Part shown: positions 1 through 64,000 of the stretch, one piece after another | Numbering within the stretch: the stretch's first letter is position 1 | Layout: the number at the start of each line of letters is the position of its first letter | Origin: Sphingomicrobium nitratireducens | GTDB lineage: Bacteria > Pseudomonadota > Alphaproteobacteria > Sphingomonadales > Sphingomonadaceae | Reading direction: 5' to 3' | Assembly: GCF_026157035.1 (NCBI RefSeq) | Contig: NZ_JANJZA010000001.1 | Coordinates: 1,219,001-1,283,000 of the forward strand | Length of the DNA: 64,000 nt | The notes under the pieces: model-generated | Database searches by the model: none | What the model saw: only the letters and a program-made list of their open reading frames with translations | Told to the model about the DNA's origin: nothing | Made by a program: the position numbers and the translations under genes

Positions 1-2
1 GG

Positions 3-1181
3 CTCGACGGAAGGCTCGCGGCCTCGCCCGGCGTGCTGCTCGCCGCGCTCCATGCGTCGGAGACGGGGCGGGGGCTGGTGTGCCCCGCAGCGCAGGGGCC
101 TGAGGCGGCTTGGGCGGGCAATGTCGAGGTGCTGGCCGCGCCCGACCTCCTCGCGCTGACCGCACATTTCAAGGGCACGTGCCTGCTGCCTGCGCCCCAG
201 CCGGGCGACGCCGAGCCCCTGGGCGAGGGGCCCGACCTCAAGCAAGTGAAAGGCCAGGAGACCGCCAAGCGCGCGCTCGAGATCGCAGCGGCGGGCGGGC
301 ATAATCTCCTGATGAGCGGGCCGCCCGGGTCGGGCAAGTCGATGCTCGCGGCGTGCCTTCCCTCGATCCTGCCACCGCTCGATTCGTCGGAAGCGCTCGA
401 AGTCTCGATGATCGCGAGCGTGTCGGGAACGCTCGAGGGCGGGAGGCTCAAGCGGCGGCGCCCGTTCCGCAGCCCGCACCACTCGGCCTCGATGCCCGCG
501 CTGGTCGGCGGCGGGCTGAAGGTCCGGCCGGGCGAGATCAGCCTCGCGCATCTCGGCGTCCTGTTTCTCGACGAACTTCCGGAATTCCAGCGGCCGGTGC
601 TCGACAGTCTCCGCCAGCCGCTGGAGACCGGGCGGGTGAGCGTGGCGCGCGCCAACGCGCACGTCACCTATCCCGCCCGGGTGCAGCTCGTCGCGGCAAT
701 GAACCCGTGTCGCTGCGGGCACCTCGGCGATCCCGCACGTGCGTGCAGCCGCGCGCCGCGCTGCGCGGCCGACTATCAGGCGCGCATTTCGGGGCCGCTG
801 CTCGATCGCATCGACATGAGCGTCGAAGTGGGCGCGGTCAGCGCTGCCGACCTGTCGTTACCCCCGCCAGCCGAAGGAAGCGCGGAGGTCGCCGCGCGCG
901 TCGGCGAGGCGCGGGCGAGGCAGCGCCAGCGCTGCAACGGGTCGGGAATGCGCACCAATGCGGAGCTGGAAGGCGAAGCGCTCGAGGCGGCGGCGACGCC
1001 CGACGAACCCGGACGGCGCCTGCTGACCGAGGCGTCGGCAGCGATGGGCCTGTCGGCGCGCGGCTACCACCGCGTGCTGCGCGTGGCGCGGACCATCGCG
1101 GATCTCGCGGGCGCGGTCGAGGTGGGGCGGATCCACGTCGCCGAGGCGCTCAGCTACCGTCACCAGGCGCCGCGGGCGTGA
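3..1181 (+). CDS. YifB-family Mg chelatase-like AAA ATPase, 5'-truncated
   Basis: The reading frame is open from base 3, so the gene begins before the window and about the last 392 codons are seen. A Walker A motif (GPPGSGKSM, near base 316) and the Walker B stretch FLDELPEF (near base 562) mark the AAA+ Mg_chelatase domain, followed by the C-terminal Mg_chelatase_C domain (ARGYHRVLRVARTIADL). The family (YifB/ComM) is a hexameric helicase-like ATPase; ComM promotes branch migration during natural transformation. A GTG at base 33 is not the true start, because the family-typical text continues upstream of it. The N-terminal Lon-like S5 domain lies mostly outside the window. comEC, at 48.6 kb, is another transformation gene in this window. 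Confidence 0.9.
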   Translation, partial: LDGRLAASPGVLLAALHASETGRGLVCPAAQGPEAAWAGNVEVLAAPDLLALTAHFKGTCLLPAPQPGDAEPLGEGPDLKQVKGQETAKRALEIAAAGGHNLLMSGPPGSGKSMLAACLPSILPPLDSSEALEVSMIASVSGTLEGGRLKRRRPFRSPHHSASMPALVGGGLKVRPGEISLAHLGVLFLDELPEFQRPVLDSLRQPLETGRVSVARANAHVTYPARVQLVAAMNPCRCGHLGDPARACSRAPRCAADYQARISGPLLDRIDMSVEVGAVSAADLSLPPPAEGSAEVAARVGEARARQRQRCNGSGMRTNAELEGEALEAAATPDEPGRRLLTEASAAMGLSARGYHRVLRVARTIADLAGAVEVGRIHVAEALSYRHQAPRA

Positions 1182-1184
1182 CGT

Positions 1185-2111
1185 CTAGCGCCTGGGGAAA
1201 CACTGGTCGGCGATGGCGGCGATGTGGCGGTGGTCGGTGCCGCAGCACCCGCCCAGCACCTTGAGGTGCGCGAAGCGCTGCATCAGGGCACGATGCTGGC
1301 CGCCGAGTTCGTCGGGATTGCCGTCGTCGAGCACTTCCATCTCGTTGAGTTCGGCATGGCTCATGCGCGAGGCGTTGGCGCGAAGCCCCATCAGGCGCGG
1401 CGCCCAGTCGGCGTCGGCGTCGAGGACCGCGTCGAAATGATCGGGATGGGCGCAATTGACCATGTAGTAGGCAGGATAGCTGTCGGTGGCCGCGTCGACC
1501 GCGCGGATGGCATCGCCCAGCGTCACGCCTTCGGGCAGCCGGCCGTCCGTCTCCACCGTGAAGCTGATCGCGCAGGGTACGCCCGCGTCATGCGCGGCCA
1601 GCGCCACCCCTGCGGCCTCGTTGACGTTGGTCATGGTGATCGCGGTGATCATCTCCGCCCCGGCATGGGCGAGAATGCCCGCCTGCCAGCGGTGATATTC
1701 GCGTGCCTGCTCGATCGTCATCGCCTCCCCCGGGACATAGCCGTCGCCGCGCGGCCCGACCTGGCCCGAGATGACGATCGGCAGGCGGCCGGCATAGGCG
1801 GCGCGCAGGTCGCGCATCATGTCGATCGCAGCGACATTGCGCGCCTCCAGCTCGTCGCGCGAAAGCCCGAGGCGCGGGGCCCAGTCGGGACTGGCGCGCC
1901 ATGACGGGCTTTCGAGGATGAAGCCGACCCCGTGCCGCTCGGCCGTGTCGAGATAGGGCCGGTAATAGTCCTTGAGCGCCTTGATGCGCTCGGGGCTCGA
2001 GAACATCGTGCTCGAGGAGAATTCGGGCAGGTCGAAGCCGTGGTTGAAGATGAGGTCGGTTTCGAGCCCGCCGTCGGTGAGGAAGGGGCGTTCGAGCTGG
2101 GGTAGCGACAT
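1185..2111 (-). CDS. Homocysteine S-methyltransferase family protein
   Basis: A 308-residue TIM-barrel methyltransferase of the MmuM/BHMT/MetH-N type. It begins SLPQLERPFLTDGGLETDL after the Met and carries the three zinc-binding cysteines expected of the family: Cys220 (MVNCAHPDHF) and Cys289-Cys290 (LGGCCGTDHRH). Such enzymes transfer a methyl group from S-methylmethionine, betaine or a similar donor to homocysteine. The donor cannot be told from sequence. The ATG at 2111 was chosen because a GGAG lies about 8 bases upstream on the minus strand; an in-frame start at 2153 has no such support. It converges with yifB, leaving 3 bases between the stops. Confidence 0.88.
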   Translation of the reverse strand: MSLPQLERPFLTDGGLETDLIFNHGFDLPEFSSSTMFSSPERIKALKDYYRPYLDTAERHGVGFILESPSWRASPDWAPRLGLSRDELEARNVAAIDMMRDLRAAYAGRLPIVISGQVGPRGDGYVPGEAMTIEQAREYHRWQAGILAHAGAEMITAITMTNVNEAAGVALAAHDAGVPCAISFTVETDGRLPEGVTLGDAIRAVDAATDSYPAYYMVNCAHPDHFDAVLDADADWAPRLMGLRANASRMSHAELNEMEVLDDGNPDELGGQHRALMQRFAHLKVLGGCCGTDHRHIAAIADQCFPRR

Positions 2112-2176
2112 GACTGCACTCCGGGTCTGTCCTGGCGGGGCATCATAGCACATCGCGCGCGACGCCGCTTAAACGG

Positions 2177-2205
2177 TTGAACCCACCGGCAGCCTGCACT
2201 AGCTA
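2177..2205 (+). promoter_or_regulatory. Probable sigma-70 promoter of tRNA-Leu
   Basis: TTGAAC at 2177-2182 and TAGCTA at 2200-2205 are separated by 17 bases and lie 12 bases upstream of the mature tRNA 5' end, with a GC-rich discriminator. The position fits; the -10 match is only moderate. Confidence 0.45.
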
Positions 2206-2216
2206 GGCCGCGCCCT

Positions 2217-2301
2217 GCCTCCGTGGCGGAATTGGTAGACGCGCTCGACTCAAAATCGAGTTTCGAAAGAAGTGTCGGTTCGAGTCCGACCGGAGGTACC
2301 A
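2217..2301 (+). tRNA. tRNA-Leu (anticodon CAA)
   Basis: An 85-base class II tRNA. The acceptor stem GCCTCCG (2217-2223) pairs with CGGAGGT (2291-2297) with one G-T pair, then A and an encoded CCA. The anticodon stem CTCGA/TCGAG encloses the loop CTCAAAA with anticodon CAA at 2251-2253, which reads UUG. The long variable arm expected of tRNA-Leu is present, and the T-loop GGTTCGAGTCC is canonical. Confidence 0.97.
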
Positions 2302-2397
2302 GGGCCTGCGCCGCAACGCTGTGTCGTCGCGGCCACGATTTTTAATTACGCATCCGCAACCCTTCTAGCGCGCCTGCCGTGCGGCTAGGGTGGCGGC

Positions 2398-3558
2398 ATG
2401 ACCACCAACCCCGCGCGCCCGGGCGAATCGCCGCTCCATCCCGACGACCAGCACACGCTCGAGGTGAAGCGCGTGCGGCTGCTCGCCGCGCTGGCGCTGT
2501 TCGGCGGGACCGGGCTGATCCTCGCGCTACCCTTCGCGCTCAGGGCAGGGGCCGAATTCTTCCTGCCGGTGACCGCGGCGATGGTGATCGCGATCGCGCT
2601 GGTGCCGCTGCTCCAGTGGTTCGAGCGGCGGGGCCTTCCCTCGTGGCTTGCCGCGCTGATCAGCCTCGTCCTGTTCCTGGCGTTCGCGACCTTCGTCGTC
2701 GCCTCGATCGTGCTGCCCGCGATCGACTGGTTTGCGCTGCTGCCCGACCGGATCGACCGGGTGCGCAGCGCGCTGGCGCCGATCCTCGAATTTTACGCGA
2801 CCATCGACACGTTCATCGAAAATGTGTTCGTCCAACTGGCCGGGGGCTCGCCGGGGCAGACGGTGACGATCGAGACGCCCAACAGCCTACTAGACCTGTT
2901 CGCCACCTCGGCGCCGTTCGCGGTCATCCAGTTCTTCTTCGCGACGTTGCTGGTGTTCTTCCTCCTCGCCGGGTGGACCGCGATGCGCGAGCGCACGATC
3001 GTCTCGCGCGGGAGCTTCGAGGGGGCGCTGACCACCGCGCGGGTGATCCAGCAGGTAGTCGAGGCGACCTCGACCTATCTCGGCACGATCAGCCTCGTGA
3101 ACCTGACCTTGGGCGCGATCACTGCGGGCGTCCTGTGGGCGCTCAACATGGATTCGCCCGTGATGTGGGGCGGGATCGTCGCGGTGCTCAACTTCATCCC
3201 CTATCTGGGACCGATCGCGTCCGCGCTGCTGCTCGGGCTCGGCGGGCTGATGAGCTTCGTCGACCCGTGGGCGGCGCTGCTTCCTCCGCTGATCTTCATC
3301 GGGCTGCACACGGTCGAGGCCAACCTCATCACGCCGCTTCTCGTGGGCAAGAGGGTGAGCGTGTCGCCGCTCCTCATCCTCCTCTCGCTGAGCTTCTGGG
3401 CGTGGGTGTGGGGGACCACCGGCGCGCTGCTCGCCATTCCGCTCCTGATCATCATCAAGACGGTGTTCGCCGCCGCCGGGACGCCCGACATTGCGGGCTT
3501 CCTGTTCGAGGAGGGAACGCTCACCCATGCCGGCGAGGACGAGGAAAAAGACGATTGA
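2398..3558 (+). CDS. AI-2E family transporter (YdiK/TqsA/PerM-type permease)
   Basis: A 386-residue polytopic membrane protein with about eight predicted helices and the C-terminal signature of the AI-2E/UPF0118 family (FIPYLGPIASALLLGL, then a re-entrant hydrophobic stretch and the segment FIGLHTVEANLITPLLVG). A soluble central segment (about residues 105-165) separates the two membrane halves, as is usual. Family members export diverse small molecules or act as Na+/H+ antiporters; autoinducer-2 is only one proposed substrate, so none is assigned. The acidic, lysine-bearing tail (GEDEEKDD) is cytoplasmic by inference. It stands alone between two tRNA genes. Confidence 0.88.
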   Translation: MTTNPARPGESPLHPDDQHTLEVKRVRLLAALALFGGTGLILALPFALRAGAEFFLPVTAAMVIAIALVPLLQWFERRGLPSWLAALISLVLFLAFATFVVASIVLPAIDWFALLPDRIDRVRSALAPILEFYATIDTFIENVFVQLAGGSPGQTVTIETPNSLLDLFATSAPFAVIQFFFATLLVFFLLAGWTAMRERTIVSRGSFEGALTTARVIQQVVEATSTYLGTISLVNLTLGAITAGVLWALNMDSPVMWGGIVAVLNFIPYLGPIASALLLGLGGLMSFVDPWAALLPPLIFIGLHTVEANLITPLLVGKRVSVSPLLILLSLSFWAWVWGTTGALLAIPLLIIIKTVFAAAGTPDIAGFLFEEGTLTHAGEDEEKDD

Positions 3559-3582
3559 GGCGCAAAAAGCGCGCTTAGCGTG

Positions 3583-3611
3583 TTGACAGGGTCAAGACCC
3601 TCTCCTAATTG
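3583..3611 (+). promoter_or_regulatory. Strong promoter of tRNA-Asp
   Basis: A perfect -35 TTGACA (3583-3588) and a -10-like TAATTG (3606-3611) are separated by 17 bases, 16 bases before the mature tRNA. The spacer carries the inverted repeat GGGTC-AA-GACCC. The downstream GC-rich discriminator resembles stringently controlled stable-RNA promoters. Confidence 0.65.
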
Positions 3612-3627
3612 CGCCGCCACACACCAA

Positions 3628-3704
<77 letters not shown>

Positions 3705-3732
3705 CTTTTTCCGTTAGGAATCAGCGGCTAAG

Positions 3733-3758
3733 AAGCGGTCCTTCGGGGCCGCTTTTTT
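3733..3758 (+). terminator. Rho-independent terminator after tRNA-Asp
   Basis: A 9-bp stem AAGCGGTCC/GGGCCGCTT (one T-G pair) closed by a TTCG tetraloop runs into TTTT. It could also serve the convergent DUF2842 gene, because the stem begins with AA on the other strand. Confidence 0.85.
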
Positions 3759-3774
3759 CGTATCGACGATCCGC

Positions 3775-3996
3775 TCAGGAGCGGAAGCGACCCGTTTCCA
3801 TCCACATCAGGACGCGCTTGAGGGGCAGGATCCAGACCAGCCCGGCGACGAGGTAGAAGAGCGCCTGGATGAGCACCGGCCAGCTCGAGATCGCGTCCGC
3901 GAAGGACACGATCGCGGCGGTCCAGGCGATGATCCACACGACGATGCCGGCCATGCCGACGAGCTGGCGCGGGTTGGGCTGGTGTTCAGGCGTCAT
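3775..3996 (-). CDS. DUF2842 small membrane protein
   Basis: A 73-residue protein with two hydrophobic helices (about residues 15-34 and 42-60) and the ending LPLKRVLMWMETGRF that I associate with the alphaproteobacterial DUF2842 family. Function unknown. The ATG at 3996 overlaps the end of the upstream cyclo-ligase gene by 11 bases, so the two are probably translationally coupled. A longer reading from 4077 would lie deep inside the cyclo-ligase gene and is unlikely. Confidence 0.75.
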   Translation of the reverse strand: MTPEHQPNPRQLVGMAGIVVWIIAWTAAIVSFADAISSWPVLIQALFYLVAGLVWILPLKRVLMWMETGRFRS

Positions 3997-4588
3997 CGGC
4001 CTCGCCGAACCATTCGAGGAACCGCGGACAGGCGAAGCCGTCGAGCGCGACGTCCCACTCGTCGGCGGGAATCGCATCGTCGATGCGCTGCACCTTCCAG
4101 CCGAGCCCGACGAAGCGCGCCCGGCCGCGTTCGAGCCCGGCGAGCGCGCGGTCGTAATGACCCTTGCCCTGGCCGAGCCGCGTGCCGTCCGGTCCGCAGG
4201 CGATCAGCGGCACGAGCACGAGGTCGGGAATGACCTCGGGCGCGTCGGGGCCGGGTTGCTGGATGCGGTGGGGGCCGGGCATGACCGGGTCGCCGGCCCG
4301 AAATCGGAAAGTGTCGCTGCCGTGGTCGAAGGCCGGGTAGGCGATGGTCTTGCCGAGCCGACGGGCGCGGGCCAGTAGCGGGGCGGGGGAAATCTCGGTG
4401 CCGATAGGCACGTAGGCGGCGACGATGGTCGCGCCGGCGACGATCGCGGAGAGATGCTCGGCAAGCTGTTCTTCGAGCGCGTGGCGCGTTTCTATCCCGA
4501 GCGAGGAGACGTGCGCCATGCGCGCCTTGCGCACCGCGCGTCGCAGCGCGTCCTTTTCCGATCGGGGCGTGGGTGACGGGACCGCCAT
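3986..4588 (-). CDS. 5-formyltetrahydrofolate cyclo-ligase
   Basis: A 200-residue cytoplasmic enzyme converting 5-formyl-THF and ATP to 5,10-methenyl-THF, a one-carbon salvage step. It has an N-terminal basic helix (RRAVRKARM) and the phosphate/Mg-binding glycine-rich signature GQGKGHYDR at residues 139-147. It lies directly downstream of a probable 6S RNA and zapA, an order widespread in proteobacteria (zapA-ssrS-ygfA). It is followed by the overlapping DUF2842 gene. Confidence 0.92.
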   Translation of the reverse strand: MAVPSPTPRSEKDALRRAVRKARMAHVSSLGIETRHALEEQLAEHLSAIVAGATIVAAYVPIGTEISPAPLLARARRLGKTIAYPAFDHGSDTFRFRAGDPVMPGPHRIQQPGPDAPEVIPDLVLVPLIACGPDGTRLGQGKGHYDRALAGLERGRARFVGLGWKVQRIDDAIPADEWDVALDGFACPRFLEWFGEADDA

Positions 4589-4738
4589 GGTCGTTTGCCT
4601 CTGTATCCTCTGACGCCAAAACGTCAGGTGGGCGCCATGTATCCCGAACCAGGGTCCGGGTAGGGACGGCTCCCTAGGATGTAGAAAGCCTCAGGGATAG
4701 TCGAACGCTCGTGCCAGGCAGAACCCGTCGAGGCGCAT
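4589..4738 (-). ncRNA. ssrS: Probable 6S RNA (SsrS)
   Basis: The 150-base gap between zapA and the cyclo-ligase gene has no open frame but holds the elements expected of 6S RNA on the minus strand: TGCCT (4720-4716) that can pair with AGGCA (4600-4596) as part of a closing stem, a 5' bubble strand ending TCCCTGAGG, the opposite strand with GGGAGCC, and an apical region with TGGTTCGGGA. 6S RNA mimics an open promoter and sequesters the housekeeping RNA polymerase holoenzyme. The location is the classical one. Exact ends cannot be fixed by eye. Confidence 0.72.
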
Positions 4739-5059
4739 TTAGTGCGCACCGGCCCCGCTCTCAAGTGCCGAAGCGATGGATTCGAGTTTTTCCGCAAGGG
4801 CTTCGGCGGCCATCGCCACCTGAGGATCGGTCTCTGCGCCGGCCACGGCGGCCTCGCCCGGACCCTCGTTCATCTGGTCGGCAAGCAGTAGCGCGGCGAA
4901 AAAAAACTGGCGTGCCTCGGTCAGCGTGCCGAGCCCGGCGATGGCCTCGCGGCACTTGGCGTCGACGAGGCGACCGGCGGCGCGCAGGTTCTCCTCTTCC
5001 CCGTCGCGGCAACGGACCTGGTAGGGACGGCCGCAAATGGTGAGTTCGACGTCAGCCAT
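4739..5059 (-). CDS. zapA: Cell division protein ZapA
   Basis: A 106-residue ZapA-type protein. The N-terminal beta-beta-alpha segment VELTICGRPYQVRCRDGEE and the segment LRAAGRLVDAKC match the family, followed by a long helix (about residues 55-100) for coiled-coil tetramerisation. ZapA bundles FtsZ filaments at the division site. Its ATG overlaps the stop of the small upstream coiled-coil gene (TGATG at 5061-5057), pointing to coupled translation. 6S RNA follows downstream. Confidence 0.9.
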   Translation of the reverse strand: MADVELTICGRPYQVRCRDGEEENLRAAGRLVDAKCREAIAGLGTLTEARQFFFAALLLADQMNEGPGEAAVAGAETDPQVAMAAEALAEKLESIASALESGAGAH

Positions 5060-5241
5060 CAGTGTCCCTCCGCGTCGGCGAGCAGCCGGTCGAGATCGGC
5101 GAGGATGGGGCCGAGCTTGCGGCGCAGCGCGTCGTCGGAAGCGTCCGCATTCTCGGCGGGACGGGCGGCCAGCGCCGATTCGATCCGCGCGGCGGCTTGG
5201 CGGGCCCTTTCGAGGGCGGCGAGGAGACGGGCGTCACTCAT
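5059..5241 (-). CDS. Small coiled-coil protein coupled to zapA
   Basis: A 60-residue, Ala/Leu/Arg-rich and almost wholly helical protein with two predicted helices (about residues 3-26 and 36-57) and heptad-like leucines. I recognise no family. Its stop overlaps the zapA start, so it is the first gene of a zapA operon and could be a ZapB-like or ZapA-partner protein; that role is inference from context. Base composition matches the neighbours. Confidence 0.7.
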   Translation of the reverse strand: MSDARLLAALERARQAAARIESALAARPAENADASDDALRRKLGPILADLDRLLADAEGH

Positions 5242-5377
5242 CGGTCAATACGCCTACGCAATGGAGCGGGCCTCGGCAAGTCGGTCCGGGTGCGGTTGAC
5301 CATTGCGGGTTGTCCCGCGATAGCGGGGCGCACGTCCGGCGGGCGATTCTCCCCGGCGGTCCAACCATGGAGAGCGC

Positions 5378-7351
5378 ATGCCGACCCAACGCCGTCTCGC
5401 CAACGCCATCCGGGCCCTGGCGATGGACGCGGTCCAGGCCGCCAATTCCGGTCACCCGGGCATGCCCATGGGCATGGCCGATGCCGCGACCGTGCTGTTC
5501 ACCCAGCATCTGAAGTTCGATCCGACCGATCCGCATTGGCCTGATCGCGACCGCTTCGTGCTGTCGGCGGGGCACGGCTCGATGCTGATCTACGCGCTCC
5601 TGCACCTGACCGGCTACGCGCGTCCGACGATGGACGACATCAAGAATTTTCGCCAGCTCGGCAGCCCGTGCGCGGGGCACCCCGAGAATTTCGAACTGGC
5701 GGGCGTCGAGACGACCACCGGTCCGCTCGGGCAGGGGCTGGCGACCGCGGTCGGCATGGCGATCGCCGAGCGTCACCTGAACGCGGCCTATGGCGAGGCG
5801 CTAGTCAACCACCATACGTATGTCATCGCGGGCGACGGTTGCTTGATGGAAGGCATCAACCACGAAGCCGTGGGCCTTGCCGGGCACCTCGAACTCGGGC
5901 GGCTGATCGTTCTGTGGGACGACAACCGCATCACCATCGACGGACCGACCGACCTGTCGCGCCGCGAGGACGTGATGGCGCGCCACGAGGCGATGGGCTG
6001 GCACACGGTCGAATGCGACGGGCACCGTGCCTCGAGCGTCCACGACGCGATCGAGGAGGCCAAGGCAAGTCCCAAGCCTTCGCTGATCCGCTGCAAGACG
6101 ATCATCGGGTTCGGCGCACCCACCAAGCAGGGCACGGCGGCGACGCACGGCGCTCCGTTGGGCGCTGACGAGATCGCGGCAGCACGCGAAGAACTGGGCT
6201 GGGATGCCGAGCCGTTCGTCATTCCCGACGACGTCGCCGAGGAGTGGCGCGCTGCAGGCAAGCGCCACGCCGACACGCGCAAGGCGTGGGAAGAGCGAGT
6301 TTCAAACCACGAGAAGGGCGAGGAATTCCTCGCGCGCATGGACGGCAAGCTTGACGACAGCTGGCTCGCGCCGCTGCTCGACGACCTGGTCGCCAAGGCG
6401 CCCAAGATGGCGACCCGCAAGGCGAGCGAAGTCGCCCTCGAAGCAATTAACGCGGTGGTGCCTTCGACGATCGGCGGGTCGGCCGACCTGACCGGCTCGA
6501 ACAATACCAAGACGGGCGACCTCGGCGTGCTCGACCGGTCGAACTATGGCGGGCGCTACATCTATTACGGCATCCGCGAGTTCGGCATGGCCGCGGCGAT
6601 GAACGGCATGGCGCTGCACGGGGGCGTGCTTCCCTATGGCGGCACGTTCCTCGTCTTCTCCGACTACAGCCGCGGCGCGATCCGCCTCGGCGCCTTGCAG
6701 GGCGCGAAGGTCGTCCACGTGATGACCCATGACAGTATCGGGCTGGGCGAGGACGGCCCCACGCACCAGCCGATCGAGCACCTCCAGTCGCTGCGCGCGA
6801 TGCCGGGACTCAACGTATATCGCCCTGCCGACGGGGTCGAGACGGCGGAAGCCTGGGCGGACGCGCTGGCAAGCGACGGGCCGAGCCTGATCGCCCTGTC
6901 GCGGCAGAACCTGCCCGCGGTGCGGCTCGAGAAGGCGGGCGAGAACCTGTCGGCCAGGGGTGGCTATCGCCTCAAGGCTGCGGGCAAGGATCGCCGCGTC
7001 ATCCTCATCGCGACGGGTTCGGAAACGCACGTCGCGCTCGAGGTCGCCGAGAAGCTCGAGGCCAAGGGGGTCGGCGCCGACGTCGTCTCGATGGTCTCGA
7101 CCGACCGGTTCGACGCGCAGGACGACGCCTATCGCCATGACATCCTGCCCGACGTTTCCAACACCAAGGTGCTGCGCGTCTCGATCGAGGCGGGCACGAC
7201 CTTCGGCTGGGAACGCTACACCGGCATCCACGGCATGAACTTCGGCATCGACCGGTTCGGCGCGAGCGCCCCGGCCGAGGCTCTGTACGAGAAATTCGGC
7301 CTCACCGCCGATCAGATCACCCCCAAAATCCTGGAGAAACTGGGACTATGA
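5378..7351 (+). CDS. tkt: Transketolase
   Basis: A 657-residue thiamine-diphosphate enzyme of the pentose phosphate pathway, moving two-carbon ketol units between sugar phosphates. The N-terminal domain has GHGSMLIYALLHLTGY and the ThDP/metal motif GDGCLMEGINHEA ending at WDDN. The pyrimidine-binding domain has GIREFGMAAAMNGMALHGG and TFLVFSDYSRGAIRLGAL. The C-terminal domain follows. Length is normal for bacterial Tkt. Its stop overlaps the gap start (ATGA), so tkt, gap and pgk form one transcription unit. Upstream (5242-5377) a TTGACC occurs, but no clear -10. Confidence 0.96.
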   Translation: MPTQRRLANAIRALAMDAVQAANSGHPGMPMGMADAATVLFTQHLKFDPTDPHWPDRDRFVLSAGHGSMLIYALLHLTGYARPTMDDIKNFRQLGSPCAGHPENFELAGVETTTGPLGQGLATAVGMAIAERHLNAAYGEALVNHHTYVIAGDGCLMEGINHEAVGLAGHLELGRLIVLWDDNRITIDGPTDLSRREDVMARHEAMGWHTVECDGHRASSVHDAIEEAKASPKPSLIRCKTIIGFGAPTKQGTAATHGAPLGADEIAAAREELGWDAEPFVIPDDVAEEWRAAGKRHADTRKAWEERVSNHEKGEEFLARMDGKLDDSWLAPLLDDLVAKAPKMATRKASEVALEAINAVVPSTIGGSADLTGSNNTKTGDLGVLDRSNYGGRYIYYGIREFGMAAAMNGMALHGGVLPYGGTFLVFSDYSRGAIRLGALQGAKVVHVMTHDSIGLGEDGPTHQPIEHLQSLRAMPGLNVYRPADGVETAEAWADALASDGPSLIALSRQNLPAVRLEKAGENLSARGGYRLKAAGKDRRVILIATGSETHVALEVAEKLEAKGVGADVVSMVSTDRFDAQDDAYRHDILPDVSNTKVLRVSIEAGTTFGWERYTGIHGMNFGIDRFGASAPAEALYEKFGLTADQITPKILEKLGL

Positions 7352-8355
7352 CCACCAAAGTCGCCATCAATGGCTTCGGCCGCATCGGCCGCCTCGTCGC
7401 TCGCGCCCTGCTCGAGCGAACCGATCACGATCTCGAACTGGTCGCGATCAACGATCTTGCCGACGCCAATTCGAACGCGCTGCTGTTCCAGTATGACAGC
7501 ACGCACGGGCGCTTCCCGGGCAAGGTCGAAGTCGACGGCGACGCGATCCGCGTGAACGGCAAGACCATCCAGGTCACCAAGGAGCGCGAGCCGGGCAAGC
7601 TTCCGCACGGCGACATGGGCATCGACATCGTGCTCGAGTGCACCGGCTTCTTCCAGTCGGTCGACGCGGCTAGCCCGCACCTCGACGCCGGTGCCAAGCG
7701 CGTCCTCATCTCGGCGCCGGCCAAGGGCGACCTCAAGACGGTCGTCTACGGCGTCAACCACGACGTCCTGACCGCCGACGACATGATCGTCTCGAACGCC
7801 AGCTGCACCACCAACTGCCTCGCCCCGGTGGCCAAGGTCCTCCACGACCTCGTGGGGATCGAGCGCGGCTTCATGACCACGGTCCACAGCTACACCAACG
7901 ACCAGCGCATGCTCGACCAGATGCATTCGGACATGCGCCGGGCGCGCGGCGGGGCGCAGAACATGATCCCGACCACCACCGGCGCGGCGCGCGCGGTTGG
8001 TCTCGTGCTCCCCGAGTTGAACGGCAAGCTCGACGGGTCGTCGGTGCGCGTGCCGACCCCCAACGTGTCGCTGATCGACCTCGTCTTCACGCCCGGTCGC
8101 GACACCAGCGCGGACGAGATCAACGCGGCGCTCAAGTCGGCTGCCGAAGGGCCGATGAAGGGCGTGCTCGACTTCACCGCGCAGCCGCTCGTCTCGAGCG
8201 ACTTCAACCACCACCCGGCCTCCTCGACGGTCGACAGCCTCGAGACCGCGGTCCTGGAAGGCAAGCTCGCGCGCGTCGTCAGCTGGTACGACAACGAATG
8301 GGGCTTCTCGAACCGCATGATCGACACGGCGGGCGTGATGGCGGGGCTGCTGTAA
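7348..8355 (+). CDS. gap: Type I glyceraldehyde-3-phosphate dehydrogenase
   Basis: A 335-residue NAD-dependent GAPDH. The Rossmann N-terminus [15 protein letters not shown] and the active-site motif [11 protein letters not shown] with catalytic Cys153 are intact, as are [14 protein letters not shown] and the C-terminal [13 protein letters not shown]. It catalyses oxidative phosphorylation of glyceraldehyde 3-phosphate in the cytoplasm. The start overlaps the tkt stop by 4 bases; pgk begins 5 bases after its stop. The cofactor preference is inferred from the family. Confidence 0.97.
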
Positions 8356-8360
8356 GTACG

Positions 8361-9563
8361 ATGGCCGCCTTCAAGACCCTCGACGACCTGCCTCAGGACC
8401 TTCGCGGCAAGCGCGTGCTCGTGCGCGCCGACCTCAACGTGCCGATGGCCGACGGCGACGTCACCGACGACACGCGTCTTCGCGCGGTGTTGCCGACCAT
8501 CACCGAGCTCGCCGACAAGGGAGCGATCGTGCTGCTCCTGTCGCATTTCCGGCGTCCCGAGGGTCGCAAGCGCCCAGACATGTCGACTGCGCTCCTCGTC
8601 AGCCCGCTTCACGAGCTGACCGGGCGCAGCGTCAAGTTCATCGAGGACTGCCAGGGCGAGGAGGCGGCGCGCGCCATCTCGATCATGCTGCCGGGCAATA
8701 TCGGCATTCTCGAGAATACCCGTTTTCACGAAGGTGAGACGCAGAACGATCCCGCGCTCGCTGCCGGCATGGCGGCGCTCGGCGACTTTTACGTCAACGA
8801 CGCCTTCTCCGCAGCGCACCGCGCGCACGCCTCGACGGTCGGGATCACCGAGCACCTGCCGAGCTTCGCGGGCCGCGCGATGGAGGCGGAACTGAAGGCG
8901 CTCGAAGCCGCACTCGGCAATCCCGAGCATCCGGTCGCGGCGGTCGTGGGCGGTGCGAAAGTGTCGACCAAGCTGACGGTGTTGACCAATCTCGTCGACA
9001 AGGTCGACCACCTCGTCATCGGCGGGGGCATGGCCAACACCTTCCTCGCCGCGCGCGGGGTCGATGTCGGCAAGTCGCTGTGCGAGAAGGACCTGCTCGG
9101 CGATGCCGAGGCGATCTTCGAGGCCGCCGACCGCGCCGACTGCACAATCCATCTGCCCTATGACGTGGTGGTGGCGAAGGAATTCGAAGCAAACCCGGAC
9201 AGCCTGCGGACCTGCAACGTGCACGAGGTCGCGGACGACGAGATGATCCTCGACATCGGGCCGGCCGCAGTCGAGGCGCTCGGCGATGCGATCAAAAATT
9301 GCCGCACATTGGTGTGGAACGGGCCATTAGGCGCGTTCGAGACCGAACCGTTCGATGCCGCCACGGTGGCTCTGGCGAAGATTGCCGCGGCGTTGACGCA
9401 GGGTGGCTCACTGACCTCGGTAGCGGGCGGCGGCGACACGGTCGCAGCGCTGGCCCATGCCGGAGTGACGGACGACTTCAGCTTCGTCTCGACCGCTGGC
9501 GGCGCGTTCCTCGAATGGATGGAAGGCAAGCGATTGCCGGGCGTCGCAGCGCTCGAGGAATAA
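8361..9563 (+). CDS. pgk: Phosphoglycerate kinase
   Basis: A 400-residue two-lobed kinase converting 1,3-bisphosphoglycerate and ADP to 3-phosphoglycerate and ATP. Visible motifs are [11 protein letters not shown] at the N-terminus, [27 protein letters not shown] in the hinge region and the C-terminal nucleotide-binding [13 protein letters not shown]. The ATG at 8361 comes just after the gap stop; an upstream in-frame extension into gap has no family support. The next gene starts 2 bases after its stop. Confidence 0.97.
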
Positions 9564-9565
9564 TC

Positions 9566-9994
9566 GTGGCCGACATATCCTCGAAGATCGAGACGCTCGA
9601 GCATCAGCTCATGCGCGGGTGGATCCAGGGCGACACGCGCGTCATCCGCAAGCTGACGCGGCGCGACATGATGCTGATCGTGGGCGCGCAGAAGAGCCTG
9701 CTGCTCGACCGGCCCAGCTGGATCGAGGCGGCGCGCACGCGCTGGACGGTCTCGGCCTATCGCTTCCGCGACGTGTTCGTGCGCAAGCATGGCTACACCG
9801 CCTGGTTCGCGGCCGCTGCCGATCTCGAGATGAAGCTCGACGGGGGGGACTGGTCAGGGACCTTCTGGATCACCGACTGCTGGCGATTGTCCAACCTCAC
9901 CTACAAGTGGAACCTCGCCGAGCGCAGCGTCTCGCGGATCGATACGGACGAGGACATCCCAGGCGCGATCCGCCAACTCCAACTCTGGCGCTAG
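9566..9994 (+). CDS. NTF2/SnoaL-like (DUF4440-type) protein
   Basis: A 142-residue soluble protein that reads as a cone-shaped alpha+beta NTF2-like fold: an N-terminal helix (residues 1-25), a KLTRRDMMLIVG strand, then paired tryptophan-rich strands (GTFWITDCWRLSNLTYKWNLAE). Fold members bind small ligands or act as enzymes; no catalytic set is evident. A GTG start at 9566 gives 2 bases of spacing from pgk, so it is probably co-translated with the glycolytic operon. Why such a protein travels with pgk is unknown. Confidence 0.75.
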   Translation: MADISSKIETLEHQLMRGWIQGDTRVIRKLTRRDMMLIVGAQKSLLLDRPSWIEAARTRWTVSAYRFRDVFVRKHGYTAWFAAAADLEMKLDGGDWSGTFWITDCWRLSNLTYKWNLAERSVSRIDTDEDIPGAIRQLQLWR

Positions 9995-10001
9995 GCGACC
10001 G

Positions 10002-10754
10002 TCAGGCCGTCGCGGTCTTCGGGTCGACTTCCTCGCCTTCGGTCGGCTGTTCGATTTTGCGTTCGCGCTGAAGCGCCTTGGCGACGAGCGAGGAGAGGGC
10101 GGCCCACAGGGCGCCAACTCCCCACCCGGCCATCACGTCGGTCGGCCAATGGACGCCGAGATAGACGCGGCTTGAACCGACGAGGAGCGTGAGGCCGAGC
10201 GCGGCGCTCATCAGGTAGATGCGCACGCCCGTATGGGTGCGGGTGCGCGCGACAAGCGCGGCCAGCGTGAGATAGACGAGCGCGCTGTTCATCGCATGGC
10301 CGCTCGGGAAACTGGCGCTGTCGACGGGAACGAGATGCGGCACGAGGTCGGGGCGCGCGCGCACGAACAGGTCCTTCATGATCTTGGTCGCGATCCCGCC
10401 GAGCGCGACCGACGAGGCGACGAACAGGGCGGCGCGGTGTCGCCCGATCGCGACCAGGTATCCGACGGCAAAAATGGTGACGAGGGTGAGTACGGTAACC
10501 CCGCCGAGCGCGGTCACGTCGATCATCGCGCTGGTCACCCAGTGCGGGAAGATCGGCTCGGCGAGGTTGGCGCTGTCACGAAGGCCGGTGATGATCGCCT
10601 TGTCGAAGGCGAAACTGTCGCCCTCGGCGATCTCGCTCGCAAGTCTGAAAAGCCCGAACAGGATGGCTGCGCCAGCGAGAAAGGCCAACAGAACCCAGGT
10701 GTCCGGACGATGGCGACCCTTGAGGCTTTCGGTGCAAAGGTCGAGCAGTTTCAC
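10002..10754 (-). CDS. PAP2 superfamily membrane phosphatase
   Basis: A 250-residue protein with an N-terminal soluble leader, about six membrane helices and the three-part PAP2 active site: KDLFVRARP, PSGHAMN and SRVYLGVHWPTDV. The family hydrolyses lipid phosphates such as phosphatidic acid or undecaprenyl diphosphate at the membrane face; the substrate here is not determined. It is the second gene of a minus-strand pair, 33 bases after the flavodoxin-like gene, and converges with the pgk operon, 7 bases away. Confidence 0.9.
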   Translation of the reverse strand: MKLLDLCTESLKGRHRPDTWVLLAFLAGAAILFGLFRLASEIAEGDSFAFDKAIITGLRDSANLAEPIFPHWVTSAMIDVTALGGVTVLTLVTIFAVGYLVAIGRHRAALFVASSVALGGIATKIMKDLFVRARPDLVPHLVPVDSASFPSGHAMNSALVYLTLAALVARTRTHTGVRIYLMSAALGLTLLVGSSRVYLGVHWPTDVMAGWGVGALWAALSSLVAKALQRERKIEQPTEGEEVDPKTATA

Positions 10755-10787
10755 GCGCGTTCCAACCCCGGCGCGAAGCGACGGTTC

Positions 10788-11552
10788 CTAGTCGCGGCGA
10801 TATTCCGGATTGGGCCAGCCCGGCTTGCAGCCGTCATCCCACTCGCTTCTGACGTTGCCGATCGCGGGAAGGCCCCCCGCGTCTTTGAGCAACTTCGCGA
10901 GGTGCAGGCAATTGAAGACCATGAAAGTGGTGTTGCGCTGGGTGAAGACGTTGTCGAAGCCGACGCGGGTGCCGTCGTCCTTCTTGTCGCCATAAGAGGG
11001 GCCCGGGCCGGCCTCGCCGATCCAGCCGCAATCGGCCTGGGGCGGAATCGTGTAGCCGACGTGGCTCATCGAATAGAGCACGCCCATGGCGACATGCTTG
11101 ATGCCGTCCTCGTTGCCGGTGACGACGCAGCCGCCGACTTTGCCGTAGAAGCGGTACTGGCCCTTTTCGTTGGTCTCGCCCGAATGGGCATAGAGCTTCT
11201 CGATGAAGGCTTGTGCGAGCGAGGATTTTTCGCCCAGCCAGATGGGCGTGCCGAGAATGCAGATGTCGGCACCGAGCACGCGCGGCGCAAGGTCGGGCCA
11301 TGCATCGGCAGCCCAGCCATGCTCGGTCATGTCGGGATAGACGCCGGGCGCAAGCGGGTGGTCGGACAGGCGGATACGGTCGACTTCGACCTGCTGCGAC
11401 TTGAAGATTTCTTCGACTACATCGAGCAGTGTGTCGGTGTGGCTGGGCTCGGACGGGTGCTTGAGGCTGGCGTTGACGAGGACCGCGCTGAGCCCCGCGA
11501 ACATTCCCTCTTCAGCGGCTTCGCAGATGATCTTCTGCTGGTCGGATGGCAT
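10788..11552 (-). CDS. Flavodoxin-fold NAD(P)H-dependent oxidoreductase
   Basis: A 254-residue protein with a flavodoxin-like core: the first strand and phosphate loop AVLVNASLKHPSEPSHTDTL, the FMN-binding GTPIWLGEKSSLAQAFIEKL, and the third loop VVTGNEDGIKHVAMGVLYSM. It is expected to bind FMN and reduce quinones, azo compounds or similar acceptors; the substrate is unknown. The ATG at 11552 was preferred over 11585 because GGGAG lies 8 bases upstream. It is divergent from the aldolase gene across 129 bases, a region that must hold promoters for both. Confidence 0.85.
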   Translation of the reverse strand: MPSDQQKIICEAAEEGMFAGLSAVLVNASLKHPSEPSHTDTLLDVVEEIFKSQQVEVDRIRLSDHPLAPGVYPDMTEHGWAADAWPDLAPRVLGADICILGTPIWLGEKSSLAQAFIEKLYAHSGETNEKGQYRFYGKVGGCVVTGNEDGIKHVAMGVLYSMSHVGYTIPPQADCGWIGEAGPGPSYGDKKDDGTRVGFDNVFTQRNTTFMVFNCLHLAKLLKDAGGLPAIGNVRSEWDDGCKPGWPNPEYRRD

Positions 11553-11681
11553 GTGCTCGTCTCCCTCGAACGCAACACGAACCAAGAAGCGCGAATGTTC
11601 CGGCTGGCCTGTTGCGCGTCGGCGTCGGCGCGGCTAATCGGCGCGGGACAATTCGGACAAGCCAGCGGGAGCGAGAACGGC

Positions 11682-12569
11682 ATGAACAAGGACCAGATGA
11701 CGGCGCAGATCAGGGGCGGGAACGGCTTCATCGCCGCGCTAGATCAGTCGGGCGGTTCGACCCCCAAGGCGCTCGGGGCCTACGGCTTGACCGAGGACGC
11801 CTGGGGCAGCGAGGAGGAGATGTTCGCGCTGATCCACGCGATGCGCAGCCGCGTCATTACGTCGCCCAGCTTCTCGACCGGAAAGATCCTGGGCGCGATC
11901 CTGTTCGAGCGCACGATGGACGGCGAGATCGACGGCATGGCCGTGCCCGACAAGCTCAAGGAGCTTGGCATCGTTCCCTTCATCAAGGTCGACGAGGGGC
12001 TCGCCGAGGAAGAAAATGGCGTCCAGATGATGAAACCGCTGATCAAGCTCGATGCGCTGCTCGAGAAGTCGGTCGCCAAGGGCATGTTCGGGACCAAGAT
12101 GCGTTCGGTTATCAACCATGCCGACGAGGATGGCATCCGCGCGGTCGTCGACCAGCAGATGGAAGTGGCGAACCGTATCCTCGATGCGGGGCTGGTGCCG
12201 ATCGTCGAACCCGAAGTGAACATCAAGTCGGAGAGCCGCGGCGAAGCCGACATGCTGCTCCTTCAGGAACTGATGCGCGCGCTCGCCGGCCAGCAGAGCG
12301 GTCGCGAGATCATGCTCAAGCTCTCGCTGCCCAAGCAGGCCGACCTGTTCGCGCCGCTGGTCGCACACGACAAGGTGATGCGCGTGGTGGCGCTGTCGGG
12401 GGGCTATAGCCGCGCCGACGCGGTCTCCGAACTGGCGCGAAACCGCGGGATGATCGCGAGCTTCAGCCGCGCGCTGCTCGAGGACTTGAGGGCCGACATG
12501 GACGATGCGCAGTTCGACGGCGCGCTCGGCGGTGCGATCGACGAGATCTACGAGGCGTCGGTCGCCTGA
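11682..12569 (+). CDS. Class I fructose-bisphosphate aldolase
   Basis: A 295-residue Schiff-base (metal-independent) aldolase of the bacterial class I type, cleaving fructose 1,6-bisphosphate into two triose phosphates. Supporting segments are GFIAALDQSGGSTPKALGAYG at the N-terminus, FIKVDEGLAEEENGVQMM, VPIVEPEVNI and REIMLKLSLP, whose lysine is the likely Schiff-base residue. The ATG at 11682 follows GGGAGC by a usual spacing. Its last 22 bases overlap the convergent small exported-protein gene. With tkt-gap-pgk nearby and tpiA at 55 kb, this supplies lower glycolysis/gluconeogenesis. Confidence 0.93.
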   Translation: MNKDQMTAQIRGGNGFIAALDQSGGSTPKALGAYGLTEDAWGSEEEMFALIHAMRSRVITSPSFSTGKILGAILFERTMDGEIDGMAVPDKLKELGIVPFIKVDEGLAEEENGVQMMKPLIKLDALLEKSVAKGMFGTKMRSVINHADEDGIRAVVDQQMEVANRILDAGLVPIVEPEVNIKSESRGEADMLLLQELMRALAGQQSGREIMLKLSLPKQADLFAPLVAHDKVMRVVALSGGYSRADAVSELARNRGMIASFSRALLEDLRADMDDAQFDGALGGAIDEIYEASVA

Positions 12570-12910
12570 TCGGGGACGAGGCGCAGGCGGAACCGGTAGT
12601 CGCCGAGCGCGATGGTGCCGACCGAGCGTTTTTCGGGCGCGGCGGACACGAATTCGAGTCGCCCGCCCGGAACCTTGTCGCTTCCCCCGAGCTCGAGCGT
12701 GCGGAACAGCACGTCGCGGCCTGCTTGGATGCGGAACGTGACCGCAAGGCGGCCCGCCCAGATGCACACCACGTCGATCGGGCAGCGACTGTCCTCGACC
12801 ACGCCGATCGGGGTGAACTCGACCGTCTCGAGCGTCGCCGTCTCGCCCAGCGTCACCGCAGGCGACAGGGCCGTCGGCACGGCCATCGAGATCATCGTCA
12901 GCATCCCCAT
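12548..12910 (-). CDS. Small protein with DSRCPxDVxCxWAG motif
   Basis: A 120-residue protein of unknown function. A short hydrophobic N-terminus (MGMLTMISMAVPTALSPAV) may be a weak signal peptide; two lysine codons precede the ATG, with CTG at 12919 as a possible non-standard start that would make a better signal sequence. The centre has DSRCPIDVVCIWAG, a cysteine-containing motif I have seen in small alphaproteobacterial exported proteins, then a beta-rich C-terminus (DYRFRLRLVP). Its end overlaps the aldolase gene by 22 bases. It is divergent from thiE with 35 bases between the starts. Confidence 0.65.
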   Translation of the reverse strand: MGMLTMISMAVPTALSPAVTLGETATLETVEFTPIGVVEDSRCPIDVVCIWAGRLAVTFRIQAGRDVLFRTLELGGSDKVPGGRLEFVSAAPEKRSVGTIALGDYRFRLRLVPDQATDAS

Positions 12911-12945
12911 TTTTTTCAGCTTCGCTTCCCGCTAATGAGCGCCAG

Positions 12946-13611
12946 ATGAACGAACCCTTCGACAATTCCGTTTTTCCGCCGCCCGCGCGCGAGCACCCGT
13001 GCGAACTCTATCTGATCAGCCCGCTCGAGGTGGACGGAGATTTTCCCGACCGCTTGCGCGCGGCGCTGTCGGGCGGGCCGGTCGCGGCGTTCCAGTTTCG
13101 CGTGAAGGGCAGGGACCAGCACGAGGCAGCACGGCTGGCCGCGCCCTTGCAGGCGATCTGCGCCGAATTCGATACCGCCTTCATCGTCAATGACGACCTG
13201 GCGCTTGCCAAGCGGCTCGATGCCGACGGGCTGCATCTCGGGCAGGGCGACGGCGACGTGAAGGAAGCGCGAGCGGTGCTCGGACCCTCGAAGATGATCG
13301 GGGTGACCTGCCACGACAGTCGCCACCTGGCGATGGAAGCCGGCGAGAAGGGGGCGGACTATGTTGCCTTCGGCGCCTTCTACGACAGCGGCACCAAGGA
13401 CACCGGGCATCGGCCCGAACCGGGCATCCTGAGCTGGTGGGCAAGCCTGTTCGAGCTGCCGTGCGTGGCGATCGGCGGGATCACGCCCGACAATGCCGCG
13501 CCATTGATCGCGGCGGGCGCGGACTTCCTTGCCGTGTCGGGAGCGGTGTGGGGATCGGACGATCCTGCCTCGGTGGTGTCCAAGTTCGCCGCGCTGGCGG
13601 CAGAAGGCTGA
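12946..13611 (+). CDS. thiE: Thiamine-phosphate synthase
   Basis: A 221-residue TIM-barrel enzyme joining HMP diphosphate and thiazole phosphate in thiamine synthesis. It carries FQFRVKGRD (diphosphate site), the conserved DGLHLGQGDGD, GADYVAFGAFYDSGTKDT and PCVAIGGITPDN. The first 20 residues are a family-variable extension. Other thi genes are not in the window. The start at 12946 lacks a strong ribosome site, but no better start exists before the first conserved strand (LYLISP). Confidence 0.88.
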   Translation: MNEPFDNSVFPPPAREHPCELYLISPLEVDGDFPDRLRAALSGGPVAAFQFRVKGRDQHEAARLAAPLQAICAEFDTAFIVNDDLALAKRLDADGLHLGQGDGDVKEARAVLGPSKMIGVTCHDSRHLAMEAGEKGADYVAFGAFYDSGTKDTGHRPEPGILSWWASLFELPCVAIGGITPDNAAPLIAAGADFLAVSGAVWGSDDPASVVSKFAALAAEG

Positions 13612-13656
13612 ACTTTTTCGGATAAATCGGCGGGCTTTCGCGTTGGGTGGGAAAAC

Positions 13657-14829
13657 ATGTTCCATCCGCGAAAGGATTTCATCGTGCCGCGTTTCCCAAT
13701 CATTACCACCTTCGCCGCCGTCGTCGCGCTTGCCGCGGGCGGCGCTTTCATCGCCGACGACGCCGAGGCGCAGGCGACCCAGTCGAAGACGGAAAAGCCC
13801 GCCAAGGCCACGGCCAAGGGCAAGGAAAAGGCAGCGGGCGAGGCGACGACCAAGCCGGGCCGCACCTACGGGTCGACCGCGCTCGACGAGAAGGATTCGG
13901 ACCAGCGCACCTTCGCGGACCTCGACAACGACGTGTTCCACGCGATGGTCCTGCTCGACCGCGCGCAATTTTCGCCGGGCGTGATCGACGGGCGCGAAGG
14001 CAAGAACTTCACCGCCGCGCTCAAGGGGTTCCAGGAAGCCCGCGGGCTCGAGGTGACGGGCGAACTCGATACTCCGACGAGAAAGGCGCTCAAGGTCGAC
14101 AAGCGCAAGCCGACGCGGATGCTGCGGATCGACGAGACCGAGTTCGGCTCGCCCTTCGTGACGATCCCCGACGACGCCGAGAAACAGGCCGAACTCGACG
14201 CGATGGCCTACGAGAACCTGCTCGAGGAAGTTGCCGAGCGGTTTCACACCACGCGCGAGACGCTGATCGCGCTCAACGGCGACAAGGCGCGCAACGTCAG
14301 GATCGGGACCGTGCTGCAGCTGCCCAACGTGCTGCCGACCAGCCGCGACTATTCGGTGAAGAGCGAATATCGCGACATGTTCAACGCGCTCAACATCGAA
14401 CCCGAACCCCGCAAGCGCGGCGTGAGGATCACGGTCGACAAGTCGGACGGGCAGATGCGCGTGTGGGACAAGGACGACAAACTGGTCGCGACCTTCCCCG
14501 TTACCACGGGCTCGGAGCACGACCCGCTGCCACTGGGCGACTGGAAGGTGACGACCTTCGCCTTCCTGCCGCCGTTCCACTACCAGCCCGACCTGTTCTG
14601 GGACGTCGACAGTTCGAAGAAGGACACAATGCTCCCGCCGGGTCCCAACGGACCGGTCGGGGTCGCCTGGCTCGACCTCACCAAGGAGCATTACGGCATT
14701 CACGGCACGCCCGAGCCGCAGACGATCGGCTATACCGAGAGCCACGGTTGCCTGCGCATGACCAACTGGGACGTGCTGACCCTGTCGCGGATCCTCGATC
14801 CGGGCTTCAAGGCCAAGTTCGTCGCCTAG
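13657..14829 (+). CDS. L,D-transpeptidase (YkuD) with peptidoglycan-binding domain
   Basis: A 390-residue exported cell-wall enzyme. After a signal peptide (PRFPIITTFAAVVALAAG, cleavage near AEA-QA) and a Lys/Ala linker come a peptidoglycan-binding domain 1 (about residues 85-150; VIDGREGKNFTAALKGFQEA), a LysM-like segment (FHTTRETLIALNGD) and the YkuD domain with HGTPEPQTIGY and SHGCLRM; Cys365 is the catalytic nucleophile. It probably makes 3-3 cross-links or attaches proteins to murein. A GTG at 13684 with AAGGA 7 bases upstream is a serious alternative start that keeps the signal peptide. The M23 gene follows after 1 base. Confidence 0.9.
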   Translation: MFHPRKDFIVPRFPIITTFAAVVALAAGGAFIADDAEAQATQSKTEKPAKATAKGKEKAAGEATTKPGRTYGSTALDEKDSDQRTFADLDNDVFHAMVLLDRAQFSPGVIDGREGKNFTAALKGFQEARGLEVTGELDTPTRKALKVDKRKPTRMLRIDETEFGSPFVTIPDDAEKQAELDAMAYENLLEEVAERFHTTRETLIALNGDKARNVRIGTVLQLPNVLPTSRDYSVKSEYRDMFNALNIEPEPRKRGVRITVDKSDGQMRVWDKDDKLVATFPVTTGSEHDPLPLGDWKVTTFAFLPPFHYQPDLFWDVDSSKKDTMLPPGPNGPVGVAWLDLTKEHYGIHGTPEPQTIGYTESHGCLRMTNWDVLTLSRILDPGFKAKFVA

Positions 14830-14830
14830 G

Positions 14831-15502
14831 GTGAGGACGCTCGGCACCATCCTCGTCACCGCGGTGCTGGTCAGCGCCTTCTGGCTGACCGCCTTCATGA
14901 GCGGGATGATCTCGGTCGCAAAGGGCGGGGGCAACGAGCAACGGGCCGAGCGACCGATCCACGATGACGAACCCCAGCGCCGCGCGGCGCGCGAGGTCGC
15001 GCTCGATCCGGACGCCGATCCCGTCACGCTCGCCGAGGCGATCGAGGTGGGGCCGTCGGGGATGGCAGTGCCGGTTGCAGGGATTGCGCCCGACGAATTG
15101 GTCGACACCTTTACGCAGGCCCGCGCGGGTGGGGCCAGGCGTCATGACGCCATCGACATCATGGCCGATACGGGCACGCCCGTGGTCGCCTCCGCGCCGG
15201 GCACGGTCGAGAAGATCTATTTCTCGCGAGGCGGCGGCGGGAAGACGGTTTACGTCCGCTCGAAGGACAAACGCTGGATCTATTATTACGCCCATCTCGA
15301 CGTTTATGCGCCGGGGCTGAAGGAAGGTCAGGCCGTGGGCCTCGGCGACGCGCTCGGCACGGTCGGCTCGACCGGCAACGCCTCGCCAGACGGGCCGCAC
15401 CTCCATTTCGCGATCCACCGCATGGAGCCCGAGGAAAGCTGGTGGGAAGGCCGCCCGATCAATCCCTATCCATTGCTTGCCGGACGGCGCGCGAACGGCT
15501 AG
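14831..15502 (+). CDS. M23 family metallopeptidase, membrane-anchored
   Basis: A 223-residue LytM/M23 endopeptidase. A GTG start opens a hydrophobic segment (residues 5-27) that anchors or exports it; an acidic linker follows, then the peptidase domain with RHDAIDI (zinc ligands His and Asp), YYAHLD and the HLHF motif. All zinc ligands are present, so it should be active on peptide cross-links. It starts 1 base after the L,D-transpeptidase gene, so a cross-linking and a cross-link-cutting enzyme are co-expressed. Confidence 0.9.
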   Translation: MRTLGTILVTAVLVSAFWLTAFMSGMISVAKGGGNEQRAERPIHDDEPQRRAAREVALDPDADPVTLAEAIEVGPSGMAVPVAGIAPDELVDTFTQARAGGARRHDAIDIMADTGTPVVASAPGTVEKIYFSRGGGGKTVYVRSKDKRWIYYYAHLDVYAPGLKEGQAVGLGDALGTVGSTGNASPDGPHLHFAIHRMEPEESWWEGRPINPYPLLAGRRANG

Positions 15503-15517
15503 GGGCACGCGCTTGAA

Positions 15518-15544
15518 GGAACGGCGCGCCGTTCCCGGCTCTTT
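15518..15544 (+). terminator. Palindromic hairpin, probable terminator before efp
   Basis: GGAACGGCG-CGCCGTTCC (15518-15535) is a perfect 18-base palindrome followed by CGGCTCTTTT. The T-run is short and delayed. It may terminate the cell-wall pair; an operator or attenuator for efp is the alternative. Confidence 0.5.
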
Positions 15545-15574
15545 TCAACCGTAAGCAGCATATAGGCGATCATC

Positions 15575-16138
15575 ATGAAGATCAGCGGCGTCGACATTCG
15601 TCCCGGCAACATCATCGAATATGAAGGCGGCATCTGGCGTGCCGTAAAGATCCAGCACACCCAGCCCGGCAAGGGCGGGGCCTATATGCAGGTCGAACTG
15701 AAGAACCTCATCGACGGTCGCAAGAACAATGTCCGTTTCCGCTCGGCGGAGACGGTCGAGCGCGTGCGTCTCGATACCAAGGAATTCCAGTTCCTGTTCG
15801 CCGACGGCGATGACCTGACCTTCATGGACAAGGAAAGCTTCGAGCAGATCACGCTCCCCGCCGACATGCTCGGCGACCAGGTCGCGTTCCTGACCGACGG
15901 CATGGACGTGATGCTCGAAATGTATGACGAGCGTCCGATCAGCGTCGAGCTGCCGCAATTCTCCGAGCACGAGATCGTCGAGGCCGATGCGGTCGTGAAG
16001 GGCCAGACGGCGTCGTCGAGCTACAAGCCGGCCGTCCTCGATAATGGCGTGCGCATCATGGTGCCGCCGCACATCACCACCGGCACGCGCGTGATCGTCG
16101 ACACCGGCGAGTGCACCTACGTCAAGCGCGCCGACTGA
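15575..16138 (+). CDS. efp: Elongation factor P
   Basis: A 187-residue, three-beta-domain translation factor that relieves stalling at polyproline stretches. It starts [18 protein letters not shown] and carries the loop TQPGKGGAY with Lys33 at the position usually modified by beta-lysylation (EpmA/EpmB). The C-terminal OB domain ends [19 protein letters not shown]. No modification genes are in the window. Its stop overlaps the following cupin start (TGATG). Confidence 0.97.
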
Positions 16139-16461
16139 TGGTGGAGGTCGTCACGGGCGTCGCAGATTATCGCGCGAGCGAGGCCTGGGACGGCAAGCCG
16201 ATCGCGACGATCGGCAATGCCCGCACGATGGTGCTGTGGGCCGATCGTCCGTTTCATTGGCACGAAAACAGCACCGATGAATTGTTCGTGGTGCTGAACG
16301 GGCGCGTCGACATGCAGTATCGCGACGCGACCGGTGAACACCGGGTGTGGATGGAGACGGGTGACATGATGGTCATCCGGCAGGGCGAATCCCACGTCGC
16401 GCACCCGGAAGGGGAGGTGCGGCTGCTGATCGTCGCGCACCCGGCAGACAAGGAAGACTAG
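16138..16461 (+). CDS. Cupin domain protein
   Basis: A 107-residue single-domain cupin. The first motif is seen in FHWHENSTDELFVVLNGR (His, His, Glu metal ligands) and the second in GDMMVIRQGESHVAHPEGE. The metal and substrate are unknown; small stand-alone cupins include isomerases, dioxygenases and binding proteins. The ATG at 16138 overlaps the efp stop, and suhB begins at the very next base after its stop, so efp-cupin-suhB are translated as a chain. Confidence 0.85.
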   Translation: MVEVVTGVADYRASEAWDGKPIATIGNARTMVLWADRPFHWHENSTDELFVVLNGRVDMQYRDATGEHRVWMETGDMMVIRQGESHVAHPEGEVRLLIVAHPADKED

Positions 16462-17274
16462 ATGGTTTCGCATTCCGGCCTCATCACCGTCATGCAGCGC
16501 GCCGTGCACAAGGCCGCGCCGCGCCTGCGCCGCGACTTCGGCGAGGTCGAGCAGCTGCAGGTGTCCAAGAAGGGCCCCGCCGACTTCGTCTCGATGGCCG
16601 ACAAACGCGCCGAGAAGACGATCGTCGAGGAATTGCAGCATGCGCGCCCCGACTGGGGCCTGCTCCTCGAAGAAGGCGGCGAGATCAAGGGCAATCCCGA
16701 CAAGCCGCGCTGGATCGTCGATCCGCTCGACGGGACCTCGAACTTCCTCCACGGCCTGCCGCACTTCGCCATCTCGATCGCGGTCGAGGACAAGAAGCCC
16801 AACGGCGATCCCGAGATCACCCACGCGATGATCTACCAGCCGCTCACCGACGAGAGCTTCTGGGCCGAGAAGGGCCGCGGCGCATGGCTGCACGACCGCC
16901 GCCTGCGCGTTTCCTCGCGTCGATATCTCGACGAGAGCCTGATCGGCACCGGCATCCCGCACATGGGGCGCGGCAAGCCGACCGAGTGGACCAAGCTCTA
17001 CAATGCGATCGCCCCCGAAGTCTCGGGCATCCGCCGCATGGGGGCCGCGAGCCTCGACCTTGCCTATGTCGCGGCCGGGCGCATCGACGGCTTCTGGGAA
17101 GACGACCTCGACTGGTGGGATGTCGCAGCGGGCCTGCTGCTCATCAGGGAAGCCGGCGGCTTCGTGACCGATTATCGCGGCCAGGACCGAATGATGAAGC
17201 GGCGCGAATATCTCGCCGCAAACGGCGAACTCCACACCAAGCTGCACAAGCTGGTCGCGGGCGCGCTGCGCTAG
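16462..17274 (+). CDS. suhB: Inositol monophosphatase family protein (SuhB-like)
   Basis: A 270-residue Mg/Li-sensitive phosphatase family member. The metal site is complete: LLEEGG, WIVDPLDGTSNF with its D-P-L-D-G-T core, and WDVAAGLLLIREAGG near the C-terminus. SuhB homologues hydrolyse myo-inositol-1-phosphate and in some bacteria act with the rRNA antitermination complex; which role applies here is open. It is the last gene before the nuo promoter region. Confidence 0.9.
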   Translation: MVSHSGLITVMQRAVHKAAPRLRRDFGEVEQLQVSKKGPADFVSMADKRAEKTIVEELQHARPDWGLLLEEGGEIKGNPDKPRWIVDPLDGTSNFLHGLPHFAISIAVEDKKPNGDPEITHAMIYQPLTDESFWAEKGRGAWLHDRRLRVSSRRYLDESLIGTGIPHMGRGKPTEWTKLYNAIAPEVSGIRRMGAASLDLAYVAAGRIDGFWEDDLDWWDVAAGLLLIREAGGFVTDYRGQDRMMKRREYLAANGELHTKLHKLVAGALR

Positions 17275-17310
17275 AGCGGCGCGGAAAGGCAATTTCGAGC
17301 AACTGGGCGG

Positions 17311-17339
17311 TTGCGGGCCTCGTCTTGCTGTCCTAAAGC
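17311..17339 (+). promoter_or_regulatory. Candidate promoter of the nuo operon
   Basis: TTGCGG (17311-17316) and TAAAGC (17334-17339) are 17 bases apart and end 34 bases before the nuoA start. This is the only reasonable sigma-70-like pair I see in the 99-base suhB-nuoA gap. Confidence 0.35.
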
Positions 17340-17373
17340 CGCGCCAGTTTCGATCCTCCCCGGGAGACCCCCT

Positions 17374-17751
17374 TTGGCCGACGTCGCCGCAGGATATCTG
17401 CCGATCCTTATTTTCCTCGCCATCGCGCTGGCGTTGTCGACCGCGTTCGTCGGCTTGCCGATGATCGTTGCGCGGCTGACCGGCGCCCACAAGCCCGATG
17501 CCGAGAAGCTTTCCGAATATGAATGCGGCTTTCCCGCGTTCGAGGACAGCCGCGACCAGTTCGACGTGCGCTTCTACCTCGTCGCCATTCTGTTCATCAT
17601 CTTCGACCTCGAGGCCGCCTTCCTCTTCCCGTGGGCGGTCAGCGTGCTCGGCCTCGGCTGGACCGCGTGGGTCGCGATGATGCTGTTCCTCGTCGAGCTG
17701 ACGCTCGGCCTCGTCTACGCCTGGCAGAAGGGGGCGCTGGAATGGGAGTGA
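17374..17751 (+). CDS. nuoA: NADH-quinone oxidoreductase subunit A
   Basis: A 125-residue complex I membrane subunit with three helices and the conserved loop [10 protein letters not shown], whose cysteine is near the quinone cavity. A TTG start at 17374 is inferred: GGGAG lies 7 bases upstream, the protein then has the normal length and starts just before the first helix, and no ATG fits. It opens a 14-subunit operon in the standard A-to-N order, interrupted by seven extra genes. nuoB overlaps its end by 10 bases. Confidence 0.93.
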
Positions 17752-18323
17752 TCCTCGACCCCAAGGCCAATCCCTATCCGACCGAGGAGGAGCTGGCGCG
17801 CGCCGCGGGTCTCGTCCCGGGCGGGCCGGACATGAAGCAGTTCGAGGCGATGCGCCAGGAACTGGACGAGAAGGGTTTCCTCGTCACTACGACCGAGGAC
17901 CTGTTCAAGTGGGCGCGCACCGGCTCGCTGTGGTGGATGACCTTCGGGCTCGCCTGCTGCGCGGTCGAGATGATTCACGTCAACATGCCGCGCTACGACC
18001 TCGAACGCTTCGGTGTCGCACCGCGCGCGTCCCCGCGCCAGAGCGACGTGATGATCGTCGCGGGCACGCTGTGCAACAAGATGGCCCCCGCGCTGCGCAA
18101 GGTCTACGACCAGATGAGCGAGCCGCGCTACGTCATCTCGATGGGCAGCTGCGCCAATGGCGGCGGCTATTATCACTATAGCTACAGCGTCGTTCGCGGC
18201 TGCGACCGCATCGTGCCGGTCGACATCTACGTGCCGGGCTGCCCGCCGACCGCGGAAGCCTTGCTCTACGGCATCATGCAGCTGCAGCGGAAGATCCGCC
18301 GCGAGGGGACGATCGAGCGATGA
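17742..18323 (+). CDS. nuoB: NADH-quinone oxidoreductase subunit B
   Basis: A 193-residue peripheral-arm subunit holding cluster N2, the last [4Fe-4S] centre before quinone. The ligands are visible as [10 protein letters not shown] (tandem cysteines), GSCANGGG and [11 protein letters not shown]. An N-terminal extension of about 45 residues ([12 protein letters not shown]) precedes the core. The ATG at 17742 overlaps nuoA by 10 bases. Confidence 0.97.
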
Positions 18324-19162
18324 GCAGCGCTGCCCCCAGGATCGCGGAGCGCGATGGCTTTGCCGCGCAGTACGCCAAGGCGATCGGCAAGGCGCTGGTC
18401 GACACCAAGGACCATGTCGGCGAACTGACCTTCACCGTCACGCGCGACGGGCTGGTCGCGGCGGCCAAGGCGCTGCGCGACGAGTTCGGCTACCAGCAGC
18501 TGATGGAGATTGCGGGCGCGGACTATCCGGAGCGCGCAGAGCGGTTCGAGGTCAATTACCATTTCCTTTCGGTCACGCATAACCACCGCGTGCGCCTCAA
18601 GGTGAAGACCGACGAAGAGACGCCGGTGCCATCGCTGACGGGGCTGTGGCCCGTCGCCAACTGGCTCGAGCGCGAGGTGTTCGACCTCTACGGGGTCAAC
18701 TTCTCGAACCATCCCGACCTTCGCCGCATCCTCACCGATTACGGCTTCGAGGGCCATCCGCTGCGCAAGGACTTCCCCATGACGGGCCATGTCGAGCTGC
18801 GCTATTCTGAGGCCGAGAAGCGCGTCGTCTACGAGCCGGTCAAGCTGGCGCAGGACTTCCGCAGCTTCGACTTCCTGATGCCGTGGGAAGGGCCCGAATA
18901 TCGCCTGCCGGGCGACGAGAAGGCCGAAGGTCAGGCGCCCGGCGCGCCGACGCCCGCCAAGGCGCCGACGAGCGAGAAGGTGGCTGCCAAGGCGCCGCCG
19001 CCCGTCCCCAAGACGACCGACGAGAAGTCGGACACCGGGGCCGGCGAGCCGACCAACAAGAAGGCCGAGAAGCAGGCGCGCAAGCCGGCTGCCAGGAAGG
19101 CCGACAATGCAGGCGGCGAGACCACCGCCAAGGACGCACCCGAGACGGGAGACACTGAATGA
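18320..19162 (+). CDS. nuoC: NADH-quinone oxidoreductase subunit C
   Basis: A 280-residue homologue of the 30-kDa subunit. The conserved part (residues 1-200) has [38 protein letters not shown] and [12 protein letters not shown]. It continues into a tail of about 75 residues that is almost only Ala, Pro, Lys, Glu, Thr and Gly, probably disordered and unlike usual NuoC. Both ends overlap neighbours by 4 bases (ATGA). Confidence 0.95.
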
Positions 19163-20442
19163 CGACCAAGGTCGAAATCCAGACCTTCCCGGATGAGCGC
19201 GCGATGGACTTCGACGCGGCGCGCAAGGTCGATCACGAGATCGTCCTCGACCAGCCCAACACGGCGGGCGACGAGACCATCTCGAACTACACGATCAACT
19301 TCGGTCCGCAGCACCCGGCTGCGCACGGCGTGTTGCGGCTGATCATGGAGCTGGACGGCGAGATCGTCGAGCGCGTCGACCCGCATGTCGGCCTGCTCCA
19401 TCGCGGCACCGAGAAGCTGATCGAGTACAAGACCTACGCGCAGGCGCTGCCTTACTTCGACCGGCTCGATTACTGCTCGCCTATGTGCATGGAGCACAGC
19501 TACGTGCTCGCGGTCGAGAAGCTGCTGGGCCTCGAGGTGCCGCTGCGCGCGCAATATATCCGCGTGCTGATGGCGGAGCTGACCCGCATCTCCAATCACA
19601 TGCTGAACCTTGGCAGCCACGTCATGGACGTGGGCGCGATGACGCCCAACCTGTGGCTGTTCGAGGTGCGCGAAGACACGATGCAGCTCTATGAAGCCGT
19701 GTCGGGCGCGCGCATGCACGCCAACTATTTCCGCGTCGGCGGCGTCCACCAGGACATCCCGGAAAAGGTGCTCGCGCAGATGAGCGAGTTTCTCGACAAG
19801 CGCATGCCGCTGTTCGAGGACGCGATGAGCCTCGTCGTCGACAACCGCATCTTCAAGCAGCGCAACGTCGATATCGGCGTGGTCAGCAAGGAAGATGCGC
19901 TGGCCTGGGGCTTCTCGGGTCCGATGATCCGCGCCGCGGGGATCCCGTGGGACCTCAGGAAGTCGCAGCCATACGAGGTTTACGACCGCATGGACTTCGA
20001 CGTGCCAGTGGGGACCAAGGGCGACTGCTACGACCGCTTCATGGTCCGCGTCGAGGAAGTCCGCCAGTCGGCGCGCATCATGCGCCAGTGCCTCGCCGAA
20101 ATGCCCAAGGGGCCGATCGGCAGCCTCGACCGCAAGGTCTTCCCGCCCAAGCGAGGCGAGATGAAGCAGTCGATGGAAGCGCTGATCCACCACTTCAAGC
20201 TCTACACCGAGGGCTATCACGTGCCCGCCGGCGAAGTCTATGTCGCGACCGAAAGCCCCAAGGGCGAATTCGGCGTCTATCTCGTCGCGGACGGCACCAA
20301 CAAACCCTATCGCTGCAAGATCCGGCCGACCGCGTTCAGCCACCTGCAGGCAATGGATTTCATGATGAAGGGCCACATGCTGGCCGATACGACCGCGGTG
20401 CTCAGCGCCATCGACGTCGTCTTTGGGGAGTGTGACCGCTAA
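19159..20442 (+). CDS. nuoD: NADH-quinone oxidoreductase subunit D
   Basis: A 427-residue 49-kDa subunit homologue, forming the quinone site with NuoB. Characteristic stretches are [46 protein letters not shown] and the C-terminal VFGECDR. Residues 1-35 are a variable lead. Overlaps on both sides (ATGA with nuoC, TAATG with nuoE) show tight coupling. Confidence 0.97.
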
Positions 20443-21107
20443 TGGCCTATCGTCACTTCGCCGCCGATACGCCCGAGCTGCGTAGCCAGTGGGGCGATTT
20501 TGCGTGGGACGCGACGTCCGCGCCCGAAGCCAAGCGCATCCTCGCCAAGTATCCCGAAGGGCGCCAGGCGTCGGCCTGCCTGCCGTTTCTCGACCTCGCC
20601 CAGCGGCAGGTCGGGCGGATGACCGAGACGCAGGGCTGGCTGCCGATCCCGGTGATCGAGTTCGTCGCGAACGCGCTCTCGATGCCGACGGTGCGCGTGA
20701 TGGAAGTGGCCAGCTTCTATACCATGTACAACCTCGTGCCGGTCGGGAAATATCACGTCCAGGTATGCGGCACGACGCCGTGCATGCTGCGCGGGTCGGA
20801 CGAGGTGCTGGCCGCGTGCAAGAAGCGCGGCATGGTCAAGGGCGCGACCACGCCCGACGGGCTGTTCACCCTGACCGAGGTCGAGTGCATGGGCGCGTGC
20901 GCCAACGCGCCGATGGTCCAGATCAACGACGACAATTACGAGGACCTCACCGAGAAGCGGATGAGCGAGATCCTCGACGCGCTGGCCGAGGACAAGGACG
21001 TCAAACCCGGCCCGCAGACCGGGCGACAGGCGAGCTGCCCCGAGGGCGGGCCGACCAGCCTCAAGAAAATGGCCGAGCGCAACTACGACTATCGGGGACA
21101 ATGGTGA
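20442..21107 (+). CDS. nuoE: NADH-quinone oxidoreductase subunit E
   Basis: A 221-residue 24-kDa subunit homologue with the [2Fe-2S] cluster N1a. The four cysteines are in VCGTTPCMLRG and ECMGACANAPM. The C-terminal extension (about residues 185-221) has a further cysteine (SCPEGGPTS), as in many alphaproteobacteria. Its stop overlaps the next small ORF (TGATG). Confidence 0.96.
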   Translation: MAYRHFAADTPELRSQWGDFAWDATSAPEAKRILAKYPEGRQASACLPFLDLAQRQVGRMTETQGWLPIPVIEFVANALSMPTVRVMEVASFYTMYNLVPVGKYHVQVCGTTPCMLRGSDEVLAACKKRGMVKGATTPDGLFTLTEVECMGACANAPMVQINDDNYEDLTEKRMSEILDALAEDKDVKPGPQTGRQASCPEGGPTSLKKMAERNYDYRGQW

Positions 21108-21259
21108 TGAACGACGCGCAGAAGAAGAAGATCTCTGGGGCCGCGTTCATGGCGGCAGGTGCGACCTTCATGATCACGGGTAACACCGCGATCGGCATCT
21201 CGCTTCTCACGATCGGCATCGTCTTCATCGCGATCGCGTCGCGAAAGGCGGGCGAGTGA
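21107..21259 (+). CDS. Small membrane protein between nuoE and nuoF (50 aa)
   Basis: A 50-residue protein, [10 protein letters not shown] after the Met, then an uninterrupted hydrophobic stretch long enough for two short helices or a hairpin (residues 11-44), ending SRKAGE. Positive charges flank the membrane part. I recognise no family. The ATG overlaps the nuoE stop and its stop overlaps the next small gene, so it is translated within the nuo chain. It may be a complex I accessory or assembly peptide; that rests on position only. Confidence 0.7.
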
Positions 21260-21405
21260 TGCAGCAGCTCGTCAAGATCGTCATCGCGATCCTCGCCATC
21301 GTCATCGCGTTCAAGATCCTCAAGGGTCTTCTGGGCCTCGCGATCGGCGTGGCGCTGGCCGTGGCGCTCTATTTCGGCGCGACCAAGCTCCTGGAGAAGA
21401 AGTGA
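21259..21405 (+). CDS. Small membrane protein between nuoE and nuoF (48 aa)
   Basis: A 48-residue, very hydrophobic protein starting [20 protein letters not shown] after the Met and ending in a lysine-rich tail (GATKLLEKK). Residues 4-18 and 24-41 form one or two membrane helices. Its start and stop both overlap neighbours as TGATG (with the 50-aa gene and with nuoF). That conserved-looking coupling, and the coding-like third-position GC of this short frame, argue that it is real. No family recognised. Confidence 0.65.
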
Positions 21406-22709
21406 TGGGTTCGACCACCCCGCTGGCCGACAAGGACCGCATCTTCACCAACGTCTATGGCTTCCAGGGCGCGGACCTGAAAAGCGCGCAGGCGCGCGGC
21501 GACTGGGACAAGACCGCCGACCTCATGAAGCTCGGCCAGGACACGATCATCGAGATGGTCAAGGATTCGGGGCTGCGCGGGCGCGGCGGTGCGGGCTTTC
21601 CGACCGGCATGAAGTGGGGCTTCATGCCCAAGGAGCCGACGCCGGGCCGTCCCAACTTCCTCGTCATCAATGCCGACGAATCCGAGCCCGGTTCGTGCAA
21701 GGATCGCGAGATCATCCGCCACGACCCGCATAAGCTGGTCGAGGGCGCACTCCTGGCCGGCTTCGCGATGCGCGCGCGTGCGGGCTATATCTACATTCGC
21801 GGCGAATTCATCCAGGAAGCGCGGGTTCTCGAGAACGCCGTCGCCGAAGCCTACGAGGCCGGCCTCTTGGGCAAGAACGCCGCCGGGTCGGGCTACGATT
21901 TCGACCTGTTCGTTCACCGCGGCGCGGGCGCCTATATCTGCGGCGAAGAGACCGCGATGCTCGAAAGCCTCGAGGGCAAGAAGGGTCAGCCGCGACTGAA
22001 GCCGCCTTTCCCGGCGGGCGCGGGCCTCTATGGCTGCCCGACCACCGTCAACAACGTGGAATCGATCGCGGTCGTCCCGACCATCCTTCGCCGGGGCGCG
22101 GAGTGGTTCAAGAGCTTCGGACGCGAGGGCAATGCCGGCACCAAGCTGTTCCAGATCTCGGGCCACGTGAACAAGCCATGCGTCGTCGAGGAAACGATGT
22201 CGATCTCGTTCCGTGAACTGATCGACCTCCATGCCGGCGGCATCAAGGGCGGATGGGATAACCTCCTCGCCGTGATCCCGGGCGGCTCGTCCGTCCCGTT
22301 GGTCCCGGCCGAGCAGATCATGGACGCGCCGATGGATTTCGACGGGCTCAAGGAACTGGGCTCGGGTCTTGGCACCGCCGCCGTCATCGTCATGGACAAG
22401 TCGACCGACATCGTCCGCGCGATCAGCCGCATCAGCTATTTCTACAAGCATGAAAGCTGCGGCCAGTGCACGCCCTGCCGCGAAGGCACGGGCTGGATGT
22501 GGCGCACGATGGAAAAGCTGCGCACCGGCGATGCCGACGCGGGCACGATCGACCGCCTGTTCGACGTCACCAAGCAGGTCGAGGGTCACACGATCTGCGC
22601 GCTGGGTGATGCGGCGGCGTGGCCGATCCAGGGCCTCATCCGCCATTTCCGCCCCGAACTCGAACGCCGCGTCGCCGAAGCGGGCGGGCAGCTCGAAGCG
22701 GCCGAGTAA
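21405..22709 (+). CDS. nuoF: NADH-quinone oxidoreductase subunit F
   Basis: A 434-residue 51-kDa subunit homologue binding NADH, FMN and cluster N3. The glycine-rich [18 protein letters not shown] and [13 protein letters not shown] form the NADH/FMN pocket; [15 protein letters not shown] with a later cysteine ([10 protein letters not shown]) ligates the [4Fe-4S] centre. The ATG at 21405 overlaps the preceding stop; a GTG 3 bases earlier is less likely. After its stop the nuo series is interrupted by five exported-protein genes before nuoG. Confidence 0.97.
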
Positions 22710-22765
22710 GGCCCTCCCGCTCCCCCGAGTTTCCATTCGCGCGCAGTTGCGGTAATCTTTCCGCC

Positions 22766-23548
22766 ATGCGCGCGATGGTCATTGCGGCGGTCGCGGTCGT
22801 AGGGCTCTGCGGAACGACACCCTCGCTGGCCCAGACGGCCGTGCAGCGCCAGGGACCGGTCTACGGGAAGGACCAGGCCGAGGCCGACCAGCCCAATTTT
22901 CTCGTCATCGTCAGGTTGCCCGAAAAGGCCGGCAATCGTTTCGAATTCGACGTCGAAGAAGACAGCGAGGCGCAGTTTGCGGCCTACGCGGCAGGCACGC
23001 AACTGGCGTCATGCCTGGTGGCATCCAGGTCCGACGAAGCCGAGCGCGCGCTATCCAATGCCCCGCTGTCAAGCAAGGAGCGCCGTTCGCTCGCACGCCT
23101 GACAGGAAAAGGCACGAGCTGTGCGGGAGTACTGCCCGGCGACCCGGCGATCGCTCGCGGCATGGTCGCAGAAGCGCTCTACCTTGAGAGACATTCCTCG
23201 CCGCCGCCTCTTCCCGCCATCGTCGAAGAGACATTGGTCGACCGTTTTGCGGCCGAGGAAGAAAAGCGCAACGAACACCGCCCGCTTGCCGAGGTGCGGC
23301 TGTCGGGGGCGAGCGACTGCCTGGTGGCGAGCGATCTGCAGACCGCCGACGCGCTCCTGCGGTCCCGGCCTGGCAGCGAAGAGGAAGTGGCGCTGATCGA
23401 CGCTTTGTTCGTCAACGCGCCGCGCTGTGCGGGCGATCGGCGCCCTGCGTTCATCAGCCTCGCCTATTTGCGCGCCTACTTTGCCAGTGCGCTCCAGCGC
23501 GCTTCGGTCGCGCCAGCGACGGCGGGGCTTTTCCTTGCGCGCGAATAG
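22766..23548 (+). CDS. Exported double CX35C-module protein, paralogue 1
   Basis: A 260-residue protein with a signal peptide (RAMVIAAVAVVGLCG, cleavage near SLAQ). It has two copies of an unrecognised module: Cys83/Cys119 and Cys185/Cys221, each pair exactly 35 residues apart, followed by RGMVAEALYL or LRAYFASALQRA. Module 2 reads DCLVASDLQTADALLRSRPG. The even cysteine count suggests periplasmic disulfides. It is 56 bases after nuoF in the same direction. Function unknown; the first ATG is used although no strong ribosome site precedes it. Confidence 0.8.
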   Translation: MRAMVIAAVAVVGLCGTTPSLAQTAVQRQGPVYGKDQAEADQPNFLVIVRLPEKAGNRFEFDVEEDSEAQFAAYAAGTQLASCLVASRSDEAERALSNAPLSSKERRSLARLTGKGTSCAGVLPGDPAIARGMVAEALYLERHSSPPPLPAIVEETLVDRFAAEEEKRNEHRPLAEVRLSGASDCLVASDLQTADALLRSRPGSEEEVALIDALFVNAPRCAGDRRPAFISLAYLRAYFASALQRASVAPATAGLFLARE

Positions 23549-23611
23549 GTTATTCTGGTTGTGTAACACAGGTTCGGCGCAGTCGGGCCTTGGGTAGGGA
23601 GGACAGTCGAG

Positions 23612-24373
23612 ATGCGTAAGATTCTGGCGATGTGTTCGCTCGCGGCGATGGTCGCGACAAGCGGTGCCTATGCGCAGGGGATAACCGGCAAGGAAGGCCG
23701 GCAGGCCCGGCAGAAGGTCATGGATCAACGCGGCATTCGCGATTACGGCGAATTGAAGGGCAAGAACGTCACCTACGATCCGAGCAAGGACACGCCCGAC
23801 ACGCTGGGCGCGTACGACATGGCGCTCCACAATTCGGCCTGTATCGACCGCACGCTCGGCGACACGGTGAAGGAAGCGCTCGATACGCAGCCGGCGACCC
23901 GCAAGGAAGAATTCAAGTTCGATCGCCTGTTTTCCAAGGGCAAGGGCTGCGGCGGGCCGACCACGGTCGTGCTCACGCTCCAGCGCGGCATGCTTTCGGA
24001 AGCGGCCTATCTCAACGACTATCCCGAGCAGGTGCCGCTGCCGATGCACGTCGATTCGGGTGCGGTGAAGGCCTTCCGCGACAGCCAGCGCGAATGGAAT
24101 GACGAGCGCTCGCCCGCGGACAAGATGCTCATCGATGCGGCCAACTGTCTCGTCATCTCGAACCCGGCGGTCGCCGACCTTCTGGCGCGGACCCAGCACG
24201 GGACCGGCGATGAAGAAAAGGTGATGGACGCGCTGTTCAACGCGGCCCCCGATTGCGCGGGCGCGCGGCCCACGGTGGTCAGCAAGACCTATTTGCGGGC
24301 GTTCATCATGGACGCGCTCTACCGCGCTTCGAACAGCGAGATTGGCAAGCCGGTCTTCATGCTGGGCGGCTAG
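23612..24373 (+). CDS. Exported double CX35C-module protein, paralogue 2
   Basis: A 253-residue protein with signal peptide RKILAMCSLAAMVATSGAYA. Mature modules have Cys77/Cys113 and Cys179/Cys215. Module 1 ends TLQRGMLSEAAYL and module 2 ends YLRAFIMDALYRAS. It resembles paralogue 3 most closely, sharing the segments LQRGMLSEAAYL and VMDALFNAAP. GGGAGGA about 10 bases upstream supports the start. No enzyme motif is visible; a helical, disulfide-braced binding or scaffold protein is inferred. Confidence 0.82.
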   Translation: MRKILAMCSLAAMVATSGAYAQGITGKEGRQARQKVMDQRGIRDYGELKGKNVTYDPSKDTPDTLGAYDMALHNSACIDRTLGDTVKEALDTQPATRKEEFKFDRLFSKGKGCGGPTTVVLTLQRGMLSEAAYLNDYPEQVPLPMHVDSGAVKAFRDSQREWNDERSPADKMLIDAANCLVISNPAVADLLARTQHGTGDEEKVMDALFNAAPDCAGARPTVVSKTYLRAFIMDALYRASNSEIGKPVFMLGG

Positions 24374-24424
24374 TCGCCAGGGGCGGGGCCCGACGAGGAA
24401 GAAGGAGCACGCGCGAGAGCAGCG

Positions 24425-25210
24425 ATGACCCTGCGCACGACCTTGCGATGCCTTGCAGCGTCGCTCCTTCTTGCCGGAGCGACGCTTCCCCTCCTCGCGC
24501 AGGACAATGTCGGTGAGAAGTACGACAAGCCCGGGACCGTCGCCCTGCGCGACATCCTGACCGAACGCGTCCAGAACCGCGCCTACGAGCTCAAGGGCGA
24601 GGAAGTCCGCTACCGTCCCGAAAGAGATACCGTCGACACGCTGGCCGCCTACGGGAGGGCGCTCGAGGTGTCGAAATGCCTCGTCGAGGCGAACCGGGTC
24701 GGCGTCGAGCAGGCCCTCGCGATGCGCCCGTTGTCGAGTCAGGAGCAGGAGCTCTTCGCGGCCCTCTTTACGGGCGGGGGAAATTGCGGCTCTCCGACGA
24801 CGACGGTTCTCGCCCTCCAGCGCGGCATGTTGTCGGAAGCCGCCTACCTCGCGGCCCATCCCGACCAGGTGCCGCTTCCGCGCAACGTCGATTCTGCCGC
24901 GGTCGCGCGTTTCGTGGACGGCGAAGTCGACTGGAACGCACACCGCATCGAGGCCGATTCCGTGCTGATCGGGGCGAGCAACTGCCTCGTCATGACCAAT
25001 CCGGCGATCGCCGACCTGCTCGCGAGGACCGTGCACGGGTCGGATGACGAGACGATCGTGATGGACGCGCTGTTCAACGCGGCGCCGCAATGCGCGGGGA
25101 GACGTCCCGACAGGGTCAGCACGACGTTCCTGCGGGCCTTCGTGATGGACGCTCTCTATCGGGCACATGTCAACGAGGAAGCCCGGCTCGTTTTCCTGAT
25201 GGGCGGCTAG
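24425..25210 (+). CDS. Exported double CX35C-module protein, paralogue 3
   Basis: A 261-residue protein with signal peptide TLRTTLRCLAASLLLAGATL. It has Cys85/Cys121 and Cys187/Cys223, so the module spacing (102 residues between first cysteines) equals that of paralogues 1, 2 and 4. Between signal and module 1 is a charged stretch (ELKGEEVRYRPERDTVDTL) shared with paralogue 2, implying a recent duplication of those two. Function unknown. Confidence 0.82.
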   Translation: MTLRTTLRCLAASLLLAGATLPLLAQDNVGEKYDKPGTVALRDILTERVQNRAYELKGEEVRYRPERDTVDTLAAYGRALEVSKCLVEANRVGVEQALAMRPLSSQEQELFAALFTGGGNCGSPTTTVLALQRGMLSEAAYLAAHPDQVPLPRNVDSAAVARFVDGEVDWNAHRIEADSVLIGASNCLVMTNPAIADLLARTVHGSDDETIVMDALFNAAPQCAGRRPDRVSTTFLRAFVMDALYRAHVNEEARLVFLMGG

Positions 25211-25294
25211 GCGCGCGTTCATCCACGCTTCAGAAACGCGAGCGCAACGACCGGCTTGGGATCGAGCTAGTTCGATCGAGTAATGGGGAATCAT

Positions 25295-26089
25295 GTGAAG
25301 ACCTTCAATCTCAAGCGTATCGCCAAGGCGATGATGATCCTGGTCGTGGCCAATTTTTCGGTCGGGACCGCACAGGCACAGTTTTCGAGCGGCTATTACG
25401 AGCGCGTGACGCGCATGCGCGAGATCCGCATGAAAATGGCGAACGGGTCGATCTTCGATACCGAAGTCGCCAAATCCTACGGGCCGTTTCTGCCCGATCG
25501 CGACAGCGAGAAGGCGTTCGCCCACTATCGCACCTATGTCGAGGCGGCGCGCTGCGTGTCGACCAAGCAGGCGGACGCGGTCGAAGCCGCGCTGTCGCAT
25601 GAACCCAATTCCGCTGCCGGAAAGGCCGCATTCGAGGGGCTCAAGGACGAGGCGAGTGTGTGCGACGCGCAGGACGTTCTCAAGAGCGGGCTGCGCCGTG
25701 GGCTCCTGTCCGAGGGCGCGTATCTGGTCGCCTTTCCGGCCGCGCCCGCGCTTCCCTCGACGGTCACCGCCGATCGGCTCAAGGCGTTCCGTGCGAGCGA
25801 ATTCGACCGCAATGCCGGTCGTACGGAGGGCGAGAAGGCACTGATCGATGTCGCCGACTGCCTGGTGCTCAGCGACCTCTCGCTGGCCGACCGCGTGGCG
25901 CGCTCGAACGCGGGCGACGAGGATGAAAAGGCGCTGCTCGACGCGATGTTCGTGGCGGCGCCCTATTGCGCCGGCGAGGAGCGGCCGACCGACCTCAGCC
26001 GCAGCGTGCTGCGCGCGTTTCTCTCGGAAGCGCTCTACCGCGCGAGCGTCAACGAGGCGACGCGCGACCTGTTCGCACCGGCCGGCTGA
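25295..26089 (+). CDS. Exported double CX35C-module protein, paralogue 4
   Basis: A 264-residue protein. GTG at 25295 was chosen because GGGGA sits 5 bases upstream and the product then opens with a clean signal peptide (KTFNLKRIAKAMMILVVANF); the ATG at 25283 adds four residues. Modules have Cys87/Cys123 and Cys189/Cys225, with RRGLLSEGAYL and LRAFLSEALYRAS as the post-cysteine helices. A strong hairpin with T-run follows 35 bases after its stop. Function unknown. Confidence 0.8.
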   Translation: MKTFNLKRIAKAMMILVVANFSVGTAQAQFSSGYYERVTRMREIRMKMANGSIFDTEVAKSYGPFLPDRDSEKAFAHYRTYVEAARCVSTKQADAVEAALSHEPNSAAGKAAFEGLKDEASVCDAQDVLKSGLRRGLLSEGAYLVAFPAAPALPSTVTADRLKAFRASEFDRNAGRTEGEKALIDVADCLVLSDLSLADRVARSNAGDEDEKALLDAMFVAAPYCAGEERPTDLSRSVLRAFLSEALYRASVNEATRDLFAPAG

Positions 26090-26123
26090 CCCGGCCTCGC
26101 GCCCCGCATCGGGAGCGAACGGG

Positions 26124-26162
26124 ACCGGCGGACCTTCGGGTCTGCCGGTTTCGCCGTTTTTT
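26124..26162 (+). terminator. Strong hairpin with T-run inside the nuo operon
   Basis: An 11-bp stem (26124-26134 with 26139-26149, one G-T pair) capped by TTCG is followed, after TTCGCCG, by six Ts (26157-26162). The T-run starts 7 bases past the stem, so termination may be partial. It separates paralogue 4 from paralogue 5 and nuoG-N. Confidence 0.6.
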
Positions 26163-26280
26163 GGGGTGCAAAAGCCCGCTTCAAGGGTTGCGCTTCACGA
26201 GCGTCCCCGCCAAAGAGGCACCGCGCGTGGCGGGCCGATTGGCGCCCGCCGTTCGCGCGCGTGTCGACCGGGCGGATTTT

Positions 26281-26296
26281 CCCTTCGCGCGAAGGG
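26281..26296. promoter_or_regulatory. 16-bp perfect palindrome upstream of paralogue 5
   Basis: CCCTTCGC-GCGAAGGG is a perfect inverted repeat 48 bases before the start at 26345, in the otherwise gene-free stretch 26163-26344. A second inverted repeat (GGCGGGC...GCCCGCC, about 26230-26251) lies just upstream. An operator or mRNA hairpin is possible. I see no convincing -35/-10 pair there. Confidence 0.35.
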
Positions 26297-26344
26297 GCCG
26301 ATCTCCGACCCGAACGGAAAGGGCAGATGTTGGAAGGCATGTTC

Positions 26345-26989
26345 ATGCGGGCGAGAAAAAGCGGTCGGATGGCGCTCCTCGCGATGGCTGGCGCAGGCCT
26401 CGTTCTCTCTTCGGCAGCAGGTGCCGCCGACAAGCCGGTGGCGGCCAAGTCGGACGCCGAGGTGGCGCAGGCACTGCAGGACGTAGGGCACTGCGTCGCG
26501 GCCAGCCGCCCCGATCTTTCCGCCCAGTACGTTACGATGGATTACAAGAGCGACGAGTACCGCAAGCTTGGCGATAAGCTCGGCAAGGCTGCGGCACGCT
26601 GCAAGACCTATAGCCATGGGCTGCGCTCGTCGGGTGTGGTGTTCGCGGCCTCGATCGCCGAGGGCCTTCTGATCAAGGATGCGCTGCTGGGTGATCTGGC
26701 GGCCCACACCGCCTATCGCGAGGACCTTCCGTCGATCGAGGTGCAGAGCCCGGCCGACCTGATGGCCTACTGCATCGTGCGCAAGGCGCCGGGTGAGACC
26801 GCCGCCCTGCTCGCGACCGATCTCGTCAGCGACGAGGAACTGGCCGCGTTCAAGACGCTGGCGCCGGTGCTGCCGACCTGCGTTCCGGCCGACGCGAAGG
26901 CCGAATTCACCCGCGAGGGGCTGCGCTCGCTGATCGCGCTGGCCGCCTATCGCCTCTACGCGCACAACCAGACCGGAGGGGAGGGCTGA
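26345..26989 (+). CDS. Exported double CX35C-module protein, paralogue 5 (divergent)
   Basis: A 214-residue protein with signal peptide RARKSGRMALLAMAGAGLVL (cleavage near AAGA-AD). It is the most divergent member, but both modules keep the exact spacing: Cys50/Cys86 and Cys143/Cys179; module 2 reads CIVRKAPGETAALLATDLVS and ends LRSLIALAAYRLY. The spacing between modules is 93 rather than 102. The start at 26345 has GGAAGG 7 bases upstream; ATGs at 26327 and 26339 and a GTG at 26261 are alternatives. Its stop overlaps the nuoG start (TGATG), coupling it to complex I synthesis. Confidence 0.75.
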   Translation: MRARKSGRMALLAMAGAGLVLSSAAGAADKPVAAKSDAEVAQALQDVGHCVAASRPDLSAQYVTMDYKSDEYRKLGDKLGKAAARCKTYSHGLRSSGVVFAASIAEGLLIKDALLGDLAAHTAYREDLPSIEVQSPADLMAYCIVRKAPGETAALLATDLVSDEELAAFKTLAPVLPTCVPADAKAEFTREGLRSLIALAAYRLYAHNQTGGEG

Positions 26990-29004
26990 TGCCCAAGCTG
27001 ACCGTCGACGGCGTCGAACTCGAGGTCCCGGAAGGCGCGACCGTCCTTCAGGCGTGCGAGCTGGCGGGCAAGGAAATCCCGCGTTTCTGCTATCACGAGC
27101 GCCTGTCGATCGCGGGCAACTGCCGCATGTGCCTCGTCGAGGTGAAGCCCGGGCCGCCCAAGCCGCAGGCTTCCTGTGCGCTGCCCGCTGCCGAGGGGCA
27201 GGAAATCCGCACCGACACGCCGATGGTCAAGAAGGCGCGCGAGGGGGTGATGGAGTTCCTCCTCATCAACCACCCGCTCGACTGCCCGATCTGCGACCAG
27301 GGCGGCGAATGCGACCTCCAGGACCAGGCGATGGCCTATGGCCGCGGTTTCTCGCGCTTCGACGAGAACAAGCGCGCGGTCGAGGACAAATATATGGGGC
27401 CGATCGTCAAGACGGCCATGACCCGGTGTATCCAATGCACCCGCTGCGTGCGCTTTGCCGAGGAAGTGGCGGGCACGCCCGAACTGGGCATGTATTACCG
27501 CGGCGAGGACAGTCAGATCACGACCTATCTCGAAAAGGCCGTATCGAGCGAATTGTCGGGCAATCTCGTCGACCTCTGCCCGGTCGGGGCGCTGCTGTCG
27601 GCGCCTTACAGTTTCGAAGCGCGTCCGTGGGAGCTCAAGAAGGTCGCCTCGATCGACGTGATGGACGCTCTGGGGACCAATATCCGCCTCGACGTGCGCG
27701 GGCGCCAGGTGCTGCGCGCGCTGCCGCGCATCAACGATGCGGTCAACGAGGAATGGGCGCACGACAAGACGCGTCACCATGTCGACGCGCTGGTGCGCGG
27801 GCGGCTCGATCGTCCGTGGATCCGCGAGAACGGCAAGCTGCGCGAAGCGGGCTGGGCCGAGGCGCTCCAGCTGTTCGCCGACAAGCTGAGCGAGGCCAAG
27901 ACCAAGGTCGCCGCGATAGCGGGCGATCTCGTCGACGCCGAGACGATGTTCGCCGCCCAGGCGCTGCTGATGGGCCAGAAGGGCAAGCTGTTCGAAGGGC
28001 GCCAGACCGGCCTCGACTATAACGTCGGCAATCTCGGTGCCGTGGCGTTCAACACGCCGCTGGCGCATCTCGAGGATGCCGATGCGATCTTCCTCGCGGG
28101 CACCAACCCGCGCTGGGAAGCGCCGCTGGTCAACACGCGCATCCGCAAGGCGGTGCGACGCGGGGCCAAGGTGTTCGCGGTCGGGCCGCAAGTCGATCTC
28201 ACCTACCCGGTCGAGTGGCTGGGCGAGGACCTCGAGACGCTTGCCAAGCTTCCTGCTCACGTCGCGGACGCGTTCGCAAAGGCCGAGCGGCCGGTTTTCA
28301 TCGCCGGGCCGGGCCTGCTGGCCGCGGGCGGGCAGGGCGATGCCCATGCCGCCGCCCACGCGCTCAACGTCATCCGCGGCGAGTGGAACGGCTTCAATAT
28401 CCTCCACACCGCCGCTTCTCGAATGGCAGGGTTGATGCTCGGCTACGCGCACGAGGACGGCCTCAAGGGCGTCCAGAAGGCGAACCCCAAGCTGGTCCTG
28501 ATGCTAGGCGCGGACGAGATGGCAGACGACGCCTTTCCCAAGGCGTTCAAGGTCTATGTCGGCCACCATGGCGACAAGGGGGCCAAGCAGGCCGACCTTA
28601 TCCTGCCGGGCGCGGCCTACAGCGAGAAGCACGGCACCTACGTCAATATCGAGGGCCGCGTGCAGCGCGCCGAGCGCGCGACCTTCGCGCCGGGCGAAGC
28701 GCGCGAGGACTGGACGATCTTCCGCGCCGTCTCCGATATCCTCGGCAAGCCGTTGAAATTCGACCGTTTCGACCAATTGCGTGCAGCCATGATTGAAGCG
28801 GTGCCGGCGCTGGGCGTCGAGGACGGGACGATCGTCGACCTGCCGTTCGATCCGCCCAAGATCGAGACCAAGGGTAAGGGTCCGATCGCTTATCCGATCA
28901 AGGATTTCTACCTGACCAACGCCATCGCGCGCCATAGTCCGACCATGCATCGCTGCTCGGCCGAACTGGTCCATGGCGAGACCTTCGCGGAGGCTGCCGA
29001 ATGA
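26989..29004 (+). CDS. nuoG: NADH-quinone oxidoreductase subunit G
   Basis: A 671-residue 75-kDa subunit homologue. The N-terminal ferredoxin-like part has [20 protein letters not shown] ([2Fe-2S] N1b), [18 protein letters not shown] (His/Cys ligands of N5) and [10 protein letters not shown] with LCPVGAL (N4). The molybdopterin-oxidoreductase-like C-terminal domain follows without a cofactor of its own. The length is normal for alphaproteobacteria. It overlaps the preceding exported-protein gene and nuoH. Confidence 0.97.
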
Positions 29005-30056
29005 CCGCCTTTTTCGAAAGTCTCGGCATGAGCCACGACTGGGCGTGGTTCGTGGCGACCGTATCGGGTATCCTGCTCATCGCGCTGCCGCTGATGCTGG
29101 CCGTCGCCATGATCATCTATGCCGAGCGCAAGATCTGGGCCGCAATCGCGCTTCGCCGAGGGCCCAACGTGGTCGGCCCGTTCGGGTTGCTGCAGAGCTT
29201 CGCCGACGGCCTCAAGGTCTTCCTCAAGGAAACGATCATCCCGTCCAGCGCCAACAAGGCGCTGTTCCTGATCGCGCCGATCATCACCTTCACCATCGCG
29301 TTGATCGTGTGGGCGGTGGTGCCGTTCGACGTCGGCGTGGTGCTCGCCGACATCAATATCGGATTGCTCTACATCCTCGCGGTGGGCTCGCTCGGCGTCT
29401 ATGGCGTGATCATCGCGGGCTGGGCGTCCAACTCCAAATATCCCTTCTTTTCCGCGCTTCGCGCCGCTGCGCAGATGGTCAGCTACGAAGTCTCGATCGG
29501 CTTCGTGATCATCACCGTGATCCTGTGGGCCGGCAGCTTCAACCTGACCGAGATTGTGCTCGCGCAGGAAGGCCATGTGCTGGGCATCCTCAACGGCTTC
29601 GGCTTCAACCCGCTTCTCTTCCCGATGGCGGTGGTGTTCCTCATCTCCTCGATGGCCGAGACGTTCCGCACGCCCTTCGACCTGGTCGAAGCGGAGAGCG
29701 AGCTCGTGGCGGGGCACCAGACCGAATATTCATCGATGAGCTTCGCGCTCTTCTGGCTTGGCGAATATGCCAACGTCATCCTGATGTGCGGGTTGAACGC
29801 GATCCTGTTCTGGGGCGGCTTCCTGCCTCCGCTCGACATCGAAATCCTCTACGCGGTGCCCGGCATCATCTGGCTGTTCCTCAAGATGGGGCTGTTCTTC
29901 TTCGTCTTCGGGTGGGTCAAGGCGACCGTGCCGAGGTATCGCTACGACCAGCTGATGCGCCTCGGATGGAAGATCTTCCTGCCGCTGTCGCTGCTTTTCG
30001 TGTTTCTCGTCTCGGGCTGGCTGATGCTCACCAAAACTTCGGGAGGCGCGCTGTGA
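29001..30056 (+). CDS. nuoH: NADH-quinone oxidoreductase subunit H
   Basis: A 351-residue membrane subunit with eight to nine helices linking the peripheral and membrane arms and lining the quinone chamber. Typical segments are [38 protein letters not shown] and the glutamate-rich loop before [17 protein letters not shown]. The start overlaps nuoG (ATGA); nuoI begins within its stop codon. Confidence 0.97.
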
Positions 30057-30535
30057 TCGCACGCACGATCAAGGCCTTCACCCTGTGGGAGTTCGTGAAG
30101 GCGCATCTCCTCACGCTGAAATATTTCTTCAAGCCGAAGGCGACCATCAACTACCCCTACGAGAAGGCGCCGCAGAGCCCGCGCTTTCGCGGCGAGCACG
30201 CGCTGCGCCGCTACCCGAACGGGGAAGAGCGCTGCATCGCGTGCAAATTGTGCGAGGCGATCTGTCCCGCGCAGGCGATCACCATCGAGGCCGAACCGCG
30301 CGAGGACGGGAGCCGCCGCACCACGCGCTACGACATCGACATGGTCAAGTGCATCTATTGCGGCCTGTGCCAGGAAGCCTGCCCGGTCGATGCCGTGGTC
30401 GAAGGGCCCAACCTCGAATTCGCGACCGAAACGCGCGAGGAACTGCTCTACGACAAGGCCAAGCTGCTCGCCAACGGCGACCGCTGGGAAGGCGCCATCG
30501 CCGCCAATCTTGCCGCCGATGCGGCGTATCGGTAG
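30053..30535 (+). CDS. nuoI: NADH-quinone oxidoreductase subunit I
   Basis: A 160-residue TYKY subunit homologue with two ferredoxin-type [4Fe-4S] motifs, [16 protein letters not shown] and [16 protein letters not shown] (clusters N6a and N6b). A GTG start at 30053 overlaps the nuoH stop (GTGA) and gives the expected N-terminus with the amphipathic helix ([20 protein letters not shown]). Confidence 0.96.
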
Positions 30536-30550
30536 GGGCCGCGCAACTTC

Positions 30551-31153
30551 ATGATCGCCACCATCGCCTTTTACCTGTTCGCCAGCCTGACGGTCCTGTC
30601 GGCGCTGCTCGTCATCTTCGCGCGCAACCCGGTCCATTCGGTGCTGTGGCTGATCGTCGCTTTCTTCAACGCGGCGGGGCTGATGCTCCTACTGGGCGCG
30701 GAATTCATCGCGATCCTGCTGATCCTCGTCTACGTGGGCGCGGTCGCGGTGCTGTTCCTGTTCATCGTGATGATGCTCGACATCGATTTCGCGAAACTGC
30801 GCTCGGGCTTCACCGCCAACCTGCCGTTCGGTCTCCTGATCGCGCTGGTGCTGCTCGCCGAGATCGTGATCGCGGTCACCGCGAGCCGCTCGGGGCCGAT
30901 CATCGGCGACAAGCCGGTCGACACCGCGCAGCCCAACATCATCGCATTCGGCGACCTCCTGTTCAGCCGCTACCTCGTGCCGTTCGAACTGTCGGGCCTG
31001 ATCCTGCTGGTCGCGATGATCGGGGCGATCGTGCTGACCCATCGTAGCCGCGGCGATGCGCGCGGGCAGAATATCCACCGCCAGGTCAATCGCGATCCCG
31101 AAGAAGCGATCCGCCTGACCCAGCCGGAAAGCGGGAAAGGGGTCGAGCTGTGA
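30551..31153 (+). CDS. nuoJ: NADH-quinone oxidoreductase subunit J
   Basis: A 200-residue membrane subunit with five helices. The family signature [19 protein letters not shown] and [20 protein letters not shown], including the pi-bulge region of helix 3, is clear. The C-terminal 35 residues are hydrophilic ([18 protein letters not shown]). It starts 15 bases after nuoI; nuoK overlaps its stop (GTGA). Confidence 0.96.
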
Positions 31154-31455
31154 TCGGTCTGTCGCATTATTTAGCCGTGGCCGCGATCCTGTTCACGATC
31201 GGCGTGCTCGGCATCTTCCTCAATCGCCGCAACATCATCCTGATGCTGATGGCGATCGAGCTGATCCTGTTGTCCGTCAACATCAACCTGGTGGCGTTCA
31301 GCGCCTATCTCGGCGACCTCGTCGGCCAGGTGTTCGCCATGTTCGTGCTGACCGTCGCCGCCGCCGAAGCGGCCATCGGCCTCGCGATCCTCGTCATCTT
31401 CTTCCGTCGCAGCGGCTCGATCGCCGTCGACGACGTCAACCGGATGCACGGCTGA
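31150..31455 (+). CDS. nuoK: NADH-quinone oxidoreductase subunit K
   Basis: A 101-residue, three-helix subunit related to MrpC. The buried glutamates used in proton transfer are present in [12 protein letters not shown] and [13 protein letters not shown]. It uses a GTG start overlapping the nuoJ stop; the nuoL ATG overlaps its own stop (TGATG). Confidence 0.97.
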
Positions 31456-33509
31456 TGGATCTCTCGATCAAGCTTATCGTCTTCCTGCCGCTTCTGGCCG
31501 CGATGATCGCGGGGCTGGGCGGCCGCATGATCGGCAAGATGCCGGCCAAGCTGGTCACCACCGGCGCGCTGTTTCTCAGCTGCTTCCTTAGCTGGCCGAT
31601 ATTCTTCGGCTTCCTCACCGGCAGCAATGCCGAGACGGTCGTGCCCGTCCTCGACTTCATCAACTCGGGCGACCTCAGCGTCGACTGGGCGCTGCGCGTC
31701 GACACGCTGACCGCGGTGATGCTGGTGGTGGTGACGACAGTCTCGAGCCTCGTCCACCTCTACAGCTGGGGCTACATGGAGGAAGATCCCTCGCAGCCCC
31801 GCTTCTTTGCCTACCTCTCGCTGTTCACCTTCGCGATGCTGATGCTGGTGACCGCCGACAGCCTGGTGCAGATGTTCTTCGGGTGGGAAGGAGTCGGTCT
31901 CGCCTCCTACCTCCTGATCGGTTTCTGGTACCACAAGCCCTCGGCCAACGCGGCCGCGATCAAGGCGTTCGTGGTCAACCGCGTAGGCGATTTCGGCTTC
32001 TCGCTGGGCATCTTCGGCGCGTTCCTCGTGTTCGGTACCGTCTCGATCCCCGCGATCCTCGCCGCCGCGCCCGACATGGCGGGGTCGACCATCGGCTTTG
32101 CCGGCATGCGGGTCGATACGCTGACCCTGATCTGCCTGCTCTTGTTCGTCGGCGCGATGGGCAAGTCGGCGCAATTGGGCCTCCACACCTGGCTTCCCGA
32201 CGCGATGGAAGGCCCGACCCCGGTCAGCGCGCTGATCCACGCCGCGACGATGGTCACGGCGGGCGTGTTCATGGTGTGCCGCCTCTCGCCGCTGTTCGAG
32301 ACGAGCCAACATGCGCTCGACGTCGTCACCTATGTCGGCGCCGCCACCGCGATCTTCGCGGCGACGGTCGGCACGGTCCAGAATGACATCAAGCGCGTGA
32401 TCGCCTATTCGACCTGTTCGCAATTGGGCTACATGTTCTTCGCCGCAGGCGTTGGCGCGTACGGCGCGGCCATGTTCCACCTCTTCACCCACGCTTTCTT
32501 CAAGGCGCTGCTGTTCCTGGGCGCCGGCTCGGTCATTCACGCGATGCACCACGAGCAGGACATGCGTTTCTACGGTGGTCTCCGGAAGAAGATCCCGCTC
32601 ACCTTCTGGGCGATGATGGCGGGCACGCTCGCGATCACCGGCGTGGGCGTGATCGGCGTGTTCGGTTTCGCCGGCTTCTATTCCAAGGACGCCATCCTCG
32701 AGAGCGCGTTCGCGGCCGGCACGACGCCGGGCGGGGTCGCCTTCTTCATCGGCATCCTCGCGGCGCTGCTGACCAGCTTCTACAGCTGGCGCCTCGTTTT
32801 CCTGACCTTCTTCGGCAAGGCGCGCTGGGCGGGCAGCGAGCATATCCAGCACGCCGTCCACCACGTCCACGAGGACGAGAGCGAGATGGCGGCCGACCAT
32901 GACAGCGCGCACGACCACGACGTCAAGGCAGTCGAGGGCACGGCGGGCTACCATCCGCACGAGAGCCCGTGGACCATGCTCGTGCCGCTCGGCGTGCTCG
33001 CGCTGGGCGCGGTGTTCGCGGGCTTCGGCTTCCACCATCACTTCTTCGGCGAGGAAGGCACCGCCTTCTGGGCCGGTAGCCTCGCGTTTGACGAGCATCT
33101 CGTCCACGCCGCGCACGAAGTGCCGCTGTGGGTGAAGCTTGCGCCGGGTCTCGTCATGCTGACGGGCCTCGCCATCGCCTACCAGAACTATATCCGCGAC
33201 CCCGACGCGCCGCGGCGTTTCGTCGAGCATTTCTCGGGGCTGCACAATTTCCTGATGCACAAATGGTATTTCGACGAACTCTACCATGTGCTGTTCGTGA
33301 AGCCGGCGTTGTGGCTCGGCCGGGTCCTGTGGAAGCGGGGCGACGAGCAGACCATCGACCGGTTCGGCCCGCATGGCGCGGCGACGGTGGTCGGGCTTGG
33401 CAACAAGCTCACCGCGCGCCTCCAGTCGGGTTATGTCTATAGCTACGCCCTCGTCATGCTGCTCGGCCTGATCGCCGCGGCAAGCTGGGCCTTCTGGTGG
33501 GCGCGGTAA
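31455..33509 (+). CDS. nuoL: NADH-quinone oxidoreductase subunit L
   Basis: A 684-residue antiporter-like proton-pumping subunit at the distal end of complex I, with the long lateral helix at its C-terminus. It has [18 protein letters not shown] (key Glu), [20 protein letters not shown] (key Lys) and [21 protein letters not shown] soluble insertion around residues 465-530 is very rich in His, Asp and Glu ([19 protein letters not shown]), and a second patch reads [10 protein letters not shown]. Confidence 0.97.
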
Positions 33510-35071
33510 TGGAATTCCCCATTCTCTCGATCCTCATCCTCCTGCCGCTGGTGGCAGGGATCGCGGTGCTCTTCATGGGCGCCAACGCGGCGCGCTGGAC
33601 CGCGCTGCTGACGACGCTCGCCTGCTTCGTGCTCGGCATCGTCTTGTGGGCGAACTACCAGATCGGCGGGCCGCGCTGGCAGTTCGTCGAATATGCGGAA
33701 TTTGCGCAAGGAGCACTGGTGCCTGCCTGGGCGCTCGGCATCGACGGCATCGCGCTGATGCTGATCATGCTCAGCGTTTTCCTGATGCCGATCTGCATCG
33801 GGGCGAGCTGGCGCGCGATCCAGAACCGCGTGCCAGAATACATGGCCGCCTTCCTCCTGATGGAAGCCCTGATGATCGGCGTGTTCGCGGCGCAGGACCT
33901 GATGCTTTTCTACATCTTCTTCGAGGGCGGCCTCATCCCGATGTACCTGATCATCGGCATCTGGGGCGGCGTCGAGAAGATCAAGGCGGCCTACAAGTTC
34001 TTCCTCTACACGCTGGCCGGCTCGGTGCTGATGCTGGTCGCGATGCTCTACATGGTGCTGACCGCCGGCACATCGTTCATCCCCGACCTGATGGCCTACG
34101 ACTTCGCGCCGGGCGTCCAATGGTGGTTGTGGCTCGCCTTCTTCGCCAGTTTCGCGGTCAAGATGCCGATGTGGCCGGTCCACACCTGGCTTCCCGATGC
34201 GCACGTGCAGGCCCCGACCGCGGGCTCGGTCATCCTGGCGGGCGTGCTGCTCAAGATGGGCGGCTACGGTTTCGTGCGCTTCAGCCTGCCGATGTTCCCG
34301 GACGCGAGCGCGGACTTCGTGCCGCTGGTGTTCGGGCTGTCGGGCATCGCGGTGGTCTACACCAGCCTCGTCGCGCTGGTGCAGAAGGACATGAAGAAGC
34401 TGATCGCCTATTCGTCGGTCGCGCACATGGCGTTCGTCACCTTCGGCCTTTTCGCCTTCAACCGGCAGGGCATCGAGGGCGCGCTCGTCGTCATGCTCAG
34501 CCACGGCCTCGTCTCGGGCGCGCTCTTCCTGTGCGTCGGCGTCATCTACGACCGCCTCCACACACGCGAGATCGCGCGTTACGGCGGGCTCGCCGACAAC
34601 ATGCCGGGCTACGCGCTCCTGTTCCTGCTGTTCACCATGGCGAGCGTCGGCCTGCCCGGAACCAGCGGCTTCGTCGGCGAATTCCTCGCGCTGGTCGGCA
34701 CCTACGAAATGTCGAGCTGGGGCGCGATCGTTGCGACCACGGGCATCATCCTGGGCGCCGCATACATGCTCTGGCTCTACTGGCGCATCTGCTACGGCAC
34801 GCAAAAGAACGCGGACGCCGCGGCGATGCCCGACCTCGACAAGCGCGAATGGCTGCTCTTGGCTCCGATCGCGGCGGTGGTGATGTGGATGGGCGTCTAT
34901 CCCGAAAGCTTCCTGGCGCCGATGCGCGACGATGTCGGCCTGCTGCTCGAGAGGCTCGAGACCGCCGCGCCCGAAGGCGATGCGCATTTGACCGAGGGCG
35001 ACCCTTCGGCGGCTGCGGCCGAAGCCGAGCATCATGAAGACGCCCATGCGGCAGGGGAGGCCGCGCAATGA
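33509..35071 (+). CDS. nuoM: NADH-quinone oxidoreductase subunit M
   Basis: A 520-residue antiporter-like proton-pumping subunit. The conserved elements FFEGGLIPMYLIIGIWGG (Glu in helix 5), FAVKMPMWPVHTWLPDAHVQ (Lys in helix 7) and AYSSVAHMAFVTFGLF are present. The start at 33509 overlaps the nuoL stop; an earlier GTG would run into nuoL. A hydrophilic tail of about 35 residues rich in Glu, Ala and His (EAEHHEDAHAAGEAAQ) follows the last helix. Confidence 0.97.
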   Translation: MEFPILSILILLPLVAGIAVLFMGANAARWTALLTTLACFVLGIVLWANYQIGGPRWQFVEYAEFAQGALVPAWALGIDGIALMLIMLSVFLMPICIGASWRAIQNRVPEYMAAFLLMEALMIGVFAAQDLMLFYIFFEGGLIPMYLIIGIWGGVEKIKAAYKFFLYTLAGSVLMLVAMLYMVLTAGTSFIPDLMAYDFAPGVQWWLWLAFFASFAVKMPMWPVHTWLPDAHVQAPTAGSVILAGVLLKMGGYGFVRFSLPMFPDASADFVPLVFGLSGIAVVYTSLVALVQKDMKKLIAYSSVAHMAFVTFGLFAFNRQGIEGALVVMLSHGLVSGALFLCVGVIYDRLHTREIARYGGLADNMPGYALLFLLFTMASVGLPGTSGFVGEFLALVGTYEMSSWGAIVATTGIILGAAYMLWLYWRICYGTQKNADAAAMPDLDKREWLLLAPIAAVVMWMGVYPESFLAPMRDDVGLLLERLETAAPEGDAHLTEGDPSAAAAEAEHHEDAHAAGEAAQ

Positions 35072-36516
35072 CCTACAATTTCGCTGCCATCCTGCCTGAG
35101 CTCATCCTCATTTTCGGTGAGCCGGTGCTGATGCTGACCGCTTCGACCATGGGATCGCGTGCGACCAAGATCACCACCTGGGGCACGGTTGCCCTGCTCG
35201 TCGCGGCAAGCGCGGTGCTTCTGCTCACCGGCGAGCCCTCGACCGGCGGCGTGCTGTTTGGCGGCCTGCTCGTCGCGGACAGTTTCGCGACCTTCGGCAA
35301 GCTTCTAATCTTCGGCTCAGCGGCGGTCACGATCATCGCCGCGCACCGCTGGTTCGGCCACAAGGACGAGCACGGGCCCGAATATCCGGTGCTGGTGCTG
35401 CTGGCGACCGTGGGCATGGCGGTGATGGTCTCCTCGACCAGCCTCGTCACCCTCTATGTCGGCCTCGAACTCAACAGCCTCGCGGCCTACGTCCTCGCTT
35501 CCTACCGCCGCACCGACGCGCGCTCGGCCGAGGCGGGGCTCAAATATTTCGTCCTCGGCGGGCTCGCCTCGGGCATCCTGCTCTACGGGATGAGCCTGCT
35601 TTACGGCTTTACCGGGACGACCCAGTTCACCGGCATCGCGGCCGCCTTCGGGCGCGCCGAGACGATGTCGCTGGGCCTCCTGTTCGGGCTGGTGTTCACC
35701 TTCGCGGGCCTCGCCTTCAAGGTCAGCGCGGTGCCGTTCCACATGTGGACGCCCGACGTCTACGAAGGCGCGCCGACCCCGGTCACCGCCTTTTTCGCTT
35801 CCGCGCCCAAGGTCGCCGCGATGCTGCTGACCGTGCGCGTCGCGATCGAGGCGCTCGGCCCGGCGATCGACGCGTGGCGCCAGATCGTCGTGTTCGCGGC
35901 GCTCGCCTCGATCCTGCTCGGCGCGGTGGCGGCGTGGGGCCAGACGAACCTCAAGCGCCTGCTTGCCTATTCGTCGATCAACAATGTCGGCTTCGCGCTG
36001 ATCGGTCTCGCCGCGGGCGGCGCTGCGGGCGTGTCGAGCGTACTCTTCTACATGGCGGTCTATGTCGTCATGACCGTGGGCGCCTTCCTCGTCGTGCTCC
36101 AACTGGTCGACGACAAGGGCGAGCCGGTCGAGGAGATCGAGCGCATCTCGGGCCTGTCGCGGCGGCGCCCGGGGCTGGCGGCGGCGCTCGCCGTCTTCAT
36201 GTTCAGCCTCGCGGGCATCCCGCCGCTGTTCGGCTTCTGGCCCAAGCTGCTCGTCTTCAACGCGGCGGTCGATGCGGGCCTGATCTGGCTGGCGGTGGTC
36301 GGCATCCTCGGCACCGTCGTGGGCGCCTTCTACTACCTCAAGATCATCAAGGTGATGTATTTCGACGACGAGCATGGCGAGCCGGTCGGCACCGTGCGCG
36401 CGCCGCTCGAAATGGCCTTCATCCTCATCGCCGCCTTGTTCGTCAGCCCCTTGGGCTACCTCCTCATCGGCCCGATCGGCGAAGCGGCCAACACCGCCGC
36501 CGCGGCGCTGTTCTAG
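35068..36516 (+). CDS. nuoN: NADH-quinone oxidoreductase subunit N
   Basis: A 482-residue antiporter-like subunit completing complex I. Diagnostic segments are YVGLELNSLAAYVLASYRR (helix-5 Glu), AFKVSAVPFHMWTPDVYEGA (helix-7 Lys) and AYSSINNVGFALIGLAAG. It overlaps nuoM by 4 bases. birA begins within about a dozen bases of its stop, so the operon probably runs on into birA-coaX-rnj. Confidence 0.97.
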   Translation: MTYNFAAILPELILIFGEPVLMLTASTMGSRATKITTWGTVALLVAASAVLLLTGEPSTGGVLFGGLLVADSFATFGKLLIFGSAAVTIIAAHRWFGHKDEHGPEYPVLVLLATVGMAVMVSSTSLVTLYVGLELNSLAAYVLASYRRTDARSAEAGLKYFVLGGLASGILLYGMSLLYGFTGTTQFTGIAAAFGRAETMSLGLLFGLVFTFAGLAFKVSAVPFHMWTPDVYEGAPTPVTAFFASAPKVAAMLLTVRVAIEALGPAIDAWRQIVVFAALASILLGAVAAWGQTNLKRLLAYSSINNVGFALIGLAAGGAAGVSSVLFYMAVYVVMTVGAFLVVLQLVDDKGEPVEEIERISGLSRRRPGLAAALAVFMFSLAGIPPLFGFWPKLLVFNAAVDAGLIWLAVVGILGTVVGAFYYLKIIKVMYFDDEHGEPVGTVRAPLEMAFILIAALFVSPLGYLLIGPIGEAANTAAAALF

Positions 36517-36526
36517 GGGGCGCGCG

Positions 36527-37243
36527 CTGGGACGCATCCGCCTCGTCGAGCAGACAGGGTCGACCAACAGCGACCTGATGGGCCTGGCCGAGGCGGTCGA
36601 AGGCGACTGGCTGGTCGCGCGCAGGCAGGACGCCGGGCGTGGGCGTCAGGGCCGCGAATGGCAGGGCCTCGACGGCAATTTCTTCGGCTCGACATTGGTC
36701 GTGCTGAACGAGCGCGATCCCGAGGCCGCAAGCCTGTCGCTGGTCGCGGGCCTCGCGCTCCATGACGCTGTCTCCACGCTCGCACCCGAGGCCGCGCTGC
36801 AGCTCAAATGGCCCAACGACCTGATGCTGGACGGCGCCAAGCTCGCTGGCATCCTCACCGAGCGTTCGAGCGGGCGGGTGGTGATCGGCTTCGGGGTCAA
36901 CCTTGCCGAAGCGCCCGCGATCGAAGGGCGCGAGACGGCAGCGCTCGCGTCCCATGTCGAGATCGCTCCGCAGGCGTTCGCGCCGGTGCTGGCGGGAAGC
37001 TTCGCGCGGCTCCTTGGCGCCTGGCGCAGCGCGGACCCGGCGAGCCTAGCCATGGCCTGGCTGCAGCGCGCGCATCCGGTCGGCACGAAACTCACTGTCC
37101 ACGGCGGCGAGGGCGCGCCGATCACGGGCTCGTTCGCGGGGCTCGATGCCGATGGCGCGTTGCGGCTCGACACGGGCGGCGGCCAAGTCGAGATCGTGCG
37201 CGCGGGCGACGTCGACCTCGCCAAGGACAGCCGGAACGGCTAG
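36527..37243 (+). CDS. birA: Biotin-[acetyl-CoA-carboxylase] ligase (monofunctional BirA)
   Basis: About 238 residues. The core starts GRIRLVEQTGSTNSDL and includes ARRQDAGRGRQGREW (biotinyl-AMP loop), LKWPNDLMLDGAKLAGIL and VIGFGVNL, then a C-terminal SH3-like domain. It lacks the DNA-binding domain, so it is a ligase only. No ATG, GTG or TTG lies at the expected start. CTG at 36527, 6 bases after a GGGGGC stretch, fits best; the nearest ATG (36374) would overlap nuoN by 143 bases, and the next internal ATG would remove the essential TGSTN motif. Confidence 0.85.
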   Translation: MGRIRLVEQTGSTNSDLMGLAEAVEGDWLVARRQDAGRGRQGREWQGLDGNFFGSTLVVLNERDPEAASLSLVAGLALHDAVSTLAPEAALQLKWPNDLMLDGAKLAGILTERSSGRVVIGFGVNLAEAPAIEGRETAALASHVEIAPQAFAPVLAGSFARLLGAWRSADPASLAMAWLQRAHPVGTKLTVHGGEGAPITGSFAGLDADGALRLDTGGGQVEIVRAGDVDLAKDSRNG

Positions 37244-37252
37244 GGCGGGCGC

Positions 37253-38026
37253 ATGCTGCTCGCCATCGATGCCGGGAACACCAACATCGTCTTCGCCCTG
37301 TGCGGGGAGGGCGAGATTCGCGCGCGCTGGCGTATCGCGACCGAGGCGCGACGCACCGCGGACGAATATGCCGTGTGGCTCAAGCAGTTGCTCGAACTCG
37401 AGGAAATCGCCTTTGCCGATGTCGACGCGGTCATCATCGGGACGGTGGTGCCGCGCGCGTTGCACAATCTCTCGACGCTGGCCCGCCGCTATTTCAAGGT
37501 CGAACCGCTCGTCGCGGGGCAGGGGGAAGCGGCCTGGCCGATGCGGCTCGATGTGCCCGAACCCGAGACGCTGGGTGCCGATCGCGGGCTCAACGTGCTC
37601 GCAGCGCATGCGGGCCACGAAGGCGACATCGTGGTCGTCGATTTCGGCACCGCGACCACGTTCGATATTTGCGACTATACCGGCGCCTACAAGGGCGGAG
37701 TGATCGCGCCGGGCATCAACCTGTCGCTCGATGCGCTCACCGGCAAGACCGCGCAATTGCCCAAAATCGCGATCGAGAAGCCCGAAAATGACAGCGTCAT
37801 CGGCAAGACCACGCAGGACCAGATGCTGGTGGGGGTCTATTGGGGCTATGTCGCGATGATCGAGGGGCTGATCGAACGTGCGCGCAAGGAAATCGGGCGT
37901 CCGGTGACGGTGATCGGGACGGGGGGCCTCGCGACCTTGTTCCCCGAAGGCCTGTTCGACGCGGTCGAGCCGGACCTAACCATTCGCGGCCTGATGCTGC
38001 TGCACAAGGAAGCCACTAAGCGATGA
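37253..38026 (+). CDS. coaX: Type III pantothenate kinase
   Basis: A 257-residue ASKHA-fold kinase phosphorylating pantothenate, the first step of coenzyme A synthesis. The N-terminal phosphate motif [27 protein letters not shown] and [14 protein letters not shown] are intact, as is [11 protein letters not shown]. It begins 9 bases after birA and its stop overlaps rnj (ATGA). This birA-coaX pairing is common in bacteria. Confidence 0.95.
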
Positions 38027-39660
38027 CGCCGGGCGACGAACTTCTTTTCCTCGCTTTGGGCGGGTCGGGCGAGATCGGCATGAACGTCAATCTCTACGGC
38101 TGCCGCGGCAAGTGGCTGATGGTCGATCTGGGGCTGACCTTCGCCGACCCCTGGTATCCGGGCGTCGATTTGGTGCTCCCTGACCTTGAGTTCATCGAGG
38201 AGCGGCAGAAGGACTTGGTCGGGATCGTCCTGACCCACGGCCACGAGGACCATATCGGCGCGATTCCCTATCTCGCCGACGAATTGAAGGTCCCGCTCTA
38301 CGCGACCCCGTTCACCGCCGGGCTGATCCGCGAAAAGCTCGAGGCCGAGGGCCTGACCGGGCAGCTCAAGATCAAGACGATCCCGCGTGACGGGGGCATC
38401 GATCTTGCGCCCTTCAACGTGCGCTTCGTCGCGCTGTCGCACTCGATTCCCGAAGGCAACGGGGTGCTGATCGACACGCCGCACGGCAAGATCTTCCATA
38501 CCGGCGACTGGAAGATCGACGAGCAGCCGGTGCTCGGCACGCCGACCGGCGACGAAGCGATGCAGATGATCGGCGACGAGGGTGTGCGCGCGCTCGTGTG
38601 CGACAGCACGAACGTCTTCCAGGACAAGCCTTCGGGCAGCGAGCAGGGCGTGCATGACGGGCTGTTGAAAGCGGTCGAGGAGGCCGAGGGGCGCGTGCTG
38701 GTCACCACCTTCGCCTCCAACGCAGCAAGGCTCGAGACGCTCGGCCGGATCGCGACCGAGACAGGGCGCACCCTGTGCGTCGCGGGGCGCAGCCTCGACC
38801 GCATCATCCGCGTCGCGCAGTCGACCGGCTACCTCCTCGATTTCCCTGAAACGGTGCGCTTCGAGGACGCCATGTCGATCCCGCGCCGCCAGCTGATGAT
38901 CATCGCGACCGGCGGGCAGGGCGAGCCGCGCGCCGCGCTGGCGCGGATCGCGGCGGGGCAGCACCAGCTCAAGTTGACCGAGGGCGATACGGTCGTCTTT
39001 TCGTCCAAGCAGATCCCGGGCAACGAGATCGCGATCGGGCGGATCATGAGCCAGCTTTCGGACATGGGGGTGACGATGGTCACCGAGCGGCAGGCACATG
39101 TCCACGTGTCGGGTCACCCCGGACGGCCCGAACTCAAGCAGATGTACGACTGGATCCGGCCCGACGTGCTGGTCCCGGTCCATGGCGAGATGCGCCACAT
39201 GCGCGAACAGGCCAGGCTCGGCCTCGAACACGGCATCCCCCACGCGGTGGTGCAGCGCAACGGCGACGTCATTCGCCTGGCGCCCGGCGATCCCGAGCGG
39301 GTCGATGTGGTGCGTACCGGGCGGCTGATCCTCGATGGCGACGTGATCCTGCCTGCCGACGGGCAGACGATGAACCAGCGCCGCAAGCTTGGTTTCCAGG
39401 GCATGATCGCAGTCGCGCTGCCGATTGGCGCGGATGGCGCCCTGGCGGGCGAAGTCGCGGTGCACGCGCTGGGCGTGCCGGTCGAGGCCGATCATGACGA
39501 CTTCATCGCCGACTGCGCGGATAGCGCGGCGCGTGCCTGGGAATCCGGGATATCGGAGGAGAAAGCGCGCGAGAAGGTACGGCTCGCCGTCCGGCGTTGC
39601 GCGACGACCTGGACCGGCAAGAAGCCCATCGTCGAAGTGATGCTCGCAGGAGTCGACTGA
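38023..39660 (+). CDS. rnj: Ribonuclease J
   Basis: A 545-residue metallo-beta-lactamase/beta-CASP ribonuclease with exo- and endonuclease activity in mRNA decay and rRNA maturation. The zinc site is visible in [12 protein letters not shown] (His72, His74, Asp76, His77) and HTGDWKID. The beta-CASP part has [15 protein letters not shown] and [12 protein letters not shown], and [19 protein letters not shown] leads to the C-terminal domain. The next gene overlaps its stop. Confidence 0.95.
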
Positions 39661-39920
39661 TGCAGGTCGGCTCGGTGCTGGCGATCTACTTCCTGGTTTT
39701 CGTCGCGGTCGCGTTCCTGATGCTGCCGTTCGGTGTGCGCACGTCGCAGGAAGCGGGCGAGGAACTCGTACCCGGGCAAGCCGACAGCGCACCGCACCGG
39801 TTCGACCTTAGGCGCCACCTCCTGCGCGCTTGTGTCGTCGCGGCGCTCCTGACCGGATTGTTTGTCGCCAATTACGCGTTCGGATGGGTCGAGGCGTCGG
39901 ACCTCGACTTCTACCACTAG
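39660..39920 (+). CDS. DUF1467 family membrane protein
   Basis: An 86-residue protein with two membrane helices (about residues 5-25 and 57-75) and the family-typical stretch LMLPFGVRTSQEAGEELVPG followed by RFDLRRHLLRA. The function is unknown; members are found across alphaproteobacteria, often after rnj. The ATG at 39660 overlaps the rnj stop (TGATG). It is convergent with the large coiled-coil gene and overlaps its end by 4 bases. Confidence 0.85.
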   Translation: MQVGSVLAIYFLVFVAVAFLMLPFGVRTSQEAGEELVPGQADSAPHRFDLRRHLLRACVVAALLTGLFVANYAFGWVEASDLDFYH

Positions 39921-42214
39921 AGCTTGCGGTCGACCGCCTGCGCGAGCGCGGCGTAGAGCTTGCCCATGTCGCTCGACATCAAGGTGACCGCGATGACCGA
40001 CCCGTCGCGCTCCGCCAGAACGCGGCGCAGCATTGCCTCGAAATCGTGGATGTAGCGGTTGACGCCGTCGTGGAACTCGGGGTCGCTTTCGTAGTGCTGG
40101 CCGATGGCTCGGGCGTCGGCCGAGGAGATGAGCTTGACCGCGCGACGGGTGAACACGCCGCGTTCGCCCTTGAGGTAGGCGTTCCAGCTCTTCTCGTCGA
40201 CGTCCTCGGCGAGAATCTTGCCGACGTCGATTGCGGCCGAATTCATCGATTCCATCAACTGCGCAACGCGGCGGGCAAAGTCCTCGCTGGCCCCTTCGCG
40301 ATCGGTCTTGGCGACATCTTCGAGATGGGCTTCGAGCGCGGCCGCGGTCTGGCCGATCGACAGCATCTGGCCGGCGAGGCGATCGCTCGCGGCCTTGGCG
40401 GCGTCGATCGCGCGCGCGGCCTGCGCGTCGACCTCGCACAGCTGCTTTTCGACTCCTTCGCGTAGCGCCGCTTCGAGCGCCCGGGCAGTAGCGTCGGAGA
40501 GTTCGCCGGCGGTTTCGGGAATGACCTTGCGGATCGCTTCGCGGGCACGCTCGGAGGCATGGGCCGCGGCGTCCTTGACGCGCACGAGGGCGTCGACCAG
40601 CGCCGGGCTGGTCTGGCTGGAGAGCGTTTCGGCCTCCTGCTGCGCGGCGGCGAGCGCTTCCCGCAGGACGGAAACGTGGCTGCCGGTCGAGCCCAAGCGG
40701 CCTTCGAGGTCGCCAAGCAGCGCGGCGACGCGCTCCTGCTGCTCGGCAAGCATGGCGGACGATGCTTCGAGGCGGTCGGCGGCCTCGCCGGTGGCCTCGC
40801 GGACGGCTTCGGCGACGGGGCGTGCCGCTTCACCCGCGGCAAGCAGGCGTCCGGCGCCATGTTCAGCGTCGTTGAAGGAGACGATGAGCTGGTCGCGCAC
40901 GTTGGCGGCCAACGCGTCGACCTGGTTGCGGATGTCCCGCGTCCGATTGGCGAGCGCGTCGAGATCGCCCGACTGATCGCGGCCCATGTCGGCGGTCTCG
41001 GCGAGCGCGCTGCGCACTTCGGCAAGTGTGGAGGCCATCGCGGCGGCGCGTGCATCGCCGTCGGCGGCGAGCTGCGAATAGCGTTCGTCGATCCCGGCAA
41101 GCGCGCTGTCGAGGTCGGCGAGCATGCGTCGTCCGGCCTCGTCCTGCGCCGCAACGCGCTCGGACAGTGCCGCGATCGCGCGATCGGCGCCCTCGATGCT
41201 GCTGCCGAGCAGTTCGGCGGCCTTGCTACCGCTGTGCGCCATGCCGGCCTGCGCCTGTGCGACCAATGCGGAGACGGCAGCGGCCTGGATGTCGATCCCG
41301 CCGCGAATGTCGGCGAGCGCGTCGGCAGTGCGTTCGAGCAGCGTGTCGACCGTCTCGGCAGTCGCGGCGCGGGTTTCCTCGACACTGCGGTGCGCGCTGT
41401 CGCCGGCCTGGGTGAGATTGTGGAGCTGGGCTTCAAGCGCTTCGCCCGCGCTGCGCACGCGCGTTTCCGCTTCGGTGCCGGCCTGGCCGATGGCGGCGAG
41501 CCGCGCTTCGAGCGCTTCGAGTTCGCTCCCGGCGCTGCTTCCCGCTTGCTCGAGCTGCGCGACGAAAGCGCGGGCGCGTTCTTCCGCCTGCGGCAGGTCA
41601 TTCATCAGCACGCCCATGTCCTCGCGGGCCCGAGAGGTGGTGGCATCGAGCCGTTCGCCCTGCGCGGCCAGCGTCTCGGCACCGATTCCGAGTTCACGGG
41701 TCACCCCGGCGAGCGCTTCGGCACGCTGGGTGGCCATCGCCTCGACCTCGCCGGCGAGCGCGGAAAACTGGTCGCGGCCGGTGGCGAGCGACTGAGTGAG
41801 CGCGGCCAGCTGGCTTTCAAGCGCGTGCGCCTCGCTCTTCATCGCGATGACGGAGCGGGTGAAGGCTTCGGCCTCGCGGCGGCGGGTGCGGCCGAACATG
41901 ATCCAGACGAGCGCGAACAAGGCGAGCGGGGCCGCGGCGATCGCGACCCATTGGGCCACGTCGGGCGAGGTGACGGGCAAGGAGGCGAGCGCGCGGCCTG
42001 CGGACCATCCGCAATAGGCCAGCCAGCCCAGCGAGAGGAGCGATAGCGTGCTGCCCAGCAGGATCCGCGCACCGGGCCGGGCGGGCTCCTCTTCCTCCAC
42101 CGTGGCGCGCCAGGCGCTGGCGTCGAATTCGGGGGCCGCGGCCGGCTCGGTCAGGAGCATCTCGTCGGTCGCGGGGTCGTAAGCGGGCATGTCGGGCCTG
42201 GGCTGTGCACTCAT
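39917..42214 (-). CDS. Two-TM long coiled-coil protein (TipN-like architecture)
   Basis: A 765-residue protein with an acidic N-terminus (about 45 residues), two membrane helices (LLGSTLSLLSLGWLAYCGW and WVAIAAAPLALFALVWIMFG), then over 500 residues of Ala/Glu/Arg-rich heptads forming a coiled coil. A compact C-terminal segment (about residues 650-765) looks conserved: SWNAYLKGERGVFTRRAVKL, then VNRYIHDFEAMLRRVLAERD and LMSSDMGKLYAALAQA. The two-TM-plus-coil layout recalls the Caulobacter polarity protein TipN, but homology is unproven. The ATG at 42214 is preferred over a TTG at 42232. Confidence 0.8.
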   Translation of the reverse strand: MSAQPRPDMPAYDPATDEMLLTEPAAAPEFDASAWRATVEEEEPARPGARILLGSTLSLLSLGWLAYCGWSAGRALASLPVTSPDVAQWVAIAAAPLALFALVWIMFGRTRRREAEAFTRSVIAMKSEAHALESQLAALTQSLATGRDQFSALAGEVEAMATQRAEALAGVTRELGIGAETLAAQGERLDATTSRAREDMGVLMNDLPQAEERARAFVAQLEQAGSSAGSELEALEARLAAIGQAGTEAETRVRSAGEALEAQLHNLTQAGDSAHRSVEETRAATAETVDTLLERTADALADIRGGIDIQAAAVSALVAQAQAGMAHSGSKAAELLGSSIEGADRAIAALSERVAAQDEAGRRMLADLDSALAGIDERYSQLAADGDARAAAMASTLAEVRSALAETADMGRDQSGDLDALANRTRDIRNQVDALAANVRDQLIVSFNDAEHGAGRLLAAGEAARPVAEAVREATGEAADRLEASSAMLAEQQERVAALLGDLEGRLGSTGSHVSVLREALAAAQQEAETLSSQTSPALVDALVRVKDAAAHASERAREAIRKVIPETAGELSDATARALEAALREGVEKQLCEVDAQAARAIDAAKAASDRLAGQMLSIGQTAAALEAHLEDVAKTDREGASEDFARRVAQLMESMNSAAIDVGKILAEDVDEKSWNAYLKGERGVFTRRAVKLISSADARAIGQHYESDPEFHDGVNRYIHDFEAMLRRVLAERDGSVIAVTLMSSDMGKLYAALAQAVDRKL

Positions 42215-42319
42215 GACCGTGGAGTTTACCAACTTCGCGCGCGGGCGAAAGCCTGTTTCGGGGGTGGAAATGCGGCCAAGCAGCGGCCATGACCTTATGG
42301 CGAATCAAGGGGGTGGACC

Positions 42320-43510
42320 ATGGCGCTCGCGGCGCTGATCGGGGCCTATGACGAATGCGACGACGGGCGTCTGCGCGCGCTGGTGCCGCTCGCCGGGCGG
42401 CCGCTCGTCGACTACCAGGCGCGCTGCTGCGCCGCGCTGGGAGCGGCGCCGATCGTGCTTGTCGTCGACCAGCCGCCGGCAGCGCTCGTGCAACTGGCCG
42501 AGCGGCTGCGCAGCGAAGGCTTGCCCGTCATCCTCGCCGAGGGCGCGGGAGAAGCGGCCTCGCGCTTCGAGGGAGATGCGCAGGTCCTACTTCTGTCCGA
42601 TGGCATCGCGCCCGAGACCGGCGATCTTGCGGCCCTGGTCGAAGCGGGCGTGCCGGCCGCGCTGAGCCTGCCCGACGACGAGCGCCACGAGAAATTCGAG
42701 CGGATCGACCTTGCCAACCGATGGGGCGGGGCGGCGCTGGTCGCAGGAGGCGAGGTCGGCGCGACAGCGGCGATGCTGGGCGACTGGGACCTGCCCTCGA
42801 CGCTGCTCAGGCGCGCGATCCAGAAGAATGCGGCGCTGGTGCCGTCGGACGAACGCGACGGACGCGGGCCGCTGGTCGTCGCGAGTGCCGCGGACGGGGC
42901 GGAATTCTCCCGGCGGCTGATGGCGGCGTCCAAGGCGCGGCGCGAGGACTGGGTGGCGCGCGGGCCGATGGCGCCACTCGAGGACTGGATGGTGCTCAAG
43001 CTGGCTGGAACCGGCGTGCGGCCGCGGCTGCTAGGTGCAGTTTCGCCGCTCCTGACACTGGCGGGTGCAGCGTCGTTCGGGCTGTCGTGGTGGTGGGCGG
43101 GGCTGGCGCTGTTGCTGTTCTCGATGCCGTTCGACCTCGTCGCGCAAAGGGTGGCGTCGCTGCGGATGAAGCCGCTGCCGCCAGGGTTGATCGAACAATG
43201 GTTGAGCTGGCCCTTCTTTCTCCTCGCATTGCTCGCGCTCGGCGGCTCGCTGGCGCTTTCGGAGGGCTGGGGCGCCGCGGTGCTCGGCGGCGGCGCGGCG
43301 GCCATCGCGGAGCTCGGGCGCGGCCTGCGCAAGGCGATGGGGGCGCCCAGGTTCGACCTGTTCACCTTTCGCAGACGGCCCGCGATTGTCCTCCTGATGC
43401 CCTTCGCGGCGTTCGGGGCGTGGCTGACCGGACTTGGCGTGGTGGCAGTCTATGCGCTCGTCTCGGCGCTGTGGGTGCAGCACGGGGTGCGCAATCCGCC
43501 GCAAGGTTGA
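42320..43510 (+). CDS. Nucleotidyltransferase-like membrane protein
   Basis: A 396-residue protein of unknown function. Residues 1-230 read as a Rossmann-like, MobA/IspD-type fold: ALIGAYDECDDGRLRALVPL, then GRPLVDYQARCCAALGAAPI, like the nucleotide-sugar transferase start, but the usual GxG-T-R motif is missing. Residues 235-390 contain four to five hydrophobic helices without a CDP-alcohol phosphotransferase motif. It may be a degenerate nucleotidyltransferase fused to a membrane domain. It precedes the DUF2336 gene by 37 bases. Confidence 0.7.
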   Translation: MALAALIGAYDECDDGRLRALVPLAGRPLVDYQARCCAALGAAPIVLVVDQPPAALVQLAERLRSEGLPVILAEGAGEAASRFEGDAQVLLLSDGIAPETGDLAALVEAGVPAALSLPDDERHEKFERIDLANRWGGAALVAGGEVGATAAMLGDWDLPSTLLRRAIQKNAALVPSDERDGRGPLVVASAADGAEFSRRLMAASKARREDWVARGPMAPLEDWMVLKLAGTGVRPRLLGAVSPLLTLAGAASFGLSWWWAGLALLLFSMPFDLVAQRVASLRMKPLPPGLIEQWLSWPFFLLALLALGGSLALSEGWGAAVLGGGAAAIAELGRGLRKAMGAPRFDLFTFRRRPAIVLLMPFAAFGAWLTGLGVVAVYALVSALWVQHGVRNPPQG

Positions 43511-43547
43511 CCCCAAATTAACCTGTTTCGGCCATTCTCGGCCCGAC

Positions 43548-44534
43548 ATGAACGCAGATCGTCCGACCCTCGTAGCGGTGCGCGATGCGGCCGCTACCCT
43601 CGCGCGCGGCGCGGGGGGCGACCGGCTGTCCGCGATCCTCGCCGATATCGTGATCCCCGCCAAGGCCCGTCCGACCGAGCGGCAGCGCGCCGCGCTCGAT
43701 CGCCGGATGGAAGCGCTGCTGGCCGACCTGCTCGACCGGTTCGCGGTGGTGATCGGCGAACCGCTCGACCTTCCAGGCAGCAAGGCGCTGGAACGGCTGC
43801 GCGCGACGGGGCTGGTCGTCATTCCCGGTCTGATCGAGACCGCGATCCTGTTCGCGCAGGCCGGCGAACTGCGACCAGCACCCGTGACGGCGAACGACGA
43901 AGGGTTGCTGGTCGAGCTGGTCGGCGATGCGCAGGGCAGCGTCGCTGCCGCGGCGATGGATTACGTGACGGGCAAGGGGCGGCGCACGGCGATGCGGCTC
44001 CTTCTCGAGGATCTCGATGCCGAAACTGCGGGGGCACTGCTTTTGCGGACCGCGGCGCTTGTGGCAGTCGATGCACGGGTCGGGCACGACAGGGCGCTCG
44101 AAGCGGCCAAGTCAATGTTGGGTGGCTACGACGAGTCGCGAGGCCTGTTCGTGCTCGCCGACCGGCTTGCGCGCGCGCTCGACGCGGCAGGACAGATGGG
44201 ACCCGAACGGCTGATCGCGGCCAGTTTCACGGGCGACGCGGTTCTGCTGGCATCGATGCTGGCACGGCGTGCCGGCGGGGCGACCACGAGTGCGCTCGAT
44301 GCGCTGACGCGGCCCGCCGAAGACGTACTGGGCGACCTGCTGGCCCTGTCGGGCCTCGACCGAGGGAGCGCGGCGGCCCTGTTGTCGTCGTGGATCGCCT
44401 TTGTGCCGTCGCTCGATGCGGCGCGGGCCATCGCGCGCTTCGACGGTGCAGATCGTGCCGCGCTCGAACGGCTCCGCGCCGACCGGCAACGCCCGCTTGA
44501 ATTTCGCACCGCGCTGGAGAGGCTGTCGGCATGA
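43548..44534 (+). CDS. DUF2336 domain protein
   Basis: A 328-residue, helix-rich cytoplasmic protein that reads as a HEAT-like DUF2336 protein of alphaproteobacteria: repeated helical pairs with Ala/Leu-rich faces (AAMDYVTGKGRRTAMRLLLE, ALTRPAEDVLGDLLALSGL). The function is unknown. The ATG at 43548 was chosen as the first start after the preceding gene. Its stop overlaps the start of the kinase-like gene (ATGA), so the two are probably partners in a signalling module. Confidence 0.78.
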   Translation: MNADRPTLVAVRDAAATLARGAGGDRLSAILADIVIPAKARPTERQRAALDRRMEALLADLLDRFAVVIGEPLDLPGSKALERLRATGLVVIPGLIETAILFAQAGELRPAPVTANDEGLLVELVGDAQGSVAAAAMDYVTGKGRRTAMRLLLEDLDAETAGALLLRTAALVAVDARVGHDRALEAAKSMLGGYDESRGLFVLADRLARALDAAGQMGPERLIAASFTGDAVLLASMLARRAGGATTSALDALTRPAEDVLGDLLALSGLDRGSAAALLSSWIAFVPSLDAARAIARFDGADRAALERLRADRQRPLEFRTALERLSA

Positions 44535-45853
44535 GCATGACGCTGCCTGTTTCCGGCCGACTCGACGCCGACCTGCGCCTGGTGTCGGCCGATTCCGCGC
44601 TCGAACGGTTGCAGCAGGGAGCCGGCGCGCGCATCGGCGCGCCGCTTGCGCCGCCGCAGATGGCCGAGATCGCGCGGCTCGCCCGGTCGCTCGGCGTCGC
44701 GGTCAGCCGCCCCGCGATGGTGGCGAGCGAGAACGGCGATATTGACCTTTGGCTGCGCGTGACGCCCGATGCCGAGGGATATGCGCTGTCGATCGAACAA
44801 TGGTCCGAGCGGCCCGCAAGCGCGCCGCGCTTCGGCGGGGAGACGAGCAAGTGGCCCGACGACGAGGTGCATGGCGTGCAAGGCGGCGAGGGCGCGATGC
44901 TCGATCTCGACCCGGCCTTGGCGCTCGAAAAGGGGAATGACAACGCGGCCAGCCTGCTGGGCACACTCGACGAAGGGAGGGGCCTGACCCGCTTGTTCGC
45001 GCTCGGGGAGGATGAGGACGGCGGTTTCGCGCTGCTCGAGGCGGTGGCGACGCGCCAGCCCTTCGATGGACAGAAAGCGCTGCACCGCGCGAGCAAGCGC
45101 GAGGTTCTCCTGTCGGGCGAGCCGCGTTTTTCGCGCGACGGCGATTTCGCCGGCTACCGCGTGCGGGTCGAGGCGATCGACGCTGGAGAGCCCGCGCATG
45201 TCGCCAGCGAGGACGAGGAAGCGCTCGACCGCACGCTGCGCTCGCCGCTCGACCGTATCATCAAGGCCGCCGACCAGATCGTCGACCGTTCGGACGGGCC
45301 GATCCGTTCGGACTACGCCGACTATGCCGGCGACATCGCCACCGCCGGGCGGCATCTTCTGTCGGTGATCCGCTCGATGAGCGAACAGGTGGTCGCCGAG
45401 CGCGAGGCGGTCGAATTGCAGGACGTCGCGCGCGAGGCGGCGGGACTCGTGACGGCAGCGGCCGAGGCCAAGCGCATCGACATCGAAATCGAGGAGGAGG
45501 GCGAGCCGGTGCACGCGGTCGGCGAACGGCGCGCGATCGTCCAGATCCTCGTCAATATCCTCGGCAACGCCATCCGCCACTCGCCCGCCGAAGGGACGGT
45601 CGCGATCGTGTTCGATGCCGAGGACAAACGCGCGACGGTCACCATCGCCGATCAGGGACCGGGCATCGGGCGTGCCGACCAGCAGCGAATCTTCGAGAAG
45701 TTCGAAAGGCTCGGCATGGACGACGGCACCGGCGCCGGGCTGGGGTTGGCTATCTCGCGCCGCCTCGCGCGCTCGATGGACGGCGAAATCGCGCTCGACA
45801 GCGCGGCGGGCGAAGGTGCGCGCTTTACGCTGACGTTGCCGTCCGTCGAATAA
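44531..45853 (+). CDS. Histidine-kinase-like protein lacking the phospho-acceptor His
   Basis: A 440-residue soluble protein. The N-terminal 220 residues look PAS-like and have no membrane helix. The dimerisation helix reads ALDRTLRSPLDRIIKAADQI, where the usual H-E-L-R-T-P-L is R-T-L-R-S-P-L, so Arg234 replaces the histidine. The ATPase domain is complete: QILVNILGNAIRHS (N box), DQGPGIG (G1), FEKFER (F) and GAGLGLAIS (G2). It should bind ATP but cannot autophosphorylate in the normal way. It may be a pseudokinase or act on its DUF2336 neighbour; this is inference. Confidence 0.85.
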   Translation: MSMTLPVSGRLDADLRLVSADSALERLQQGAGARIGAPLAPPQMAEIARLARSLGVAVSRPAMVASENGDIDLWLRVTPDAEGYALSIEQWSERPASAPRFGGETSKWPDDEVHGVQGGEGAMLDLDPALALEKGNDNAASLLGTLDEGRGLTRLFALGEDEDGGFALLEAVATRQPFDGQKALHRASKREVLLSGEPRFSRDGDFAGYRVRVEAIDAGEPAHVASEDEEALDRTLRSPLDRIIKAADQIVDRSDGPIRSDYADYAGDIATAGRHLLSVIRSMSEQVVAEREAVELQDVAREAAGLVTAAAEAKRIDIEIEEEGEPVHAVGERRAIVQILVNILGNAIRHSPAEGTVAIVFDAEDKRATVTIADQGPGIGRADQQRIFEKFERLGMDDGTGAGLGLAISRRLARSMDGEIALDSAAGEGARFTLTLPSVE

Positions 45854-45890
45854 AAAGGCCCGCAACCTCATCGGGCTGCGTGCCTTTTCT
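45853..45890. terminator. Bidirectional terminator between kinase-like gene and gltA
   Basis: AAAAGGC...CGCA and TGCG...GCCTTTT form an imperfect inverted repeat around a loop of about a dozen bases, with A-runs on one side and T-runs on the other, between two convergent genes. Confidence 0.7.
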
Positions 45891-45908
45891 AAGTCGTTGT
45901 AAGAAGTC

Positions 45909-47195
45909 CTAGCGCTCGCCCACCGGGACGTAGTCGCGCTGCGTCGCGCCGACATAGAGCTGGCGCGGGCGGCCGATCTTCTGCTCGGGATCCGAGATCA
46001 TCTCGTTCCACTGCGCGACCCAACCGGTGGTGCGGGCGAGCGCGAACAGCGCGGTGAACATCTCGGTCGGGAAGCCGATCGCGTTGAGGATGATACCCGA
46101 ATAGAAATCGACGTTCGGGTAGAGCTTCTTCTCGATGAAATATTCGTCGCTGAGCGCGATCTGCTCGAGCTCGCGCGCCACGTCGAGGACCGGGTCGGAA
46201 ATGTTCAGTTCCTTGAGCACTTCCTCGGCAGTCTGCTGCATGACCTTCGCGCGCGGATCGTAGTTCTTGTAGACGCGGTGGCCGAAGCCCATCAGGCGGA
46301 ACGGATCGTTCTTGTCCTTGGCGCGATCGACGTACGACTTGACGTTCTTCGCATCTCCGATCTCGCGCAGCATGTTCAATGCGGCCTCGTTGGCGCCGCC
46401 ATGCGCCGGGCCCCACAGACAGGCGATGCCCGCCGCGATGCAGGCGAACGGGTTGGCGCCCGAGGACCCTGCAAGACGCACGGTCGAGGTCGAGGCGTTC
46501 TGCTCGTGGTCGGCATGGAGGATGAAGATACGATCCATCGCGCGTTCGATGACCGGGTTGACCTCATAAGTCTCGGCAGGGACGCCAAACGTCATGCGCA
46601 GGAAGTTGCCCGTGTAGCTGAGGTCGTTCTGCGGGTAGAGGAAGGGCTGGCCGATCGAATATTTGTAAGCCATCGCCGCGATGGTCGGCATCTTGGCGAT
46701 CATGCGGTGCGAGGCGACCAGGCGCTGCGTCGGATCGGTGATGTCGGTGCTGTCGTGATAGAAGGCCGAAAGCGCGCCGACCACGCCGCACATCACGCTC
46801 ATCGGGTGCGCGTCGCGGCGGAACCCGCGGAAGAAGTGCACGATCTGCTCGTGGACCATCGTGTGGTAGGTGATGGTCTTGGAGAAATCCTCGAGCTCAT
46901 CCTTCTTCGGCAGGTCGCCGTGGAGCAGCAGATAGGCCACTTCCATGAAGGTCGAATGCTCGGCCAGCTGGTCGATCGGGTAGCCGCGGTGGAGCAGCAC
47001 GCCCTTGTCGCCGTCGATATAGGTGATCGCGCTCTGACAGCTGGCGGTCGAGGTGAAGCCTGGGTCGTAGGTGAACTTGCCCGTCTGGCCGTAGAGCTTG
47101 CGGATGTCGATGACGTCCGGGCCGACCGAACCGGGAAGGACGGGATACTGGTAGTCGCCGCCTTCGGTCTTCAGTTCAGCGGTCTTGTCGGTCAT
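45909..47195 (-). CDS. gltA: Citrate synthase
   Basis: A 428-residue hexameric-type (long) citrate synthase condensing oxaloacetate and acetyl-CoA. The N-terminal beta domain ([20 protein letters not shown]), catalytic His in [31 protein letters not shown] and a late conserved [20 protein letters not shown] are all present. The ATG overlaps the gltX stop (ATGA), so it is the second gene of a gltX-gltA operon. Confidence 0.97.
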
Positions 47196-48616
47196 TCTTT
47201 GGCTCCACTTTGATCGGCAATGCGGGCGAGGGCTTCGTCGCGTCCCAGGAGGACGAGCACGTCGAAGATGCCCGGCGAGGTATTGCTGCCCGTGAGCGCT
47301 GCACGCAGCGGTTGGGCGAGCTTCCCTAGCTTAACCTCCGCCTCTTCCGCAACCGTGCGGATCGCGGCGTCGACACTCTCGAGATCCCAACGCTCGGCAG
47401 CCGCGAGGGCTGCATAGGCGCGCGCGAGCAACGGGCGCGCCTCGTCGTCGAGCAACGATGCGGCTTTCTCGCTCATCGTGAGCGGGCGGGTGACGAACAG
47501 AAAATGGGCGCTCTCGGCGAGCTGGTTGAGGTCCTGCGCGCGGGCCTTGAGTTCGGGCATCGCCTTGAGGAGCAGCGCGCGGCCCGCCTCGTCGTCGAGC
47601 ATCAGCTTTGGCGCGACCAGCTCGACGAGGCGCGCATCGTCGGCCTCGCGGATATAGTGGCCGTTGAGGTTCAGAAGCTTCTTGGTGTCGAAACGCGCGG
47701 GGCTCTTGCCGACGCCGGCAAGGTCGAACCATTCGGTCGCTTCCTCGCGGCTGATGATCTCGGCATCGCCGTGCCCCCATCCGAGGCGCAGGAGGTAGTT
47801 GAACAGCGCTTCGGGCAGGAGGCCCATTTCGTCGCGATAGGCATCGACACCGAGCGCGCCGTGCCGCTTGGACAGCTTGGCCCCGTCGGCGCCGTGGATC
47901 AGCGGGACGTGGGCATAGGTCGGCTCGGGCCAGCCCATCGCGCGGATCAGGGGAAGCTGGCGGAAGGCGTTGTTCAAGTGATCGTCGCCGCGAATGACGT
48001 GGGTGACGCCCATGTCGTGATCGTCAACCACCACCGCGAGCATGTAGGTCGGCGTGCCGTCCGAGCGCAGCAGGATGAAGTCGTCGATTTCCTCGTTTTT
48101 CACCGCGACGCGGCCCTGGACGGCGTCCTCGATGACGGTTTCGCCTTCGCTGGGCGTCTTGAGGCGCACGACGAATGGCTGGCCATCCTGCTCCGCGCCG
48201 GGAGTGCGGTCGCGCCATTCCGAATTGATGCGGAACGGCCGCTTTTCGGCCTGTGCCTTCTCGCGGCGGGCTTGGAGTTCCTCGCTGGTCAGGTAGCAGC
48301 GATAGGCGTTGCCGCTCTCGAGCAGCGCATTGGCGACCTCGACATGGCGCGCGGCGCGCTCGAACTGGTAGGTCGGCTTGTCGTCGCCTAGGAGGCCGAG
48401 CCATTCGAGCCCGTCGTGGATCGCCTCGATCGCCTGCGGGGTCGAGCGCTTGCGGTCGGTATCCTCGATGCGCACGAGATACTTGCCGCCATGGTGGCGC
48501 GCGAAGAGATAGTTGAACAGCGCGGTGCGCGCGCCGCCAATGTGGAGATAGCCCGTCGGGGAGGGGGCAAAGCGCGTCACCACGCCGGGGATCTTGTCGC
48601 TTGCGCTCACGCGCAT
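47192..48616 (-). CDS. gltX: Glutamate--tRNA ligase
   Basis: A 474-residue class I synthetase. The HIGH-type motif is in [20 protein letters not shown] and the KMSKS-type motif is [11 protein letters not shown]. The anticodon-binding C-terminal domain follows (about residues 330-474). The true start may be a GTG or ATG slightly inside the annotated one, since family members usually begin a few residues before [10 protein letters not shown]. It diverges from comEC with 23 bases between starts. Confidence 0.95.
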
Positions 48617-48639
48617 TTTCCTCTTGGTTCTGGTCAGTG

Positions 48640-50763
48640 ATGGATTTGGCCAGCGCCCCTAACACGGACGCTGCCGCGTCGCTACCGGGAGACGACACAA
48701 AATTCACGTCCCGGCTGCGCCTGCTCGGGCGGCAGATCGAACGATTCCTCGAGGCCGAGCGGGGCCAGCTCCCGCTATGGGCGGTCGTCCTGTTCGGGAC
48801 GGGCATCGCGCTGTGGTTCGCGCTGCCCGACGCGCACGCGTGGAGCGCGGTGATCGCGGCCGGATCGGGGCTGGGGCTCGCCGGTGTGGCGGTGCCCGGA
48901 CGCACGGGGCGCGCGATGCTGGTCGGCGGACTGCTACTGGCGGCCGGCATGGGATGGATCTGGTGGCGCGCCGAACGGGTCGCAGCACCGCGCATCGAGC
49001 GCGTGTCGGTCGAGCGGTTCGTCGCCGAGGTCGAGCGTGTCGAGCCGCTGGTCGCCAAGAACAAGGTCAGGCTGACGGTGGTGCCCGAGGGTGCCGCGCT
49101 GCCGCCGCGCCTCAGGGTGACGTTGCGAGAAGCGCAGGTCGTCCCGGGGATCGGGCCTGGCGCACGGATCGACGTGCGGGCGCGGCTGATGCCCCCGCCG
49201 ACGCGCGCGCTGCCCGGCGGTTACGATTTCGCGGCCAAGGCGTGGTTTTCTCAGATCGGCGGGGTCGGAACCGCGCTCGGCGAGGTCGAGGTGTTGCGCC
49301 CGGCTCGAGGCAAGTCGATCGACGGGGTGCGCGCCGCGATCGGCGCGCATGTGCGCGAGCGATTGCCCGGGCAGGGCGACGGGATCGCGACCGCGCTTGC
49401 CACGGGCGACAAAAACGCAGTTGAGGACGGGCTCGCGGAGGCGATGAGGCGGGCGGGGCTTGCCCATCTGCTTGCCGTGTCGGGTTTGCATATTGCCGCG
49501 GTCGTGGGGGCAACGATGCTGCTCTCGCTCAAGTTGCTGGCGCTATCGCCGCGACTGGCGCTGTCGACCAACCTCGTGCTCGTCTCGGCCGCCTTCGGCG
49601 CGGCGGCAGGGATCGGCTACACGCTGCTGACCGGCATGCAGGTGCCGACCGTGCGCGCGTGCATCGCGGCGCTGCTGGTGCTGGCCGGGCTGGCCCTCGG
49701 GCGCGACAGTCTCAGCCTCCGATTGGTCGCGGTGGGTGCGCTGCTCATCATGCTGGTGCGGCCCGAGGCGATCGCGGGGGCGAGCTTCCAGCTGAGCTTC
49801 GCCGCGGTGACCGCCATCATCGTACTCCATGCCAACCCGCGCGTCTCGGGCTGGATCGCACGGCGAGAGGAAAGCCTTCCGGCGCGGTTCGGCCGGGGCG
49901 TGCTGGCGCTGCTGCTGACGGGCCTCGCGGTCGAGGTCACGCTGATGCCGTTCGCGTTCTACCATTTCCACAAGGCGGGGCTGTACGGCGTGGTCGCCAA
50001 CCTCTTCGCCATTCCGCTGACGACCTTTGTCGTGATGCCGCTGCTGGCGCTGGCGCTGTCAGCCGATCTCGTGGGGGCGGGAGCGCCGTTCTGGTGGGGC
50101 GCGGGCAAGGCGCTCGATTTGCTCGCGGGGCTTGCGACGACCGTTTCGGGGGCAGAGGGCGCCGTGGCCATGGTGCCGTCGATGCCGACAGTCGCGTTCG
50201 CGCTGTGCGTTGCCGGCGGGTTGTGGCTGTTCGTGTGGCGCGGCCCCGTGCGGCGATGGGGCATCGTCCCCATGGCTGCAGGGCTCCTCTGCACGGCAAG
50301 CGTCGAGGGCCCGGACCTGCTGGTGACGGGAGACGGGCGGCACGTGGCGATCATCGAAGGCGGCGTGCCTGCGATGTTGCGCGCGCGCAGCGGCGACTTC
50401 ACGCGCGACATGTTGAGCGAAGCGGCAGGCTTCGACGGCGATCCCATCGCACTCGACGCCTTTCCGGGCGCGCGGTGCAATCGCGACTCGTGCACGGCAC
50501 GGATCGAGCGGAACGGGCGGCGGCTCGACCTGCTTGCCCTTCGCAGCCGTGATTTCATGCGGTGGCGCGATCTCGTCGCGGCCTGCGCCATCGCCGACGT
50601 CGTGGTGGCCGACCGCAGGCTTCCCGACGCCTGTGCGCCGCGCTGGCTCAAGCTCGACCGGCCCGCGCTCGAACGAAGCGGCGGCATCTCGATCCGGATC
50701 GGCGACGTGCCCGCGCTACGCAGCGTGCGAAGCGAGGGTGGAGAGCATCCCTGGCAACGCTAG
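48640..50763 (+). CDS. comEC: ComEC/Rec2-family DNA uptake channel
   Basis: A 707-residue polytopic protein. An N-terminal DUF4131 region with membrane helices and a soluble OB-like part ([20 protein letters not shown]) leads to the competence domain, with the diagnostic [20 protein letters not shown] and [20 protein letters not shown]. The C-terminal about 170 residues stand where a metallo-beta-lactamase domain usually is, but no HxHxDH motif is present, so the nuclease part looks degenerate. It carries DNA across the inner membrane in transformation. The ATG at 48640 avoids overlap with gltX. Confidence 0.9.
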
Positions 50764-50816
50764 GGTGGCGAGGGCAACGGTGTTATGCTCCGCGCTTCGA
50801 CAGAGGGAGGCGCGCC

Positions 50817-51092
50817 ATGCCTGAATTCGTGATCGAACGCGACATGCCGGGGGTCGGCAAGCTCGGCCCCGATGAATTGAAGAGCGCCAGCCAGGGAAGC
50901 TGCGCGGTGCTGCGCGAGATGGGCCCGGGAATCCAGTGGGTGCAGAGCTATGTCACCGACGACAAGATATACTGCGTCTATCGCGCCGACGACGAGGCGC
51001 AGATCCGACAGCATGCCGAAACGGCGGGATTTCCAGCCAATTCGATCAGCCGCGTGCGCGCAGTGATCGACCCGACCACCGCCGAAGACTAG
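50817..51092 (+). CDS. DUF4242 domain protein
   Basis: A 91-residue ferredoxin-like alpha+beta protein beginning PEFVIERDMPGVGKL after the Met, with WVQSYVTDDKIYCVYRADDE in the middle, as in DUF4242 (SCO4226-type) proteins. A nickel-binding role has been described for one member; none is claimed here. GGGAGG precedes the ATG at a good distance. It follows comEC by 53 bases and converges with the VOC lipoprotein gene. Confidence 0.85.
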   Translation: MPEFVIERDMPGVGKLGPDELKSASQGSCAVLREMGPGIQWVQSYVTDDKIYCVYRADDEAQIRQHAETAGFPANSISRVRAVIDPTTAED

Positions 51093-51101
51093 CCCCAAGA
51101 A

Positions 51102-51584
51102 CTAGCCGGCATCCACCTCGTTCTCCTCGGCGACTTGGTAGACCGCGATCTCGTTGCCGGCCGGATCGACCGCGTGGAAGCGGCGACCGCCGGGAAAGGC
51201 GAAGATCGGGCGGGTGATGCGTCCGCCCGCCGCCTCGACATCCTCGAGTGCGGCTTCAAGGTCGGGCACGCGAATGACGGGCAGCGGCAATTCGATCTTG
51301 TCCTCGTCGGAGGCGGCCGAGATGCCGATGTCGGTGTCGCCGGTGGTCGTCGCCACGTAGAAGGGCGCGAACTCGGTCATTTCCCAGGCGAAGGCCTGTT
51401 CGTAGAAAGCGCGCGCCTTGGCGACCGCTTCGGCGTCCTTGGCGGGAAGTTCGAAATAGTCGAGCCGGGCCTTGGGCACTTCATTCTCCTGTGTGGTCGT
51501 CTCGCGCGCCTCGTCGTCGGCCGCCGGGGCGCAGGCGGCCAGCGCCAACAAGAGCGCGGCGCCGACGGGAAGCGCGCCGCTCAT
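51102..51584 (-). CDS. VOC (glyoxalase-fold) lipoprotein
   Basis: A 160-residue protein with a lipoprotein signal (GAALLLALAACAPAADDE, lipobox LAAC) and one vicinal-oxygen-chelate domain (YFELPAKDAEAVAKARAFYE... to VDPAGNEIAVYQ). A lipid-anchored VOC protein would face the periplasm. The substrate and metal are unknown; the second-strand metal ligand set is incomplete by eye. The ATG overlaps the lexA stop (TGATG), so it is translated from lexA mRNA. Confidence 0.82.
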   Translation of the reverse strand: MSGALPVGAALLLALAACAPAADDEARETTTQENEVPKARLDYFELPAKDAEAVAKARAFYEQAFAWEMTEFAPFYVATTTGDTDIGISAASDEDKIELPLPVIRVPDLEAALEDVEAAGGRITRPIFAFPGGRRFHAVDPAGNEIAVYQVAEENEVDAG

Positions 51585-52240
51585 CAATAGCGCCGGATGA
51601 TGCCGGCAAGCCGACCCTGGATCCGTACGCGGGCTTCCTCGTAGCGCTGCGGCTCGTAGGACGCGTTGGCAGGGTCGAGGCGCACGGTCGGTCCTTCGCG
51701 GCGATAGGTCTTGAGCGTCGCCTCTTCCTCGTCGACCAGTGCGACCACGATCTCGCCGTCGCGCGCCGTATCGACCTTGCGGATCAGCGCGAAGTCGCCA
51801 TCGAGTATGCCTTCCTCGATCATCGAATCGCCCGACACCTCGAGCGCGTAATGCTCGCCGGGCCCGAGCAGGGCCGCTGGGACCTGGAAACCCTCGGTGC
51901 CCTGCAGTGCCTCGATCGGCGTGCCCGCGGCGATGCGGCCGTGCAGCGGGATTTCCACCACGTCATTGGCGGGGGCAGGAGCGACGTGCATCGCCTTGGC
52001 GGGGGTATCGGTGGCGGTGTCCATCCCTTCGGGAAGCTTGACCACCTCGAGCGCGCGGGCGCGATTGGCGAGGCGGCGGATGAAGCCACGTTCCTCGAGC
52101 GCACCGATCAGGCGATGGACGCCCGACTTGGACTTGAGGTTCAGCGCCTCGCGCATCTCGTCGAAACTCGGCGAAATGCCGGATTCTCCGAGACGGTGAT
52201 GGATGAAGGCGAGAAGTTCCTTCTGTTTGGCGGTGAGCAT
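51584..52240 (-). CDS. lexA: LexA repressor
   Basis: A 218-residue SOS repressor/protease. The N-terminal winged helix has [20 protein letters not shown]. The self-cleavage site is Ala105-Gly106 ([10 protein letters not shown]) and the catalytic dyad is Ser139 (EVSGDSM) and Lys177 (EATLKTYRR). A LexA box and promoter lie just upstream, so it is autoregulated. It ends overlapping the VOC lipoprotein gene. Confidence 0.97.
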
Positions 52241-52259
52241 CGGGTCCCCCTAGGCAATG

Positions 52260-52274
52260 GAACGAACGGGGAAC
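52260..52274 (-). promoter_or_regulatory. SOS (LexA) box of lexA
   Basis: GAAC (52260-52263) and GAAC (52271-52274) are separated by 7 bases; on the minus strand this is GTTC-N7-GTTC, the direct-repeat operator known for alphaproteobacterial LexA. It lies 20 bases before the start codon and abuts the -10 element. Confidence 0.85.
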
Positions 52275-52303
52275 ATTTAGGTAACAATGCGAGGCTAAGT
52301 CAA
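52274..52303 (-). promoter_or_regulatory. lexA promoter
   Basis: On the minus strand TTGACT (52303-52298) and TAAATG (52279-52274) are 18 bases apart; the LexA box directly follows. The -35 overlaps the end of trpG. Confidence 0.6.
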
Positions 52304-52887
52304 GTCGTTTCGCGCACGCACTCTTCGAGAAAGGCGCGCAAAAGCGCGTGTCCGTGCTCGCTGGCCACGCTTTCCGGGTGGAATTGGACCCCGTGGGCCG
52401 GTGCGCCCTGGTGGCGCATCGCCATGACCAACCCCTCCTCGTTCCACGCGTTGGCGAGAAGCGGGGGCGCGACGCAGGTGACGGCGAGCGAGTGATAGCG
52501 GGTGGCGTCGAAGGGGCTGGGCAGGCCGGCCAACAGCCCGCTCGCGTCGTGCCGGACACTGGCGATCTTGCCGTGGACGGGCGCGACGCGTGCAACCGTG
52601 CCCCCGCAGGCGAGCGCCAGCGCCTGGTGGCCGAGGCAGACGCCGAGATAGGGGCGTCTGGCCGCGACGCAGGCCGCGGCGAGCGGGACGCTGATTCCGG
52701 CGTCCCCGGGCGTCCCCGGCCCGGGCGAGACGAGGATGCCGTCTGCATTGCTCGCCAATGCGTCCGCGACCGAAAGGCCGTCGGCGCGCACGGTAGTGAC
52801 CGGCGCGCCGAGGCTTTTCAGATAGTCGACGAGCGTGAAGGTGAAGCTGTCGAAATTGTCGACGACGAGGATCGCCGGCGCGCGCAT
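52300..52887 (-). CDS. trpG: Anthranilate/aminodeoxychorismate synthase amidotransferase component
   Basis: A 195-residue class I glutamine amidotransferase. It starts ILVVDNFDSFTFTLVDYL; the triad is complete with the nucleophile in YLGVCLGHQALA and His/Glu in GVQFHPESVAS. It supplies ammonia to TrpE (tryptophan) or PabB (folate). No trpE, trpD or trpC is adjacent, so pabA function is equally possible. It starts 6 bases after the PpiD-like gene ends, so they are co-transcribed. Confidence 0.9.
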   Translation of the reverse strand: MRAPAILVVDNFDSFTFTLVDYLKSLGAPVTTVRADGLSVADALASNADGILVSPGPGTPGDAGISVPLAAACVAARRPYLGVCLGHQALALACGGTVARVAPVHGKIASVRHDASGLLAGLPSPFDATRYHSLAVTCVAPPLLANAWNEEGLVMAMRHQGAPAHGVQFHPESVASEHGHALLRAFLEECVRETT

Positions 52888-52893
52888 CGGGCC

Positions 52894-54840
52894 TTAGTTG
52901 TCGTCCCCGATGATGCGCGAGCGCGTGGCGGCGATCGCCTTCTCGTTGCGGGTGGTGCCGACATCCTTCTTCATCGCCGCAAGCAATTGCTGGCCGATCT
53001 CGGAGGCGAGGGGCTGGCGGAAACTTTCCGCGGTCTGCGTGACGAGACCAGGGCTGGTCAGCGCGTTGCCGGGGGTCACCTTGGCGGCCTTGACGATGAA
53101 GATACCGCGACCTTCGGGGTCGGCGGCCAGCTGGCTCTTGCCCTCGGCGAGGTTGAACAGCATCTGCACCGGCGGGGGCACCTGCTCGCCCATCTGGGTC
53201 AGCTGGATGCGCCGCAGTGTGATCGTGTCGGTCGGGGGAAGAGAGATGCCTTCCTCCTTCTCGACCGCAGCGACCGCGTCGGCGGGGCTGGCGCCGCCCG
53301 CGACGCGCTTCTGGATCTTGAGCGCAATGGTGCGTGCCCGCTTCATCGCCTCGTCGATGGTCCAGTCCTTGGCGACCTGGTCGCGGATTTCGGCAAGCGG
53401 CGCTGGCGCGGCCTCGACCACATCCTCGGGCACGACCATCGCGAAGCTCTCCTTGTCGGCAAGCGTCTCGATCACCGGCTCGTCGTCGGCTTCCATCGCG
53501 AAGCCGGCCTCGAGCGCGGTGCGCAGTCTGGCGGGGAAGCTGTAGTCGGGGTTCGAACGCGCGCGACCGCTGGCGGTGATCAGCGGCGTCTGGACGACCT
53601 CGAGGTCGAACTGCTTGACCGCTTCGGCGAAGCTGGCCCCATCGAGGACCATGTCCTCGATCCGGGTGACGAGGTCGATTAGCGCCTCCTTGCGCTTCTC
53701 TTCGGTCAGTTCGGCGGCGACCTTTGCACGTGCTTCGCCAGGCGAGACACCGCCCTCGGTACGCACCGAATCGACCTTGACCACGTGCCAGCCGAGATCC
53801 GAGCGGATCGGGCCGACCACGCTGCCACCGGCAACGCCGGACGCGAACACCGCGTCGGCGACCTTGTCGCTGGCGAGGTCGGCGAACTGGTCTTTGTCCT
53901 GCGGGCCGACCGAGACGTCGGCGGCCGAATAGCCCTCGGGGCTCACGGCGTCGACGAAGCTGCCCGTCCTGGCAGCGGCGGCGACCTTGTCGGCAGCCGC
54001 CTTGTCGCCGAGCACGACCTGGCTGATCACGCGGATCTCGCGCGAGGAGAATTCGGCGGCGCGATCCTTGAGCGCCTTCTCGATTTCGGCGTCGGTCGGG
54101 ACGATCGCGGCAACCTGCGGCGCGCCGATCGGGGCGATGCGCAGGACACGCTGTTCGGGCACGGTGTAGCGCGCACCATTGTTGCGGTAATAGGCTGCGA
54201 CCTGTTCGGCAGTCGGCTTGAGGCTCGCCTGGAACATATCAGTCGGGACCAGCGCGATCTGGCCTTCGCGTTCCTCGAGAAGCATCGAGGCATAGGGCGT
54301 CGCAAAGCCTGTCGGGACGCGCACTTCGGCGGTGGCCGGGGTGATCAGGAAGCGGCGCAGGAGATCGCCCGCGAGCAGCTTGCGTACCTGTCCGTCGGTC
54401 ATGCGCTGCTGGGCGAGGAATGCCTGATAGGCCTCTTCGCTGAACTTGCCGTCGAGCCCGCGCGCGGCCGGGATTCGCGCGATCTCCGCATCGACCAGTC
54501 GCTTGGACAGCACGAAACCGTTGTCGTCCGCGAACGCGTTGAGCGCGCGGTCTTCGAGGAGGAGTTGCAGAATCGCGTCGAACTCGCCCGCGAGGTCGGA
54601 ATAGTCCGCCTCCGGATTGACCTGGCGCACCTGCGACAGGCGCTGCTGGAGCGCGTCGGACAGGTCCTTGTCGGTGATCTTTTCGTCGCCCGCGCTGGCC
54701 AGCGAGTCTGCGCTGCCGCCGCCGCTGGTGAAGTTCGAGAGATCGGCGAGCGCAAAGGACGCGACGATCAGGAGCAGGAAGATGCCGAGGATGATCGTGC
54801 CGACCGTCGACTTGGACAGGTTGCGAAAGGACGAGAGCAT
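52894..54840 (-). CDS. PpiD/SurA-type peptidylprolyl isomerase, membrane-anchored
   Basis: A 648-residue periplasmic foldase with one N-terminal membrane helix (TVGTIILGIFLLLIVASFAL), a SurA-N-like chaperone part (about residues 40-200), a parvulin (rotamase) domain around residues 240-370 (SDLGWHVVKVDSV near its end) and a long C-terminal helical region. PpiD associates with the Sec translocon and helps emerging proteins fold. The ATG at 54840 matches the family's short N-terminus (LSSFRNLSKS); longer readings are not supported. It diverges from tpiA over 155 bases. Confidence 0.9.
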   Translation of the reverse strand: MLSSFRNLSKSTVGTIILGIFLLLIVASFALADLSNFTSGGGSADSLASAGDEKITDKDLSDALQQRLSQVRQVNPEADYSDLAGEFDAILQLLLEDRALNAFADDNGFVLSKRLVDAEIARIPAARGLDGKFSEEAYQAFLAQQRMTDGQVRKLLAGDLLRRFLITPATAEVRVPTGFATPYASMLLEEREGQIALVPTDMFQASLKPTAEQVAAYYRNNGARYTVPEQRVLRIAPIGAPQVAAIVPTDAEIEKALKDRAAEFSSREIRVISQVVLGDKAAADKVAAAARTGSFVDAVSPEGYSAADVSVGPQDKDQFADLASDKVADAVFASGVAGGSVVGPIRSDLGWHVVKVDSVRTEGGVSPGEARAKVAAELTEEKRKEALIDLVTRIEDMVLDGASFAEAVKQFDLEVVQTPLITASGRARSNPDYSFPARLRTALEAGFAMEADDEPVIETLADKESFAMVVPEDVVEAAPAPLAEIRDQVAKDWTIDEAMKRARTIALKIQKRVAGGASPADAVAAVEKEEGISLPPTDTITLRRIQLTQMGEQVPPPVQMLFNLAEGKSQLAADPEGRGIFIVKAAKVTPGNALTSPGLVTQTAESFRQPLASEIGQQLLAAMKKDVGTTRNEKAIAATRSRIIGDDN

Positions 54841-54995
54841 GTGCGTGAGGCTCGATAGCTGACTTAAAGGAAGTGACGCTTTAGAAGGGGGCAGGGCCAA
54901 GTTCAACCGGAACGCGCCCTTGGATTTCAGTGCATTGCCTGCTAGGCCGCCCGCCAAGTTTTCACAGAACAGTCCGATCGACGGGGAGCGAGGGG

Positions 54996-55742
54996 ATGGC
55001 GCGCCGGAAACTGGTCGCGGGAAATTGGAAGATGCACGGGCTCGGCGCCGATCTGGGCGAAGCCACGCGCATCTCGATGTCAGCGGAAACGCTCGACGGG
55101 GTCGACGTGGCCCTGTGTGTCCCCTTCACGCTGATCGAACGTGCGGTCGAGGCCGCGCCCGGGTTCGCGGTCGGCGGGCAGGATGTCCATCACGAGGAAA
55201 AGGGTGCGTTCACGGGCTCGATCTCGGCGGCGATGCTCAAGGACGCTGGCGCCTCGCTCGTCATCGTCGGCCATTCGGAGCGACGCGAAGCATTTGCGGA
55301 AACCAGCGAGACGGTGGCGGCCAAGGCCGCCGCGGCGCTTGCGGGCGATCTCGACGTCATCGTGTGCGTGGGCGAGAGCCTCGACGTGCGCGAGGCGGGC
55401 AACGCCCTCGAGACGGTTAGCGCCCAGCTGATCGCCTCGCTGCCGGAGACGTTCGACACGGACTGCCTGTCGGTCGCCTACGAACCGATCTGGGCGATCG
55501 GCACGGGCAAGGTGGCCGGGCCCGAGGAAATCGAGGAGATGCACGGTCATTTGCGACGCCAGGTGGCGGCCGCGCGCGGCGAGGAGATCGCCGGGGCCCT
55601 GCGTATCCTTTACGGCGGATCGGTGAAGGGCGAGAATGCCGACACCATCCTCCATCTGTCGGACGTCGACGGCGCGCTCGTCGGTGGTGCCAGCCTAACG
55701 GCAGACCAGTTCGTTCCGATTATGAAGGCCGGCCAAGCCTGA
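54996..55742 (+). CDS. tpiA: Triosephosphate isomerase
   Basis: A 248-residue TIM barrel interconverting the triose phosphates. Active-site elements: KLVAGNWKMHG (Lys), IVGHSERR (His), AYEPIWAIGTGK (Glu) with the flexible loop, and ILYGGSVKGENA. The ATG at 54996 follows GGGGAG/GAGGGG at a normal distance; an earlier start at 54930 adds unrelated residues. Confidence 0.97.
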   Translation: MARRKLVAGNWKMHGLGADLGEATRISMSAETLDGVDVALCVPFTLIERAVEAAPGFAVGGQDVHHEEKGAFTGSISAAMLKDAGASLVIVGHSERREAFAETSETVAAKAAAALAGDLDVIVCVGESLDVREAGNALETVSAQLIASLPETFDTDCLSVAYEPIWAIGTGKVAGPEEIEEMHGHLRRQVAAARGEEIAGALRILYGGSVKGENADTILHLSDVDGALVGGASLTADQFVPIMKAGQA

Positions 55743-55805
55743 CATTCAGCTTGGCGCAAGGCTCGCATGTTATAAAAGACCGCAGATTCAAAGGGAAAGG
55801 GACCA

Positions 55806-56408
55806 ATGAAGTCGATTTTCAACACCATCGCTGCTGGCGCTTTGCTTGCTGTCGTTTCGGCCACGCCGGCGCACGCGCAGGCTGCCGGCGATTTCGTCTA
55901 TGACACCGCGGGCGCGCCCGTCGGGACCGTGATCAGCGTCGAGAACGGCATCGCGACGATCAAGACCGACAAGTACGAAGTGCCGCTGCCCGCCAACAGC
56001 TTCACTCCCTACGAGGGTAAGCTCCTGTTCGGCATGACGCAGGCCGCGCTGAACGCCGCTGTCGAGGCCGACATGGCCGCTGCCGAGGCCTCGGTCTCGG
56101 TCGGCAAGGAAGTGAAGGGCGTCGAGGGCAATGCCGTCGGCACGATCGAGGTGATGGACGACGAGACCATCACGATCCGCCTCGTTTCCGACAAGGTCGT
56201 GCGCATCCCGGCCGACGCCATCCAGCGCAATGCGCAGGGCGCGATCGTGCTTTACAAGGCGGCCGATCTCGAGGCGCTCGGCGTCGAGATGACCCGCGAG
56301 CAGGTTGCCGCGCAGGCTGAAGCCGAAGCGGCCGCGGACGCTGACGCCGACATGACGGCCGAGGCCGAAGTCGAGGCCGACGTCGCCACGGAAGCGGGCA
56401 CGCTCTAA
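55806..56408 (+). CDS. Exported protein with duplicated PRC-barrel-like domain
   Basis: A 200-residue protein with signal peptide KSIFNTIAAGALLAVVSATP (cleavage near AHAQ). Two similar beta-rich units follow: residues about 28-85 (AGAPVGTVISVENGIATIKT) and 95-155 (EGNAVGTIEVMDDETITIRL), both with G-x-VGT(V/I) and a later (V/I)P-A motif. This suggests a tandem PRC-barrel-like fold. The tail (EAEAAADADADMTAEAEVEA) is low-complexity acidic. A TATAAA is seen 36 bases upstream of the ATG. Function unknown. Confidence 0.78.
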   Translation: MKSIFNTIAAGALLAVVSATPAHAQAAGDFVYDTAGAPVGTVISVENGIATIKTDKYEVPLPANSFTPYEGKLLFGMTQAALNAAVEADMAAAEASVSVGKEVKGVEGNAVGTIEVMDDETITIRLVSDKVVRIPADAIQRNAQGAIVLYKAADLEALGVEMTREQVAAQAEAEAAADADADMTAEAEVEADVATEAGTL

Positions 56409-56429
56409 GCGTCGCGCCGCGATCCATCA

Positions 56430-56470
56430 GGAAGGGCCGGGTCCGTTGGGGCGCCGGCCCTTTCCCTTTT
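56430..56470 (+). terminator. Terminator between exported protein gene and secG
   Basis: GGGCCGG and CCGGCCC pair perfectly, extended by flanking A/T pairs with one bulge, around a 13-base loop, and run into TTTCCCTTTT. Confidence 0.65.
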
Positions 56471-56547
56471 ATGGTCACGGGCGTTGAAAATGAGGCGATC
56501 GGCCTCTAGATGGCCCGCAACACAGTGACACGAGAAAGCCAGCCGAC

Positions 56548-56913
56548 ATGTTCACCTTCCTCCTCATCGTCCAGACCCTGGTCGCCGCCGCCCTCGTTGC
56601 GGTGATCCTGATGCAGCGGTCCGAAGGCGGCGGGCTGGGGGTCGGCGGCTCCTCGTCGGGCTTCATGACCGCGCGCGGCGCCGCGGATTTCCTGACGCGT
56701 TCGACCGCGATCCTCGCGACCGTTTTCGTGATCCTCTCGATCGTGCTCGCCGCGGTCGCCGGGTCGCGCGACACTGCGAGCGGGGTCGACACCTCGCTGG
56801 TCGAGGACACCGCGCTGACCGCGCCGGCCGCCCCTGCGCCCGCCGAGGGACAGGCTCCCGCGGCGCCCGACGCCGCGCCCGAGGGCGAAGGCGGGGTTCC
56901 GCTGGCCCAGTAA
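56548..56913 (+). CDS. secG: Preprotein translocase subunit SecG
   Basis: A 121-residue SecYEG component with two membrane helices (FTFLLIVQTLVAAALVAVIL and residues about 52-72) linked by MQRSEGGGLGVGGSSSGFMT, the typical SecG loop, and ARGAADFLTRST. The Ala/Pro/Glu-rich tail is usual in alphaproteobacteria. It assists SecA-driven export. pyrG follows after a strong terminator. Confidence 0.95.
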   Translation: MFTFLLIVQTLVAAALVAVILMQRSEGGGLGVGGSSSGFMTARGAADFLTRSTAILATVFVILSIVLAAVAGSRDTASGVDTSLVEDTALTAPAAPAPAEGQAPAAPDAAPEGEGGVPLAQ

Positions 56914-56919
56914 TCAAGG

Positions 56920-56948
56920 CGCCCCGCTCCGGCGGGGCGTTTTTTTTG
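56920..56948 (+). terminator. Rho-independent terminator of secG
   Basis: An 8-bp GC-only stem CGCCCCGC/GCGGGGCG with a TCCG loop runs directly into eight Ts. Confidence 0.93.
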
Positions 56949-57007
56949 TGGTCGCGCGATTCGCGCGCTTGCCTTGGACGCGTATCCGCCCCTAAGGCCC
57001 GACTCCC

Positions 57008-58642
57008 ATGGCGCGGTTCATTTTCATCACCGGCGGCGTGGTCTCCTCGCTTGGCAAAGGTCTTCTCGCAGCGTCCCTCGGGGCGCTCCTCCAGGCGCGT
57101 GGCTACAAGGTCCGCATTCGCAAGTTCGACCCCTATCTGAACGTCGATCCGGGGACGATGTCCCCCTATCAGCACGGCGAGGTCTACGTCACCGACGACG
57201 GTGCGGAAACCGACCTCGATCTGGGGCATTACGAGCGCTACACGGGCGTCTCGGCACGCCAGAGCGACAACATCACTTCGGGCCGTATCTATTCGGACAT
57301 CATCGCCAAGGAGCGGCGCGGCGACTATCTCGGCGCGACGGTGCAGGTCGTCCCGCACGTCACCAACCAGATCAAGGAATTCGCCCAGAACGATATCGAC
57401 GGGCTCGATTTCGTGATCTGCGAAATCGGCGGGACGATCGGCGATATCGAGAGCCTGCCGTTCGTCGAAGCATTGCGCCAGCTCAAGAACGACCTCGGCC
57501 CGGGCCGCACCGTGTTCGTCCACACCACGCTGGTGCCCTATATCGCGGCCGCGGGCGAACTGAAGACCAAGCCGACCCAGCACTCGGTGCGCGAACTGAC
57601 AAGCTACGGCATCCAGCCCCAGGTGCTGCTTTGCCGCTCCGAGCACCCGATCCCCGACAATGAGCGCGAGAAGATCGCCTTGTTCTGCAACGTGCCCAAG
57701 GGCGCGGTCATCCAGGCGCTCGACGCGCGCTCGATCTACGACGTGCCGCTCCAATATCACCGCGAAGGCCTCGACGAGGAAGTCCTCAAGGCGTTCGGAA
57801 TCGAGCCCGAAGGCAAGCCCGACCTTACACGCTGGCTCGACATCATGGACCGCGTCGACCACCCCGAAGGCGAGGTCACGATCGGCGTGGTCGGCAAGTA
57901 TGTCGCGCTGCCCGACGCCTACAAGAGCCTGCGCGAGGCGCTGGTCCATGGCGGGTTCGCCAACCGCGTCAAGGTCAACATCAAGTGGCTGGATGCCGAG
58001 ATGTTCGAGGGCGAGAACGAAAATCTCGCCTCCGAACTCGAGCCGCTGCACGGCATCCTCGTTCCCGGCGGGTTCGGCGAGCGCGGCAGCGAAGGCAAGA
58101 TCGCCGCGGTCCGCTTCGCGCGCGAGCGCGGCGTGCCCTTCCTCGGCATCTGCCTCGGCATGCAGATGGCCTGCATCGAGGCGGCGCGCCACGAAGCGGG
58201 GATCAAGGACGCGACCACCAGCGAATTCGGCGAGAAGGGCGAACCGATCGTCGGCCTCATCACCGAGTGGATGAGCGAGGAAGGTCTCCAGAAGCGCTCG
58301 GCCGACACCGACCTTGGCGGGACGATGCGCCTCGGCGCCTATCCCGCCAGGCTGTCGGACAATTCGAAGGTCGCCAGCGTCTACGGCACGAACGAGATTT
58401 CCGAGCGCCACCGCCACCGCTACGAGGTCAATTCGCATTACATTCCCGAGCTCGAGAAGGGCGGCCTGATCTTCTCGGGCATGAGCCCCGACGGCGAATT
58501 GCCCGAGATCGTCGAGCGGCCCGACCACCCCTGGTTCATCGGCGTCCAGTTCCATCCGGAACTCAAGAGCCGCCCGTTCGACCCGCATCCGCTGTTCACC
58601 GGCTTCATCGGCGCCGCGCTCGAGCATAGCCGCCTGATGTAG
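57008..58642 (+). CDS. pyrG: CTP synthase
   Basis: A 544-residue enzyme aminating UTP to CTP. The synthetase domain starts [20 protein letters not shown] with the P-loop, [19 protein letters not shown] and [12 protein letters not shown]. The glutaminase domain (from about residue 290) has [11 protein letters not shown] with the nucleophilic Cys and [11 protein letters not shown]. The length is canonical. Confidence 0.98.
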
Positions 58643-58674
58643 GCTTGTGAGCCGGCCCACCGCTTCCTAGGTAG

Positions 58675-59655
<981 letters not shown>

Positions 59656-59661
59656 GCGCTC

Positions 59662-59961
59662 CTAGGCCGCGCCCAGGGCCTTGCGGTGCGCGAAGGCGGT
59701 GAGGCGGCCGTAGGTCATCAAATCCTCGGCCTCGACGTCGTCGTCCTCGATGAGGATGCCGAGCCGCTCTTCCATCGCGGTCAGAAGGTTCGCCACCGCC
59801 ATCGAATCGAATTCGGGAAGCGCGCCGAACAATTCGGTGCCCTCGTCGAAATCGGCGACCCTGGCGGGCGCGATGCCGAGCACGTCGGCGAGCAGAGCGC
59901 GAAGCACGTCGTCCACTTCACCCGCATCGCCGTCGATCACTGGAAATCCTTCCTGTCGCAT
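59662..59961 (-). CDS. Acyl carrier protein, exosortase-associated type
   Basis: A 99-residue carrier protein with four predicted helices and the phosphopantetheine site Ser53 in EFDSMAVANLL. It is more divergent and acidic (LIEDDDVEAEDL) than the fatty-acid ACP. In sphingomonads such ACPs sit beside the AMP ligase and decarboxylase of exosortase-A loci; here the ligase diverges from it 77 bases away. The ATG at 59961 starts shortly before helix 1; a longer version from 60000 lacks support. Confidence 0.85.
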   Translation of the reverse strand: MRQEGFPVIDGDAGEVDDVLRALLADVLGIAPARVADFDEGTELFGALPEFDSMAVANLLTAMEERLGILIEDDDVEAEDLMTYGRLTAFAHRKALGAA

Positions 59962-60038
59962 ACCGACCGCGCCCCTAGGGAATGGCGGGGAGAAGCGCAA
60001 GCTTTGCGCCGCCGCGCGGGGCGCGCTAGGGGCGGGGC

Positions 60039-61508
60039 ATGACGGCGTCGAAACCCCTCGACCATCTCGCGCGCGGCGCCGGGCCCGAAGCGCATGCGCT
60101 CGTCGTGGGCGGCGAGACGCTGACCTATGGCGAACTCGATGAGGGCGTCGGGCGGATGGCGGGGCAATTGCTCGCCATGGGGCTGAAGGCGGGTGACCGC
60201 GTCGCGACCTGGGGCCCCAAGCATCGCATCACCTGCCTGATGCCGCTGGCAGCAGCGCGCGCGGGGCTGGTGCACGTGCCGATCAACCCGGTGCTCAAGG
60301 CGGGGCAGGCGGCGCATATCCTCAAAGACAGCGGGGCGGCACTGCTGCTTGCCAACAAGGCGCGGTTCGACACGTTGGGCGAGGGGCCGCGCACGGCCGC
60401 TTTCGAGGCGTGGGAGGAAAGCGCGCCGGCGATGGAGCCGTCCGAGCACGCGCCGGAGACGCTCGCGGCGCTGATGTACACGTCGGGATCGACCGGGCGG
60501 CCAAAGGGGGTGATGCTGAGCCATGCCAACCTGTGGCTCGGGGCGGACAGCGTGCAGCGTTTCCTCGAACTGGGCAACGAGACGCGCAGCCTGTGCCTGC
60601 TGCCCCTCGCGTTCGACTTCGGCCAGAACAACATGCTCGCCGCGTGGCGCGCGGGCGGGGTGGCGATCGCGGCGGACTATCTGCTCCCCAACGACGTCAA
60701 GAAGCTGGTGCGCATGAACCGCGCGACCTTCCTCGGCGCGGTGCCGCCCTTGTGGCACCAGATCGCCAAGCTCGACTGGTCGTGCGGGTCGGGCGTGACG
60801 CTCGATACGATCGCCAATTCGGGCGGGCACGTCGCCGAACCGCTCTACCGCACGCTGCGCGAGACTTTCCCCAAGGCGCGTATCCACCTGATGTACGGGC
60901 TGACCGAGGCGTTTCGCGCCGCAAGCCTCGACCCGCGCCTCGCCGATACGCATCCCGACAGTGTCGGCACCGCGATCCCGCACGCCGAACTGATGGTGGT
61001 GCGCGAGGATGGCAGCGAATGCGAAGCGGGCGAAGAAGGCGAGCTGGTGCAGGCGGGGCCGCTGGTCACGCAAGGCTATTGGCAGCGGCCCGAGGAGACC
61101 GCGAAACGTTTCCGCCCTGCGCCAGCGCAAAGCAGGCTGGGCGGAACTGCGGTCTGGTCGGGCGACCGGATGGTGCGCGGCGAGGACGGGCTGCTCTACT
61201 TCCGCGCGCGCGGTGATGCGATGCTCAAGGTTTCGGGCAATCGCCTGTCGCCGGGCGAGGTCGAGGAGATGGCGCTGGCCAGCGGCGTCGTGTCCGAAGC
61301 GGTCGCACTGGGACGGGCCGACGAGACTCTCGGGCACGCGATCGTGCTCCATGTGGTGGGTACCGGAGACGAGGACGCACTGCGCGCCCATTTCCGGCGC
61401 GAGGCGCCAAGCTACATGATGCCCGCCGAGATCGTCTGGCACGAGGCGCTACCGACGGGGGCGACGGGCAAGGTCGACCGGGTCAGGCTGGCGGAGGCGC
61501 AGGCATGA
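60039..61508 (+). CDS. Acyl-CoA ligase (AMP-forming), exosortase A system-associated type
   Basis: A 489-residue ANL-superfamily adenylating enzyme. The P-loop-like ALMYTSGSTGRPKGVMLSH, PLAFDFGQNNMLAAW, HLMYGLTEAFRAA and the hinge with YFRARGDAMLKVSGNRLSP are clear, so it should activate an acid as acyl-AMP for CoA or for the neighbouring ACP. The name follows my recollection of the exosortase-A-linked subfamily and the neighbours. Its stop overlaps the decarboxylase start. Confidence 0.87.
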   Translation: MTASKPLDHLARGAGPEAHALVVGGETLTYGELDEGVGRMAGQLLAMGLKAGDRVATWGPKHRITCLMPLAAARAGLVHVPINPVLKAGQAAHILKDSGAALLLANKARFDTLGEGPRTAAFEAWEESAPAMEPSEHAPETLAALMYTSGSTGRPKGVMLSHANLWLGADSVQRFLELGNETRSLCLLPLAFDFGQNNMLAAWRAGGVAIAADYLLPNDVKKLVRMNRATFLGAVPPLWHQIAKLDWSCGSGVTLDTIANSGGHVAEPLYRTLRETFPKARIHLMYGLTEAFRAASLDPRLADTHPDSVGTAIPHAELMVVREDGSECEAGEEGELVQAGPLVTQGYWQRPEETAKRFRPAPAQSRLGGTAVWSGDRMVRGEDGLLYFRARGDAMLKVSGNRLSPGEVEEMALASGVVSEAVALGRADETLGHAIVLHVVGTGDEDALRAHFRREAPSYMMPAEIVWHEALPTGATGKVDRVRLAEAQA

Positions 61509-62734
61509 AGGCGATGGGACCCATCCCTGCGGGGTACGAGGCGAGCGAGGACGGCAGCCTCGCAGTTGGCGGCAGGCCCGTCGCGCGCTGGATCGAGGAG
61601 GCCGGGCGCACGCCGCTCTTCCTCTACGACCGCGAGCGGATCGCTGCGAAAGTGGCGATATTCCGCGAAGAAATGCCCGCGCGTGTCAAGCTGCACTATG
61701 CGGTAAAGGCCAATCCGCATGGCGCGCTGCTCGAAGCGATGGCGGGGATGGTCGACGGGTTCGACCTTGCCTCGCGCGGAGAACTGGCGCGGGTCGCCGC
61801 GCTGTCGGTTGCGCTGCCGCTGTCGATGGCGGGGCCCGGCAAGAGCGATGCCGACCTCGAGGCCGCGCTCAGGGACGGGGTCACGATCCATCTCGAGAGC
61901 GAGGGCGAGGCGGCGCGCGCACTGGCGCTGGGCAAGGCGCTCGACATCACACCGATCGTCGCGGTGCGGGTCAATCCGCCCTTCGCGCTCAAGGGCGCGG
62001 GGATGAAGATGGGCGGTCTGTCGAGCCAGTTCGGGCTCGATTCAGACCGTGTGCCGGCGCTGGTGAAGCATCTCGTCGCGCAAGGAGCGGACTGGCGCGG
62101 CTACCACGTCTATGCGGGCTCGCAGTCGCTCTCCGCCGACGCACTGATCGAGAGCCAGCGCGCGACGCTCGACCTGATCGAGGAACTGGGCGCGGCGACC
62201 GGCGAAGTGCCGATGGAAGTCAATCTCGGGGGCGGGTTCGGCATTCCCTATTTCCCGGGCGATGTGCCGCTCGACAGCGCGAGCGTCGGCAAGGCGCTGG
62301 GCGAGCGGCTGGACGCGTTGCCCAAGGTGTATACCGACACGCGCTTCATCCTCGAACTGGGCCGCTGGCTGGTGGGCGAGGCGGGGGTCTACCTCACCCG
62401 CGTGATCGACCGGAAGGTCAGCCACGGGCGCACTTTCCTCGTCACTGACGGGGGCTTGCAGCACATGCTCGCCGCGAGCGGCAATTTTGGGCAGCTGCTA
62501 CGCCGAAACTATCCCATCGCCAACGCGACCCGCTTCGCGGCGGCTGCGGCGATGGAGGCGAGCGTTGTCGGCCGGCTGTGCACTCCGCTCGACCTGCTCG
62601 GGGACGAAGTAGAACTTCCGCACACCGAAGTGGGGGACGTCATCGCCTTGTTCTGTGCCGGCGCATACGGCTTGAGCGCGAGCCCGGCTGGCTTCCTGTC
62701 GCAACCCGAGGCGAAGGAACTGCTCGTTCCCTAG
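61505..62734 (+). CDS. PLP-dependent decarboxylase, exosortase A system-associated type
   Basis: A 409-residue fold-type III decarboxylase of the diaminopimelate/ornithine decarboxylase group. PLP lysine is in [18 protein letters not shown], a glycine-rich phosphate site in [13 protein letters not shown], and the C-terminal active-site segment in [18 protein letters not shown] and [14 protein letters not shown]. It is unlikely to be LysA proper, given the ligase/ACP context. It converges with truA, overlapping by 4 bases. Confidence 0.87.
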
Positions 62735-63477
62735 TCGTCGGGGTAGATGGCTTTGACGAAATAGAGCCCGTCGGGGGGCGCGTTGAGGCCGAGCGCGTTT
62801 CGGTCGCGCGCTTCGAGCGCGTCCCTGATGTCGTCCGGGGCCCACTGGCCGCGCCCGACCAGCGCCAGGCAGCCGACCATCGAGCGGACCTGATGGTGGA
62901 GGAAGCTGCGCGCGGCGGCGCGGATGTGGATTTCCTCGCCGTCGACCGCGAGTTCCAACCGGTCGAGCGACTTCAACGGGCTTTGCGCCTGGCAGTGCAC
63001 CGAGCGGAAAGTGGTGAAGTCGTGGCGGCCGACGAGGTGCGCGGCGCCCTTGGCCATCGCTTCGACATCGAGCTCCTGCGCGATATGCCACACACGGCCT
63101 CGATCAAGTGCAGGCGGGGCGCGACGGTTGAGAATGCGATAGAGGTAGCGCCGCCCGATGCACGAGAAGCGCGCGTGCCAGTCGTCGGCGACCGGCTCGA
63201 CCGCGGTGACCGAGACGGGGGCAGGGCGCATCAGCGCGTTCGCGCCTTCGCGCAGGCGGTGCGGGGTGAGCTCCTTTTCGACGTCGACATGCGCGGTCAT
63301 GGCGAGCCCGTGGACGCCCGTGTCGGTGCGCCCGGCGGCGTGGACGCGGATGTCCTCGCCGGTCATCTTCGCGATCGCGTCCTCGAGCGTCTGCTGGACC
63401 GAGGGGCCATGGTCCTGGCGCTGCCAGCCCATGAAGGGCGCGCCGTCGAACTCGACCGTCATCCGCCAGCGGGTCAT
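62731..63477 (-). CDS. truA: tRNA pseudouridine(38-40) synthase
   Basis: A 248-residue enzyme. The catalytic aspartate is in [20 protein letters not shown], and [20 protein letters not shown] and [16 protein letters not shown] are family hallmarks. It modifies the anticodon arm of many tRNAs. Its start overlaps the fmt stop (ATGA), as is common for an fmt-truA pair. Confidence 0.96.
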
Positions 63478-64000
63478 GCGATCACCGTGCCCTGGGGGAT
63501 GGCAAAGCCGCGCAGCAGTGTCTCGACGTCCATCGCGCCCTTGCCGGCCCGCTGGAGGCGGACGGGGCGTAGCGCGCCCGAACCGCAGGCGATGGTGAGC
63601 TCGTCGTCAAGCACGGTGCCCGGGTCGCCGCGCCCGATCGCGGTCTCGGCGGCGAGGATCTTCAATCGCTCGCCTTCGACCTCGCACCAGGCACCGGGGA
63701 AGGGGGAGAGGCCCTGGACGTGGCGCTGGACCATCTCGGCGTCGCGGGTCCAGTCGATGCGGGCTTCGTCCTTGGAAATCTTCTTCGCGTAGGTCGCGCC
63801 GTCGGCCGGCTGCGCCTCGGGGCGGTAATCGGCAGGGTCCATCGCCCATTCGACGACCATCGCCGCGCCCATCAGCGCGAGTTCCGCGGTCAGCGCGGCG
63901 GCGTCCTTGTCCACGATCGGCGTTTCGCGTTTCATCAGCATCGGACCGGTGTCGAGCCCTTCCTCCATCTGCATCAGCGTGACGCCGGTCGCCTCGTCGC
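63474..64000 (-). CDS. fmt: Methionyl-tRNA formyltransferase, partial
   Basis: About 175 C-terminal codons are in the window; the start lies beyond base 64000. The catalytic-domain end reads [20 protein letters not shown], then [19 protein letters not shown] links to the C-terminal beta-barrel ([20 protein letters not shown]). It formylates initiator Met-tRNA. The N-terminal part with the formate-THF site is not visible. Confidence 0.94.

Follow-up and report, generated by a model that had tools for sequence, protein, structure and literature searches.

Gene content of the locus

The window, the whole stretch of 64,000 nucleotides analysed here from Sphingomicrobium nitratireducens, carries a trpG-like gene between a PpiD-like peptidyl-prolyl isomerase gene and lexA (Table 1). 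The PpiD-like gene lies upstream and is separated from trpG by 6 bases (52888-52893), as given in the initial annotation. The encoded TrpG (195 aa) matches TIGR00566 (trpG_papA) with 171.6 bits (cut-off, 121.05). Cys84, His170 and Glu172 (window protein numbering), which we take to be its catalytic triad, are invariant in 22/22 TrpG sequences aligned, in agreement with the intact triad noted earlier. A TTGACT hexamer (52303-52298) contains the trpG stop (52302-52300), which fits the proposed start of the lexA promoter in that stop; the promoter is a candidate, with no good -10 recognised by eye. Upstream of lexA, a GTTC-N7-GTTC repeat (52274-52260, read by eye) is presumably a LexA-box-like motif. 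Of the 20 congeneric loci mapped, some contain the glyoxalase/VOC-like lipoprotein gene.

Table 1. Genes and other features around trpG, with positions in the window
Feature	Position	Strand	Basis
gltA	45909..47195	-	name from initial annotation
gltX	47192..48616	-	name from initial annotation
comEC	48655..50763	+	name from initial annotation
Gene for a glyoxalase/VOC-like lipoprotein; overlaps the stop of lexA	51102..51587	-	named by inspection alone
lexA	51584..52240	-	TIGR00498, 175.6 bits (cut-off 110.95)
Candidate lexA promoter region	52260..52303	-	read by eye
trpG-like gene, most likely pabA (glutamine amidotransferase subunit, aminodeoxychorismate synthase)	52300..52887	-	TIGR00566, catalytic residues, co-occurrence with PabBC
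PpiD-like peptidyl-prolyl isomerase gene	52894..54855	-	PRK10788, 97.1 bits, under its strict cut-off
tpiA, divergent from ppiD	54996..55742	+	name from initial annotation

Locus order across sphingomonads

The order tpiA-ppiD-trpE-trpG-trpD-trpC-moaC-moeA-lexA, given in the initial annotation as frequent in sphingomonads, was found in 8/10 sphingomonad-titled loci (S. lutaoense excluded). A Porphyrobacter MAG (L166) follows it visibly from trpG onward, while in Sphingopyxis (L171) moaC, moeA and lexA were not seen in the ~6 kb available after trpC. Marine contigs have also been described with moaC and lexA after trpC (PMC2395257). The window shares with this cluster the place of trpG before lexA, but trpE, trpD, trpC, moaC and moeA are absent from the locus, confirming the gene order and absences described earlier. 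The compact ppiD-trpG-lexA order is, however, the normal state of Sphingomicrobium, a genus with small genomes: it occurs, with the PpiD-like gene adjoining trpG, in 30/30 congeneric loci read (a subset of the 42 other congeners with window-type trpG), none of which has a match to any of the five genes within 12 kb around trpG. The S. lutaoense locus is among these compact ones.

The trp operon elsewhere in the genome and the absence of anthranilate synthase

Whole-genome search locates trpD-trpCF-trpB-trpA at C1:304-309 kb, beside the his operon, with all four products over their cut-offs (TIGR01245, PRK09427, TIGR00263 and TIGR00262, respectively), which rules out a loss of all trp genes. 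The missing trpE, on the other hand, is absent from the entire genome, where the single Chorismate_bind (PF00425) gene is a PabB-PabC fusion; the assembly is 99.99% complete, and the absence of anthranilate synthase is to be read as that of a PF00425 match, which a highly diverged enzyme would escape. In the sister genome (G067; FastTree, local support 0.999), yerC is followed by leader-aroF-trpE-trpG2-trpD-trpCF-trpB-trpA. Here, yerC is followed directly by leader-trpD, with 313 bases between yerC and trpD, and the aroF-trpE-trpG2 block is cleanly absent, with no trpE or trpG2 remnants beyond chance in the interval (best E 0.078). The absence would represent a deletion in this species. It lies on contig C1 at a distance of ~960 kb from the trpG locus of the window, and TrpG2, the amidotransferase that disappeared along with trpE, is a paralogue distinct from the window TrpG. 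Within the genus, loss of trpE occurred on more than one occasion, mostly with retention of trpDCFBA and its Trp-rich leader.

An LWWWR leader and terminator lie at -29 of trpD (1 of 100 shuffles). All 15 trpE-less trp loci read carry a WW leader with terminator and 15/18 trpE-positive stretches carry the leader; none convincing was found directly upstream of trpE because aroF lies between. Features of a trp attenuator (consecutive-Trp leader, then terminator) are therefore present upstream of trpD, and regulation by attenuation is predicted. In a phylogeny of TrpD, the single protein used to examine the displacement, the sequence of this species groups with E. coli (the sole reference of enteric type), away from other sphingomonads (local support 0.998), suggesting that an E. 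coli-like trp set probably displaced the native trp genes.

Probable assignment of the window TrpG to PabA

The genes trpG and pabA have been described as indistinguishable without neighbour genes (PMC2395257), and the window protein shares with the TIGR00566 amidotransferases both family and conserved catalytic residues. What differs is that Sphingomicrobium has two paralogues, TrpG1 (the window type), which goes with PabBC, and TrpG2, beside trpE. The window TrpG is most likely PabA, a folate-pathway protein, because TrpG1 is present in 43/43 genomes with PabBC and in 0/28 without it (discordant, 0/71), a co-loss that may reflect few events. Of the same 71 genomes, 13 carry TrpG1 but lack trpE, and 6 show the reverse. 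In these counts, a Chorismate_bind match within 1.5 kb of TrpG2 was labelled trpE and any other match PabBC, so that the TrpG2-trpE link is built into the labels on which the TrpG1-PabBC count also rests.

The search for pabB proposed earlier returned one gene, the fusion on contig C2. Its product is PabB-type (TIGR00553, 332.1 over 328.4; under all listed TrpE cut-offs), has a PabC-like C-terminal part and carries PMKGT where the TrpE of G018 has PIAGT, a difference that we take to mark PabB-type from TrpE-type proteins. The earlier proposal that TrpG is retained for p-aminobenzoate synthesis thus appears likely, its presence matching that of PabBC in 71/71 genomes.

Alternative explanations

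The initial annotation read the locus as a species-level loss of trp and moa genes, giving tryptophan and molybdenum-cofactor auxotrophy. The genome-wide absence of trpE agrees with this reading, but it is hardly tenable otherwise: the relatives to which it had pointed for a synteny check share the compact locus, so that the change is not one of this species, and trpD, trpC, trpF, trpB and trpA all persist. Likewise, moaC and moeA are found at C1:1705445-1706355, in a moaE-moaB-moaC-moeA run faced by mobA, on which Moco loss is rejected and molybdenum-cofactor auxotrophy is left unsupported (MoaC was found in 15/37 of the genus sample). Both outcomes that the initial annotation had named as refuting it thus hold for most of its claim. 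The tryptophan part of the predicted auxotrophy stands as likely, because trpE is absent and the sole Chorismate_bind gene is the PabB-PabC fusion; the species probably needs tryptophan or anthranilate from its surroundings. It is very unlikely that a hidden enzyme, such as a promiscuous PabBC, still makes anthranilate and keeps the strain prototrophic. The retained leader and terminator and a trpDCFBA set with no sign of relaxed selection would suit such an enzyme, but the PabB-type motif and scores of PabBC and the lack of a second Chorismate_bind gene argue against it.

The retained trpDCFBA could also be relics near decay rather than working salvage genes. Among 25 high-quality genomes without trpE, four (G014, G066, G071 and G034) have no trpC; moreover, trpG2 is broken in G025 and trpE truncated in G082. 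G019, a separate trpE loss, is more diverged from five outgroups than its sister G018 (TrpB, 0.787 vs 0.819; TrpA, 0.627 vs 0.672), although the control TpiA behaves likewise (0.598 vs 0.633). Decay is nevertheless unlikely, since the other 21 of these genomes keep trpC, the leader and terminator persist in every trpE-less locus read, and the trpD/CF/B/A of the present species are no more diverged than those of its sister (pairwise dN/dS 0.20-0.36).

Comparison with known trpE-less systems

The gene content matches variant A3 of gut-bacterial tryptophan auxotrophs, described as lacking TrpEG while having TrpA, B, C, D and F, with anthranilate salvage proposed (PMC9026213): anthranilate synthase subunit I is missing here and TrpD, C, F, B and A are intact, leaving a pathway complete except for anthranilate synthase. 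In contrast to the A3 description, the genus is a sphingomonad one with more than one loss among close relatives, the lost module includes aroF, and the Trp-rich leader and terminator are kept.

Chlamydia caviae, C. felis and C. pecorum are reported to have a trpR-trpDCFBA-kynU-prsA operon, in which trpE and the amidotransferase were lost, trpDCFBA was kept and kynureninase makes anthranilate from kynurenine (PMC10242142, PMC3937554). The likeness is that canonical kynureninase occurs in Sphingomicrobium almost only in genomes without trpE (Fisher tests, not kinship-corrected). Unlike the chlamydial arrangement, kynU follows dcd in 16/18 Sphingomicrobium loci read and adjoins trpD in one, and these bacteria carry their own tryptophan dioxygenase. 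The present genome has no TIGR01814 match, which rules out canonical kynureninase as its anthranilate source. Beside its tryptophan 2,3-dioxygenase is a divergent, weakly assigned KYNU_C/Aminotran_5 protein with a predicted class V PLP fold (mean pLDDT 79.2; under 50 at residues 218-225 and 239-272), the best PDB matches of which are SufS, with kynureninase 1qz9 only at rank 47.

Proposed history and implications

We consider it probable, from gene content and order, the absent module, the leader with terminator and co-occurrence, that the locus arose as follows. Native trpE, trpD and trpC would have left it, and moaC-moeA moved off it, before Sphingomicrobium radiated. These changes probably accompanied the takeover by a trp set of E. 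coli type, which has a TrpCF fusion, a Trp-rich leader with terminator and a TrpG2 of its own. The old trpG would have been kept as a dedicated PabA, giving glutamine-derived ammonia to the PabB half of the PabB-PabC fusion. Later, aroF-trpE-trpG2 would have been cleanly deleted in this species, leaving a leader-controlled trpD-trpCF-trpB-trpA and abolishing the chorismate-to-anthranilate step and with it de novo tryptophan synthesis. The genes that are left most likely serve to salvage anthranilate (or indole), either taken up from outside or released when the cell's own tryptophan is broken down by tryptophan 2,3-dioxygenase and the adjacent kynureninase-like enzyme.

A more speculative extension, possible but on the doubtful side, is that the Sphingomicrobium trp operon has repeatedly been converted from a biosynthetic route to an attenuator-controlled recycling loop, in which the dioxygenase opens tryptophan, a kynureninase (canonical KynU or, in species like the present one, the KynU-like protein beside the dioxygenase) yields anthranilate and TrpD-CF-B-A rebuilds tryptophan when it is low. 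If true, bacteria not known as intracellular would run a cycle resembling that of Chlamydia.

The TrpG1/TrpG2 split may serve as a naming rule for trpG and pabA in Sphingomicrobium. Instead of decay confined to a single locus, the picture would be one of a traceable series, with an apparent trp displacement, retention of trpG as PabA and repeated loss of the committed step alone, the rest staying behind a Trp-rich leader. Close relatives are found in many states (intact, truncated, broken or deleted, with or without kynureninase), and this variety makes the worth of anthranilate salvage directly testable.

The compact trpG locus and genes located elsewhere in the genome

The arrangement of the PpiD-like gene, trpG and lexA described in the initial annotation is confirmed: the three genes are oriented head to tail, and the first two are 6 bases apart. 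Cys84, His170 and Glu172 of the encoded TrpG are invariant in an alignment of 22 sequences, and inspection by eye places a TTGACT hexamer across the trpG stop codon, followed by a GTTC-N7-GTTC repeat resembling the LexA motif. The expected sphingomonad order tpiA-ppiD-trpE-trpG-trpD-trpC-moaC-moeA-lexA is real, being present in eight of the ten sphingomonad-titled loci compared besides that of S. lutaoense (L165-L167, L169-L173, L175, L179); L166 has the same order from trpG onward, and in Sphingopyxis L171 moaC, moeA and lexA were not found in the ~6 kb past trpC. Window-type trpG occurs in 42 other Sphingomicrobium genomes, and for 30 of these ~12 kb per locus was compared. In all 30, ppiD, trpG and lexA are consecutive with tpiA nearby, and neither native-type trpE, trpD, trpC, moaC and moeA nor E. 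coli-like trpE, trpD and trpCF gave a match in these stretches. The exception in detail is G021, with lexA reversed and a ppiD-trpG gap of 885 bases; elsewhere ppiD and trpG lie 2-124 bases apart, counted from one match end to the other. The compact order is thus the genus norm rather than a species-specific loss and, since most other sphingomonads compared carry the full cluster, the trp and moa genes most likely departed this locus before Sphingomicrobium radiated.

Most of the genes regarded as lost lie elsewhere in the genome (2.27 Mb, three contigs, 99.99% complete). The run holding moaC and moeA also contains moaE and moaB and is faced by mobA (the moaE, moeA and mobA matches fall under the NCBI strict cut-offs). 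Molybdenum-cofactor genes come and go in the genus (MoaC in 15/37 members of the relatives sample), yet those just named are present here. Similarly, an operon adjoining the his genes holds trpD, a trpC-trpF fusion, trpB and trpA, leaving trpE as the absent member. This trp set looks foreign: TrpCF scores 467.4 against PRK09427 (cut-off 380), and TrpE of G018, the trpE-positive sister of S. lutaoense, passes PRK13564 (478.8; cut-off 471) and falls below TIGR00565 (410.6; cut-off 494.65), the PRK models being of E. coli type. In a tree of 58 TrpD sequences, the one protein used for origin and with E. coli as sole enteric-type reference, the 12 from Sphingomicrobium cluster with E. coli (local support 0.998) and other sphingomonads fall elsewhere.

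Coordinates of the features discussed (C1, contig of the source genome; L, stretches read; unprefixed positions refer to the window)
Feature	Location	Strand	Remarks
lexA	51584-52240	minus	
trpG	52300-52887	minus	TIGR00566, 171.6 bits (cut-off 121.05)
PpiD-like gene	ends at 52894	minus	6 bases from trpG
moaC and moeA	C1:1705445-1706355		
trpD, trpCF, trpB, trpA	C1:304-309 kb		
trp leader and terminator	L022:10898-11210 (C1, ~308.9 kb)		
Tryptophan 2,3-dioxygenase and overlapping downstream PLP enzyme	L310:6309-8236 (C1, ~233-235 kb)		
Reduced trpE and open trpG2, G082	L278:4891-5642		
Broken trpG2, G025	L108:6206-6768		
kynU and trpD, G086	L260:6329-8864		

Probable separate losses of anthranilate synthase

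The genome contains a single Chorismate_bind gene, a PabB-PabC fusion (PabBC; TIGR00553, 332.1 over a cut-off of 328.4) with the motif PMKGT against PIAGT in TrpE; judging from gene content, anthranilate synthase is missing. At each of the 14 mapped loci with an open trpE, the gene is part of an aroF (DAHP synthase)-trpE-trpG2 module, trpG2 being the trpG paralogue beside trpE. Nine (G018, G006, G035, G002, G013, G061, G072, G077 and G067, the sister of the source genome) show the order yerC, aroF-trpE-trpG2-trpD-trpCF-trpB-trpA; in G004, G011, G007 and G094 the module is separate from trpD or does not precede it, and the G075 locus is seen from one side only. In the source genome, yerC faces trpD directly across 313 bases, and no module remnant was found between them. 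A FastTree phylogeny of five locus proteins from 31 genomes pairs this genome with G067 (local support 0.999) and S. lutaoense (G019) with G018 (1.0); because each pairs with a different sister, the module appears to have been lost separately in the two. Decay intermediates are represented by G082, in which trpE is reduced to its last 61 codons ahead of an open trpG2, and G025, in which trpG2 is broken. At the G019 trp locus (L110), hisG and yerC gave no match and trpD is adjoined by a gene that in the source genome sits downstream of the his operon, so the his genes have left or were lost there.

The remainder of the pathway is widely kept, with trpC in 21 of the 25 trpE-less genomes among 53 high-quality ones (at least 90% complete, at most 5% contaminated). 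A short WW leader peptide followed by a terminator precedes trpD in 15/15 trpE-less trp loci (at each locus, 100 shuffled sequences yielded the pair once or not at all) and occurs in 15/18 stretches from trpE-positive genomes, taken from in front of aroF or, where trpD stands apart, in front of trpD; the three stretches lacking it belong to the stand-alone trpD operons of G011, G017 and G007. In the source genome, a leader with WWW codons and its terminator lie directly upstream of trpD, and by eye the leader start resembles that before aroF in G067, which suggests where the deletion joined. Pairwise dN/dS between these sisters is 0.20-0.36 for TrpD, TrpCF, TrpB and TrpA; with dS at 0.65-0.90, a very recent relaxation of selection is possible. 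Measured against six outgroups, Trp proteins of the source genome show no greater divergence than those of G067 (TrpA 0.635 vs 0.644, others equal within 0.002). Divergence is somewhat greater in G019 than in its sister (TrpB 0.787 vs 0.819; TrpA 0.627 vs 0.672), as it is for the control TpiA (0.598 vs 0.633).

Role of the retained TrpG

The p-aminobenzoate role suggested initially for TrpG has gained support. Across the 71 genomes of the genus search, TrpG1 (window type, at least 56% identity) and PabBC occur together or not at all, 43 genomes having the pair and 28 having neither, without exception; TrpG1 occurs without trpE in 13 and trpE without TrpG1 in six. Chorismate_bind matches within 1.5 kb of TrpG2 were labelled trpE (36) and all others PabBC (43), so that the TrpG2-trpE association is built in; one TrpG2 (G082) has no such match within 1.5 kb, and the labels were model-checked for the PabBC of the source genome and the TrpE of G018. 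The window TrpG is, from this co-occurrence, most likely PabA, and the co-losses, counted across genomes and not on a full tree, may represent few events. TrpE, PabBC and both TrpG paralogues are absent from 12 of the 53 high-quality genomes (for example G015, G030, G022 and G023; L121-L124), which likely depend on p-aminobenzoate plus tryptophan.

Kynureninase and alternative anthranilate supply

Canonical kynureninase (kynU; TIGR01814 matches scoring over 190 bits) and trpE are largely exclusive. Among the 53 high-quality genomes, 27 have trpE only, 20 kynU only, one both and five neither (Fisher p = 8e-9); for all 71, the counts are 32, 29, four and six (p = 6e-10), neither value being adjusted for relatedness between the genomes. 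Of the 20 with kynU only, three (G074, G076, G079) fall under the curated TIGR01814 cut-off. The five with neither are the source genome, G019, G068, G014 and G066, the last two also lacking trpC. In 16/18 loci kynU follows dcd; unlike this usual position, it lies beside and divergent from trpD in G086, and in G065 neither gene is near.

Tryptophan 2,3-dioxygenase is found in 67/71 genomes and 53/53 high-quality ones, the source genome included (TIGR03036, 292.2, under the strict cut-off of 390.7), and a PLP enzyme adjoins it there and in 17/17 further loci from 16 genomes, trpE-positive ones among them. Both findings count against a simple replacement of trpE by kynU. The PLP enzyme, of the kynureninase/class V group, passes the Pfam cut-offs for KYNU_C and Aminotran_5 and matched no NCBIfam model or PDB sequence; judged by fold, it cannot be told apart from cysteine desulfurases. 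Given the near-universal dioxygenase and its adjoining partner, formation of anthranilate from tryptophan may be possible in every member of the genus, the source genome among them.

Relation to known systems

A pathway missing only TrpEG is a described variant, reported for 38 gut genomes in PMC9026213, and the source genome resembles it as an ordinary anthranilate-auxotroph genotype. Of the two auxotrophies initially envisaged, that for tryptophan is likely, trpE being absent, and that for molybdenum cofactor is not supported, moaC and moeA being present. A kynU bypass is described for Chlamydia in PMC10242142 and PMC3937554, the latter stating that no other trp operon was known to contain kynU and prsA. 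Literature searches for Sphingomicrobium with tryptophan (titles only) or auxotroph, most subscription papers lying outside them, returned nothing on the topic. The genotype of this single genome is ordinary; it is the genus-wide pattern in Sphingomicrobium that is unusual.
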